Shown piece after piece: positions 1 to 50,685 of a stretch of DNA of 50,685 nt. The stretch lies in the NCBI GenBank assembly GCA_021793275.1, contig JAJYTC010000010.1, positions 1 to 50,685 of the forward strand. Direction: 5' to 3'. Position numbers and translations under genes: made by a program. How positions within the stretch are numbered: position 1 is the first letter of the stretch; the number at the start of each line of letters is the position of its first letter. The notes beneath the pieces are model-generated. The model did no database searches. It was not told where the DNA came from and saw only the letters and a program-made list of their open reading frames with translations. Source of the DNA: Deltaproteobacteria bacterium (GTDB lineage Bacteria; Desulfobacterota; Syntrophobacteria; Syntrophobacterales; Syntrophobacteraceae).

Positions 1-9
1 CCTTTCAGT

Positions 10-1212
10 TTAGATACCTGGCCGCCAGCGCAACTGATCCAGCAACTTCGGTACGACTTCGAGTGCATCACCCACGATCGCGAGGTCCGCGATGCCCAAT
101 ATGGGCGCATCGGGATCTTTGTTGATCGCAACGATATACTTCGAAGAGCTCATCCCCGCGATATGCTGGACGGCTCCGCTGATTCCCACGGCGACATAGA
201 GATCGGGCGCCACTGTGGCGCCGGATTGACCGACCTGCAGGGTGTGAGGAATCCAGCCCAGCTCAACGATGGACCGAGAGCCCGCCAGAACGCCGCCCAA
301 CTTCCCGGCAAGTTCGCGCAGCATATCCAGGTTAGCCGGTTCCCGGCAGCCGCGTCCCGCCGCAACGATGACCCTGGCCTCATCGATTCTTTCACAGAGG
401 CTGCCCCCCACTCCTATCTTTTCATCAATTCGGGTGCGGATTACAGCTTTATTCAGCTTTACGGGAAATTCCTCCATTCTCACCGGACGCCCCTGGTCCC
501 CGTGTCCGGCCCGAAAAACATTGGGGCGCACCGTGGCCATTTGCGGTCTGCTGCAGGGAGTAATGATGGAGGCCATGATATTGCCTCCAAAAGCGGGCCG
601 CGTCTGAAGTAATTGACCGCTTTCATCGATGTCGAGGCTTGTGCAATCGGCGGTCAGGCCGAGCTTGAGACGGGCGGCGATTCTCGGCGCCAGGTCTCGT
701 CCGTTGGGTGTCGCCCCGAACAGAAAGATCGATGGGCGCTCTTTGGCGATGATCCCCGCCAGAACATGGGCAAAGCCATCGGTCGTATAGCTGTCAAGCA
801 AGCTATGACCGGCGCGGATGATTCGGTCGGCCCCGTGATGCGCGAGACTTTCGATGGAGGTCAGCCGCTCACCCCCCAAGACCACAGCCACCAGGTCTTC
901 GCCCAGCCGGTCGGCCAGTGCCCGTCCCCGGGTCAACAGCTCATAGGCAACCTTCCTGGGAATCAATCCGTCATGCGAGCTTTCGCATTCAGCCCAGATA
1001 AAGACACCTCTGTACCGGGCCAGTTCTTCCGCTGAGGCCTGCTTTCGCTCCAAGGTTATCGCTTTTCGGGGACATACATTGACGCAGGCCCCGCACAGGT
1101 TGCACAGTTCGTTGGCCTCAGCGAGGTCGTAAACCACCGTTATGGCGCCGAAGGGGCAGGACTTCTCGCAAAGCCCGCACCCATCGCATCGGGTTGGGTC
1201 AAATTTGAGCAC
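10..1212 (-). CDS. etfA: Electron transfer flavoprotein alpha subunit with N-terminal ferredoxin domain
   Basis: 400 aa. Residues 1-50 form a bacterial ferredoxin domain with two [4Fe-4S] motifs: Cys 9, 12, 15, 19 and Cys 37, 40, 43, 47. The rest is a full EtfA/FixB: an N-terminal alpha/beta domain followed by the C-terminal FAD-binding domain with the VGQSG..V.PDLY..GISGA.QH signature. EtfA with EtfB accepts electrons from acyl-CoA or hydroxyacid dehydrogenases. Ferredoxin-extended EtfA is known from electron-bifurcating or confurcating complexes such as the Acetobacterium lactate dehydrogenase LctBCD. The start is GTG, with GGGGAG about 7 nt upstream. It is the last gene of the operon visible here, 14 nt after etfB. 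Family assignment is firm. Use of ferredoxin as a partner is inferred from the domain. Confidence 0.93.
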   Translation of the reverse strand: MLKFDPTRCDGCGLCEKSCPFGAITVVYDLAEANELCNLCGACVNVCPRKAITLERKQASAEELARYRGVFIWAECESSHDGLIPRKVAYELLTRGRALADRLGEDLVAVVLGGERLTSIESLAHHGADRIIRAGHSLLDSYTTDGFAHVLAGIIAKERPSIFLFGATPNGRDLAPRIAARLKLGLTADCTSLDIDESGQLLQTRPAFGGNIMASIITPCSRPQMATVRPNVFRAGHGDQGRPVRMEEFPVKLNKAVIRTRIDEKIGVGGSLCERIDEARVIVAAGRGCREPANLDMLRELAGKLGGVLAGSRSIVELGWIPHTLQVGQSGATVAPDLYVAVGISGAVQHIAGMSSSKYIVAINKDPDAPILGIADLAIVGDALEVVPKLLDQLRWRPGI

Positions 1213-1226
1213 GGCGTTCTCCCCGG

Positions 1227-2024
1227 CTATATGAAACCTTCCGCACGCAGGAATTCAATGATCGCGTGAGCCGCATCAAGGGCCTCAAGACCTTCCACTT
1301 TCCGTCCGGATTTCCTGACGCAGGGCGGGAAGACCCTCACCACCCGGGTATAGGACCCTTGCAACCCCAGTTGTGATTCATCCAGGAGCAGGTCGTCCGC
1401 ATTCACCAGCCGAAAGGGTTTTCCGCGCGCAGCCACTATATCGGCAAAGGAAGGCATGCGGCGCAGCATCTCTCCTTTGACAACCGAGACCAGGGCGGGC
1501 ATTCTCGCGGTCACAATTTCATAGCCGTTCTCGCTTTCGCGCCTGACACGCACCCGCCGCCCGATGGAGGCAACTTCCATGTCCACCGCGTAGGTAATCT
1601 GCGGAATGCCGAGAATTTCAGCCACTTCAGGTCCCACCTGGGCCGTGTCTCCATCGATCGCTTGTTTGCCTGTCAAAATGAGGTCAAAATCCGGGGACAC
1701 CTTTTTGACGGCGGACGCCAGAGTCAAAGCCGTCGCCCAAGTGTCGGCCCCTGCGAATTTTCTATCGCACAGGAGCACCGCTTCGTCGGCGCCCAGATCG
1801 AGACAGCGCATCAGGGCGGAGCGGGCCTGGGGAGGTCCCATCGAGATGCACACAATAGACACATCCGATCTTGCGGACTTGATTCCCACCGCATGATCCA
1901 AGGCGTATTCGCAAAAGGGGTTCAGAACGGAAGCTACGCCTTCGCGAACCAGTGTGCCGGTTTCCGGGTTCACTTTCACGTTGTTGATCTCAGGCACTTG
2001 TTTTACACAGACCACGATCTTCAT
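1227..2024 (-). CDS. etfB: Electron transfer flavoprotein beta subunit
   Basis: 265 aa, usual EtfB/FixA length. It starts with the typical MKIVVCVKQVPE and carries the nucleotide-binding stretch with AIDGDTAQVGPEVAE and the RRESENGYE segment. It forms the heterodimer with the ferredoxin-EtfA encoded next. The start codon overlaps the stop of the GlcD-type dehydrogenase gene in a 4-nt ATGA, so the two are probably translationally coupled. That coupling points to a dedicated dehydrogenase-ETF complex rather than a general ETF pool. Whether the second nucleotide is FAD (bifurcating) or AMP (ordinary ETF) cannot be decided by eye. Confidence 0.93.
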   Translation of the reverse strand: MKIVVCVKQVPEINNVKVNPETGTLVREGVASVLNPFCEYALDHAVGIKSARSDVSIVCISMGPPQARSALMRCLDLGADEAVLLCDRKFAGADTWATALTLASAVKKVSPDFDLILTGKQAIDGDTAQVGPEVAEILGIPQITYAVDMEVASIGRRVRVRRESENGYEIVTARMPALVSVVKGEMLRRMPSFADIVAARGKPFRLVNADDLLLDESQLGLQGSYTRVVRVFPPCVRKSGRKVEGLEALDAAHAIIEFLRAEGFI

Positions 2025-3664
2025 GACGAACCGACCTCGAACATGTCGCCGGGGTTAAGAAGGCTGAGTGGATCAAGCGTGCGCTTGATATCCATCATCT
2101 CCTGGATGTGTTCGGCATTGTACATTACTTTGAGGTAGGGCGCCTTGAGCTTTCCGATCCCATGCTCCGCGGATACCGTCCCCCCCAGCCGGACTGCTTC
2201 GAGAGCGAACTCACGGTAGAGATTGAGGCCCTGTGCAAGCTCATCCATGTCCCTTGGCAGGATGTTTATGTGAACATGGTTGTTACCGACATGTCCAAAG
2301 GCAAGCCACTGCATACCGGTGGAGCGCAGTCGCTCCGTATAGATGCGCCACATCTCGCGCAGGCAATTTGCCGGCACGGCAAGATCGGTTCCGAGCTTGT
2401 GCAGGCCCGGATGCTGCTTCTTACGTTCGGCAATGATTGCATTGACAGTTTCAGGCAGGATGTGGCGAAAGTTCTTGAGACGATCCAGTTCTCTTGGTTC
2501 GTATGCGGCCCAGGAGTTCTTCACATCGCCACCGCATCCCCGGACCGCATCGATAATGGCCTCGAACTCCGTCGAACCTGAATCGGGTGAAAAAGAAAAC
2601 TCGAAAAACACACCAGCCCCCGCCTCACCCGGAATCGGCGGCATACCGACCGATTTGGAATCTCTTTGCTGACGGTCCCGCAGCAAGTGGATCGCCTCTT
2701 GCGAGTAAAGCTCCAGGAAATCGAGCGGAATCGCTTTTTGATCTTTGAGGGTCTCGACCAAATCAAGCGCCTTTTCATCAGAGTCAACAAACTGAACAAT
2801 GGAAATCTTTTCTTCCCGCTCGAGCAAAGCTACATCTATGCTGGTGATGGCTCCGAAGATACCTTCGGAGCCGATGAATAAATCGATGAGATCCATACTG
2901 GGTGCGCTGAAGATGCCGGCGGTATTTTTGGTTTCCGGCAGAATGTAAGAAGGAATTTTGAGATGGAGCGGCGTTCCCGCCGAATCGTAGATTAAGAATT
3001 CGCGTGAGGGGGAGGCAAAATATTTGCCGCGCGGAATATCAAGAAGTTCGCCGTTTGGCAGCATCACCCTAATCCTGCGGACCCAGTTCCTCGTAGATCC
3101 GTATCGATACGTCCTCGCGCCGGAGGCATTGGTTGCCACAGTGCCGCCGAGAGAAGCACTCCGCTCGGTTGGGTCCGGCGGGTAGAAATAGCCTCTCGGG
3201 TCCTTTTGTAATCGAGCCAGTTGCTCCCGGCTCTCCTCCGTCCCATGCTTCTCGATCCAGGGAAAGGATTTGGCGAGCAGACAACGATCGAGCTCTCGCA
3301 GGGATACGGCGCATTGCGCACGAACACGCCACTCTTCGGAGCATTCGTCGTAGTAGACCAGGTGGATCTCATTCAGCCGCTCGAGGGATACCACCGCGCC
3401 GCTCAGCGGCACGCAGCCTCCGACCAAGCCGGTCCTAGCCCCGGCGACCGTTACAGGAACCCCGCAAGAAGCCATCTCTTTGAAGACAGCCGAAAGCTCG
3501 GACTCATCTCGCGGAAAAAACAAAAAATCCGCTTTGCCCCCCGGATACTTCGATTCGTCCGTCAAATACCCGGCATAGCCCTTGCCGATCTCTGTGAATC
3601 CGGAGATCTGTCTGACAGCCTCAAGGCGGGCTCCCCTACAGGTTTTGGTGTGAATCTCGTGCAT
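2021..3664 (-). CDS. GlcD-type FAD-linked 2-hydroxyacid dehydrogenase
   Basis: 547 aa from ATG 3664. The longer open frame to 3742 would run 77 nt into the preceding gene, whereas ATG 3664 lies directly after that gene's TAA (3666-3668). An N-terminal FAD-binding PCMH domain contains VAGARTGLVGG (about 73-83) and PPDPTERSASLGGTVATNASGA. The C-terminal FAD-oxidase domain contains FGHVGNNHVHINI and SAEHGIGKLKAPYL. The family includes D-lactate, glycolate and D-2-hydroxyglutarate dehydrogenases, which oxidise a 2-hydroxyacid to a 2-oxoacid and reduce ETF. Overlap with etfB and the HOT-like alcohol dehydrogenase upstream suggest D-2-hydroxyglutarate as substrate. D-lactate is the main alternative. 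Family sure, substrate inferred. Confidence 0.9.
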   Translation of the reverse strand: MHEIHTKTCRGARLEAVRQISGFTEIGKGYAGYLTDESKYPGGKADFLFFPRDESELSAVFKEMASCGVPVTVAGARTGLVGGCVPLSGAVVSLERLNEIHLVYYDECSEEWRVRAQCAVSLRELDRCLLAKSFPWIEKHGTEESREQLARLQKDPRGYFYPPDPTERSASLGGTVATNASGARTYRYGSTRNWVRRIRVMLPNGELLDIPRGKYFASPSREFLIYDSAGTPLHLKIPSYILPETKNTAGIFSAPSMDLIDLFIGSEGIFGAITSIDVALLEREEKISIVQFVDSDEKALDLVETLKDQKAIPLDFLELYSQEAIHLLRDRQQRDSKSVGMPPIPGEAGAGVFFEFSFSPDSGSTEFEAIIDAVRGCGGDVKNSWAAYEPRELDRLKNFRHILPETVNAIIAERKKQHPGLHKLGTDLAVPANCLREMWRIYTERLRSTGMQWLAFGHVGNNHVHINILPRDMDELAQGLNLYREFALEAVRLGGTVSAEHGIGKLKAPYLKVMYNAEHIQEMMDIKRTLDPLSLLNPGDMFEVGSS

Positions 3665-3665
3665 C

Positions 3666-4445
3666 TTATTCGTAGCACTCGGGAGCCTGTTTGAACAGCT
3701 TCCAGCCCTCGGGATCGTGCCCGGTAACGATGGTCGCGCCACACAACTCGCGAAGGTTCTTCATCCTTTGCACCGAACGCACCGTTTCGCCCGCATTCCA
3801 CATCAGGCCGGGCAACACGTTGTTGTCGATGTTTTCCTGAGTGTAGCAGGAATCGGCGGCAAAGAACATGGGGCCGCTCTTGGGCAGGTTCACCAGCACG
3901 GATTGGTGACCCGGCGTGTGGCCGGGCGTGAAGTAGATGATGATGGAGCCGTCGTTGAACAGGTCCAGTTTGTCATCGCGCCACCCCTCCAGAATTACCC
4001 AAGGAACATCCTTGTCGAAGTCTTTGCGGATATAGGCTCCCTTCATGTAATAATCGGGAGCATAGGCGAAATGGAGCTCATCGCGCTGTACGATATACTT
4101 GGCATTGGGAAAATGGCCCACACAACCGGCGTGATCCAGGTGGAGGTGAGAAAGGATCACGTATTTGATGTCTTCCACCCCTGCACCGACCTTCCTGATG
4201 GCATTCACACACCACTGGCCTTCGGTCATGATCGGATCGTAGGCCGCCAGAATACCGCCCCAGTGCTCTTCCTTTTTGTGGATGGTTTCAAACGCGTTGC
4301 CGGTGTCGAACAGGACTTTCCCCTTGGGATGATCGATCAGAAGAAAAGGCACCGGAACATCAAAGGGCTGTCCCACGCCGAGCCCCAGGGTGAAGAAGTG
4401 TTTCTGGCTTTTCAAAATGCCGGCTTCAAAAAAGTAAAGTTTCAT
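3666..4445 (-). CDS. Metallo-beta-lactamase-fold lactonase, AttM/AiiA type
   Basis: 259 aa from ATG 4445, preceded by a strong GGAGGAG; the longer frame to 4511 would overlap the upstream gene. Zinc-binding motif HLHLDH is at residues 100-105. Further AiiA/AttM features are TPGHTPGHQS (173-182), the metal-bridging Asp in AADSCYTQEN (198) with the conserved Tyr, and a late VTGHDPEGW His. This family opens N-acyl-homoserine lactones and, for AttM/BlcC of Agrobacterium, gamma-butyrolactone to 4-hydroxybutyrate. It sits 28 nt after a HOT-like Fe-alcohol dehydrogenase, the same pairing as AttL-AttM, so a catabolic lactone substrate is likelier than a quorum signal. No signal peptide, so cytoplasmic. 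Confidence 0.88.
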   Translation of the reverse strand: MKLYFFEAGILKSQKHFFTLGLGVGQPFDVPVPFLLIDHPKGKVLFDTGNAFETIHKKEEHWGGILAAYDPIMTEGQWCVNAIRKVGAGVEDIKYVILSHLHLDHAGCVGHFPNAKYIVQRDELHFAYAPDYYMKGAYIRKDFDKDVPWVILEGWRDDKLDLFNDGSIIIYFTPGHTPGHQSVLVNLPKSGPMFFAADSCYTQENIDNNVLPGLMWNAGETVRSVQRMKNLRELCGATIVTGHDPEGWKLFKQAPECYE

Positions 4446-4473
4446 TCTACTCCTCCTTCTCTTATCTTGGGGT

Positions 4474-5775
4474 TTACCAGTTTGCGATCGACCGTTCGAA
4501 GATCCCGGCAAGATCCTTCATGGTGGGCTTTCTGGGCGATATCGTCAGCAGCCGCTGCTGCTTCCACGCTCCCTCCACCAGGCCGGGGATATCTCGCGCA
4601 TCGAAACCGAGCTCCCCGATTCCACTGGGAAATCCAATGTCCCTCATAAGGTCGATCAGCCCCTGGGCCAAGCAGTCGCCTGCCTCCTCCAGGGGAACTC
4701 CTCTCACGTCGCAGCCTAAGGCCTCTGCGGCCTTAAGATGTCTTTCGCGTTGGGCGGGTGCGGTGAACCGGAAACATTCAGGGGCGGTAACCGTAACCGA
4801 GATGCCGTGAGGAACCATTGGCTCTGAGGCTCGATAGTCGGGTGGGAAATAGCTCTTTACCATACCCGCGATTGGATAGCCAAGGGCATGGGGCACGTGA
4901 ACCCCGGCGTTGCCGAACCCAATACCCGCGAACGTGGACGCCGCCATCATGTGGTAGCGCGCTTCGAGATCACAGGGCGAAAGGGCAGCGCGACGGAGAT
5001 ACTTGCCCCCGAGCTCAATTGCCTTGAAGCTCCATAGATCGGCAATCAGGTTGGAACCTATGTAAGGGGGCCGGAGAGCAGGCGAGTCCGGTTTCGGGCG
5101 TGTGTGGAAGGGCACGGCCGTATAGGATTCGATAGCGTGCGTCAGAACGTCCATGCCGCTCGCCGCAGTCACCATCGGGGGAAGGGAAAGAGTATTCAAA
5201 GGATCGATCAGGGCGAGGGTGGGGCGGATGTAAAAATGGGAAATGCCGGTTTTGACATGGAGATCCAACAAATCGAGCACGATCACCGTTGTGGCCTCAC
5301 TGCCGGTACCGGCGGTCGTCGGAATGGCAATCAGGGGTTTCAACGGTCCGGGAACTGGCTTTCCCTTTCCGATCGGCGCATTGATGTAGTCGAGAAGATC
5401 TGCCGGATAGGTGCCATAAAGATTCATGGCCTTGGTTGTATCGATGACCGAGCCACCGCCGATTGCGACAAATCCGTCGAACACCTTCCCTTTCAGAAAC
5501 TCGATGGCTTTCTTGAAGCTGATATCGGTCGGCTCAATGCCGACCTCGTAGTAGCGTTCCGCTTCAATCCCCCCATCGGCGAGGATTTTCTCGACCTTTG
5601 AAGGCAGCCCTGTCTCTACGATGTTCGGGTCCGTAACGACCACGACCCTTTTCAAGCCAAGACGAGCCAGCTCAAAACCCAATTCCTCCGTGGCGCCGTA
5701 ACCAAATTTGGTAGGAGTCGTGGATAGAGGGATAATGGTTTCCGTAGGCATATTGAAGCTGAGTTTTGATTCCAA
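4474..5775 (-). CDS. Iron-type alcohol dehydrogenase resembling hydroxyacid-oxoacid transhydrogenase
   Basis: 433 aa. TTG start at 5775, with AAGGAGGTG 7 nt upstream. Family III (Fe) ADH: cofactor loop GGGSVIDTTKA (107-117), PTTAGTGSE (152-160), and metal ligands Asp209, His213 (GMDVLTHA), His296 (VPHALGYP) and His323 (VPHGISV). Several stretches match what I know of human ADHFE1/HOT rather than general Fe-ADHs: EPTDISFKKAIEF, FLDY-like DLLDYINAPIGKGKP, RPPYIGSN.IADLW and FAGIGFGNAGVH. HOT converts 4-hydroxybutyrate plus 2-oxoglutarate to succinic semialdehyde plus D-2-hydroxyglutarate using tightly bound NAD. First gene of the operon, about 110 nt downstream of a -24/-12 promoter. A simple NAD-dependent 4-hydroxybutyrate dehydrogenase is the alternative. 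Confidence 0.88.
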   Translation of the reverse strand: MESKLSFNMPTETIIPLSTTPTKFGYGATEELGFELARLGLKRVVVVTDPNIVETGLPSKVEKILADGGIEAERYYEVGIEPTDISFKKAIEFLKGKVFDGFVAIGGGSVIDTTKAMNLYGTYPADLLDYINAPIGKGKPVPGPLKPLIAIPTTAGTGSEATTVIVLDLLDLHVKTGISHFYIRPTLALIDPLNTLSLPPMVTAASGMDVLTHAIESYTAVPFHTRPKPDSPALRPPYIGSNLIADLWSFKAIELGGKYLRRAALSPCDLEARYHMMAASTFAGIGFGNAGVHVPHALGYPIAGMVKSYFPPDYRASEPMVPHGISVTVTAPECFRFTAPAQRERHLKAAEALGCDVRGVPLEEAGDCLAQGLIDLMRDIGFPSGIGELGFDARDIPGLVEGAWKQQRLLTISPRKPTMKDLAGIFERSIANW

Positions 5776-5886
5776 AATGCCACCTCCTTTTCCATAAATT
5801 GTAGATTTGCATGGTTTCGATAAGCACCGGGCCCAAAGGCATTGCCTCTGAGAGCCACAACCTTTTCACTTAAGAGATCTTATGAG

Positions 5887-5901
5887 GCAATTTCGGTGCC
5901 A
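5887..5901 (-). promoter_or_regulatory. Sigma-54 (-24/-12) promoter of the lactone/ETF operon
   Basis: On the minus strand the sequence reads TGGCAC-CGAAA-TTGC, a perfect match to the RpoN consensus, with GG and GC separated by exactly 10 nt. Transcription should start near 5875, leaving a ~100-nt leader before the TTG start at 5775. The gene directly upstream on the same strand encodes a sigma-54 activator, which supports function. Confidence 0.9.
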
Positions 5902-6030
5902 CATCGAGAGAACATTCAAAAACATCGGTTATCTCTATTTTTAGCTTAGTCATCAGGAACTTGACCGATTGTTCCGGCGCAGATGAGAAGTACCCGACAT
6001 GGGGCGGAAAAGTCCTTTTAATGCAATTCC

Positions 6031-6044
6031 GCAGGTGGACCTGC
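6031..6044. promoter_or_regulatory. Candidate enhancer (UAS) for the sigma-54 activator
   Basis: Perfect inverted repeat GCAGGT-GG-ACCTGC, lying 130 bp upstream of the -24/-12 promoter and 13 bp beyond the stop of the activator gene. Position and dyad symmetry fit a binding site for a Fis-type HTH dimer. No T-run follows on the minus strand, so it is unlikely to be the activator's terminator. Confidence 0.5.
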
Positions 6045-6056
6045 AATATCGCAGAT

Positions 6057-7847
6057 TCAGTCAGTTTCTTTGAGTTTCCGGGTGAGAGTCGTCGGGTCAA
6101 TGCTGAGCATTTTTGCAGCATCGGCTATTTTGCCTTGCTTCTGCAGGGCCTCCTGGATGAGGATTCGTTCATATCGCCTCACGGCTTCTTTTAGCGACAC
6201 GCCCTCTTCCAGTCGCGAGACTTTCTGCCCGCCGGTTGCGCCCCCGCCCAATGTCTCGGGCGGAAGATCGCACAACGCGATTTGATCCGTGCTTGAAAAC
6301 ACAATCAACCGTCCCACCAGGTTGCGCAATTCTCTAACATTACCAGGCCATTCGTAGGCGAGAAGGATGTCTTGAACAGCGGGCGAAAGATGTTTTCTCA
6401 GGCCGTATTCATTGGAAAATCGTGCCATGAAATGGCGCAGCAGCGGCAAAATATCCCGCGGCCGCTCCCGCAGGGGGGGAATGTGGACCGTGAGAACATT
6501 GATGCGGTAGTAGAGGTCGCTGCGAAACGACCCATCCCGAATGGAGCTTCGCAGGTCTTTGTTTGTGGCACAGATTATACGAGTTTTGACCTGCCTGGTT
6601 TTACTGCTTCCCAACGGCCGAATGCATCCTTCATCGAGAACTGAAAGAAGCTTTGCCTGCAGGCTCAACGGCATTTCGCTTATCTCATTTAGAAAGAGGA
6701 TGCCTCCGTGCGCCTCGACAAAAAGGCCTGATTTTCCTCCTTTTCGCGCTCCCGAAAAAGCGCCTTCGGCATACCCGAAAAGCTCGCTTTCGAGCAATTC
6801 ACCGGGAATCGCAGAGCAGTTCACCGACACAAAGGGCTTCGGGTTTCCGCCACACTGCAGGAGGTGAAGGTACTTGGCAATCAAATCCTTTCCGACTCCG
6901 GTCTCACCGGTCAGCAGTACGGGGGATTCGTATGTCGCGGCGCTAACGACCCGCTGGAGGGTTGATATGGTAAGGGGGTCCCTGGCAACCACCGGTAGAA
7001 CTTTAAAGCTCGGCAGAGAAGGAACTGATGAATTACTACAACCATCCTTCCCATCGGGGGTGCTCGCCGGTGCGTGTCTCCTGCAAATCCTAAGCTTTTC
7101 TTCACGGTCGACAAACTTGCGGGTGATCGTCGCGAGCGAAACAAGGTCCTGCACGAAAGTCAGAATATATGCCAGCCGGCCGGGCTCAGAGTATACAGGG
7201 GTCCCCGTAACGAGCACTTCTTTCCCCGAAATGATCTTCTGAAACAAGGTCACACTGCCGGCCTCTCCACGTTTGAGCTTGTCCAGAACCGACAGCGTAA
7301 CGCTCTTGGAAAAGTAGCCCTTTTCCTCGAGTTCGCGCAAATTTTTCCCCACCAGATCACTTTCCTCGAGGAATGCGATTTTCTCATAGGCCGGATTCAC
7401 CCTGAGTGTATAAGCTTCCGGATTTGCGACGTATAAGCCCGTGTAAAATTGAAGAAACTCGGAATGGTTTCCCGACGCTATGGTGTTTAGATCGATCTTT
7501 CGCTCGCCGGCGCCCTTCTTGTTAAAGGCCACAAGCAGATGGCCGATAGGTTTGTCGGAAGAATCCGCCCACAGGTTGATAACCCTGAGCCTCTTGCTCT
7601 TGATCGGCGTGGCTGGCCCGTATCGGGGGGCCCACAAATCGGGCATGGTTTCGTGAATGTTGGGGCATCTGATGCTTTTTTGATCCATGTGATGTTCGAG
7701 CAGAAAAGCCCTGTTGCAGTAGACAATATCCCCGTTCCGGGCTACTGCCGCAAATGAAGTATCCTCCGTATCGAGCACCGCGGAAGGATAGCTTTTACTG
7801 ATCCTGAGGTCATTTTCACAGCGTCTCAAGTCCAGAAGCTGAGGCAT
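6057..7847 (-). CDS. PAS-domain sigma-54-dependent transcriptional activator
   Basis: 596 aa from ATG 7847 (GGGAG 7-11 nt upstream); the frame stays open to 7943 without a better start. Domains in order: two PAS-like sensor regions (about 20-110 and 125-240), AAA+ sigma-54 interaction domain (about 285-520), and a C-terminal Fis-type HTH (KIADAAKMLSIDPTTLTRKLK). Walker A is GETGVGK (314-320). The sigma-54 contact loop is GAFSGA (362-367) instead of GAFTGA. Walker B reads FLNE (385-388), with Asn where Asp is usual. The arginine-finger region RSDLYYRINV and sensor II PGNVREL are present. No receiver domain, so it probably senses a small ligand directly. It most likely drives the RpoN promoter at 5887-5901. 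Confidence 0.9.
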   Translation of the reverse strand: MPQLLDLRRCENDLRISKSYPSAVLDTEDTSFAAVARNGDIVYCNRAFLLEHHMDQKSIRCPNIHETMPDLWAPRYGPATPIKSKRLRVINLWADSSDKPIGHLLVAFNKKGAGERKIDLNTIASGNHSEFLQFYTGLYVANPEAYTLRVNPAYEKIAFLEESDLVGKNLRELEEKGYFSKSVTLSVLDKLKRGEAGSVTLFQKIISGKEVLVTGTPVYSEPGRLAYILTFVQDLVSLATITRKFVDREEKLRICRRHAPASTPDGKDGCSNSSVPSLPSFKVLPVVARDPLTISTLQRVVSAATYESPVLLTGETGVGKDLIAKYLHLLQCGGNPKPFVSVNCSAIPGELLESELFGYAEGAFSGARKGGKSGLFVEAHGGILFLNEISEMPLSLQAKLLSVLDEGCIRPLGSSKTRQVKTRIICATNKDLRSSIRDGSFRSDLYYRINVLTVHIPPLRERPRDILPLLRHFMARFSNEYGLRKHLSPAVQDILLAYEWPGNVRELRNLVGRLIVFSSTDQIALCDLPPETLGGGATGGQKVSRLEEGVSLKEAVRRYERILIQEALQKQGKIADAAKMLSIDPTTLTRKLKETD

Positions 7848-8492
7848 AATTAGCTCCCTATCGGAGGGTCCTGTACCGCCCTTCTCCCCGAAAGGATCGA
7901 CGCATCGCCGACCCCGCCATTTCCAAATCATTACGCGGAGCATCGAGCAGAGAGCCGGTGATTGGCGCTTGACTTAGACCGGATACGTTGGGATAGAGCA
8001 CTGAGTCTGAAGGGGAGCAGGCAAAAGTCGACAATGAGCGAACGATAAATCAACAGGCAAGGGCTTACGGAACAAACGCCGCATCGAAACACCCTCATGA
8101 CGCGAAAACAGCCGCAACTTATCTGGAAATATGTGACTCATGCTACCATGATCTTTACGGCTGTCAATCTCCTTTTTTTATGTGAAGGTGCGGCCCGGCA
8201 ATTGCCGGAACCACCTCATGGCCGCCGCTTGAAAGAAGTAGCGCGGGATTCGAACAGGTTTCGCCCGTTGGCCCCTTGCACGCGAATGCATGGTGCTGCA
8301 TAATAACCGGGAGGCAATGCGGCCCCTTGGAATGCTCTTTTGCAGGAAGCCGGGAGTAAAAGGAATTTAATGGAGTGGCGGCGCGGGCGCTAAAGTCGGG
8401 AATTAATGAGGCGCTGCTGGAAAAAACTCTCCGGAAATAGTATATTCACCACTTTGAATGATAATATCGATCAACCTAACCTGGGCGGGGAA
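7848..8492. other. 645-bp divergent intergenic region
   Basis: It separates the sigma-54 activator gene (minus) from the prenyltransferase gene (plus). Short open frames here have no Shine-Dalgarno site or family resemblance. The only structure I see is a perfect 14-bp palindrome, CCGGCAATTGCCGG, at 8195-8208, possibly an operator. A TTGACT at 7970-7975 lacks a good -10 partner. Confidence 0.5.
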
Positions 8493-9347
8493 ATGACGCT
8501 TATATCCAATATCCGTACGTACGGCAGGCTGATAAAGTTCAGTCATACGGTTTTTGCCCTTCCCTTCGCCCTGGCGGCCCTGCTGCTTGCAAACATGAAG
8601 CACCCGGTAAGTTTTGGAACCATCGTTCTGATAATTATCGCCATGGCTTCGGCAAGGTCCGCCGCCATGGGTTTCAACCGCCTGGCCGATTATCGCTATG
8701 ACCGCATCAACCCGCGCACGGTAAATCGGCCGCATGTGACCGGGCAGGTCGACCTCTTCTCTGTGCTGCTTTTCATTTTATTTTCCAGTTTTGTTTTCGT
8801 CGGCGCCGCCGCTTTGCTCGGTCACACCTGCTTTGTATTGTCCCTGCCGGTCCTGGCGATTCTCCTTTTGTATTCGTTTACAAAAAGGTTCACCACCCTG
8901 TGTCATCTGGCTCTCGGCTTCGCCATCGGGCTGGCGCCGGCCGCGGTCTGGGTAGCGGTCAGAGGGAGCCTCGACTGGAAAATTCTCCTGCTCTCGTGTG
9001 CGCTCATGACCTATATCGCCGGCTTCGATATCCTGTATGCGTGCCAGGACATCGAATTCGACAGGGAACACAACCTGTTTTCCCTGCCCGCCTGCTGGGG
9101 AGTGTCCAGGGCGCTTCTTTTTTCCACCGTGCTGCACGTTTTCACTCTCGTCTTTCTTTTCCTGGTTTATTTCGCATTCCATCTCGGCTGGATTTACCTT
9201 CTTTTTCTCCTTGCGATAAGCATCCTTATCTTTACCGAGCACAAGCTCGTTCGTCCGGACTGCCTCGATAGAGTCAATATCGCCTTTCTCCACGTGAACA
9301 GCGCGATATCTATCCTGCTCTTCCTTGGGATCCTGGCGGGAAGGTGA
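8493..9347 (+). CDS. mqnP: UbiA-family prenyltransferase, probably of menaquinone (futalosine) synthesis
   Basis: 284 aa from ATG 8493. An upstream in-frame ATG at 8406 exists, but family proteins begin close to the RLIKFSHTVFALPFA segment. Polytopic membrane protein with about eight to nine hydrophobic segments. The first Asp-rich prenyl-diphosphate motif is NRLADYRYDRINPRT and the second is YACQDIEFDREHN. It attaches a polyprenyl chain to an aromatic acid. The stop overlaps the ribosome-binding region of a UbiD-type decarboxylase gene; UbiA and UbiD neighbours are the MqnP/MqnL pair of the futalosine pathway common in Desulfobacterota. A ubiquinone UbiA is unlikely in such an anaerobe. The specific role is inferred from context. 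Confidence 0.82.
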   Translation: MTLISNIRTYGRLIKFSHTVFALPFALAALLLANMKHPVSFGTIVLIIIAMASARSAAMGFNRLADYRYDRINPRTVNRPHVTGQVDLFSVLLFILFSSFVFVGAAALLGHTCFVLSLPVLAILLLYSFTKRFTTLCHLALGFAIGLAPAAVWVAVRGSLDWKILLLSCALMTYIAGFDILYACQDIEFDREHNLFSLPACWGVSRALLFSTVLHVFTLVFLFLVYFAFHLGWIYLLFLLAISILIFTEHKLVRPDCLDRVNIAFLHVNSAISILLFLGILAGR

Positions 9348-9351
9348 TTGT

Positions 9352-11205
9352 TTGAGCCAAATGAAAACCGCGTTTCAAAATCTTGGTGAATTCGTATCGG
9401 AGCTGGAAAAAGCCGGCGAACTGCTCCGAATAAGCAGTCCGGTATCCTGCGAACTCGAGATCTCCCACATCACCGACCTGGCGTCCAAAGCCCCCGGAGG
9501 CGGCAAAGCGCTTCTTTTCGAACGTGTCGGTAAATCGCCTTTTCCCGTTCTGACCAACGCTTTCGGAAGCGAACGCCGTATCTGCATGGCCCTCGGGACC
9601 GATTCCCTGGACGCACTGGCCCGAAGGATCGAGCGTTTCGTGCGCATTGGCCCCCCAAAGTCGCTGCGCGATCTTGCCGATATGCTTCCCCTGGGGATGG
9701 ACCTCATCAGGTCCCTGCCCCGTAAAACATCGAAGGCCCCATGTCAGGAAGTCGTACTGCGAGGCGAACAGATCGATCTTTCGATGCTTCCCGTCCTCAA
9801 GTGCTGGCCGCAGGACGGCGGCCCTTTCATAACCCTTCCGGTGGTATTCACCCGCAGCCTCGACACGGGCCGGCGCAACGCCGGCATGTACCGCCTCCAG
9901 GTTTTCGACCGCAATACGACCGGGATGCACTGGCACATACACAAGGACGGATCGCATTATTTCCATGAATACAGGAAAGCAGGCAGGCGCATGCCGGTCG
10001 CCGTCGCGATAGGGACCGACCCGGCGGTGACCTGGGCCGCAACCGCCCCTCTTCCGCAGGGCATGGACGAGATGCTTTTGGCGGGCTTCATCCGGAAAAA
10101 ACCGGTCAGGATGACCCGCTGTGTCTCAATAGACATGGAAGTTCCGGCTGAAGCCGAATTCGTGCTCGAAGGATATGTGGACCCGGATGAACTCCGCCTG
10201 GAAGGACCATTTGGAGACCACACGGGATACTACTCGCTTGTGGGCGAATATCCCGTCTTTCACCTGACGGCCCTCACCCATCGTCGAAACCCGGTTTATG
10301 CGGCGACACTGGTGGGACGACCGCCGATGGAAGACTGCTGGCTTGCAAAGGCTACCGAACGCGTATTCCTCCCGCTGGTTCGCACCATTCACCCCGAGGT
10401 GCGCGATTTCTGGATGCCCTGGGAAGGGGTCTTCCATAACATCGTGGTAATGGCCCTGGACAAGGAATACCCCGGTCACGCCCGAAGGATCATGAGCGCG
10501 GTCTGGAGTCAGGGGCAAATGAGCTTCACCAAGGCCGTGGCGCTCGTTGACGGCGATGTCGACCTCCAAGATCCCCGCAGGGTGTTCGAGACGATCCTCG
10601 ATGAAATAGACCTGGAAAGCGATGTCTACATCACGGAAGGCATTCTCGATGTCCTCGACCATAGCGCCCCCGACCCGCTTTTCGGAAGCAAAGCAGGCAT
10701 CGACGCCACCCACAGGCATCCGGGCGAAAGACAAAGACCCGTGCGGCAAACGCTTCCAGTCCCGCCGGACGAGGTTATAGAAAAAAGTCTCGGGGATGCA
10801 TCCGGACTTCTCTTCTCTTTCCATCGCCCGCCTCTCGAGGCCCGAAACCGGCTGCTGCTCGTAAGTTTCGCCAAAGACGGCAAGACCCCCGGCCGGACGA
10901 TCTCCCGCGAGCTGCTCGGCAACCGACCGCTCGAACCCTTTTCAATTCTCGTCCTTCTCGACTCGTCGATAGATTTGCGCGATTACTCCCTCGTGCTGTG
11001 GAAGGTCTTCAACAACGTCGATCCGGCAAGAGATATTCTAAAGCAGGACGGACGAATCGTAATCGACGCCACCACCAAGGGCCTCGAAGACGGCCACGCC
11101 CGCCCCTGGCCCTCCGATATCGAAATGGACCCCGAAGTGGTGCTAAGGGTCGAAAAGCGGGCAAAAGAACTTGGAATCGAGGAGTTTTTGGCGCGGGGCC
11201 GATGA
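9352..11205 (+). CDS. mqnL: UbiD-family decarboxylase, probably MqnL
   Basis: About 617 aa. I chose TTG 9352 because GGAAGGTGA ends 4 nt before it; ATG 9361 is the alternative and the shorter protein loses only three residues. UbiD signatures: TTGMHWHIHKDG, EGPFGDHTGYYS with the catalytic Glu/Asp region, MSFTKAVALVDGDVDLQD, and the long C-terminal part ending in DIEMD.E as in menaquinone UbiD proteins. The family uses prenylated FMN to decarboxylate aromatic acids. The UbiX-type flavin prenyltransferase needed to make that cofactor is not in this window. Probably co-transcribed with the upstream prenyltransferase. Family certain; MqnL assignment likely from length and partner. Confidence 0.86.
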   Translation: MSQMKTAFQNLGEFVSELEKAGELLRISSPVSCELEISHITDLASKAPGGGKALLFERVGKSPFPVLTNAFGSERRICMALGTDSLDALARRIERFVRIGPPKSLRDLADMLPLGMDLIRSLPRKTSKAPCQEVVLRGEQIDLSMLPVLKCWPQDGGPFITLPVVFTRSLDTGRRNAGMYRLQVFDRNTTGMHWHIHKDGSHYFHEYRKAGRRMPVAVAIGTDPAVTWAATAPLPQGMDEMLLAGFIRKKPVRMTRCVSIDMEVPAEAEFVLEGYVDPDELRLEGPFGDHTGYYSLVGEYPVFHLTALTHRRNPVYAATLVGRPPMEDCWLAKATERVFLPLVRTIHPEVRDFWMPWEGVFHNIVVMALDKEYPGHARRIMSAVWSQGQMSFTKAVALVDGDVDLQDPRRVFETILDEIDLESDVYITEGILDVLDHSAPDPLFGSKAGIDATHRHPGERQRPVRQTLPVPPDEVIEKSLGDASGLLFSFHRPPLEARNRLLLVSFAKDGKTPGRTISRELLGNRPLEPFSILVLLDSSIDLRDYSLVLWKVFNNVDPARDILKQDGRIVIDATTKGLEDGHARPWPSDIEMDPEVVLRVEKRAKELGIEEFLARGR

Positions 11206-11294
11206 CCTTAGGGCGCGCCCTGCCCCGGGTTTTTGATCGAGCTTATCCTGGCACGGCATGTGATGACATTAACACTTATTTCACGGAGGAAGCT

Positions 11295-11726
11295 ATGTAC
11301 TACCAAGACGTGGAAATCGGAATGGTTTTTAAAGCAGAATCCGGAAAGACCATCACGGGATCTGAAATTGACCTGGTAGCCCAGCTCTCCGGGCTCGATC
11401 TGCCCGGCTTTTTGGATGCAAACGTCGCGAAAGCTTGGGGGTTCAGGGATCGTGTCACCCCGGGACCTTACGTCCTGGCGTGCATGTTTGGCCTGATGGC
11501 CAGACAGGGATTTTTGTCAAACGCCATTTGGATGGGCGCCGAGCAGATCAGCCTTAAGTCACCGGTTTTTCCGGGCGACAAGATTTACGCTGAGGCCGAA
11601 GTGCTAAAAAAGGGAGAGCCCAAACGCGGCGGCGGGCCCGTTACGTACCGCTTTCAGGTGAAGAACCAGGATGGGAAATTGATCATAGAGGGAATAAGCA
11701 CCTGCCTGTTTGCAGGAAGGCCGTGA
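11295..11726 (+). CDS. MaoC-like hot-dog-fold protein without the hydratase His
   Basis: 143 aa from ATG 11295 with GGAGGA 5 nt upstream. The open frame extends back to 10998 inside the UbiD gene, but that part is a shadow. Hot-dog fold pattern: short N-terminal strand, central helix, then L.SPVFPGDKIYAEAEVL and TYRFQVKNQDGKLIIEGISTCL, as in MaoC/acyl dehydratases. The usual D.NP.H catalytic motif after the ASGLD-like turn is replaced by DLPGFLDANVAK, so the active His is missing. It may bind an acyl-CoA or act as a thioesterase-like or regulatory protein rather than a hydratase. Lies 90 nt after the decarboxylase gene, maybe in the same operon. Function unknown. Confidence 0.75.
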   Translation: MYYQDVEIGMVFKAESGKTITGSEIDLVAQLSGLDLPGFLDANVAKAWGFRDRVTPGPYVLACMFGLMARQGFLSNAIWMGAEQISLKSPVFPGDKIYAEAEVLKKGEPKRGGGPVTYRFQVKNQDGKLIIEGISTCLFAGRP

Positions 11727-12015
11727 GATTGTGTCGAGGCCTTGCGGCCTGCGGCCAAAAACATCCATTACGTAAATTGGAACCGATTCATTGCCGGCAA
11801 ATTACAATCGGGATAGAGTGTATCATTTCTGCGAAAGTCACGATTTCAGCCAGTTACATCACGAAATATCGAATGCCTTTTCCAGCTCCTGGACGCGTGT
11901 GATCCCGAACTTTACCGCAAGCGAAAAGCCACTGGATTTACAGCTCACCCGGCCTTGAATTTTCGGCAAGGGAACACAAATTGGGAAAACAACGAGCTAG
12001 AGGAGGAAACCATCA

Positions 12016-13974
12016 ATGGAGCATCAAATAGCAACAACCTGTACACGCGATTGCCCGTGTCGATGCAGCATCCTCGTAACCGTAAAGGATGGCGAAATCG
12101 TCTCTCACAAAGCAGACCCGAGAAACCCGTATACGCGATCCTTCCTCTGCAGCAAAGGCAATGCCTATCCGAAACGATACGCCAGTCCGAACCGGCTCTT
12201 AACCCCCATGCTCCGCAAAGGCGACTCCTTCCTTCCCATTTCCTGGGACGACGCATTGGATCTGGCTGCGGAAAAACTCTCCCAGACCCGAAAAACCTAC
12301 GGTCCTCTCTCTACTCTTTGGGCCCAGTACTCCGGTTCTCAATCCCTCCTCAACCTAGCTGTTATTCCAAGGGTCTTTTTCATCCATCTGGGCGGCAGCA
12401 CCATGACCGCAGGCGGCATCTCCATAGACGCCTTGCAGGCCGCCCAAAATAACGACTTCGGGGCTTGCCTTCCCCATTCCGGCAAAGATTTGCTCAACTC
12501 TAAAAATATTGTGATATGGGGCAGAAATCCCGCAGTCAGCCACAGCCACCTCATTCCCTTCATAAAAGATGCCCGGAAAAAAGGGGCAAAACTCACCGTG
12601 ATTGACCCCAGGTACTCTGAGACCGCCGAACTGGCCGATCGACATATCGCCCCGAGACCGGGTGGAGACGGCTATCTTGCCATCGCCGTCGCGCGGGAGG
12701 TGCACAGGCGGCAAGGCAAAGACCCGGATTACGTAACAGCCCGGGGTGACGGATGGGAAGATTATAAGGCGATGCTCAATCGCTACACGGACGCGGAACT
12801 AAGAGAAAAGGCAGATGTAACCGAGGAAGATATCCGCCACCTCGCAGACGCTTATTGGGAGGGCCGCCCCTGCGCCACCTATCCGGGGCTCGGCGTCAAC
12901 TGGTACGAACAGGGGGGCGCCCACAGCCGGCTTATCCATTCCCTCATATTCATGAGCGGCAATGTCGGGATCCCCGGGGGCGGAGCGAATTTTTTCTTCA
13001 TGGAATTTCCCTTCGGCACTCAGGTTTTCAGAGAAGAAATGGCCAAGGCCAGGGAACGGGGCGTATCCCTTGTTAAACCAAGAAAAATCCTCTTGCCTCA
13101 GCTAGGCATGGAACTCGAGAAAAGCCAGGATCCCCCTGTCAAACTGGCATGGATCGCAATGTTCAACCCGGTGGCCACGGCCCCGGATTCGAATCGATTA
13201 CGCAAGGCGCTCCGAAAACTCGATTTCGTGATCGTTACGGAGCAATTCATGACGGCTACGGCTGAGTGCGCCGATCTTGTGCTTCCGGTGACTACCTATT
13301 TAGAAGAAGACGATGTGATACATAGTCACGGAGACTACTACATCGCCCCCGTAAATGCGGCGGTTCCACCCCGTGGCGAATCACGGTCGAATCTTTGGAT
13401 TTTCCAAAACCTGGCTAAAAAAATGGGATTCGGAGATGCACTGGCGGGAACGCCGCGGGATTGGATTTCACGTTGCTGGGCGCCCCTGGCCGAACAAGGG
13501 ATAACCATCGAGCAAGTGACCCAGGGAGCGACATGGCTGAAATTTCCGGACGTACCTTATCAAAACGGCGCCTTTCGCACCCCGAACGGTAAGTTCCAGT
13601 TCATCACTCACTACGACGGTCGCCCGGAGGCAACGGCGGATTTGACCCTTTTGACGGTAAAAACAGCCTCGCTGCTCAATTCGCAACTGCTTCCCGAAGA
13701 AGCAACGGCTATCCCCGGTGTTCGCCTGAATCCCGCTACCATGTCGGCAAAAGGAATCAAAGACGGAGATATCGTTGTCGTTCAAAACGGTCTGGACAGC
13801 ATCGAAGCCAAAGCCGAAGCCTCACCCGGCACACGCAGGGATGTGGTGGAAATTCTTCCTTCTCAGTGGAAGGCCGATGGAGGCGGGGTCAACAGATTGC
13901 GAGAAGCCGTTTTAAGCGATCTGGGCCCCACTGCGGCTGTAAACGAAACCAAAGTCAAGCTGGCCAAAAAGTGA
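12016..13974 (+). CDS. Molybdopterin-dependent oxidoreductase, DMSO-reductase family
   Basis: 652 aa, GAGGAGG 6-8 nt before ATG. N-terminal [4Fe-4S] domain with Cys 9, 13, 17 and 45 (Cys15 is extra). Molybdopterin domains follow, with WGRNPAVSHSH, VIDPRYSETAE and ADLVLPVTTYLEEDD, then a C-terminal dinucleotide-binding domain with R..GIKDGDIVVVQN. At the position where formate dehydrogenases and related enzymes carry the Cys/Sec metal ligand, this protein reads GGISIDALQ, so Ser136 may be the Mo/W ligand. No Tat signal, so cytoplasmic. No electron-transfer subunit is adjacent, which leaves the partner and substrate open. Related uncharacterised genes are common in Desulfobacterota. Confidence 0.85.
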   Translation: MEHQIATTCTRDCPCRCSILVTVKDGEIVSHKADPRNPYTRSFLCSKGNAYPKRYASPNRLLTPMLRKGDSFLPISWDDALDLAAEKLSQTRKTYGPLSTLWAQYSGSQSLLNLAVIPRVFFIHLGGSTMTAGGISIDALQAAQNNDFGACLPHSGKDLLNSKNIVIWGRNPAVSHSHLIPFIKDARKKGAKLTVIDPRYSETAELADRHIAPRPGGDGYLAIAVAREVHRRQGKDPDYVTARGDGWEDYKAMLNRYTDAELREKADVTEEDIRHLADAYWEGRPCATYPGLGVNWYEQGGAHSRLIHSLIFMSGNVGIPGGGANFFFMEFPFGTQVFREEMAKARERGVSLVKPRKILLPQLGMELEKSQDPPVKLAWIAMFNPVATAPDSNRLRKALRKLDFVIVTEQFMTATAECADLVLPVTTYLEEDDVIHSHGDYYIAPVNAAVPPRGESRSNLWIFQNLAKKMGFGDALAGTPRDWISRCWAPLAEQGITIEQVTQGATWLKFPDVPYQNGAFRTPNGKFQFITHYDGRPEATADLTLLTVKTASLLNSQLLPEEATAIPGVRLNPATMSAKGIKDGDIVVVQNGLDSIEAKAEASPGTRRDVVEILPSQWKADGGGVNRLREAVLSDLGPTAAVNETKVKLAKK

Positions 13975-14021
13975 AACCGGAACCTCGCCCCCTTAGGGTT
14001 CGTTTGCCGGATCGATTTAAA

Positions 14022-14050
14022 TTGAAATGAGGCCGGGAAAATGGTATATA
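14022..14050 (+). promoter_or_regulatory. Sigma-70-type promoter of gyrB
   Basis: TTGAAA (14022-14027), a 17-nt spacer and TATATA (14045-14050, continuing as TATAAA). Lies 106 nt before the gyrB ATG, in the gap after the molybdopterin enzyme gene. Confidence 0.55.
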
Positions 14051-14140
14051 TAAATGCTTTTCCTTGCAGTTCCAATAATTTATACGTTATAGCCTTCATG
14101 CTTGGCAGCCAAGTTCATTGAGGCCATGAAGAGCAAATAG

Positions 14141-16576
<2,436 letters not shown>

Positions 16577-16580
16577 GACA

Positions 16581-19016
16581 ATGGACCTTAAAACTATAAA
16601 TATTGCCGACGAAATAAAGCTTTCCTATCTCGATTATGCGATGAGCGTCATAATCGGACGGGCTATCCCCGACGTGCGTGACGGCCTCAAGCCGGTGCAC
16701 CGGCGCATCCTCTTTTCGATGCACGAGGTCAACAACGACTATAACAAGCCTTACAAAAAATCGGCCCGCATCGTCGGCGACGTCATGGGTAAGTATCACC
16801 CGCACGGAGACGCCGCCATCTACGATGCCACCGTCCGCATGGCCCAGGACTTTTCCATGCTTCACCCGCTCGTGGACGGCCAGGGCAACTTCGGCTCCGT
16901 CGACGGCGACCCTCCGGCGGCAATGCGGTACACCGAAATCCGCATGTCCAAGCTGGGCATGCAGTTCATGCGGGACATCGAGAAGGAAACCGTCCCCTTT
17001 CAGCCCAACTATGACAATACGCTCCTTGAGCCGATCGTACTTCCGACCCGAGCGCCGAACCTGCTTTTAAACGGCTCTTCCGGAATAGCGGTTGGAATGG
17101 CTACAAACATTCCCCCGCACAACCTGCGCGAACTTTGCTCCGGTCTGATCGCTCTGCTCGATGACCCCGGGATGACCGTCAAGGGGCTTATGAGCTACAT
17201 CCATGGGCCGGACTTTCCGACCGCCGGCTACCTCTGCGGTTGCGACGGGATAACCGAAGCCTATGAAACGGGCAAGGGCGTCATCAAGATCCGCGGGCGG
17301 GTGGAAGTCGAAGAATCGGGAAGAAAGCAGCACCTGATCGTAACCGAACTTCCTTACCAGGTTAACAAGGCGAAGCTGCTCGAACGTATCGCCGAGCTTG
17401 TGAAGGCCAAAAAAATCGAGGGAATTCAGGACATCCGCGATGAATCCGACCGCCATGGCATGCGGATAGTGCTCACCATTCGCCAGGGCGACGATCCCAA
17501 GGTGATCGAAAATCTGCTCTACAAGAACACGGCGCTTGAGAGCACCTTTGGAATCATCATGCTCGCGGTGGTGGAGAACAGGCCCGAGGTCATGAACCTC
17601 AAGGACATCCTCCAGCATTTTCTCGACTTTCGCCGCGAGGTCGTGGTAAAGCGCACCCGGTTCGAACTGAGACAGGCCGAAAAACGCGCCCACATTCTGG
17701 AAGGATTGAAGAAAGCCCTCGACAATCTCGACGCGGTGATCGCCCTCATAAGATCCGCCCAAAATCCGTCCGAAGCAAAACAGGGCCTCATCGAACGTTT
17801 CGACTTCACCGAAATCCAGGCCCAGGAAATCCTGAACATGAGACTCCAGCGCCTCACCGGCCTCGAGCGGGAAAAGATTGTCCAGGACTACCTCGAAATC
17901 ATGAAGGAAATCGAACGGCTCAAGAGCATTCTTGCATCCCCCGCCTTGGTCGACCAGGTTGTACGGGAAGAAATCCGTGAACTGATCGACGAATTCGCCG
18001 AACCGCGCAGGACACAAATCATGCCGGATGCGGGCGATATTTGCATCGAAGACCTCATCGCCAGTGAAGATATGGTGGTGACAATGTCGAGGGCCGGGTA
18101 TCTCAAAAGGACCCCGCTGGCGACCTATCGCAACCAGAATCGAGGCGGAAAAGGCCGCACCGGGATGAGTACGCGCGAAGAAGATGTCGTGACAAGCGTA
18201 TTCACGGCCCTGACACTGGACTACCTCCTCGTATTCACCAACCGGGGACAGGTGTTCCGGCTGAAAGTCTATGAAATACCCGAAGTGGGGCCTTCAGCCC
18301 TGGGAAAGGCCGCCGTCAACCTTCTGCCCCTTCAGCCCGGCGAAAAGATCCAAACCATTCTGCCGGTGCGTGAGTTCACACCGGGCCATTTCGCGGTGAT
18401 GGCCACTAAAAACGGGATCATCAAAAAGACCGAGCTGTCCGCCTACGCCAATCCCAGGTCCACAGGCATAAGGGCGATCAATCTGGACGAAAATGACGAG
18501 CTTATTACTGTTGTGATCACCGACGGGCAGCGCGATATTTTCCTTATGAGCCGCAAGGGCAAATGCATACGGATAAAGGAAGATGAATTCCGGCCGCTGG
18601 GACGCGTCAGCCGGGGCATCCGGGGCATGAACATCAAGGACGGCGAATTGGTCGGAATGGACGTGATCGATCCGCACAAATGCATCCTGGTCGTTACGGA
18701 AAAAGGGTTCGGCAAGCGCACGCCGGAAGAAGACTACCGCTGCCAGGGCCGAGGTGGACAGGGAGTGCTCAATATAAGGGTAACCGATCGCAACGGGAGC
18801 GTGATCGGCTTCCGCCAGGTTGCCGAAGATAACGGGATAATGCTGATCACCGACAAGGGCCGCCTCATACGAATGCCTGTTGCGCAAATCAGCAAAATCG
18901 GCAGGGTGACTCAAGGGGTAAAGCTCATCGGCCTCGATGAAAGCGAAAAAGTCGTAGACCTCACCGTTCTCGACGAGGCTGAAAATACAAAAGACGATAC
19001 AAGAGAGGAAGAATAG
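16581..19016 (+). CDS. gyrA: DNA gyrase subunit A
   Basis: 811 aa. N-terminal breakage-reunion domain with the catalytic Tyr in [12 protein letters not shown]. The quinolone-resistance region reads [11 protein letters not shown], so Ala stands at the E. coli Ser83 position while Asp87 is kept. Coiled-coil gate with [13 protein letters not shown]. The C-terminal beta-pinwheel carries the GyrA box QNRGGKG, which marks it as gyrase rather than ParC. It forms the heterotetramer with GyrB. The start lies 4 nt after the gyrB stop and the gene is followed at once by gpsA. Confidence 0.98.
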
Positions 19017-19018
19017 AA

Positions 19019-20074
19019 TTGATCGAAGATATCGGGCCGGTCGGTGTGATCGGGGCCGGGAGCTGGGGCACGACCATCGCCCATATGCTCGCCTCAAAAG
19101 GTTTGAAGGTAAATCTCTGGGTCTTTGAAGAAGACCTGTGCGATACGATACGCAGGACCAGGGAAAACAATATATATCTTCCGGGCTGCCCCCTTCATGA
19201 AAACGTGCATGCAAGCAACTCGGTCCGGGAAGTCACGGGGGCGAGCCGCCTTCTGGTCATGGTCGTTCCCTCCCACGTCTATCGCAGCGTCGTCATGGGC
19301 ATGCTTCCGCATTTGCGCGAGGATGCGATTATCGTAAATGCGACCAAGGGCATTGAAAACGATACCCTTCTCACCATGTCGGGCATTTGGAAAGAACTGC
19401 TTCCGAAGACCAACGGCATCAAAGTTCTTTGCCTCTCCGGTCCTTCTTTCGCCCGTGAAGTGATGCGCTCCATTCCCACCGCCGTGACCCTTGCCGGACC
19501 GGACATGGAAATCACCAGGCAGGTCCAGAAGGTCCTCGCCGCTCCCAGGTTCCGCGTATACACCAGCCTCGATGTTATCGGCGTGGAAGTCGCCGGCGCT
19601 ATGAAAAACGTCATCGCCCTTGCCGCCGGCGCCTGCGACGGCCTGGCCTTCGGCTACAATGCCAGGGCCGCCCTCATTACCCGGGGCCTGGCCGAGATGT
19701 CCAGGCTCGGTGTAAAAATGGGCGCTCACCCCCTTACCTTCTCAGGTCTTGCCGGGATAGGAGACCTCATGCTCACCTGCACCGGCGACCTCAGCCGAAA
19801 CCGTACCGTCGGAATGCAACTGGGACAGGGCAGAAAGCTCAGCCAAATCCTTGGTGAAATGCGCCAGGTGGCCGAAGGGGTCGTTACTGCCAAATCCATC
19901 CACATGCTTGCCGGAAAAATGGAAGTGGAAATGCCCATATGCGAACAGGTCTACCGCGTACTCTATGAAGAAAAAGACCCGCTGCAGGTCGTGTCGGAAC
20001 TCCTCGACCGCGATCTCAAACATGAATTGGAGTACGATCCGGAGATCTACACAACAAATAATAAATGCAGGTGA
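19019..20074 (+). CDS. gpsA: NAD(P)H-dependent glycerol-3-phosphate dehydrogenase
   Basis: 351 aa. TTG start 2 nt after the gyrA stop, served by GAGGAAG within the end of gyrA. Rossmann fold with GVIGAGSWGTTIAHMLA, ATKGIE, SGPSFAREV, the catalytic region GAMKNVIALAAGACDGL, and the GLAGIGDLMLTCTG..SRNRTVG signature. It reduces dihydroxyacetone phosphate to sn-glycerol-3-phosphate for phospholipid synthesis in the cytoplasm. Probably the last gene of a gyrB-gyrA-gpsA transcript that ends at the hairpin at 20146-20172. The stop codon lies inside the first of three octamer repeats. Confidence 0.96.
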   Translation: MIEDIGPVGVIGAGSWGTTIAHMLASKGLKVNLWVFEEDLCDTIRRTRENNIYLPGCPLHENVHASNSVREVTGASRLLVMVVPSHVYRSVVMGMLPHLREDAIIVNATKGIENDTLLTMSGIWKELLPKTNGIKVLCLSGPSFAREVMRSIPTAVTLAGPDMEITRQVQKVLAAPRFRVYTSLDVIGVEVAGAMKNVIALAAGACDGLAFGYNARAALITRGLAEMSRLGVKMGAHPLTFSGLAGIGDLMLTCTGDLSRNRTVGMQLGQGRKLSQILGEMRQVAEGVVTAKSIHMLAGKMEVEMPICEQVYRVLYEEKDPLQVVSELLDRDLKHELEYDPEIYTTNNKCR

Positions 20075-20094
20075 ATCGGTGAATGGGTGAGTAG
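20071..20094. repeat. Three tandem GTGAATCG-like octamers
   Basis: GTGAATCG, GTGAATGG and GTGAGTAG follow each other directly; the gpsA stop codon is inside the first copy. The same 12-mer GAATGGGTGAGT occurs at the end of trpA on the other strand, and a related GTGAGTA pair lies between trpD and trpC. Confidence 0.7.
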
Positions 20095-20145
20095 GGAAGG
20101 CATCTTTTTGCGTCGCTCGGCTGATCTACCGTAAGGCTGGAAATA

Positions 20146-20172
20146 AAAAGCAGGGCGCGAGGCCCTGCTTTT
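20146..20172. terminator. Bidirectional rho-independent terminator between gpsA and hsp20
   Basis: Stem AAAAGCAGGGC / GCCCTGCTTTT with a 5-nt loop, with A and T runs on the two sides so it can act in both directions. It lies between the convergent gpsA and hsp20 genes. Confidence 0.88.
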
Positions 20173-20200
20173 GTACAAACTGCAGTTTTCGACATCACCT

Positions 20201-20650
20201 CTAATTCGCCTTTACCTCGACCTTTTTCGGTTTTGCACCCTCGCCTTTCGGAACGGTCACTTTGACAACGCCATCCTTGTAGACGGCTTCGATCTTATCG
20301 GCTTCCACGTCGTCCGGGAGTCGGAACGAACGGCTGAATGAGCCGAACCTTCTTTCGGCCCGGTGGAAGCATTCCGTCTTCTCCTCACGCTCCTCCTTCC
20401 TGTTGCCCTTGAGCGTCAGCACTCTATCATCGACTTCGATCTCCAGATCCTTGAGATCGATCCCCGGAATGTCCGCTCTGATCACAATGTGCTCACCGGT
20501 CTCCGAAATATCGAACTCCGGCGCAGGGTCCCTGCGTCCGTCTGCAAAAAAAGGCGCCAGTTCGGCAAAAAAGTCGTCGACGAGATCGAAGGCTGCCGGC
20601 ACATCAACTAAACACCTTTCGAAATCCCTGAATGGTATCAATCCCGCCAT
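20201..20650 (-). CDS. Hsp20 / alpha-crystallin small heat shock protein
   Basis: 149 aa. Variable N-terminal part, then an alpha-crystallin domain from PEFDISETGEHIVIRADIPGI to DGVVKVTVPKG, with the typical RSFRLPDDVEADKIEA.YKDGV strand pair. It lacks a clear I-X-I/V tail; the C-terminus is Lys-rich (KPKKVEVKAN) with VEV. It is an ATP-independent holdase. GAGGGGAGGG precedes the ATG. A sigma-70 promoter lies about 100 nt upstream, and no CIRCE element is visible. Divergent neighbour is a baeRF-type gene. Confidence 0.95.
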   Translation of the reverse strand: MAGLIPFRDFERCLVDVPAAFDLVDDFFAELAPFFADGRRDPAPEFDISETGEHIVIRADIPGIDLKDLEIEVDDRVLTLKGNRKEEREEKTECFHRAERRFGSFSRSFRLPDDVEADKIEAVYKDGVVKVTVPKGEGAKPKKVEVKAN

Positions 20651-20755
20651 GATTTCCCTCCCCTCTTCAGATCACGCCTTCACGGGCGTGTTAATTTCCA
20701 ACCATTGTCATCTCCATCGCTTCGAGCCGGTTAATTACGGCCATTATCGGCTTGC

Positions 20756-20783
20756 AAGATAATTATTCTCACTTTCTTGTCAA
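20756..20783 (-). promoter_or_regulatory. Sigma-70-type promoter of hsp20
   Basis: On the minus strand a perfect TTGACA (20778-20783), a 16-nt spacer and TATCTT (20756-20761). It leaves a ~100-nt untranslated leader before the hsp20 ATG. The rest of the 308-bp region between hsp20 and the next gene shows nothing else I can name. Confidence 0.6.
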
Positions 20784-20958
20784 TATACAGGGATTCCACA
20801 TGATTTGCCGCATCGGCCGAGCCCTGGTCTGCGGTTGCTTCCTCCAAGGCGCATCAACTGGACCGGAGCTCTCCGATGCTTAACTTTATAGTGGTGATCG
20901 GCGCGCAGGGCCCGGTAAGGCGCTTTCCACCGCAACCTCAGCAGGAAGGAGGCCGAAT

Positions 20959-22104
20959 ATGGATTTTGTCTTACAAAATGAAATCAGGGGACTCATGCGG
21001 AAGAGGTCCGATTGCTGCGTATCGCTCTACCTGCCCACGCACAGGACGGGGCGCGAAACGCTACAGGACCCCATTAGACTCGACAACCTTCTAAGAGGAG
21101 CCGAAAAAGAACTGGTGGCTGCAGGACTGCGTTCCTCCGAAGCCAGGGAGCTTCTCCAGCCGGCCCAGGCGCTTTTGGAAGACACTTTTTTCACGCGCCG
21201 CCTGGCCGAGGGCTTGAGTATTTTCATCTCCAAAGACTTCTTCAAATACTTCAGGCTCCCGATCCACTTCTACGAAAGACTTCACGTCGGGCGGCAATTC
21301 TATTTGAAGCCGCTCGTGCCTTTGCTGCATTCCTCCAAGAGATTCTACGTTCTGGCGGTGAGCAGAAAATCGTTGCGGCTCATCGAGTGCACGGAATTCG
21401 GAGCAAATGAAATCGAGCTCGAGGGTGTTCCTCTGAACATGCGGGAAGGGCTCGGTTATGAGGAGGAGTCGATCCCGCTTTTCCGGATGAGCTCACAAGC
21501 CTCCAGCCCGGGAGCAGCGACAATGGTCCACGGACACGGCGGCGCGATCGAATCGGAAAAGGAACGCCTCTGGCGGTGGTTTCAAATATTGAAGGATAGC
21601 CTTCACCCATTCCTGAGACAGGAGAAAATTCCCCTTGTCTTCGCCGGGGTGGAATATCTTTTCCCGCTGTTCAGGGAGGTTGAAGTATATAAAAATACCT
21701 TGAACGAGTTCATCGAGGGCAACCCGGACGAAATCGATTCGCTGGAGCTTCAAAAAAAGGGTCTGCGGCTCGTATCTCCCTATTTCAGCATGGAGAAAGA
21801 GCGGGCGATCCGCCGCTGCATGGACTTGCTGGGAGGAGGGCTGGCATCCGATAATATAGTGGACATTTTAGCGGGCGCCGCTGCGGGAAGAATCGATACG
21901 CTCTTCGTAAATACCGGTGCGGAGCAATGGGGGACATACGACCCTTCATCGGGCAGGGTCGAAGTCCATTCCGAACGGCAAACCGGGGACGAGGATTTGC
22001 TCGATCTGGCCTTTGTCCACACGTACCTTAACGGCGGAAACGTCTATGAACTGGAGTCGCCTGAAATGGCCGGCAAAAACGCAGCAGCGATATTGAGGTA
22101 TTGA
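20959..22104 (+). CDS. baeRF-type (bacterial archaeo-eukaryotic release-factor-like) protein
   Basis: 381 aa, with AGGAAGGAGG 6-7 nt before ATG. N-terminal segment CCVSLYLPTHRTG and Arg-rich helix match the start of baeRF proteins. The middle holds a domain resembling eRF1/Pelota domain 2 with an S.LF segment. The C-terminal part DIVDILAGAAAGRIDTLFV..DEDLLDLA....LNGGNVYELESPEM ending in AAILRY matches domain 3 of the family. No GGQ peptide-release motif is visible. Bacterial members are predicted to act on stalled ribosomes or in stress, with little experimental evidence. It is divergent from hsp20, which fits a stress role. Family call from memory of the pattern. Confidence 0.72.
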   Translation: MDFVLQNEIRGLMRKRSDCCVSLYLPTHRTGRETLQDPIRLDNLLRGAEKELVAAGLRSSEARELLQPAQALLEDTFFTRRLAEGLSIFISKDFFKYFRLPIHFYERLHVGRQFYLKPLVPLLHSSKRFYVLAVSRKSLRLIECTEFGANEIELEGVPLNMREGLGYEEESIPLFRMSSQASSPGAATMVHGHGGAIESEKERLWRWFQILKDSLHPFLRQEKIPLVFAGVEYLFPLFREVEVYKNTLNEFIEGNPDEIDSLELQKKGLRLVSPYFSMEKERAIRRCMDLLGGGLASDNIVDILAGAAAGRIDTLFVNTGAEQWGTYDPSSGRVEVHSERQTGDEDLLDLAFVHTYLNGGNVYELESPEMAGKNAAAILRY

Positions 22105-22112
22105 TAATCGGG

Positions 22113-22865
22113 CTAAAGCCCCCATCCTTTCAACCTTTCGAGCGCAGGATAACTGGTCAGGTCGTGATGGATAGGGGTGACGGAGATGTAGCCCGTGGCG
22201 AGGGCGCACGAGTCCGACTCCGGGTCGTCGTCGAGCAGCACGGATTCGTTTGTCAGCCAATAGTAAACATGGTTGCGCGGATCGATACGGCGGTCGTATT
22301 TTTCGACGTACCTCTGTGTCCCCTGTCTGGTTATCCGCACGCCGCGAATTTTTTCCGCAGGCAGGTTGGGGACATTGACATTGAGACACACCCCGGGCGG
22401 AAGCCCCTCTTTTGCTGCAAGGGCGACCAGTTTTGGAATGAATTCCTTTGCAGCGCTCAAACTGACCGGGGTAAAAGAATCGATTGAGACCGCTATCGAC
22501 GGAAGACCGAGAACCGCGGCCTCGGTCGCCGCTGAAACCGTGCCGGAATAAATTACATCCACTCCGACGTTAGCCCCCAGGTTGATGCCCGACACCACAA
22601 TCTCCGGCGCCGGGTCCATCAGTTCGCTTACCGCGATTTTCACGCAGTCGGCAGGGGTACCCCTGAGGGCGTATCCAAAAAAACGGCCGTTCCGGTTCAC
22701 CGTGTTCACGCGCAAAGGTTCGAGCATGGTGATCGCATGCCCGACCGCGCTCTGCTCGGTTTCAGGAGCGACAACGGTCACATCGTGCTCGACGGACAAA
22801 GCATGGAAAAGTGTCTCTATTCCTTTGGCAAAAATTCCATCGTCGTTGGTCAAAAGGAGCTTCAT
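22113..22865 (-). CDS. surE: 5'/3'-nucleotidase SurE
   Basis: 250 aa from ATG 22865; a TTG at 22880 in the same frame is possible but has no proper Shine-Dalgarno. Conserved LLTNDDGIFAKGI (metal-binding Asp pair), RGTPADCVKIA, VVSGINLGANVGVDVIYSGTV and AATEAAVLGLPSIA. It dephosphorylates nucleoside monophosphates and short polyphosphate in the cytoplasm and is linked to stationary-phase survival. Convergent with the baeRF-type gene, with only 8 nt between stops. Confidence 0.96.
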   Translation of the reverse strand: MKLLLTNDDGIFAKGIETLFHALSVEHDVTVVAPETEQSAVGHAITMLEPLRVNTVNRNGRFFGYALRGTPADCVKIAVSELMDPAPEIVVSGINLGANVGVDVIYSGTVSAATEAAVLGLPSIAVSIDSFTPVSLSAAKEFIPKLVALAAKEGLPPGVCLNVNVPNLPAEKIRGVRITRQGTQRYVEKYDRRIDPRNHVYYWLTNESVLLDDDPESDSCALATGYISVTPIHHDLTSYPALERLKGWGL

Positions 22866-23007
22866 AATTGTTCGCTTCAACCTTTCAGATGAATATTTGA
22901 CTTTCCCTTTTGAAATCTCTATATTCTGCGCCTCCGGCTCGGATGCCGGGCGGGGCGTGATTTCACACTTTCTGCGCCTGTTTCCTTTTTACGAGAAAGG
23001 ATTTGAG

Positions 23008-23544
23008 ATGAAAAGCGCTCAGCGCCTGGTGATCGTTTCCGCAATCTTTCTGCTTGCTTCGTGTTCTGCAATACCGCCCCAGTCGCCGCTCGGCATTATC
23101 ATGCCGCTCTCAACGGGCAAAGCCAAGCTTACGGCAATCCAGACGCCAGGGGATGTACACGACAACCTGCCTTATGACGTTATTTTGGATTTTCGCTCCG
23201 ACGGACCGGTTAATATAAAAAGAGTTTGCTTCAAATGGCTTTCCCGAGAGCATTTATTCTCAACCTCATCGGCCAATTGTTTCATGGGCAACGGCGAAGT
23301 CGGTAATGCGGGAGGTAATTTCTGTTCCCAGACCCAAATTGGGACGATAACCCCGGATTCCAACCTGTTTTGCGTGGGCACTTCACATATCAGGGTTCAA
23401 TCGCCCGGCAAACTGATTGTGACGATCCGCCCGAAAAATCTCCGTGCCGACTATAACACGCTCGAGGCCCAAGTCGAGTACGTTTATAAGGGCAAGCCGC
23501 ACAAGACCAATATTGTCCAGACACCTGTAATTATCGATAAGTAG
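23008..23544 (+). CDS. Small lipoprotein of unknown function
   Basis: 178 aa from ATG 23008 with GAGAAAGG 7 nt upstream; the open frame extends back to 22582 over surE but that is antisense shadow. Signal peptide MKSAQRLVIVSAIFLLASC with lipobox LASC, so it should be lipid-anchored, probably in the outer membrane or the periplasmic face. The mature part is Asn/Thr/Val-rich with predicted beta strands and three Cys residues. An Ig-like beta sandwich is possible, but I recognise no family. It stands alone between surE and rluA. Confidence 0.75.
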   Translation: MKSAQRLVIVSAIFLLASCSAIPPQSPLGIIMPLSTGKAKLTAIQTPGDVHDNLPYDVILDFRSDGPVNIKRVCFKWLSREHLFSTSSANCFMGNGEVGNAGGNFCSQTQIGTITPDSNLFCVGTSHIRVQSPGKLIVTIRPKNLRADYNTLEAQVEYVYKGKPHKTNIVQTPVIIDK

Positions 23545-23547
23545 GCC

Positions 23548-23572
23548 GGTGAACGGGGGAATCGGTTAACCT
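23548..23572. repeat. Degenerate octamer repeat after the lipoprotein gene
   Basis: GTGAACGG, GGGAATCG and GTTAACC in tandem, a decayed relative of the GTGAATCG octamers behind gpsA. Confidence 0.4.
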
Positions 23573-23600
23573 TCAGCTCGATAACCACCTCCCCGATTCG

Positions 23601-23628
23601 TAATTCCTAATTCCCAATTCCTAATTGC
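23601..23628. repeat. Tandem heptamers TAATTCC inside the 3' end of the pseudouridine synthase gene
   Basis: Four heptamers in a row: TAATTCC, TAATTCC, CAATTCC, TAATTGC. The last three overlap the minus-strand coding sequence and encode its final residues (QLGIGN and stop), so the repeat appears to have remodelled that C-terminus. Confidence 0.8.
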
Positions 23629-24362
23629 CCTTCCAGTTCTCTCCAGTCCCAGGGAAGGCCGCCGGTTTCATCCCCCTGCGCCTGCCAGGGCCAGCCGGCG
23701 GGAAGCGGCGATTCGAAGCGCAGCCTTTCGCCCCGGACGGGATGATTGACGATAAGCTCTTTGGCAAAAAGAGCAATTTGCTTTTGGGGAAGCGGGGCGG
23801 GCGCTCCATACCGCAGGTCTCCGGCAAGCGGGTGGCCGATGTGGGCGAATTGGACGCGTATCTGGTGCCTCCGGCCGGTCTCGAGTTTAATTCTAACCAA
23901 GGTGCGCCCCTTGGCGCAATCGAGCACGGTGAACGAAAGCCGGGCCTCGCGGGCGCCGGGGGTCTTTTCAGGGACAACATGGCTCGACCGGTTCTCACCC
24001 CTATCGATCAAATTAACGAGACTGCCGTATTTTTTCTTCAGTTCTCCCTCCAATACCGCCAGATAGTATTTTTCCGCTTTCCCTGCGCGGAACTGTTCGC
24101 TTATCCTTGCAGCGGCCTTGGATGTTCGGCAAAAAAGCATGACCCCGGCGACCGGCCTGTCGAGGCGATGAACAAGGCCGAGAAAAACCCGGCCGGGTTT
24201 GTTATAAAGATTTTTCAGCCAGAGCTTGCCCAGTTCGAGCAGCGATGTTTCCTCGGTTGCGTCGGCCTGTGCCAGCAGACCGGCAGGCTTGTAGAGAACC
24301 AGCAGGTGGTTGTCATGGTAGAAAATCGGCCAGGATGGATGAAAAAAATAATCGCCGTTCAT
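23607..24362 (-). CDS. RluA-family RNA pseudouridine synthase
   Basis: 251 aa from ATG 24362, just before the family N-terminus PIFYHDNHLLVLYKPAGLLAQ; the longer frame to 24485 overlaps the divergent gene. Catalytic motif GLVHRLDRPVAGVMLF contains the essential Asp. Other signatures are EKYYLAVLEG, LETGRRHQIRVQFAHIGHPLAGDLRYG and LFAKELIVNHPV. No S4 domain, so it is a single-domain member like RluA/TruC; its RNA target cannot be read from sequence. The last residues are encoded by heptamer repeats. Only 32 bp separate its start from the divergent RsmG-SpoU gene. Confidence 0.92.
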   Translation of the reverse strand: MNGDYFFHPSWPIFYHDNHLLVLYKPAGLLAQADATEETSLLELGKLWLKNLYNKPGRVFLGLVHRLDRPVAGVMLFCRTSKAAARISEQFRAGKAEKYYLAVLEGELKKKYGSLVNLIDRGENRSSHVVPEKTPGAREARLSFTVLDCAKGRTLVRIKLETGRRHQIRVQFAHIGHPLAGDLRYGAPAPLPQKQIALFAKELIVNHPVRGERLRFESPLPAGWPWQAQGDETGGLPWDWRELEGQLGIGN

Positions 24363-24394
24363 AGCTTTTCTCACTGGAATAAGGAGCTGTTTTG

Positions 24395-25846
24395 ATGCCG
24401 CCGAAAATACACGGCGCAGAACCCGATGCCGCGCAACTTTCAAAACTTCTGCTCGCATCGGGTATTTCCCTGCCGCCCGCCGCAACGGGCCGTCTATGGA
24501 AATATCACCTGCTGCTGCGACAATTCAACAGGCAACTTAATCTAACGCGGATTCACAACTTCGGGAACATGGTCCGCAAGCTCTATGTGGACTCGATCAT
24601 GCCCGGAAGGATCATCGAACTGCCCTCGCCTCTCATGGATATTGGCAGCGGCGCCGGAATGCCGGGAATTCCGCTAAAAATTGCCTATCCGCAGATCGAA
24701 GTCATCCTGGCCGAGAGCAGGCGAAACCGCGTCGAATTCCTCGAAACCGTTCTCTCGCAGCTCGGGCTGACAAAGATAAGCGTCCATGGACACAGCGTAA
24801 ATGCTTCCACGGAAATGCCGGTCAACGGCGTAATAACGCGTGCGCTCGAAACGATTCCGGCCACTTTGGAAAGAATCACCGGTTCTCTTGCCAGGGGCGG
24901 ATTGGCAATCTTCATGAAAGGACCGGGGTGCGAAGGTGAAATAGAAGAGGCCCTGGACCGATTCGGACACCGTTACCGGCTCACCGGCGACCATCATTAC
25001 CGTTTGCCCGATTCCCGGGATGAGCGCAGGCTGGTTGTTTTCGAAAGGCTCGATTCTCCACCCCGGCTTAGAACGGCTGAACTCGAAAAGGGAAATCTCG
25101 TGAAAACCATCGAAAGCGAAAACAATGAAACTTTCCGGGAATGGAAAAAACTCCTCACCCCGCGGGGTATACGAAAACAGATGCAGGCGCTCGTTTTCGG
25201 ACAAAAACAGGTATTAGAAACGCTGGCCCGGATTCCCCGCAATTGCATCGCGTGGATCGGCAGGGGAGACCGAAACCCGCCGCCTCAAGACGCACCCCCG
25301 CATTTGATGTGGTATCAGCTCGCCCCGCCTCTTTTTGAGACTCTGGACATTTTCGGGACTTCCTACCCGATAATGCTCGTTAAAATCGAAGAGATACCGA
25401 AGTGGTCGCCCTCGGAGGGCCTTCCGGAAGGCTGCACGCTCTTTATCCCTTTTCAAGACCCCGAGAATGTCGGGGCAGTCATCAGGTCGGCAGTGGCTTT
25501 CGGCGTCTCCGCGATCATACTGCTCGCCGAAGCGGCCAACCCTTACCACCCCAAGTCCGTAAGGGCCTCCGGAGGGGCGGTTTTCAGGGCGCGTCTGCTT
25601 GAAGGACCATCGATCGGGGACCTTCCCGAAGACCTGCCGCTGGTACCGCTTTCGAAAGAAGGCAAAGGAATTTCGGGTTTCAAATTCCCGGCAAAATTCG
25701 GGCTCCTCCCCGGCATCGAAGGACCGGGATTACCGGAAAAGTTTCGAAAGACCGCGGTTTCGATCCCCATTTCCACCGAGGTGGAATCGCTTAACGGTGT
25801 AGTAGCAACCGCAATCGCAATGTTTAAATGGGCGGAGTCGTCCTGA
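24395..25846 (+). CDS. Fusion of RsmG-type 16S rRNA methyltransferase and SpoU/TrmH-type RNA methyltransferase
   Basis: 483 aa, ATG 24395, AAGGAG 8 nt upstream. Residues 15-215 are an RsmG (GidB) domain: NRQLNLTRI, DSIM, SAM loop MDIGSGAGMPGIPLKI (82-97), GVITRALETI and a late ERRLVVF strand. RsmG makes m7G527 of 16S rRNA. A linker follows, then a SpoU substrate-binding-like region (about 250-345, LLTPRGIRKQMQALVFGQKQVLE). The SPOUT knot (345-483) has motif 1 ENVGAVIRSAVAFG, motif 2 NPYHPKSVRASGGAVFR and motif 3 VESLNGVVATAIAMF. Both halves keep their SAM-binding motifs. The reading frame is continuous with no sign of an error. Target of the SpoU half unknown. Confidence 0.88.
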   Translation: MPPKIHGAEPDAAQLSKLLLASGISLPPAATGRLWKYHLLLRQFNRQLNLTRIHNFGNMVRKLYVDSIMPGRIIELPSPLMDIGSGAGMPGIPLKIAYPQIEVILAESRRNRVEFLETVLSQLGLTKISVHGHSVNASTEMPVNGVITRALETIPATLERITGSLARGGLAIFMKGPGCEGEIEEALDRFGHRYRLTGDHHYRLPDSRDERRLVVFERLDSPPRLRTAELEKGNLVKTIESENNETFREWKKLLTPRGIRKQMQALVFGQKQVLETLARIPRNCIAWIGRGDRNPPPQDAPPHLMWYQLAPPLFETLDIFGTSYPIMLVKIEEIPKWSPSEGLPEGCTLFIPFQDPENVGAVIRSAVAFGVSAIILLAEAANPYHPKSVRASGGAVFRARLLEGPSIGDLPEDLPLVPLSKEGKGISGFKFPAKFGLLPGIEGPGLPEKFRKTAVSIPISTEVESLNGVVATAIAMFKWAESS

Positions 25847-25860
25847 ACCTGTCCAGCCCC

Positions 25861-26400
25861 TCAGGACCTGCTCCGCTTGAAGGTGATCGTCACGCGCCGG
25901 TTGGCTTTCCTGCCTTCCGCCGTGGCGTTGTTGGCGATCGGCCTCGATTCCCCCCAACCCATCGCAGTGATCCGCTCGGCTGATATTCCCCTGTCAACGA
26001 GGGCTTGCTTTACCAGCCAGGCTTCCAGATCCGAGTAGACGAGGTTTCGTGTCTCCGAGTGCAGGCAGTCCGTATAGGCGTTCACCAATATCTTCATCTG
26101 CGGATATTTTTTCCCGGCGCCGGCCAGAATGTCGATGTCCGTCCCATTGTAAATTTTCACACCGTCGGAATCCGGTTGGAATAACGAATCGGAGGGTATT
26201 GTTACAGTGACGCCACCATTTTGTTTCTCGATCTTCGTCCCGCCAAGGCGCTGCAAATATGCCGGCAAACTGACTTCCGTCCCCTGAGACCGTTTGGCCC
26301 TGCTGGCCATCGGGCCGTTTCCTAAGCTGTTCTCCACAGTGCCACACCCATTCAGGGTCAGAAAGCAGAAAAGCGCCAAAAGAAGCCATCTCTTTCTCAT
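25861..26400 (-). CDS. OmpA-family peptidoglycan-binding lipoprotein
   Basis: 179 aa from ATG 26400, with AGAGGG 5 nt upstream. Signal peptide MRKRWLLLALFCFLTLNGC with lipobox LNGC. The C-terminal half is an OmpA domain: DSLFQPDSDGVKI, ILVNAYTDCLHSETRNLVYSDLEAWLVKQALVDRGISAERITAMGWGESRPIANNATAEGRKANRRVTITF. The usual NxxLSxxRAxxV helix is altered to NLVYSDLEAWLVKQAL, while the Arg of NRRV is kept. It probably tethers the outer membrane to peptidoglycan like Pal or YiaD. Convergent with the RsmG-SpoU gene, 14 nt apart. Confidence 0.88.
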   Translation of the reverse strand: MRKRWLLLALFCFLTLNGCGTVENSLGNGPMASRAKRSQGTEVSLPAYLQRLGGTKIEKQNGGVTVTIPSDSLFQPDSDGVKIYNGTDIDILAGAGKKYPQMKILVNAYTDCLHSETRNLVYSDLEAWLVKQALVDRGISAERITAMGWGESRPIANNATAEGRKANRRVTITFKRSRS

Positions 26401-26603
26401 GCATTCCCTCTTTTGGAAAATTTTCAGATTCCCTTCCCGCCCCTCCAATAGCAAACTCCGCCGGCCAATGCAAGTTATGATCAGGACGACCGCCGGCGTC
26501 TGTCTATGCTCCGGGCGAGAAAAAAGGCTTGGAATGCTGACATTTTGGAACCGGGAAGGTATAATTTTTTCTTTTTTTACATAAAAATTCGAATCGAGCT
26601 AAA

Positions 26604-27530
26604 ATGGCCTTCAGACTCTATCGGGACTATAATTCCTACTTGCGCGAAACCTTCGGCTGCCGGATCCAGAAGATTTCGCTCGATGCGGGTCTGAGCTGCC
26701 CGAACCGCGACGGGCACCTTGGACGCTCCGGTTGCATATACTGCAACGAGAAGGGCTCGGGCACGGGGGCCGCGCGTTTTGCAACCATTTCCGAACAGGT
26801 CCGAACCGGAAAAGAAAGGCTTGCCCGGAGGTACAAGGCCAAAAAATTCATTGCTTATTTCCAGTCCTTTTCAAACACCTATGCACCCCTTCCAAGGCTT
26901 GCATCACTGTATGCCGAGGCTCTCGAAGACCCCGACGTCGTGGGCCTTAGCATCGGCACACGCCCGGACTGCGTTGCCGATGAAACCCTGGACCTTCTGG
27001 CGACGCTCGGCAAAACCCGCCTGGTCTGGCTCGAATTGGGCCTTCAGTCCGCAAAGGATGATACCCTGGAACGTATCCGCCGAGGACACTCGGCAGCGGC
27101 TTTCGTTGACGCAGTAAAACGGAGCCGCGCCAGGAAGATCCCCGTTTGCGCTCACGTAATTCTCGGCCTTCCCGGTGAAAATGATAAAGATATGCTCGAT
27201 ACGGCGAGATTTCTTGCGCTCCAGGACATTCAGGCTGTAAAAATACACCTGCTCTACGTCATAAAGGGGACTGCGCTCCATGAAATGTATAAGGCCGGCG
27301 CGTATTCGTGTCTTTCCCGCGAAAATTACGCGGCGGCGGCGGGAGAATTCCTTGCGCTCCTGCCCCCGCATTTCATCATTCAGAGACTGACCGGAGATCC
27401 TCACCCCGAAGAGCTTGTGGCCCCTGCGTGGGCGCTTGATAAACGGCAAAATCTCGACGCCGTCCGGACGTATATGCAGCAAAATGGACTGTATCAGGGC
27501 AAAAATTGGCTCTTGCGGCAACGCGCATAA
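26604..27530 (+). CDS. Radical SAM protein, TIGR01212 / YhcC type
   Basis: 308 aa. Begins MAFRLYRDYNSYLRETFGCRIQKISLDAGLSCPNRDG and has the widely spaced cluster motif of this family, CPNRDGHLGRSGC followed by IYCN, binding a [4Fe-4S] and SAM. Also FIAYFQSFSNTYAPL, GLSIGTRPDCV, LELGLQSAKDDTL and the late HLLYVIKGTAL. Function of the family is not established; E. coli YhcC is the reference. pyrE follows with its coding start 69 nt downstream, so the two are probably in one transcript. Confidence 0.9.
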   Translation: MAFRLYRDYNSYLRETFGCRIQKISLDAGLSCPNRDGHLGRSGCIYCNEKGSGTGAARFATISEQVRTGKERLARRYKAKKFIAYFQSFSNTYAPLPRLASLYAEALEDPDVVGLSIGTRPDCVADETLDLLATLGKTRLVWLELGLQSAKDDTLERIRRGHSAAAFVDAVKRSRARKIPVCAHVILGLPGENDKDMLDTARFLALQDIQAVKIHLLYVIKGTALHEMYKAGAYSCLSRENYAAAAGEFLALLPPHFIIQRLTGDPHPEELVAPAWALDKRQNLDAVRTYMQQNGLYQGKNWLLRQRA

Positions 27531-27598
27531 CCGCTCAATTGCCGGATGAAACCAAAAATTTGGCGCGACCTCCCATTATTTCACAGGAGAATATCTCG

Positions 27599-28195
27599 AT
27601 GAATCTTGCATTACCCGATATCGACAAAATGCACAAACGCCTGGTTGAGCTTGTCCTTGAATATGCTTTTCAGTATTCGGAAAGTCCGGGGTTCAAACTC
27701 GTTCACGGCGGAACAAGTCCGTTTTACTTCAACTGCAAAAAGGTCACTCTCGACCCGGAAGGCCAATACCTGATAGGTAATCTCGTTTTCGAAGCATTGA
27801 GCGGCGTCGGGGTGGATGGTGTCGGCGGTCTGACCCTCGGGGCCGATGCGCCTGCAAATGCGGTTGCCTACACTTCATGGCTCAAAGGCAGGCCGATCCA
27901 GTCGTTTATTGTTAGAAAGGCCCGGAAAGACCATGGCATAGTCGCCTCCATCGAAGGCAAGGTAAAGGCCGGGGACCGTGTCGTTGTGCTCGACGATGTG
28001 GTTACGACCGGCGGCTCAACGCTTCAGGCCGTTTCCGCCTGCAGGGAGGCAGGCTTCGAAATTCTGGGTGCGATTGCCCTGGTTGACCGCCAGGAAATGA
28101 ACGGCAGGGAAAATATCGAAAAGGAGGTCCCCTTTTTCAAGGCCCTGGTCACCCGCGAGGAAGTCATGCGACTGTACCGGCAAACGGCCGGCTGA
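27599..28195 (+). CDS. pyrE: Orotate phosphoribosyltransferase
   Basis: 198 aa from ATG 27599, with CAGGAGA 9 nt upstream; the frame is open back to 27506 in the previous gene but without a good start. Type I PRTase fold with the PRPP-binding loop RVVVLDDVVTTGGSTLQAV, the GGLTLGADAPANAVAY segment, the flexible loop RKARKDHGI, and LVHGGTSPFYFNCKKVTLDPEGQ at the N-terminus. It converts orotate and PRPP into orotidine 5'-phosphate in pyrimidine synthesis. Convergent with the RlmL-type gene. Confidence 0.96.
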   Translation: MNLALPDIDKMHKRLVELVLEYAFQYSESPGFKLVHGGTSPFYFNCKKVTLDPEGQYLIGNLVFEALSGVGVDGVGGLTLGADAPANAVAYTSWLKGRPIQSFIVRKARKDHGIVASIEGKVKAGDRVVVLDDVVTTGGSTLQAVSACREAGFEILGAIALVDRQEMNGRENIEKEVPFFKALVTREEVMRLYRQTAG

Positions 28196-28249
28196 GCGGC
28201 GTGCCGCGGCGGGCAAGGTGGAACTCAACGGCCCCGCGCATTTCTTGTC

Positions 28250-29476
28250 TTAAATCGCGCCGATTGCCACCGTGATGTTAATTCCTCCGTGCCGGATGTT
28301 CCACAGCCGCATCCGGCCGGCGCCCAGGGCGGCGGCTTCGAGCCGGGATTTGGCCAGGACCGCGTATCTCCAGCCTGTGAAATGGAGTCTCAGATGGGCG
28401 CCTATTTTCTCGTAAAGGCCCGCTCCTTCGGAGGCCATACGCACTCCGTAGGGCGGGTTCAAAACCACCATGCCTTTGCCGAGCCCCTCTTTTTTCGGCA
28501 TGAAATCGAAAAAATCCATGTTTTTCCAACTGATGTCTGCACCGGTCCCGGCGCGGTCCGAATTTTCCCGCGACAGGCCGATCGCCTCCGGATCGATGTC
28601 GATTCCAACGATCGGCTGAGGCGCCTTTATCAGTGAAGTCTCCAGGGCCTTTCTCCTTAGATATTCCCAGGTCTTTTCCTGGAAAGAAGGCCACTTCTGA
28701 AACAAAAAATCGCGGCCGAGCCCTGGAGCAATCTGCCGGGACATCAGGGCCGCCTCAATGGGAAAGGCGCCCGAACCGCACATGCCGTCTACGAGGGGAT
28801 CATCGGTTTTCCAGCCCGCCTTGAGCAAAATCGCTGCGGCAAGGGTCTCGCGTAGAGGTGCGCCTGAATGGCGAAGACGATAGCCTCTTTGGTGAAGATG
28901 CGCGCCCGACATATCGAGGCTGATCAGGCAGTGATTGTCGACGAGGCGGACGAGGATTTTCTGCCTCAACTCCGGCCCGGCGGAGGCGCCCTCTTCCCTC
29001 TCAAAGGCGCGGCCTTCCGAGGATTGAAAAGACGCCTTTTGCCCGAAGCATTTTTCGATGCTCCGGCGGATAATCTCGACCACCCTGCCTTCGTTGCTTA
29101 TCCGCGAATATTCCACGTGGGCCTCGAGATCGATTGGAATCTGCGGGTTAAGCCAAAGCTCCCACGGGACCTGGGAAGCTTTATAAAAAAGCTCTTCGGC
29201 AACACCCGCGCGAAAGGAACAAAGCCTGCAAAGCACCCGGCTCGCCGTTCTCAGCCAAAGGTTGCAGGCGTAGGCGTCTTTGAGCCTGCCGGTGAATTCC
29301 AGCCCCGCTTCGCTCAATTCGGGGGCCGGAATATCCAGCAAACGCGCTTCGTTAAGACATATCGCGGCGAGTTCCGCAGGCACCGTGATCGCGAACCGGT
29401 GCTCGGGTCCCGTGATGTGGGTCTTGATACGGCGATTGAAAGCCCCTCCGGAGGAGCAGCGTCGCGGGATTGTCAT
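28250..29476 (-). CDS. THUMP-domain RNA guanine-N2 methyltransferase, RlmL type
   Basis: 408 aa. N-terminal ferredoxin-like plus THUMP domains (about 25-190, with ITVPAELAAICLNEARLL and DNHCLISLDMSGAHLHQRGYR). Then a Rossmann methyltransferase domain: APLRETLAAAILLKAGW, DGMCGSGAFPIEAALMSR, GIDIDPEAIGLSRENS and the catalytic VVLNPPYGVRM. The family (RlmL/YcbY N-terminal half, TrmN-like) makes m2G in rRNA or tRNA; the RlmK half of E. coli RlmKL is absent. There is no clear Shine-Dalgarno. Instead four copies of a purine-rich heptamer GGCGAAA lie 9-36 nt before the ATG. Confidence 0.9.
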   Translation of the reverse strand: MTIPRRCSSGGAFNRRIKTHITGPEHRFAITVPAELAAICLNEARLLDIPAPELSEAGLEFTGRLKDAYACNLWLRTASRVLCRLCSFRAGVAEELFYKASQVPWELWLNPQIPIDLEAHVEYSRISNEGRVVEIIRRSIEKCFGQKASFQSSEGRAFEREEGASAGPELRQKILVRLVDNHCLISLDMSGAHLHQRGYRLRHSGAPLRETLAAAILLKAGWKTDDPLVDGMCGSGAFPIEAALMSRQIAPGLGRDFLFQKWPSFQEKTWEYLRRKALETSLIKAPQPIVGIDIDPEAIGLSRENSDRAGTGADISWKNMDFFDFMPKKEGLGKGMVVLNPPYGVRMASEGAGLYEKIGAHLRLHFTGWRYAVLAKSRLEAAALGAGRMRLWNIRHGGINITVAIGAI

Positions 29477-29484
29477 TTTTTTAT

Positions 29485-29512
29485 TTTCGCCTTTCGCCTT
29501 TCGCCTTTCGCC
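29485..29512. repeat. Four perfect tandem heptamers TTTCGCC upstream of the RlmL-type gene
   Basis: Four exact copies, then a broken fifth (TTTTG). Read on the minus strand they give GGCGAAA repeats 9-36 nt before the ATG, in the place of the ribosome-binding site. A change in copy number would shift spacing by 7 nt. Confidence 0.9.
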
Positions 29513-29598
29513 TTTTGACTTCTGCCTATACCCCCTAACCTGATGCCCTGTAAACTCGAATATGCTATAAACGAAGAGGAGATGTTGAAAGAAACCTG

Positions 29599-30873
29599 AT
29601 GAATAACCGACCTGCTCTCGTTTACGCCGATGTCAAAGGCAACATTCTCGACTGGCCCGCCCTGGAAATGGCCGGCGCCTGCGCCGGTGAATGGACACGC
29701 CCGCGTTTGTCCGAACTGGTTCCGCTTCCGGAAGGAAGCGAACTGTTCCTTCTGCCGGAGCGGTTGCCCATCGGCTATAATCCCGCCCTGCACCGGTTCG
29801 AAACCCTGGCGGAAGACCCCTTCGACCCGCCAAAACCCGTGCGCGCCGTGGCCGCTTTCATTTCCCCAGCCTATACCCATCTCTACTCAACCGCATACAG
29901 GACAAAGTCCCGCGCGCCCATTCTGCCCCTTTTCGCCTACACGGCAGTAGGCTGGCTAAATGGAAGCTTTGTGGTCCCCGCCGTAAGGATCGACAGCGAC
30001 CGGCGGCAGGATTTTTGTAATTTCGACCTCAAACTTATCGAGCGAAACGCCCGCAGGCGCATGAAAGCGGAACGCGAAAACCGGCTTATGCAGCACCTTG
30101 GCAAGTGCGCTCTCACTTACGGATGCCCTGCGGCCAAAAACCTGTTCATGAATCGCTGGGAAGCCCCGCTTCCCTCTTCACCGGAGTGCAACGCACGGTG
30201 CATCGGATGTATCAGCCGCCAGGAGGGCACGGGCCTGAGCGCGACACAGGATCGCATTGACTTTGTTCCTTCTGCCGAAGAGATAAGCGCGGTTGCAATC
30301 CCGCATCTCCAAAATGCGCCCCGGGCGGTTGTAAGCTTTGGACAGGGATGTGAAGGCGAACCGCTGCTCCAGGCCGAAACACTTGAAGCCTCTATCCGGA
30401 TGATGCGCAAAGCCACCGGCAGGGGCACAATCAACCTCAATACCAACGGGAGCCTTCCGGAAGCCGTCGAAAAGCTTTGCCGCGCGGGTCTTCAGAGCAT
30501 CCGCGTAAGCATGAACAGCGCACGTCCCGAATATTATGAAAAGTACTTTCGCCCCAAAGGATTCAGCTTCGAGCATGCCCGCCGCTCCATCTCCGAGGTA
30601 AAAGCAAACGGCGGCTTTGCATCGATCAACTATTTTGTCCTTCCGGGATTTACCGATCAAAAAAGCGAATGGCTCTCTTTAAGAAAGCTCATATCGGAAA
30701 CCCGCCTCGATTTGATCCAGATGCGCAACCTGAACATAGATCCGCAATGGTATCTTGACATCCTCAAGCCCGATCTCCGTGAGAAAAAGCTCGGAATCAG
30801 CCGTCTCATATCGATGATCCGCGAAGAATTTCCCGATGTCAGACTTGGCTACTTCAACCCGCCGCTGGAATGA
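29599..30873 (+). CDS. Radical SAM protein of unknown function with a long N-terminal extension
   Basis: 424 aa. Residues 1-165 form an extension without a motif I know. It starts NNRPALVYADVKGNILDWP and contains the segment AAFISPAYTHLYSTAY, which ends in a GW..G stretch. A Cys-containing stretch (Cys170, Cys176) precedes the radical SAM cluster motif CNARCIGC (Cys 197, 201, 204). The core continues with SFGQGCEGEPLLQ (GGE-like), INLNTNGSLPEAVEKLCRAGLQSIRVSMNS and YFVLPGFTDQKSEW. Alone in its transcript as far as can be seen. Similar proteins are known to me only as hypothetical radical SAM proteins of Desulfobacterota. Substrate unknown. Confidence 0.82.
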   Translation: MNNRPALVYADVKGNILDWPALEMAGACAGEWTRPRLSELVPLPEGSELFLLPERLPIGYNPALHRFETLAEDPFDPPKPVRAVAAFISPAYTHLYSTAYRTKSRAPILPLFAYTAVGWLNGSFVVPAVRIDSDRRQDFCNFDLKLIERNARRRMKAERENRLMQHLGKCALTYGCPAAKNLFMNRWEAPLPSSPECNARCIGCISRQEGTGLSATQDRIDFVPSAEEISAVAIPHLQNAPRAVVSFGQGCEGEPLLQAETLEASIRMMRKATGRGTINLNTNGSLPEAVEKLCRAGLQSIRVSMNSARPEYYEKYFRPKGFSFEHARRSISEVKANGGFASINYFVLPGFTDQKSEWLSLRKLISETRLDLIQMRNLNIDPQWYLDILKPDLREKKLGISRLISMIREEFPDVRLGYFNPPLE

Positions 30874-30892
30874 AAACAGAAACATTTAATTA

Positions 30893-30928
30893 CCGATTGC
30901 TCGTAGCCGATTCCTGATGCCCGATTGC
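30893..30928. repeat. CCGATTGC-type short repeats after the radical SAM gene
   Basis: CCGATTGC at 30893-30900, CCGATTCC at 30907-30914 and CCGATTGC at 30921-30928, spaced by 6 nt. Another member of the short intergenic repeat class of this genome. Confidence 0.5.
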
Positions 30929-31045
30929 CCCACCCCTCCCTTGAGCATCCCGCATCGCGTGCTTAATTTGCATACGATCCGGCTTGCGCCAGGTCGATAA
31001 CTCTGATTAATCGGATAATTAGAGAAACAAGCAAGGAGGAGAATC

Positions 31046-31639
31046 ATGGCTTTGACATTGCCCGATCTGCCGTATCTGAAAAATGCGCTCGAGCCCCATA
31101 TGAGCGCAAAGACCCTGGAGTTCCATCATGGCAAACACCACAAAACTTATGTAGACAACGCAAACAAACTCATCAGCGGGACCGGTTTGGAAAAAGAGGA
31201 CCCGGAGAAAATAATAAAAGAAGTTGCCGGAGACGCCTCCAGGATGGGAATATTCAATAATGTCGCCCAGGCATGGAACCACGCTTTCTTCTGGAATTGT
31301 CTGAAAGCCGGGGGAGGAGGTCGCCCCACGGGACAGGTGGCCAAAAAGATCGATATCGATTTCGGAAGCTATGAAAAATTTGTCGAGGACCTTAAGAACG
31401 CGGGCGCCACTCAGTTCGGAAGCGGCTGGGCCTGGCTTGTGCTAAAAAACGGCAGGCTCGAAGTGATGAAGACCGCAAACGCGGATACGCCGGTCGCCCA
31501 CTCCATTAAGCCCCTGCTGACCATTGACGTCTGGGAGCATGCATACTACCTCGATTACCAGAACAGAAGGCCCGATTTTCTGCAGGCGGTCATCGACAAT
31601 CTGATCAACTGGGATTTTGTGAACTCGCGCCTGGCGTAG
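31046..31639 (+). CDS. sodB: Iron/manganese superoxide dismutase
   Basis: 197 aa, AAGGAGGAG 5 nt before ATG. Starts ALTLPDLPYLKNALEPHMSAKTLEFHHGKHHKTYVDNAN. Metal ligands are the first His of HHGKHH, the His of AQAWNHAFFW, and Asp and His of DVWEHAYY. AQAWNHAFFW and ATQFGSGWAWLV point to the iron-type subgroup, though metal choice is not certain from sequence. Cytoplasmic, no signal peptide. It disproportionates superoxide and protects this presumed anaerobe on exposure to oxygen. Confidence 0.94.
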   Translation: MALTLPDLPYLKNALEPHMSAKTLEFHHGKHHKTYVDNANKLISGTGLEKEDPEKIIKEVAGDASRMGIFNNVAQAWNHAFFWNCLKAGGGGRPTGQVAKKIDIDFGSYEKFVEDLKNAGATQFGSGWAWLVLKNGRLEVMKTANADTPVAHSIKPLLTIDVWEHAYYLDYQNRRPDFLQAVIDNLINWDFVNSRLA

Positions 31640-31750
31640 AGGCGGTCCGGCGTTTCGCGCGATCATCCCCGGCCGTCGCCGTTGCGGGACGTAAAATGAA
31701 AAAGCGGACAGAACCGCCCGCCTCTCATATTTGGATCTCCGCGCCTAAGG

Positions 31751-32479
31751 TCAATTGGGATAAACGTTGCCTGTTTCCAGGATGCACCAGCCGTTTCTGG
31801 TCTTGCCAAGAAGCAGGTTGACCTGCCAGCCCTTGCGGCAATGGTCCGTTATCTCTTTGGGAACGCGCACCTCGACAATACCGGAAGTCGCCATCCCGGA
31901 CAGGATCAGGATTCCGGGGTGAATCTGGTCGATTACGAAGTAGTCGTCCAACTCGGCCGTCCAGTACCTTGGCGCGTGGCTCTGGGCATATTCGTACATC
32001 AGTCTTGCGAGCCGTTCGGCGGCGGGAAGCTCCCTAGCAGCCTCGGCTGCGAGTCTGATGACCCGATCCGCCGTTTCCTTTTCGATATACCCGTTTTCCT
32101 CCAGCCACTTGGCCAATTTTTTCGCGACAACCCCTGCGGCCTGGAGCAGCGCCTCGGAAGCCATCACTTTCCGTATCATAAAATAGTTCAAAAAATTGGG
32201 CAGGGAGGAAGCAATCTTTTCGGGACCGAAAATGAAACAGAATTCAAGATTCTTTTGGAAGTAAAGCTTTTCGTAGAGCGCTACGTCGGACGAACTGTCG
32301 AGCTCGTGATAGCCGTGTCCGTTCAGACAATGGCGCAAAAGGTCTATGACCTCTTCATACCTGTTGAAAGTCCTGGACTTCAGCCGCTTTTGCTGGTCCT
32401 TGAGAAAAAGCGTCAGCACCTCGTCGATGCTGGGGTGTGAAACCGTTGGAAATTGTAGGACCTTTTTGCTTTCGCTCAT
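31751..32479 (-). CDS. Conserved-looking protein of unknown function
   Basis: 242 aa from ATG 32479; a few codons upstream (to 32494) are also open. No signal peptide or membrane segment. The N-terminal third (SIDEVLTLFLKDQQKRLKSRTFNRYEEVIDLLRHCLNGHGY) recalls the SAM-like helical domain of tyrosine recombinases, but no catalytic domain follows. The middle is helical, with a basic amphipathic stretch; the C-terminal part (DDYFVIDQIHPGILILS to WQVNLLLGKTRNGWCILETGNVYPN) looks like a small beta barrel. I do not recognise the family. It is convergent with sodB and has codon use like its neighbours, so it is probably real. Confidence 0.7.
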   Translation of the reverse strand: MSESKKVLQFPTVSHPSIDEVLTLFLKDQQKRLKSRTFNRYEEVIDLLRHCLNGHGYHELDSSSDVALYEKLYFQKNLEFCFIFGPEKIASSLPNFLNYFMIRKVMASEALLQAAGVVAKKLAKWLEENGYIEKETADRVIRLAAEAARELPAAERLARLMYEYAQSHAPRYWTAELDDYFVIDQIHPGILILSGMATSGIVEVRVPKEITDHCRKGWQVNLLLGKTRNGWCILETGNVYPN

Positions 32480-33054
32480 CTTTATAGCCACCATAATACG
32501 CCGATACCCTTATATTCTCGTTTAGCACAAAGGGCAACAGTTTTTCGGATTTCTTTCCCATTACCCCGAAAAACTAAGATAAGCCCTTCGCGTCCCCGCG
32601 TCTCCCCATGAAGAACTCTTCGAATCGCGACTGCGTCTCCTCTCGACCACCAATCGACAGACAACCTCGCATGGTTACATATCATACTTTGGAAGCGATT
32701 GCTACGTTCGGAAAAGAACTAAGGACAAAAGCACGGGGAGTTGTTGTCCCGCACCCCGCCGGGCGCCGGCGTCGCTGGCGCCATGATTTCAATGACACCC
32801 TTAACCAGCAAGGCCTCCCTGCAGGCGCCAATACGGAAATGGCCCGACATCTTCAGCTCTTCGGCAGGATAAGAATGGGCGCTTGTCTAAAAAAGCACTT
32901 GTTTACAAAACCCTTCATCCCTAAAATGTTCAGTAGAGATGCGAGTACCCGGGCATAACCTGAAATTTACCCAGTTTATCATGAGGATGGGCTTCCAGCG
33001 GGAGGGAAGCCATCCGGGGGGTCGGTTTTGATCTAAATTGCCACGAGGTGGGAG
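32480..33054. other. 575-bp intergenic region without a recognisable gene
   Basis: The longest open frame (plus strand, 116 codons from 32608) has no Shine-Dalgarno site and an unnatural composition. I see several inverted GGCGCC blocks around 32762-32783 but no terminator or clear promoter. It must contain the promoters of the two divergent neighbours. Confidence 0.4.
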
Positions 33055-33969
33055 ATGAAAAAAATTGCCTTCGTTCTTATGACAGTGGTCTTATTGGCTG
33101 GAAGCATAGTTGCTGTAGACTCTTCAACTTCTCTTGCTCAGGACTACGAGTATCCACCCCCGCCCGCGGATATTTATGCACAACCATGGGCAGGGCCTGG
33201 CACGCCGTGGGTTTATTACAACGGAGACTGGTTTTTGAACGGCGTCCTGTACTACTTTTTCGGCTCCCTGTACGGATGGGCGCCCTATTACGCTTATCCC
33301 CCCGTCTATATCGTCAGACCCGGAGCCTGGTATTCTCAGAGATGGTTTACCTGGTATCACGGACATCCCAGTTACTGGCACGGTTTTTTGCGGCACCATC
33401 CCTACTGGCGGACTCACCGGGTAGGGGAGCGTTACAACCGCACATTTTATGAGCGATACAATCGCGGTCAAGGCGCCGGGTGGCAAAAAGGATACCGCGG
33501 AGTTCCCCCTGGCGCGCGACACCCAAGGGGCGTCAGACCGGGTTCGCCCGGAGCGGCCCCTCCCGCAGGGAAGCCGCCTGGAGCCGAGCGCTACCGACAG
33601 CCGCAACAAAGGTATCAACAGCAGATGCGGCCGCAGCAGCGTCCTCAACAGCAGATGCGGCAAGGTCAACAGCCTCAACCGCAGCAAAGACCGATGCAGC
33701 CTCAACAACGTTATCAGCAGCAGCAGCGCCGGCAAATGCAGCCGCAGCAGCGTCCTCAACAGCAGATGCGGCAAGGCCGGCAGCCCCAACCACAGCGCCG
33801 GCAGATGCAGCCGCAGCAACGTTTTCAACAGCAACAGCGGCAGATGCAACGGCAGCAGCGTCCTCAACAGCAGATGCGGCCGCAACAACGTTACCAACAC
33901 CAGATGCAGCACGGCCAACCACATCAACAGGGTCAGCAGCAACAACGGCAAAGGCAGCATGGCCGTTAG
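33055..33969 (+). CDS. Secreted Tyr/Trp/His-rich protein with Gln/Arg-rich repeat tail
   Basis: 304 aa, GAGGTGGGAG just before ATG. Sec signal peptide MKKIAFVLMTVVLLAG..., with cleavage likely after SLAQ (about 29). Residues 30-125 are extremely rich in Tyr, Trp, Pro and His (WVYYNGDWFLNGVLYYFF, WYHGHPSYWHGFLRHHPYW). Residues 150-185 are Gly/Pro/Arg-rich. Residues 190-304 are low-complexity Gln/Arg/Met/Pro with a repeating unit of about 37 residues built on PQQRPQQQMR. Highly basic tail, so it may bind anionic polymers or membranes. No known family. The repetitive CAG/CCG-type DNA opens long frames on all strands; signal peptide and ribosome site identify this one. Confidence 0.75.
   Translation: MKKIAFVLMTVVLLAGSIVAVDSSTSLAQDYEYPPPPADIYAQPWAGPGTPWVYYNGDWFLNGVLYYFFGSLYGWAPYYAYPPVYIVRPGAWYSQRWFTWYHGHPSYWHGFLRHHPYWRTHRVGERYNRTFYERYNRGQGAGWQKGYRGVPPGARHPRGVRPGSPGAAPPAGKPPGAERYRQPQQRYQQQMRPQQRPQQQMRQGQQPQPQQRPMQPQQRYQQQQRRQMQPQQRPQQQMRQGRQPQPQRRQMQPQQRFQQQQRQMQRQQRPQQQMRPQQRYQHQMQHGQPHQQGQQQQRQRQHGR
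33631..33885 (+). repeat. DNA repeats of 108-111 bp in the Gln/Arg-rich gene
   Basis: A block beginning CCGCAGCAGCGTCCTCAAC starts at 33631, recurs at 33742 (period 111) and, with one change, at 33850 (period 108). The period is a multiple of three, so gain or loss of a unit keeps the frame. Confidence 0.8.
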
Positions 33970-34099
33970 CGAAGTGCGGATCGCGACCGCCCCGATGAAA
34001 TCCCCCTGCCCGGAAAAAAACAGGACAGGGGGCATAATGTCAACTCAAGGAGATCCGGGCTGAAGCAGGCCTTTCGAAAGGGCACGGCTGTCCAAGCCC

Positions 34100-34123
34100 T
34101 GCCCACTCACCCACTCACCCATT
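34100..34123. repeat. GTGAGTGG octamers overlapping the trpA stop
   Basis: On the minus strand the sequence reads GAATGG, GTGAGTGG, GTGAGTGG. It encodes the last residues and stop of TrpA and continues beyond. The 12-mer GAATGGGTGAGT is identical to part of the repeat behind gpsA. Confidence 0.7.
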
Positions 34124-34919
34124 CTTTTTTCATCTCGCCCTTGAGCCGGGCCGCGAATTCCCCGACCTTTTCCGCTATATCTTTATCCTGCAGACCCGAT
34201 TCGATAAGTCTTTCGAAGGCGCTTCCCACCACCACTCCGTCCGCGAATTGCGACACTTTCGCCGCGTCGTCGGGCGTGGAGATGCCAAACCCTATACACA
34301 CGGGAAGACCGTTGCAGTTTTTCTTCAAATCGTTGGCCACTGCGGCTGTTTGTTCACTATTCAGCCCGCTGCTGCCGGTGATGCCGATCATGGAAACCAG
34401 GTAGATAAAACCGGAGGCCTTCGAGGCTATCCGGGCCATGCGCTCAGGCGGGGTAGTCGGGGCTACCAGCCGGATAAAATCGAGGTCCTTTCCCCAAACG
34501 TCGGTCAGTTCGTCGGATTCTTCCGGCGGAAGGTCCACCACCAGCGTCCCGTCGGCGCCCGCAACGACCGCGTCGCCGTAAAACTTTTCGGTGCCGTAAG
34601 CCAGGATGGGATTATAGTAGCTGAAAAGGACTATCGGGATCGAGCTGAACCCTCTTATTCGCCGGACCATTTCCATCACATTTTTCATGTTCATGCCGGC
34701 GCCGATCGCGCGCGCCGAGGAACGCTGGATGACCGGGCCGTCTGCGGTCGGGTCGGAAAAAGGAACGCCAAGTTCGAGAAGGTCGACTCCCGAGCGGCAC
34801 ATTTGTCGAGTTATCTCGAGAGACCTGGTACAGTCCGGATCTCCGGCGGTAATGAAGCCCACCAGCGCTTTTTCACCCCTGGAGCGCAGCCTGCCGAAAG
34901 TTTCTTCTATCCTGCTCAT
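34107..34919 (-). CDS. trpA: Tryptophan synthase alpha chain
   Basis: 270 aa from ATG 34919 (GAGGTG upstream). A GTG at 34931 in frame overlaps the trpB stop as GTGA and is a possible alternative. TIM barrel: FITAGDPD, catalytic Glu in [26 protein letters not shown], catalytic Asp in [33 protein letters not shown] and [13 protein letters not shown]. It cleaves indole-3-glycerol phosphate to indole and channels indole to TrpB. Last gene of the trp operon. Its final residues (EWVSG) are encoded by octamer repeats. Confidence 0.97.
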
Positions 34920-34927
34920 ATACTTTT

Positions 34928-36160
34928 TCACCTCGCTTTCAGCTTTTCCACTATTCCAAGGTCCTTGTCCCCTCGCCCGGACAGGTTCACGATAACGATC
35001 TTTTCCGCCGGCATGCGGGAAGCTTCCACAAGGGCGCGAGCGACCGCGTGGGAGCTTTCCAGAGCCGGGATTATTCCCTCGACCGAACTGAGCAGGTGAA
35101 AAGCGTGAAGCGCTTCTTCGTCTAAAACGCTTTCGTAGCGCACGCGGCCCGTGTCCTTTAGCCAGGAATGCTCCGGCCCGACGCCCGGATAGTCAAGACC
35201 GGCGGATATCGAGTGAGCTTCCTTTATCTGCCCGTTTTCGTCCTGGAGCACGTAGGATTTGGAGCCGTGAAGAACGCCGACCGAACCTGCCCCGAGAGTA
35301 GCAGCATGCTTTCCGGTGCTGATTCCGCACCCCGCAGCCTCGACTCCGACCATCTCGGACCTCTCTTGAATGAAAGGGTGAAAGAGGCCCATTGCGTTGC
35401 TCCCTCCACCCACGCAGGCCACCAGCATGTCCGGCATTCTGCCTTCGGCTTCCATGATCTGCGCCTTTGCCTCGTCTCCTATCACCCGCTGGAAGTCTCG
35501 AACCATCGCCGGATACGGGTGAGGACCGGCGACCGAACCGATGACGTAGAAGGTGTCGCGCACCGAGCCAACCCAGTAGCGCATGGCCTCATTCATGGCG
35601 TCCTTCAAGGTCCCGGTCCCCGAATCCACCGGAACCACTTGGGCGCCCAGCAGTTTCATCCGCTGGACGTTGGGGGCCTGCCTGGCGATGTCTTCGGTCC
35701 CCATGAAAATCTTGCATTCCATGCCAAAGAGGGCCGCAGCAGTCGCAGTGGCGACTCCGTGCTGACCGGCGCCGGTCTCGGCGATCACCTTGGTCTTCCC
35801 CATCCACCGGGCAAGAAGCGCCTGGCCGAGCGTATTATTGATCTTGTGCGCACCGGTATGGGCGAGATCCTCCCTCTTTAGATAGATGAGCGCCCCGCCG
35901 GCATTGGCGCTTAACCGCCTGGCGCAGAAAAGCGGGGTTGGCCTGCCGGCATAGTCTTTTAAGAGCAGGTTCAATTCAGCCTGGAAAGCCGGCTCGACGC
36001 ATAGGGACATATACGCGCTCTCCAGTTCGATCAACGCGGGCATGAGCGTTTCCGCCACGTAGCGTCCGCCGTAGGGACCGAAGTGGCCCCGGCTATCCGG
36101 CACGGCCTGGTTTTGCACAGGAAATGAAGCAATTGTCGAATTATTCTCAGCCGGTTTCAT
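34928..36160 (-). CDS. trpB: Tryptophan synthase beta chain
   Basis: 410 aa. Starts near [22 protein letters not shown]-binding Lys is in [25 protein letters not shown]. Also [20 protein letters not shown], the phosphate loop [21 protein letters not shown] and [19 protein letters not shown]. This is the regular TrpB1 type that pairs with TrpA. Its ATG overlaps the trpF stop by 4 nt (ATGA), implying coupled translation. Confidence 0.98.
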
Positions 36161-36828
36161 TGGAATATCCTCCCCGGCGCGGAACGCAGTTTCGCATTCC
36201 GGACCGCCTCGATAAAAGCACGCACTTTATTTTTGTCCTTTCTTCCCGGCACAGATTCCACGCCGGAACTGACGTCAACGGCGTCCGGCCCGAATTGGCA
36301 AATGGCCTCGCCAACGTTTTCAGGGTTCAAACCTCCAGCCAAAATACAGGGCCGCTTACCCGCCAGGCCGCGGGCCGCACTCCATTCCCAGCTCAGCCCC
36401 GCCCCGCCAGGGACCGCCCCCACCCCGCTTTCAACAAGGTAAGCGGAAGCGCGATAATTTCCCGCATCCGATATAAAAGGCCTCTTTTTCTCGAAAAGGG
36501 TCTTGATTACGGATATCCCTGACGATTCGAGCGCCTCCACCATTGCCGGGGGTTCGCAGCCATGAAGCTGAACAAAGTCAAGCCGGCACAATTCCACCAT
36601 TTTCATGATCTCCAGGAAAGGCTCGTCGACAAAAACGCCGATTTTACAGACCCCTTCCGGAAGGTTCGCTCCGATTTCACGGGCCACGGGGGCGGTGACA
36701 AAGCGTGGGCTCGGAGGATAAAAAACCATGCCTATGGCGTCGGCGCCCGATTGCGCACATGCAACAGCTTCATCGACCACGGTGAGGCCGCATACCTTCA
36801 CTTGCGGAGACCCCGGACAATCAGTCAT
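36157..36828 (-). CDS. trpF: Phosphoribosylanthranilate isomerase
   Basis: 223 aa from ATG 36828, which overlaps the trpC stop as ATGA; the frame runs open to 36924 inside trpC but that part is shadow. TIM barrel with [11 protein letters not shown] (catalytic Cys), [25 protein letters not shown]-like [30 protein letters not shown] and [15 protein letters not shown]. It converts N-(5'-phosphoribosyl)anthranilate to the 1-deoxyribulose form. Confidence 0.96.
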
Positions 36829-37634
36829 CTTGCCTCTTTTCCTTTCTCTGCTCCGTGTAAGGCCCGCAGCATCATTACGGGGTCCTCCGACCTCATGAGG
36901 CTCTCGCCAATCAGGAAGTTCCATATCCCGACGTCTAGAAGCCGCTCGATATCCGAGCGCGTATGAATCCCGCTCTCGGCCACCAGCACCTGTCCGGGAG
37001 CGGCTTTGCCCGAAACGCGGATGGAAGTGGCAATGTCGGTGTCAAAGGTCGAAAGGTCGCGGTTGTTTATGCCGATAAGCCGAGCCCCGGCTTGCGATGC
37101 GATCTCGAATTCATGCTCGTTATGCGTCTCCACAAGCGCATCCAGCCCGATATCTGAGCACAAGGACAACAGGTCTCGCAGTAATTGCGGCGAAAGCGCC
37201 CTTACTATCAGTAGTATCGCATCCGCGCCCATGGCCGCCGATTCGTAGACCTGGTAAGGAGTTATAATAAAGTCCTTTCTAAGAGCGGGAAGCATGGTCG
37301 CAGCTCTCACTATCTTCAAATCCTCGGGACTTCCGCCGAAAGAATCCCGGTCGGTTAGCACCGAGACAGCCGCAGCGCCGCCTTCTTCATACATCCGTGC
37401 GAACTCGGCAGGATCGACATTGTCCCTTATTCTCCCCTTTGAAGGAGAAGCACGCTTGACTTCGGCGATCACGTTCATCCCGGCAGGTCCAGGCTCGGCC
37501 AGCCTGCCGCTAAAGGCCCTTCGCCCGTTCACCTTCTCCGCCTCACGCCGAAGAGAACCCTCCGGCACCCACTTTGCCGCTGCTCTTACTTCTTCCTTCT
37601 TCCGCTCGATAATCCTTGAAAGAAAATCGGACAT
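36825..37634 (-). CDS. trpC: Indole-3-glycerol phosphate synthase
   Basis: 269 aa. Conserved VIAEVKRASPSKGRIR (catalytic Lys), AVSVLTDRDSFGGSPEDL, LRKDFIITPYQVYES, DALVETHNEHE, IGINNRDLSTF, VAESGIHTRSDI and FLIGESLMR. It closes the indole ring in tryptophan synthesis. A separate protein, not fused to TrpF. The 45-nt gap to trpD contains two GTGAGTA heptamers. Confidence 0.97.
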   Translation of the reverse strand: MSDFLSRIIERKKEEVRAAAKWVPEGSLRREAEKVNGRRAFSGRLAEPGPAGMNVIAEVKRASPSKGRIRDNVDPAEFARMYEEGGAAAVSVLTDRDSFGGSPEDLKIVRAATMLPALRKDFIITPYQVYESAAMGADAILLIVRALSPQLLRDLLSLCSDIGLDALVETHNEHEFEIASQAGARLIGINNRDLSTFDTDIATSIRVSGKAAPGQVLVAESGIHTRSDIERLLDVGIWNFLIGESLMRSEDPVMMLRALHGAEKGKEAR

Positions 37635-37647
37635 ACCGGTTATCCTG

Positions 37648-37664
37648 GTGAGTAGTGAGTAGTA
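37648..37664. repeat. Tandem GTGAGTA heptamers between trpD and trpC
   Basis: GTGAGTA, GTGAGTA and a partial GTA in the 45-nt spacer. They sit in the only sizeable gap of the trpD-trpA part of the operon and resemble the octamers at gpsA and trpA. Confidence 0.65.
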
Positions 37665-37679
37665 TTGCAGCCCCGGCCC

Positions 37680-38687
37680 TCAATTAGTGAACCGTACATA
37701 GGCTTCCAGCTTCTCCTTCGCCCTTCCCTCGTCAATGGATGCCCGGGCCATTTCGATACCGCCGCTAAAATCACGGGCCACCCCGGCGGCGACCAGGGCT
37801 GCTCCGGCATTGACCAAGACCACGTCGCGCCTTGGGCCCTTTTCACCCGCCAGGACCTTCAGCGTGATTTCGGCGTTTTCAGCCGGCGTTCCCCCCGTCA
37901 AATCCGACTGGCGGGCAGTCCGGCCCAGCAGTTGTTCGGGCGTAATGTCATAGGTTCGGATCAATCCGTCGTTTAACTCGGACACCCTGGTGGGAGCGCA
38001 GACGCTGATCTCATCGAGCCCCTCGTGTCCATGCACGACAAAAGCCCGCCTCGAGCCGAGCCGCTGGAGAGCGCGCGCGAACATTTCAGTCAGTTCCGGG
38101 GCATAAACGCCTATCAGTTGGCAGTTGGCGCCCGCGGGATTTGTCAAAGGCCCGAGCATGTTGAAAATCGAACGCACCCCCAATTCCTTTCGCGCCTTGG
38201 CCGCATGCCGCACCGCGCCGTGAAAGAGCGGAGCGAAAAGAAATCCTATGCCGATCTGCCTTACGGCCTCTTCCACCACCTCGGGACCGGCCTCCAGGTT
38301 TGCTCCCAGCGCTTCCAGCAAATCGGCGCTACCGCATTTACTGGAAATGGAACGATTGCCGTGTTTGGCCACCGTGACCCCGCAACCCGCCACAACGAAG
38401 GCTGCCGTGGTCGAGATGTTGAAAGTGCCTGAGCCGTCGCCGCCTGTGCCGCAGGTGTCAACCACTATGTCGGCGTTTGTTTGGATCCTGGCGGCTTTTC
38501 GCCGCATCGCGCGCGCAGCCCCGGCAAGTTCGGCGAAAGTCTCGCCTTTAGTGGCAAGAGCGGCCATTATGGCCCCGATTTGAGCATCGGTCGCCCTGCC
38601 CGTCATTATCTCGCCAATCAGGCCGGCCATTTCTTCTTCGCTTAAGTCCTTCCTCGAGATCAGGCCCTTAAGGCTTTCCTGTATCAT
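37680..38687 (-). CDS. trpD: Anthranilate phosphoribosyltransferase
   Basis: 335 aa. PRPP- and metal-binding DTCGTGGDGSGTFNISTTAAFV, KHGNRSISSKCGSADLLEALG, FLFAPLFHGAVRHA, RSIFNMLGPLTNPA and HGHEGLDEIS. It transfers phosphoribose to anthranilate. A stand-alone enzyme, separate from the glutaminase. Its ATG overlaps the trpG stop by 4 nt (ATGA). Confidence 0.97.
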   Translation of the reverse strand: MIQESLKGLISRKDLSEEEMAGLIGEIMTGRATDAQIGAIMAALATKGETFAELAGAARAMRRKAARIQTNADIVVDTCGTGGDGSGTFNISTTAAFVVAGCGVTVAKHGNRSISSKCGSADLLEALGANLEAGPEVVEEAVRQIGIGFLFAPLFHGAVRHAAKARKELGVRSIFNMLGPLTNPAGANCQLIGVYAPELTEMFARALQRLGSRRAFVVHGHEGLDEISVCAPTRVSELNDGLIRTYDITPEQLLGRTARQSDLTGGTPAENAEITLKVLAGEKGPRRDVVLVNAGAALVAAGVARDFSGGIEMARASIDEGRAKEKLEAYVRFTN

Positions 38688-39283
38688 GCTTGTTCCTCCC
38701 GTTCAGTCTTTTGCCTGCCGGCAAGAGATAGAAAATTTTTCAACAGCCGTTTGCCAACGGGTGTCATGATGGATTCAGGATGAAACTGCACACCTTCGAT
38801 GAGGTGTTCTTTGTGGCGGATTCCCATAATTTCGCCGTCTTCCGAGCGGGCCGTGACTTCCAGGCAAGCCGGCAGGCTCTGCGGGGCCACGGCCAGGGAA
38901 TGGTAGCGCATTGCCTGAAAAGGGTTCGATATGCCGGCATAAATTGACTTCCCATCGGAGCTTACCGTGGAAACTTTTCCGTGCATCAGTTTTTTGGCGT
39001 GGACCACCTCGGCCCCGAAAGCCGCCGCAATCGCCTGGTGCCCGAGGCAAATTCCCAGTATGGGTATCTTTCCGGAAAATCTCCGAATGGCCTCGATCGA
39101 AACCCCGGCCTCCTCGGGCCGGCACGGCCCAGGCGAAATTACCACGGCGGACGGCGCGAGGTTTTCGATATCGTCGATGGATACCTCGTCGTTTCTGGCT
39201 ACCTCGACTTCACTGCCGAGCATCCCGAAGTACTGGAAAAGATTGTAAGTAAAGGAATCGTAGTTATCGATCATGAATATCAT
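38684..39283 (-). CDS. trpG: Anthranilate synthase glutamine amidotransferase component
   Basis: 199 aa, AAGGAG 8 nt before ATG. Class I glutamine amidotransferase: IDNYDSFTYNLFQYFG, SPGPCRPEEAG, nucleophile Cys in ILGICLGHQAIAAAFG, and the His-Glu pair in GVQFHPESIMTPVG. It supplies ammonia to TrpE; such subunits sometimes also serve aminodeoxychorismate synthase (PabA). The position between trpE and trpD makes the anthranilate role primary. Confidence 0.96.
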   Translation of the reverse strand: MIFMIDNYDSFTYNLFQYFGMLGSEVEVARNDEVSIDDIENLAPSAVVISPGPCRPEEAGVSIEAIRRFSGKIPILGICLGHQAIAAAFGAEVVHAKKLMHGKVSTVSSDGKSIYAGISNPFQAMRYHSLAVAPQSLPACLEVTARSEDGEIMGIRHKEHLIEGVQFHPESIMTPVGKRLLKNFLSLAGRQKTEREEQA

Positions 39284-39330
39284 GGATCTACTCCTTACAG
39301 GGTGCGGTGCGAGTTCGCTCCCCGGGCCGG

Positions 39331-40815
39331 CTAAAGAGCCGGCGATTTGCCCTCGAGCATCTGCAGTGCCCTGTGTATCGATTTGGCCTTGTTGATGGTC
39401 TCCTGCCTTTCACGCTCCGGATCGGAGTCGGCGACGATACCCGCTCCCGCCCTTACCGTCAGCTTGCCATCCCGGATGCAGGCGGTCCGGATCGTGATTG
39501 CAAGGTCCATGTTGCCGGTATAGGAAAAATAGCCGATCGCGCCTCCATAAGGCCCCCGAGGCTCATCTTCAAGCTCGGCTATAATCTTCATGGCCCTCAC
39601 CTTGGGGGCGCCGGTAAGCGTCCCGGCCGGAAAAGCGGCCCTGAAGAGGTCGAAGGCGTCCAGTCCCTCGCGCAAATCGCAATTTATGTTCGAAACCAGG
39701 TGCATGACGTGCGAGTATCTTTCGACCACCATCAGGTCGGTCACCTGCACAGAACCGATTTCGGCGACCCTGCCGAGGTCGTTTCTGCCCAGATCCACCA
39801 GCATGAGATGCTCGGCCCTCTCCTTTTCATCTCTTAGCAGCTCGTCTGCAAGCTCCCGGTCCTGCTGTTCGGTTTTTCCGCGAGGGCGGGTGCCTGCAAT
39901 GGGGCGAAGAGTGGCCACCCCGTTTTCCAGGCGCACCATGGTTTCCGGAGATGAGCCGACAAGGATGGTGTCGTCAAAATGAAGGAAATAGAGGTACGGA
40001 GATGGATTTATGAAACGTTGCGCACGGTAAAGAGAGCGGGGATCGGGCGTGGCCGAACAACTGAACTGTTGTGAATATACCGCCTGGATGATATCTCCCT
40101 CCCTGATGTATTCCTTGATCCTGGCAACGTCAGCTCGAAATTTCTGCGGTTCGGTCTCCTGGCTCAAAGCAAAATCGCTCTGCTCAGGTCGAGGAAACGG
40201 CTCCGGCGGGCCTTCGAGCTTGCTCTGCATTTCCCTCAAAGTCTCAACGGCCCGGTCGTAGGCTTCGTCGGCCCCGCCGTTTTCCACCAGCGCGTAAGCC
40301 ACAAGGCTGAGGGTATGCCGCACGTTATCGAATACGAACAGTTGTCCCGGCAGGATAAAATGCGCGATCGGGACATCTGCGGGCAGTCGGTTTTCAATCG
40401 CTTCGAAAAAAGACACGAACTCGTAGGCGAAAAATCCGACCATGCCGCCCCAGAACCTGGGCAGCCTCGACAGCTTTACCGGCTTGTACCGGGCCATAAG
40501 CGAACGCAGGATTTTGAGCGGGTCTCCGTGATGGGCGATTCGCTCTTTGCCCGCGCCGCTCTCGATTTCGACTTCGTCGCGAAAGACCCTGACACTCTTT
40601 GTGGCGGAATTGCCCAGAAAACTATACCTTCCCCACCTCTCGCCGCCCTCCATGCTTTCCAGGAGGAAAACCGGACCATGGCCCCGGTATATTTTTGCAA
40701 GCGCGGAAACAGGCGTCTCCATATCGGCAAGCACTTCCATACACACCGGGATAAGGTTTCCCTTCTCAGCCATAGCCCTAAATTCAGATCTTTGCGGGTA
40801 AAAACCCAATTCCAT
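39331..40815 (-). CDS. trpE: Anthranilate synthase component I
   Basis: 494 aa from ATG 40815, chosen because AAGGAGA lies 6 nt upstream and the N-terminus FYPQRSEFRAMAEKGNLIPV matches the family; it overlaps the 3' end of aroF by 32 nt. The tryptophan feedback site LLES is present (PVFLLESMEGGERWGRYSFLG). Chorismate-binding domain: SPETMVRLENGVATLRPIAGTRPRGKT, DELLRDEKERAEHLMLVDLGRNDLGRVA and GAPKVRAMKIIAELE. It makes anthranilate from chorismate with TrpG. Feedback inhibition by tryptophan is expected from the intact LLES. Confidence 0.97.
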   Translation of the reverse strand: MELGFYPQRSEFRAMAEKGNLIPVCMEVLADMETPVSALAKIYRGHGPVFLLESMEGGERWGRYSFLGNSATKSVRVFRDEVEIESGAGKERIAHHGDPLKILRSLMARYKPVKLSRLPRFWGGMVGFFAYEFVSFFEAIENRLPADVPIAHFILPGQLFVFDNVRHTLSLVAYALVENGGADEAYDRAVETLREMQSKLEGPPEPFPRPEQSDFALSQETEPQKFRADVARIKEYIREGDIIQAVYSQQFSCSATPDPRSLYRAQRFINPSPYLYFLHFDDTILVGSSPETMVRLENGVATLRPIAGTRPRGKTEQQDRELADELLRDEKERAEHLMLVDLGRNDLGRVAEIGSVQVTDLMVVERYSHVMHLVSNINCDLREGLDAFDLFRAAFPAGTLTGAPKVRAMKIIAELEDEPRGPYGGAIGYFSYTGNMDLAITIRTACIRDGKLTVRAGAGIVADSDPERERQETINKAKSIHRALQMLEGKSPAL

Positions 40816-41887
40816 AGCCTGTCTCCTTCTCGGCCCGGACTTCAGCCACGACATGATCGTTTTCGCAGCCCTGGTTTGTCGATGTTTTATAGATGCCGGC
40901 AATAGTCTCCACCTGCCTGCACAGATCAAAGAACTGATCGGGATAAAGCGACTGCGCCCCGTCGCTCAAGGCCTTTTCCGGCTCGTTGTGGACTTCCACT
41001 ATCAGGCCGTGACAGCCCACTGCAACGGCGGCCCGGCTAAGCGGGACCACCTGGTCCCTGAAACCCGCGGCATGGCTGGGGTCTACGATTACAGGCAGAT
41101 GACTCTCCTGTTTCACCACCGGAACGGCTGAAAGATCCAGGGTGTTTCGGCTGTGGTTAGCGAACGTGCGGACCCCGCGCTCACAAAGAATGACCTTGTT
41201 GTTTCCACCCTCCATAATGTACTCGGCGGCCATCAGCCACTCCTCTATGGTAGCGGCCATGCCTCGTTTCAAAAGAACGGCTTTCCTCGATTTGCCGGCC
41301 CGCCGCAAAAGGCTGAAGTTTTGCATGTTCCTGGCGCCTATCTGGACAATGTCGGCGTAATGCTCGACCAGGTCGTAGACCTCATGGTCAATTGCTTCCG
41401 TAACAACAGGCATTCCGGTTTCACTGCGCACCTTGGCCAGGATCTTAAGCCCCTGCTCTCCCAATCCTTGAAAAGCGTAAGGCGATGTCCTGGGCTTGTA
41501 GGCGCCGCCACGAAAAATCTGCGCGCCCCGCTCCTTCACCACTCGGGCGATCTCAAGGGCCCCCGATTCGCTCTCGATCGCGCAGGGCCCTGCCATGACG
41601 GTGAGATGACCATTTCCGATAAGGACTTCGCCAACCTCTATAATCGTGTCGCATGGCCGGGACTCCCGGCTTACGAGCTTGAAGGGCCGCGTCACCGGAA
41701 TAACCTCTTTTACCGCCGGAAGCTGCGTGAACAGGCAGGCATCCACAGGACCGTGATTGTGAAGAATGCAGATCGCCACCCGCTCTCCGCCCGGAATCGG
41801 TCTCGCGGTAAATCCCTTCTGCTCGATAGCGCAGACCGCCCCCTCGATCTCCTCCTCAAGGGCGCCCTTTTTCATTACGACCAGCAC
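40784..41887 (-). CDS. aroF: 3-deoxy-7-phosphoheptulonate (DAHP) synthase, AroA-I-beta type
   Basis: 367 aa. GTG start with AAGGAG 7 nt upstream. N-terminal ferredoxin-like regulatory domain (about 1-90, MLVVMKKGALEEEIEGAVCAI) as in Thermotoga DAHP synthase. Catalytic barrel: VMAGPCAIESE, FRGGAYKPRTSPYAFQGLGEQGL, VVTEAIDH, QIGARNMQNFSLLR, VLLKRGM, LCERGVRTF, PVIVDPSHAAG and GLIVEVHNEPEKALSDGAQSL. First step of the aromatic pathway. As first gene of the trp operon behind an attenuator-like leader, its supply is tied to tryptophan demand. Confidence 0.95.
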   Translation of the reverse strand: MLVVMKKGALEEEIEGAVCAIEQKGFTARPIPGGERVAICILHNHGPVDACLFTQLPAVKEVIPVTRPFKLVSRESRPCDTIIEVGEVLIGNGHLTVMAGPCAIESESGALEIARVVKERGAQIFRGGAYKPRTSPYAFQGLGEQGLKILAKVRSETGMPVVTEAIDHEVYDLVEHYADIVQIGARNMQNFSLLRRAGKSRKAVLLKRGMAATIEEWLMAAEYIMEGGNNKVILCERGVRTFANHSRNTLDLSAVPVVKQESHLPVIVDPSHAAGFRDQVVPLSRAAVAVGCHGLIVEVHNEPEKALSDGAQSLYPDQFFDLCRQVETIAGIYKTSTNQGCENDHVVAEVRAEKETGYGIGFLPAKI

Positions 41888-41907
41888 CTTTGGACTCCTT
41901 TTTGATG

Positions 41908-41945
41908 AAAAAAAGAAAGGGACCGCAGATTTAATCCACGGTCCC
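41908..41945 (-). terminator. Second leader terminator, just before aroF
   Basis: On the minus strand: stem GGGACCG / CGGTCCC (41939-41945 with 41919-41925) and a 13-nt loop, followed by a T-rich tract. The T-tract ends about 20 nt before the GTG start of aroF, so termination here would silence the whole operon. Confidence 0.75.
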
Positions 41946-41947
41946 TC

Positions 41948-41988
41948 TCAAAAACAAAAGACCGTGGGCCTTGGCGCGGCCCACGGTC
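41948..41988 (-). terminator. First leader terminator of the aroF-trp operon
   Basis: Perfect 11-bp stem GACCGTGGGCC / GGCCCACGGTC with a 7-nt loop (41960-41988), followed on the minus strand by TTTTGTTTTTG. Its 3' arm CCACGGTC is also complementary to GACCGTGG at the start of the second hairpin, so the two terminators can be exchanged for an alternative pairing. Confidence 0.8.
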
Positions 41989-42001
41989 CAACCAGTTATC
42001 A

Positions 42002-42064
42002 TCATTTAGAACTGATGGCTATCCCGTCAGGCGAGCGCCTCCACAGATAAACCACCAGCACCAT
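42002..42064 (-). CDS. Candidate leader peptide of the aroF-trp operon
   Basis: Twenty-codon frame on the minus strand, reading MVLVVYLWRRSPDGIAIS and two more residues before TGA. It contains one Tyr and one Trp codon (codons 6 and 8) and ends 14 nt before the first of two terminator hairpins. That is the layout of an attenuator leader. No convincing Shine-Dalgarno sequence precedes the ATG, and only one Trp codon is present, which is weaker than classical tandem Trp codons. A possible promoter (GCGACA, 18 nt, TATAGA) lies further upstream. Confidence 0.5.
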   Translation of the reverse strand: MVLVVYLWRRSPDGIAISSK

Positions 42065-42196
42065 GAATTCGGTCTATTGATCACATTTTCCATCTATAAC
42101 AGTCTCCAGTTACGATTGTCGCATTTTTAACAGGCCCCAATGATAATTGCAAGAAAATTTTTCAACCGCCCGAAGATTTTAAGATTCTGCGGACGT

Positions 42197-42225
42197 TTGA
42201 CTTCGCTGCCCGATGTCAGTATGAT
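42197..42225 (+). promoter_or_regulatory. Sigma-70-type promoter of the PHA-synthase-like gene
   Basis: TTGACT (42197-42202), 17-nt spacer, TATGAT (42220-42225); five of six consensus bases in each box. It leaves a leader of about 205 nt before the ATG at 42437. Confidence 0.7.
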
Positions 42226-42257
42226 GGAATAGTTTTCTCGAAAGGGAGAAAAATTCC
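42226..42257. promoter_or_regulatory. Inverted repeat at the presumed transcription start of the PHA-synthase-like gene
   Basis: GGAAT and TTTTCTC are mirrored by GAGAAAA and ATTCC around a 6-nt loop, directly after the -10 box. It could be an operator or a 5'-terminal stabilising hairpin. A second hairpin (CCCG, GGAGG, ACT, CCTCC, GGG) lies at 42401-42421, near the ribosome site. Confidence 0.45.
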
Positions 42258-42436
42258 GTTCCATCTTCTCTTTTCCCACACACAAACTTACATTTGCATT
42301 GTTTTTGCCCAGTGGGCCTTGCTGACCCTGTCGAGAAAATCGGGGCGGTGGGGGACACGAAAAGTTCCACGGATGGAGACGACCCAAACCTTTCTACACC
42401 CCGAGGAGGACTCCTCCGGGTGACAGGGAGAGAAGG

Positions 42437-44176
42437 ATGCAAAATTATTTTAGAGCGCCTTTCGAAATCTTTAGCGCAGCCGCTTCCATGATGAGCCGAT
42501 CGATGCAGATTGCGCCTAAAGTCAGCCAGGCTGCTTTGGCCCAGACCAAAGCAGCGCAGTATTACTGGAATGGAATACTCAGCTACGTAACGGCATTCAT
42601 GGCGCCGTCGTTTGACGCCTTTAATGCCTTCACAAATAGTGAAAGAAAAAAGCTTGCCGAAAAGTCTGCCTCGCAGAATTTGCAAGACTACAACCAATTG
42701 CTCGACCTGAACGTCGAGCTTGCCGGCGCCGCAATGGCAGGCAGCGTCAATGCCATGAACAACTTCTTCTATGGCTGGCTAAGCAGGGGGGTGTCAGCCT
42801 GGCTGGAGTCCTTCAAAAACGAAGACAGCCTGTGCGACTTTGCTTCCAGGCTCGAAGAGGTCCTCAAGCTGACCGTTAAGGAATATCCGAAAGCTATAAA
42901 GGCCATAAAGTCCGAATATGGTTTCCACCTCGATGACACCGGGTATATCAAAGTTGCCGAGACCGATCGCTTCTACCTCTACCAGGTTCTGCCGAATAAA
43001 AAAGATGTAGTGTCCAGAAGCAAACCCATCCTCATCGTTCCTCCTTATGTGCTGGGCGCCAACATCTTGGCCTTCCTGCCCGCAGAGCAAAGGAGCTACG
43101 TTCATTTCTACGCCAACCAGGGAGTCCCTACTTACATTCGGCTGATCAAGGATATACAAACCAATGTGCCCGTCCAGACGATGACAGGCGAAGATGACGC
43201 TCTCGACACGCAATTCTTCTGCCGGGAATTGATGGCAAGGCATAAAAGACCGGTTACCCTCAACGGTTTCTGCCAGGGCGGCTACCTGACCCTTGCATCG
43301 CTTTTATCGGGCGAATTGGACGGCCTGGTGGACGCCCTTATAACCTGCGTCACTCCTATTGACGGCACCCGGAGCAAGTCCCTGACAGCCTTTATCAACA
43401 GTATGCCGGCAAGGTTTCGGGACCTGAAATATTCTGAAAAGGTGCTGCCCGATGGTAACGCGGTGGTTGGCGGGTCAATTTTGTCGTGGGTCTACAAACT
43501 GCGCAAACTGGAAACCGAGTCGCCGATCGCGGCCTTCCATCGCGATATAGACATGTTTGACAGCCAGCCGACGCCCCATCCGAAAATCGGAAAGACCGCC
43601 GCAGCCATCAACCAATGGATGCTCTATGACCAGGCGGACCTGCCGTATAACATTACCAAAATGAGTTTCGATTCTTATACCGTTCCCATAGACAAAGAAG
43701 GGAACCTGCCGGTAACCCTTTTCGGGCGAAAGCTCAATTTGAAGCGGATCGAGGAGAAGAAAATCCCCTGGCTTATCTGTATCGCCGAGGGCGACGATCT
43801 GGTTGACAGGGAAGCCGCCCTGGCCCCGCGCGATTACATAGATTCCCGGGTCGAAGTCTGCGTGTTTCCAAAAGGCCATGCCTCCATTGCGACCTCCTGG
43901 TCGATTCCCACTTCGCAATGCGCGCTTCATCTTCATTTTCATCCGCCCGGGACCCCGGCCATGGGATATTGCAAGACATGCCGCGGGCCGGTCTGCTTCC
44001 AGATAGACCTCGATGAAGCCACCGAACCGGTAGAAAGCCCCCAACCCGAGGAACTGCAAAAGGTGTCTTTGTCTCCCAAGACTCGAGGCGGCAAAACCGC
44101 CGGGAAGACAAAAAAAGGCGGCGCCGAACTAAAGCCCCGGCGCCCTGAGAAAACCACTACATCGAGGGAAAAATGA
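42437..44176 (+). CDS. Polyhydroxyalkanoate synthase-like alpha/beta hydrolase
   Basis: 579 aa, GGGAGA 5 nt before ATG. Helical N-terminal region (1-150) of the PhaC-N kind, then an alpha/beta-hydrolase core. The lipase-like box is GFCQGGY, with Cys in place of Ser as in PHA synthases. The other triad members are the Asp in AEGDDLVD and the His in PKGHASIA. The C-terminal 60 residues are a Lys/Pro/Thr-rich basic tail (KTRGGKTAGKTKKGG) not typical of characterised PhaC. It may polymerise hydroxyacyl-CoA to storage polyester. No phaA, phaB, phaE or phasin gene is adjacent, so class and substrate remain open. Related genes are often annotated only as poly(3-hydroxyalkanoate) synthetase. Confidence 0.82.
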   Translation: MQNYFRAPFEIFSAAASMMSRSMQIAPKVSQAALAQTKAAQYYWNGILSYVTAFMAPSFDAFNAFTNSERKKLAEKSASQNLQDYNQLLDLNVELAGAAMAGSVNAMNNFFYGWLSRGVSAWLESFKNEDSLCDFASRLEEVLKLTVKEYPKAIKAIKSEYGFHLDDTGYIKVAETDRFYLYQVLPNKKDVVSRSKPILIVPPYVLGANILAFLPAEQRSYVHFYANQGVPTYIRLIKDIQTNVPVQTMTGEDDALDTQFFCRELMARHKRPVTLNGFCQGGYLTLASLLSGELDGLVDALITCVTPIDGTRSKSLTAFINSMPARFRDLKYSEKVLPDGNAVVGGSILSWVYKLRKLETESPIAAFHRDIDMFDSQPTPHPKIGKTAAAINQWMLYDQADLPYNITKMSFDSYTVPIDKEGNLPVTLFGRKLNLKRIEEKKIPWLICIAEGDDLVDREAALAPRDYIDSRVEVCVFPKGHASIATSWSIPTSQCALHLHFHPPGTPAMGYCKTCRGPVCFQIDLDEATEPVESPQPEELQKVSLSPKTRGGKTAGKTKKGGAELKPRRPEKTTTSREK

Positions 44177-44185
44177 GGACAAAAC

Positions 44186-44221
44186 AGGGGCGCGGTAATG
44201 GGCATAGGCCAGCGCGCCCCT
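44186..44221. terminator. Terminator between the PHA-synthase-like gene and a convergent gene
   Basis: Perfect 9-bp stem AGGGGCGCG / CGCGCCCCT with an 18-nt loop. On the minus strand it is followed closely by TGTTTTGTCC and later TTTTT, so it best serves the minus-strand gene; on the plus strand the T-run is weak. Confidence 0.6.
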
Positions 44222-44261
44222 CACTTCGACCACTCGTTTTGAAATCAATCCCGCCTGCCGG

Positions 44262-44630
44262 TCAGGCAGCAAGCTCGTTTTCCAGATTCAAATGCGAAAG
44301 GGCCCATGCGGGAACGTGCTCCCGGGATATACAGCTCGCCGTGGCCCAGTAACTTTCCGGCGAACTCAACCTGATGAACTTCACCTCATCGCGAACCAGA
44401 AGCGCGAAGTAGCTCATCTTTGGCTTGTCGCCCTCCTTTTCATGGCCCAGTCCGACCATCCTGCCCTCTTTGGGCGCCAGGCGACGCATCGATTCACACG
44501 GCATGCCGCATTCCTCGCAATACAGGCACCCTGCGCAACTCCCGATAATTTCCACTACCTGCAGATCGAAAAGGTCGGGGTCCGGGTTGTTTAATTCCCA
44601 CCCGCAAACATCACATTCATAAAACTCCAT
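44262..44630 (-). CDS. Small Cys-rich, probably zinc-binding protein
   Basis: 122 aa from ATG 44630, where AAGGGGTGG gives a good ribosome site; the frame to 44732 is not needed. Begins MEFYECDVCGWELNNPDPDLF. Cysteines are in pairs typical of zinc ribbons: CDVC near the N-terminus and the cluster C-AGC-LYC-EEC-GMPC around residues 30-45. The C-terminal half has no motif. No signal peptide. Family not recognised; a metal-binding regulatory or structural role is only a guess. Confidence 0.68.
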   Translation of the reverse strand: MEFYECDVCGWELNNPDPDLFDLQVVEIIGSCAGCLYCEECGMPCESMRRLAPKEGRMVGLGHEKEGDKPKMSYFALLVRDEVKFIRLSSPESYWATASCISREHVPAWALSHLNLENELAA

Positions 44631-44738
44631 GATCCACCCCTTTTCTACCATCCCGAGAAACTCGGAACCTATTATATTATGTTGCATAGTTGGGGAATAG
44701 AAATGGGGGAAACACTCTATTTTGGTATACAATCTCCC

Positions 44739-45395
44739 TTATGCGTCAAAAAAAACGCGGAGAGAGCACGGTTGGCAAAAGGCTGTCTTACGGCAGTAAA
44801 GATGGCCGATTCGAACCAGAAGAGCATGAAATTCCTGGAAAAGCTGCACCTTCGGATCCAGAGCTTCCATGAAATATTCCCGCAGATCGTCATAGGAAAC
44901 CGATTCTTCGATCCATCCATGCCTGGAAAAAATACGATAGGTATAAGTGTCAACGACAAAAGAGGGCTGAAACGCAGCATAAAGAACTATACTGTCCGCG
45001 GTTTCCCGGCCGATGCCCCGGATTGTGAGCAGCTCGGTTCGAAGAGATTCCATGTCCCGGCTGAGGAATTCTTCGATCGATCCGTTCCAATTGGTTCCTA
45101 CATGATCGCAGAAAGCCTTCACCTTCTTCGCCTTCTGTCTGTAGAAACCCGACGGGCGAATCAGCGCTTCCATCTCCTGCGCGCCAAGCCCGAGGATACC
45201 TTCCAGACTCAGCAAACCGTTTCGCCGGAGGTTCCCGATCGCCGCGGCGGCATTCTTCCATGCGGTATTCTGTGTTAGTATCGCGCCCAGTATGACTTCG
45301 AACGGGGTCTCGGCCGGCCACCACTTCTGTGGCCCCAAATCCGCCATCAGCCTGTCATAGACCTCGCGCAACAACTCTTTTCTTTTTGCTCTCAA
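44739..45395 (-). CDS. HhH-GPD DNA glycosylase, MagIII / endonuclease III-like, without the lyase Lys
   Basis: 218 aa from TTG 45395, which overlaps the amrS stop as TTGA; an ATG at 45428 is possible but lies in amrS coding for its zinc ribbon. N-terminal WWPAETPFEVILGAILTQNTAW and the helix-hairpin-helix TIRGIGRETADSIVLYAAF, with catalytic Asp in FVVDTYTYRIF. Glu stands where endonuclease III has the Schiff-base Lys, so a monofunctional glycosylase like H. pylori MagIII is expected. The [4Fe-4S] loop keeps three Cys (CRKTAFCQPC), but the protein ends before a fourth. The end is encoded over an A8 run (44748-44755), where a one-base slip would give a longer tail. Confidence 0.85.
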   Translation of the reverse strand: MRAKRKELLREVYDRLMADLGPQKWWPAETPFEVILGAILTQNTAWKNAAAAIGNLRRNGLLSLEGILGLGAQEMEALIRPSGFYRQKAKKVKAFCDHVGTNWNGSIEEFLSRDMESLRTELLTIRGIGRETADSIVLYAAFQPSFVVDTYTYRIFSRHGWIEESVSYDDLREYFMEALDPKVQLFQEFHALLVRIGHLYCRKTAFCQPCSLRVFFDA

Positions 45396-46405
45396 TCCAG
45401 TCCGACCCCGGCCGGCGCCGTTCCACATTTTGCGCACACGCCGCTCTTCAGGTTGTGTTTTTTGATCGAGTAGCCGATGCGGCCGATCAGCAAGGCCCCG
45501 CAGCAATGGCAGTACGTGTTCTCGCCATCGTCTCCCGGCACATTGCCCGTGTAGACATAACGCAGACCGGCCTCCAGCCCGATTTGCCTCGCCCTTCTGA
45601 TTGCCTCGACGGGCGTAGGCCGTGCGTCCATCATATGATACGCAGGATAAAAACGGCTGACGTGCCAGGGGGTCTCGGCGCCAAGACCCGCCAAAAATTG
45701 CGCGATCTGCTTCAACTCAGCCTTGGTGTCGTTCAAACCGGGAATGATAAGCGTGGTCACTTCAAGCCAAATAGATTTTTTCTTCATTCTTTCAAGCGTC
45801 ATGAGGACAGGCTTGAGCCGGGCGCCGCATTTCTCACGGTAAAACGCATCATTAAACGACTTGAGATCCACATTGGCCGCTCCCAGCAAAGGGGCGGCGG
45901 CATCAAGGGCCTCCTTGCTCATATAGCCGTTGGTTACGAAAACATTTTCAAGCCCCCGCTCTTTTGCCAGACCAGCAACGTCGAGAGCATATTCCATGAA
46001 AACGGTGGGCTCCGTGTACGTATAAGAGATCGATGCGCATCCCTCTTTTCGCGCCTGCTCTGCAACTTCTTGCGCCATTGCGCTCCGGCCGTAAATCGCG
46101 CCAGAGATTCGAGGCGACTGCGATATGTCGGCGTTCTGGCAGAACACGCATTGGAAGTTGCACCCTACCGTGGCAATCGAATAGCTTGTCGAACCGGGCA
46201 GGAAATGAAACAGCGGTTTTTTTTCAATAGGGTCCACATGCCGCGCGATAGGTTTTCCATAGACCAGGCTCCAGAGTTTTCCGTCCCTGTTTTGGCGCAC
46301 TCCGCATTTTCCAATTCCACCCGGCTCGATACGACAATGCTGCGAGCAAAGAAAACAGTGCACCCGATCTTCATCCAGCTGCCTGTACAACATCGCCTCT
46401 TTCAT
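45392..46405 (-). CDS. amrS: AmmeMemoRadiSam system radical SAM enzyme
   Basis: 337 aa, AAGGAG 7 nt before ATG. N-terminal Cys motif CFLCSQHCRIEPGGIGKCGVR, then the radical SAM cluster CNFQCVFCQN (Cys 82, 86, 89), TYTEPTVFMEYALD, VTNGYMSKEALD, ANVDLKSFNDAFYREKCGA, and a C-terminal zinc ribbon (CHCCG ... CAKCG). This is the AmrS (formerly PFLA-like) family. The usual partners AMMECR1 and Memo are not in this window. The biochemical role of the system is unsettled. Translationally coupled to the downstream glycosylase gene. Confidence 0.92.
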   Translation of the reverse strand: MKEAMLYRQLDEDRVHCFLCSQHCRIEPGGIGKCGVRQNRDGKLWSLVYGKPIARHVDPIEKKPLFHFLPGSTSYSIATVGCNFQCVFCQNADISQSPRISGAIYGRSAMAQEVAEQARKEGCASISYTYTEPTVFMEYALDVAGLAKERGLENVFVTNGYMSKEALDAAAPLLGAANVDLKSFNDAFYREKCGARLKPVLMTLERMKKKSIWLEVTTLIIPGLNDTKAELKQIAQFLAGLGAETPWHVSRFYPAYHMMDARPTPVEAIRRARQIGLEAGLRYVYTGNVPGDDGENTYCHCCGALLIGRIGYSIKKHNLKSGVCAKCGTAPAGVGLD

Positions 46406-46482
46406 CTTCGCTCCTTAAGAGCGCGGGCTAACCGGCGCCGGGCGTCAAAACTGCGGGATAGACAAACAGTCGGAAGCGTTGC

Positions 46483-47286
46483 TCACTCATCCGCCGAACT
46501 TTCCCGGACGTTTACGGAAGCCCGCCAGCATCCCAGAGAATGGACGGAAACTTTGGCCCCGGCCGGAATTTCATCGAAAACAGGCGTCTGTAATGTGCGA
46601 ACGCGGCATCGCATGTCAACCCGCATCGCGATAAAGTGGCCGAAAGGATTGCGCTCTACAAAAGGTGCTCGCTCCAGAAACTGAAGGTAGGGAAGCAGTT
46701 GCAGCGGAAAGGAAAAACATGTTCGCCATTCGATTGGAACGGCGCCGCAAAGAATTGTGCCGCACATGCTGCTCAACTGGAAAACACTAAAGAACCTGGC
46801 TCGGCTGTAAACCGAATTCTTCCAGAATCTCCGGACGCTGTAATCGAGCCCGCCTATCGAAAACCTGTTCAGCGCACCGAGCAGTACGTTTCTGCGCGCT
46901 ACCCGGAAGGCTTCCCTGAGCGCCGCGTACGGTTCATCAACGAATTCCAGCGTTGTTATCAGGGCCACCGTATCGAATTCATTGTCCTCATAGGGCAGGT
47001 TCTCGGCAAATCCCTGAGTGAGCCGGACTCTATGGCCGAGCCTCTCGCCTGCAAGCTCGAGGCTTTCACCCGAAGGATCGAGCCCGGCCACCATATGCCC
47101 CATGGACCTGAACCATTCCAGGAAAATGCCGGTCCCACAGCCCACCTCGAGGACACGCTGCGGAGAAGCGGGCTTCCAAACCTTCCTGAAAAGCCCCTGC
47201 TCGAACTCCAGCGCCCTTCGTCCCTGAGCGGAGCGAAACCATCGCTCGTGGCGCTCGGCATCTTCCAGGCTGAAAATATAACCCAC
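46483..47286 (-). CDS. Class I SAM-dependent methyltransferase
   Basis: 267 aa, GTG start with AAAGG upstream. The SAM-binding motif RVLEVGCGTGIFLEWF (around residue 45), acidic loop AGLDPSG and motif NLPYEDNEFDTVALITTLEFVDEP are those of the UbiE/Methyltransf_11 group. The region after residue 140 (NRFSIGGLDYSVRRFWKNSVYSRARFFS) belongs to a substrate-binding part I cannot assign. Small-molecule substrate unknown. It lies 80 nt after ilvD on the same strand and may share its transcript. Confidence 0.85.
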   Translation of the reverse strand: MGYIFSLEDAERHERWFRSAQGRRALEFEQGLFRKVWKPASPQRVLEVGCGTGIFLEWFRSMGHMVAGLDPSGESLELAGERLGHRVRLTQGFAENLPYEDNEFDTVALITTLEFVDEPYAALREAFRVARRNVLLGALNRFSIGGLDYSVRRFWKNSVYSRARFFSVFQLSSMCGTILCGAVPIEWRTCFSFPLQLLPYLQFLERAPFVERNPFGHFIAMRVDMRCRVRTLQTPVFDEIPAGAKVSVHSLGCWRASVNVRESSADE

Positions 47287-47366
47287 ATCAAACCTTTACA
47301 CGGACACACCGTCAACGCGCGCAAACAGGCAAACCTTAAGGGCTCCGTTACCCGCAACGGTGAATC

Positions 47367-49031
47367 CTATTCATTTAACAAAACAGCGCCTCGCGAACCG
47401 GAGGTGACCATACGTGCGTACCTGGCAAGGTATCCACTCCTGATTCGGGGCTCACGCGGCTTCCACGCTTCCTTGCGTTTTTCCATCTCCGCATTATCGA
47501 CCAGCAGTTCCAACTTCTTGCCGGGGATATCCACCAGGATTTCATCGCCTTCCTTGATCAATGCAATCGGACCGCCTACCGCGGCCTCGGGAGAAATATG
47601 CCCGATGGCTGCCCCCTGCGTGCCGCCGCTAAACCGGCCATCGGTTATAAGCGCCACGTCCAGTCCCAGGCCGCGCCCTATAATGGCCGCCGTCGGGGTC
47701 AGCATCTCCTGCATCCCCGGCCCCCCTTTGGGCCCTTCGTAACGGATAACAACCACGTCGCCGGCAACGATACGGCCCTCCAAAATAGCGCCCGCCGCTT
47801 CGGACTCACTTTCGAAAACTCGCGCCCTGCCCTTGCGGACAAGCATCTGCGGAGCCACCGCCGACTGCTTGACCACACCGCCTTCCGGCGCAATGTTACC
47901 ATAGAGAACGGCAATGCCGCCTTCATTATGATAAGGATTCTCCAGCGACCGGATAACCTCGGGGCGAAGGGTGCGCACATTTTTGAGGTTCTCGCCGAGC
48001 GATTTTCCGGTTACGGTCAAAGCCGTCGGGTCAACCAGGTCCCGGCGCAAAAGCTCCTTCATCACCGCCTGTACGCCGCCTGCAGAGTCGAGGTCCTCCA
48101 GGAAATGCGGTCCACCGGGCCGCAGGCTGCACAGGTGAGGCGTCCTCGCGCTGATATCGTTGAAAACACCAAGATCGAGACGGATTCCGGCCTCGTTTGC
48201 AACCGCCGGTACGTGAAGGACCGTGTTCGTCGAACAGCCAAGGGCCATATCCACTGCTATCGCGTTATGGAATGCCGCCACGCTTGCTACCTCGCGCGGC
48301 TTGATGTCCATGGAGACAAGCTCCATTATCTTCATTCCCGCTTTTTTGGCCAGACGCACTCTCGCCGCTGTCACCGCCGGGATCGTTCCATTTCCCGGCA
48401 AAGCGAGCCCGATGGCCTCCGACAGGCAATTCATCGAATTGGCCGTAAACATGCCGGCGCAGGACCCGCATCCCGGACAGGCCTGCTCCTCGAGTTCTTC
48501 CAGTTCCTCAGGGGATATCTGTCCGGCCCTCAGCGCTCCCACGCCTTCAAAAACCGATATGAGGTCAACAGGCTTTCCACCCACGCGGCCGGCCAGCATC
48601 GGCCCTCCGCTTACAAGAATCGCAGGAATGTTGAGCCTGAGAGCGGCCATCATCATCCCCGGTATTATTTTGTCGCAGTTGGGAATCAACACCAGCCCGT
48701 CGAAAGGATGGGCCGTCGCCATTATTTCGACGGAATCGGCTATCAGCTCGCGGCTTGCCAGCGAGTAGCGCATTCCGGTGTGGTTCATGGCGATGCCGTC
48801 GCAAACGCCTATCGTGCTGAATTCGACAGGAGTTCCGCCGGCCAGCCGGATGCCTGCCTTCACCCCCTCAGCTATCTTGTCCAGGTGAATGTGGCCGGGA
48901 ATGATTTCATTTGCCGAATTGACCACCCCAATGATCGGCCTGTCTATTTCCGATTGAGTGTAACCCATGGCTTTAAAGAGTGAGCGATGGGGAGCCTTCT
49001 CAATGCCCTTTTTCATCAAATCGCTTCGCAT
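47367..49031 (-). CDS. ilvD: Dihydroxy-acid dehydratase
   Basis: 554 aa, GGAGGG 10 nt before ATG. IlvD/Edd family with Fe-S ligands: Cys in [16 protein letters not shown] and [19 protein letters not shown]. Other signatures are [71 protein letters not shown]. It dehydrates 2,3-dihydroxyisovalerate and the methylvalerate analogue to 2-oxoacids in valine and isoleucine synthesis. Short IlvD of the [2Fe-2S]/[4Fe-4S] bacterial kind. No other ilv gene is adjacent. Confidence 0.97.
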
Positions 49032-49208
49032 TTCGTTTTATCCCTCCAGCAGACTGCTGTTTCCATTCGGGTTTCCCGACCTGGTCCCGGTCAATGCGTC
49101 CTGACTCTAAACATATAATAACTAAAATATTTCCGGCTGTTTTGGAAGTAAAAACACCCGAGTCGTCAAAGGGTTGGTGCAATAACTTGTAAGTTGGATT
49201 TGAACAGG

Positions 49209-49224
49209 TTATATTTTTATATAA
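49209..49224. promoter_or_regulatory. Palindromic AT-rich promoter/operator of the toxin-antitoxin pair
   Basis: TTATAT-TTTT-ATATAA inverted repeat, flanked further out by TTTGA and TCAAA, 22 nt before the antitoxin ATG. It contains a possible -10 box (TATAAT at 49219-49224 as read with its flank). An autoregulatory MazE-type operator is expected at this place. Confidence 0.4.
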
Positions 49225-49246
49225 TCAAACTGGATGGAGGGCACAA

Positions 49247-49504
49247 ATGCATACGACGAGTCTTCGCAAAGTTGGCGGCTCTATCATGCTGGCCGTACCA
49301 CCTGCCATACTTGACCTGTTGCAATTGCATGCCGGCGCAATAGTCGGCCTGACTGTGGACCGAGGGCGGCTTGTAGTTGAACCCAGTCCGCGGCCGCGCT
49401 ACAGCCTGGATGAACTCCTGGCTCAATGCGACGCGTCGGCTGAGGTGAGTGAGGAAGACCGCGCCTGGCTGGATGGCAAACCCGTTGGTAGCGAGCTACT
49501 GTAG
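49247..49504 (+). CDS. MazE/AbrB-type antitoxin
   Basis: 85 aa, GGAGGG 6 nt before ATG. Swapped-hairpin AbrB domain at the N-terminus: TTSLRKVGGSIMLAVPPAILDLLQLHAGAIVGLTVDRGRLVVEP. The C-terminal part (YSLDELLAQCDASAEVSEEDRAWLDGKPVG) is the typical toxin-binding tail of ChpS/MazE proteins. Its stop overlaps the toxin start by 1 nt. It should neutralise the toxin and repress the operon. Confidence 0.92.
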   Translation: MHTTSLRKVGGSIMLAVPPAILDLLQLHAGAIVGLTVDRGRLVVEPSPRPRYSLDELLAQCDASAEVSEEDRAWLDGKPVGSELL

Positions 49505-49836
49505 TGGAACGCGGCGATATTTACCTGGCATCGCTGGACCCGCCCTCTGGTCGTGAGCAACAGGGAACACGACCGGTCTTGATTATATCTCCGTCCGCCT
49601 TCAATCGGCTAACTAAAAAGCCTGTCGTCCTTCCGATCACCAGCGGAGGCAGCTTTGCACGCACAGCCGGCTTTGCGGTGTCTTTAACCGGGGCCGGCAC
49701 AAATACAACAGGAGCTATCCGATGCGACCAGCCTCGCGCCTTAGATCTAGCCTCGCGTAATGCTCGCAAGCTGGAAAGCGTGCCACAGGCGATCATGGAT
49801 GAAGTACTCGCGAAATTCACCGCCATTTTTGAGTGA
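49504..49836 (+). CDS. MazF/ChpB-family endoribonuclease toxin
   Basis: 110 aa, GTG start overlapping the antitoxin TAG (TAGTG). PemK/MazF fold: MERGDIYLASLDPPSGREQQGTRPVLIIS with the conserved Arg and the R-P-V-L strand, VVLPITSGG, GAIRCDQPRALDL (catalytic Thr/Ser-Arg region as in ChpB) and a final helix. It cleaves mRNA at short motifs; the recognition sequence cannot be deduced here. An intact pair, with no sign of decay. Confidence 0.93.
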   Translation: MERGDIYLASLDPPSGREQQGTRPVLIISPSAFNRLTKKPVVLPITSGGSFARTAGFAVSLTGAGTNTTGAIRCDQPRALDLASRNARKLESVPQAIMDEVLAKFTAIFE

Positions 49837-50067
49837 CGTGATCCGGTGGACATCGGCTTGTCATGATGAACCGGGGACCGCGCCGGGGTCCGGGATGTCA
49901 TCGTATGTTAACCTGCGACAAGGGACTGGCAAACAGGGGGAAGAGATCGTATAGTACGAGCGAAACGGAAAGAAAAACGGGTCCGCCCCCTATCCGCATA
50001 AAGGCCCCGTTCGAGCAACAGAACTCGACATTTCCGGATGGCTTACCAGTGGTGACAGGTTCGCGCA

Positions 50068-50125
50068 GATCGCAGCGAGGACCTCGGGCTTTTTGTCACC
50101 AGGCGCCTTAAAAAGGAAACACAAA
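50068..50125 (+). repeat. Direct leader repeat, copy 1, before the Uma2 gene
   Basis: Runs from GATCGCAGCGA to ACACAAA, ending on the first base of the Uma2 ATG, and includes the block TTTGTCACCAGGCGCCTT and the ribosome site AAAAGGAA. It matches 50630-50685 over most of its length with a few substitutions and a 2-nt gap. Confidence 0.9.
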
Positions 50126-50613
50126 TGGAATGGCGTGAAGTCGTCGAACATCCGAGCCTGAAAGACCTGCCCTTTAAGATCGAGACAAACGAGTGGGGTG
50201 AAATCGTGATGACGCCGGCAACGGGTACACATGGACTCTATCAAGGGCGCATAATCAATTGGTTCAACCGCCTGGGGGAAGGAGACAAGGTTTTCCCCGA
50301 ATGCCCCATTCAAACTTCCGCAGGCACGAAGGTAGCCGATGTTGCATGGGGAAGTGCTGCATTCTTTAAAAGGCACGGCTTTCGCGTTACTTCCTTCACC
50401 GAATCGCCCGAAATTGTCGTAGAAGTAAAATCTCCTTCCAATAGTCTTGAGCGACTGGAGGGGAAAAAACGACTTTATTTTGAAGCGGGAGCCAAGGAGG
50501 TATGGTTCTGTGATGAAGATGGCGATATGCACTTCTTCAGCCTTCAAGGCAAGTTAAAGAGAAGCGAACTGTTCAAGGACTTCCCTGAACGAATAGACAT
50601 CGATTTTGTGTGA
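50125..50613 (+). CDS. Uma2-family (DUF820) restriction-endonuclease-fold protein
   Basis: 162 aa, AAAAGGAAACACAA before ATG. Uma2 fold: EIVMTPATGTHGLYQGRIINWF, TSAGTKVADVAWGS (Asp of the PD-(D/E)XK core), SPEIVVEVKSPSN (E-x-K), KKRLYFEAGAKEVWFCDEDGDMHFF. All catalytic-type residues are in place. Uma2 genes occur in multi-copy sets, especially in cyanobacteria and other environmental bacteria; their role is unknown. The gene is bracketed by direct copies of its own leader, which suggests it is one unit of a tandem family. Confidence 0.9.
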   Translation: MEWREVVEHPSLKDLPFKIETNEWGEIVMTPATGTHGLYQGRIINWFNRLGEGDKVFPECPIQTSAGTKVADVAWGSAAFFKRHGFRVTSFTESPEIVVEVKSPSNSLERLEGKKRLYFEAGAKEVWFCDEDGDMHFFSLQGKLKRSELFKDFPERIDIDFV

Positions 50614-50629
50614 GACGGGGTTTTGCCGC

Positions 50630-50685
50630 GATCGCAGCGACGACCCCCAGCTTTGTCACCAGGCGCCTTGGAAAGGAGACACAAA
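50630..50685 (+). repeat. Direct leader repeat, copy 2, at the window end
   Basis: Starts GATCGCAGCGA, contains TTTGTCACCAGGCGCCTT and AAAGGAGACACAAA. Its last A corresponds to the A of the ATG in copy 1, so another Uma2 gene probably starts at 50685 and continues outside the window. Confidence 0.9.

Follow-up and report, generated by a model that had tools for sequence, protein, structure and literature searches.

The E. coli trpL attenuator combines a Trp-rich leader peptide, the RNA pairings 1:2, 2:3 and 3:4 and an intrinsic terminator ahead of the trp operon, and this textbook form has four segments and one terminator. The leader described here shares the Trp-rich peptide, the three pairings, an intrinsic terminator and the trp genes with trpL, but it has a second intrinsic terminator, which appears to be coupled to the first by a further pairing (4:5) that makes six segments, and DAHP synthase comes first in the operon. 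The original prediction had named the double terminator and a mixed Tyr/Trp leader as the differences from the classical trp leader; the former is conserved in 34 of 35 genomes, whereas the conserved leader frame is Trp-rich. On anatomy, membership of the trp attenuator class is close to certain. Two attenuation steps in one leader, with leader peptides, are also found in the Salmonella mgtCBR leader, where tandem attenuators sense two signals independently through two peptides and the stem-loops are unlike intrinsic terminators (PMC3641672), whereas here one sensor would set two intrinsic terminators. Tandem riboswitches, with B. clausii metE as an example, likewise have two intrinsic terminators per leader, but according to the same article (PMC3641672) each terminator there has its own sensor, instead of the one sensor with a relay proposed here. 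The rimP leader of some Gammaproteobacteria is similar in having two tandem intrinsic terminators of related (inverse) motif and a proposed antiterminator, but it belongs to another operon, and the available part of its description includes no leader peptide and no exchange pairing between the terminators (PMC2965389). A survey that sought novel RNAs in 50 genomes, with Geobacter included, mentions no such motif in the portion available (PMC11109978). The window's leader does not match Rfam Trp_leader at the gathering score and has no Rfam family. In the literature open to search, we found no account of a trp attenuator, or of any other leader-peptide attenuator, with tandem terminators; the six-segment form may nevertheless have been described before, for instance in older comparative studies of trp attenuators.

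The window, the whole stretch of 50,685 nucleotides analysed here, is one contig of a 4.65-Mb genome of the order Syntrophobacterales. Its minus strand carries eight genes, with DAHP synthase first, then trpE, trpG, trpD, trpC, trpF and trpB, and trpA last. All are named by NCBIfam, which bears out the gene order first proposed from the sequence. The leader precedes these tryptophan biosynthesis genes and, from its position, would control them. The features are as follows.

42019..42093, minus strand: trp leader peptide, translated as MENVINRPNSWCWWFICGGARLTG and ending at a stop codon, with GGAG at 42107..42104, 10 nt upstream of the ATG
42052..42063, minus strand: sensor codons TGG TGC TGG TGG (Trp-Cys-Trp-Trp), the conserved W-rich cluster, within segment 1
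42002..42064, minus strand: the 20-codon frame of the original prediction, open, with its ATG at 42064 and one Tyr and one Trp codon
42024..42039, minus strand: segment 2, the 5' strand of the antiterminator (GGCGCTCGCCTGACGG), which pairs with 41986..41973 (5' arm and loop of terminator 1)
41959..41989, minus strand: terminator 1 (T1), 12 pairs, segment 3 at 41989..41978 and segment 4 at 41970..41959, T-tract to about 41951
41936..41967, minus strand: the 4:5 pairing, a hairpin of 12 bp around an 8-nt loop, 41967..41956 with 41947..41936, -17.8 kcal/mol
41915..41949, minus strand: terminator 2 (T2), 16 pairs, segment 5 at 41949..41934 and segment 6 at 41930..41915, T-tract 41914..41908
40784..41887, minus strand: DAHP synthase, operon gene 1, GTG start with AAGGAG upstream (NF006421, TIGR01361)
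34107..40929, minus strand: trpE, trpG, trpD, trpC, trpF, trpB and trpA (NCBIfam)
34107..34931, minus strand: trpA, last operon gene (NCBIfam)

Each of the 35 genomes assessed in the order has a short Trp-rich leader ORF in front of DAHP synthase; in the window the Trp codons of this ORF are clustered, and a ribosome-binding site precedes it. The cluster varies among relatives (WCWW, WFWW, WRWWW, WWCWWW), and genome G036 has W-G-W only. A different sensor had been proposed at first, namely the 20-codon frame, which lies one base off the conserved frame. Although this frame is indeed open, its ATG is found in only one of the 35 genomes, the window's own, and it is therefore rejected as the leader and considered fortuitous. 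Since the Trp cluster is kept in every genome and the other ATG in the window's genome only, the leader is a Trp leader and not a mixed Tyr/Trp leader. We give almost no credence to the full version of that proposal, in which the Tyr/Trp frame acts as the sensor and the sole antiterminator is the pairing between the terminators, disrupting both of them: the open frame does offer one Tyr and one Trp codon, but its start codon is not kept where the W-rich frame is, and 4:5 cannot disrupt T1 because the polymerase is past the T1 U-tract before segment 5 exists.

Two tandem terminator hairpins with T-tracts on the minus strand, as proposed, were recovered by terminator search and by conservation, with T1 at 12 instead of 11 bp and T2 at 16 pairs instead of 7. 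The leader folds with a z-score of -6.6 relative to dinucleotide shuffles, and its region holds three terminator-like sites, one of them nested in T1, compared to a mean of 0.8 in the shuffles. An intrinsic terminator thus lies between the leader ORF and the first gene. Both terminators are present in 34 of the 35 genomes of the order, and the remaining one (G036) has Ns at the T2 site. T1 is conserved within the order and, beyond it, in many Desulfobacterota. T2 likewise occurs in DAHP synthase-first leaders of many Desulfobacteria and other classes, and it is lacking or went undetected in certain lineages, such as G087, L089, L093 and L128. The predicted arrangement of tandem terminators with complementary arms is kept across much of the phylum Desulfobacterota. 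T1 is not a general terminator motif or repeat, as the palindrome CCGTGGG-N3..14-CCCACGG occurs once in the 4.65-Mb genome, at T1. Nor do tandem terminators look like a general habit of these genomes, as none of 52 regions of relatives upstream of ilvB (30) or hisG (22) showed a pair of strong terminators side by side.

The position of T2 also bears on whether T2, or the pairing with its partner, governs how the DAHP synthase mRNA is translated or how stable it is, instead of termination. In the window, 8 nt separate the end of T2 from AAGGAG, and the ribosome-binding site of leader L099 adjoins a hairpin that has no T-tract, as such a role would allow. However, in several genera T2 lies about 75-120 nt from the start codon, and in two more than 200 nt, with the T-tract kept, which makes sequestration of the ribosome-binding site by T2 unlikely and leaves this explanation barely credible. 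The L099 hairpin takes the place of T2 within the 50 nt that precede the start of DAHP synthase and has the same 5' arm (GCCGTGGG), and a switch from termination to translation control is possible in that leader.

Pairing of segment 2 with segment 3, which the original prediction lacked, is the predicted main antiterminator. In the RNA that extends from the edge of a ribosome stalled at the Trp codons to just before the T1 3' arm, 2:3 is the minimum-energy fold (-30.7 kcal/mol). In 40 leaders, 2:3 was stronger with its own partners than with swapped partners in every permutation (-20.8 versus -16.1 kcal/mol, sd 0.48, 0/2000), in a test where swaps ignore kinship. Paired changes such as GGTGTG/CACACC, GGAGTG/CACTCC and GGGTG/CACCC show the covariation directly. 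The 2:3 pairing is thus both covarying and mutually exclusive with T1, and the choice between the two follows classical trp attenuator logic.

The key insight of the original prediction was that the T1 3' arm (CCACGGTC) is complementary to the T2 5' arm (GACCGTGG), and this complementarity is real, conserved and covarying. We compared 4:5 with a mirror pairing, in which the T1 5' arm pairs with the T2 3' arm. In 39 genus-level lineages, 4:5 averaged -16.2 kcal/mol and the mirror -11.5 kcal/mol, and 4:5 was stronger in 36 of the 39 (Wilcoxon p 3.7e-7). With kinship ignored, the arms paired better with their own partners than with swapped ones (-16.2 versus -12.6 kcal/mol, sd 0.43, 0/2000 permutations), and the same held outside the order (-15.2 versus -10.8, sd 0.62, 0/2000, kinship again ignored). 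Inside the order, where 158 of 2000 swaps did as well, the test is uninformative because the arms hardly vary there. With the register fixed at 10 bp, 371 of 390 cells were paired (95%) in the 39 lineages, compared to 38-51% in shifted registers; these counts use hand-anchored registers, and row G132 is not an exact match to its T2 string. Covariation in relatives, which had been suggested as a check, appeared as two-sided changes in 48 cells versus 11.7 (sd 3.5) after swaps that ignored kinship (0/2000). As related genomes share both arms, swaps leave common descent uncorrected, and the roughly 8 separate coordinated motif changes counted by eye are a fairer sample size. Single leaders illustrate the pairing: the T2 5' arm of L125 (GGTTGGGGG) is the exact complement of its T1 3' arm (CCCCCAACC), while each hairpin alone has a mismatch; GTAAG pairs with CTTGC in L088 with one G-U, GTGAC with GTCAC in L086, and GTGGC with GCCAC in L100.

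Duplication of T1 could also have produced such arms. A classical four-segment attenuator would then have an independent backup in T2, the likeness of the arms would reflect history or gene conversion, and 4:5 would have no function. The 5' arms of T1 and T2 do carry the same motif, T2 is missing in some lineages, and the mirror pairing also beats swapped partners across all lineages (0/2000) and roughly equals 4:5 in strength in the genus to which the window belongs. However, duplication predicts no asymmetry, so the advantage of 4:5 over the mirror in 36 of 39 lineages counts against mere duplication, and the coordinated changes keep 4:5, sometimes against the pairing of the hairpins themselves, as in L125. 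In addition, an uncoupled strong T2 would still stop the antiterminated polymerase and block the transcript, and 4:5 would supply the way out. We therefore consider duplication alone unlikely. Across lineages, 4:5 is conserved, covarying and stronger than the mirror, with the two about equal in the window's genus, and the coupling of T1 and T2 through 4:5 is strongly supported by this pattern and by the predicted folds.

In the order, a GTGGG-type motif is strongly conserved in both 5' arms, which could mean that the arms are protein sites, for example for NusA or an unknown RNA-binding regulator, with the inter-terminator pairing as a by-product; one study reports NusA touching the upstream arm of attenuator hairpins (PMC2965389). 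In other lineages, however, the motif becomes GGCTGCAG, GGTTGGGGG or CCATGG with complementarity retained, and the Trp-rich leader and the covarying 2:3 already provide a sensor, which makes protein sites a very improbable explanation.

To follow the coupled terminators along the growing transcript, both alternatives were folded, as originally proposed. With a stalled ribosome and with segment 5 out but segment 6 not yet made, 2:3 together with 4:5 is the unconstrained minimum-energy fold (-50.1 kcal/mol). Once segment 6 is present, T1 with T2 is the more stable fold (-67.0 kcal/mol), and T2 is still favoured when 2:3 is kept (-62.1 kcal/mol). The alternative fold is thus the minimum before segment 6 but not afterwards, and antitermination has to be a kinetic effect, just as it is in the textbook attenuator. 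When no ribosome is stalled, the RNA folds as 1:2 with T1 and T2 (-84.3 kcal/mol). The idea that the inter-terminator pairing disrupts both terminators stands for T2, which 4:5 opposes in the predicted fold, and fails for T1, which 2:3 would disarm.

The leader had been proposed to be of the attenuator type, and anatomy and conservation support this for the DAHP synthase-trp operon. Covariation and folding together make it quite probable that it is a trp transcription attenuator of the ribosome-mediated kind, in which the usual four alternating RNA segments have become six. Ribosome stalling, the kinetic order of pairing, the termination efficiencies and the regulatory output are what we infer here. 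When charged tRNA-Trp is ample, the ribosome would complete the leader peptide, 1:2 would form and 2:3 would not, and T1 (3:4) would form and halt RNA polymerase, while a polymerase slipping past T1 would meet T2 (5:6). When tRNA-Trp is scarce, the ribosome would stall on the TGG codons, 2:3 would pair and T1 would be blocked; the freed segment 4 would then capture the emerging segment 5 before segment 6 exists, and T2 would be skipped. The order of synthesis (4, 5, then 6) favours 4:5, whereas the mirror could pair only when it is too late. T2 would thereby be a fail-safe terminator that senses whether T1 has formed: with T1 formed, segment 4 would be locked and T2 would catch leaked polymerases, and in the antiterminated state segment 4 would be free and T2 disarmed. 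In this way T2 would reduce basal expression and yet leave induced expression unblocked.

In its general form the proposal is an RNA relay, in which the position of one ribosome would set 2:3 and, through it, 4:5, so that one sensor sets two terminators. We lean towards this relay being widespread in the trp leaders of Desulfobacterota, where no TrpR was found: a search of 40 relatives gave no TrpR above the cut-off, and a missing Trp repressor would fit a need for tighter attenuation. If this is true, bacteria without a Trp repressor could gain tight control from RNA alone, and a two-terminator version of the textbook trp attenuator with a conserved exchange pairing would extend across much of a phylum. 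A low-leak synthetic switch could possibly be designed on the same layout.

Variants of the leader were observed in relatives. Tandem terminators with complementary arms, T2 included, also precede trpE-first operons in G139, G067, G084, G120, G091, G058 and G132 (leaders L284, L282, L269, L280, L271, L275 and L285, respectively), and both terminators of G139 carry CCGCGGG instead of CCGTGGG. In these seven leaders, own partners had a modest advantage over swapped ones for both 4:5 and the mirror (172 and 80 of 5040). In five leaders of Syntrophaceae/Smithellaceae and unnamed deltaproteobacteria (L140, L142, L144, L147 and L148), a Phe/Tyr-rich leader lies upstream of DAHP synthase, for example FFGYWFYYYASVCLSLGRTW with a single Trp in the cluster. 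Most of these have tandem terminators with the CCATGG motif and a strong 4:5, and in Syntrophaceae DAHP synthase leaders 4:5 reached -19 to -23 kcal/mol compared to -13.5 to -14.2 kcal/mol for the mirror, which looks like a coupled double terminator with a Phe/Tyr sensor.

Other observations concern the loci themselves. In leader L069 (G037:C1:2309100-2310600), the trp leader and both terminators are intact, and the DAHP synthase behind them lacks its catalytic domain, its N- and C-terminal pieces being joined in frame and followed by trpE. Among the ilvB-type matches, two in G015 (C1, 3682003-3685845 and 3726755-3730597) lie about 44.7 kb apart with identical scores, which suggests a large segmental duplication. 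In the window, the intergenic region of the trp leader also holds a divergent promoter-like site (TTGACT-17-TATGAT, 42197-42225, plus strand), which faces a 579-aa ORF (42437-44176, plus strand) that resembles a polyhydroxyalkanoate synthase by eye.
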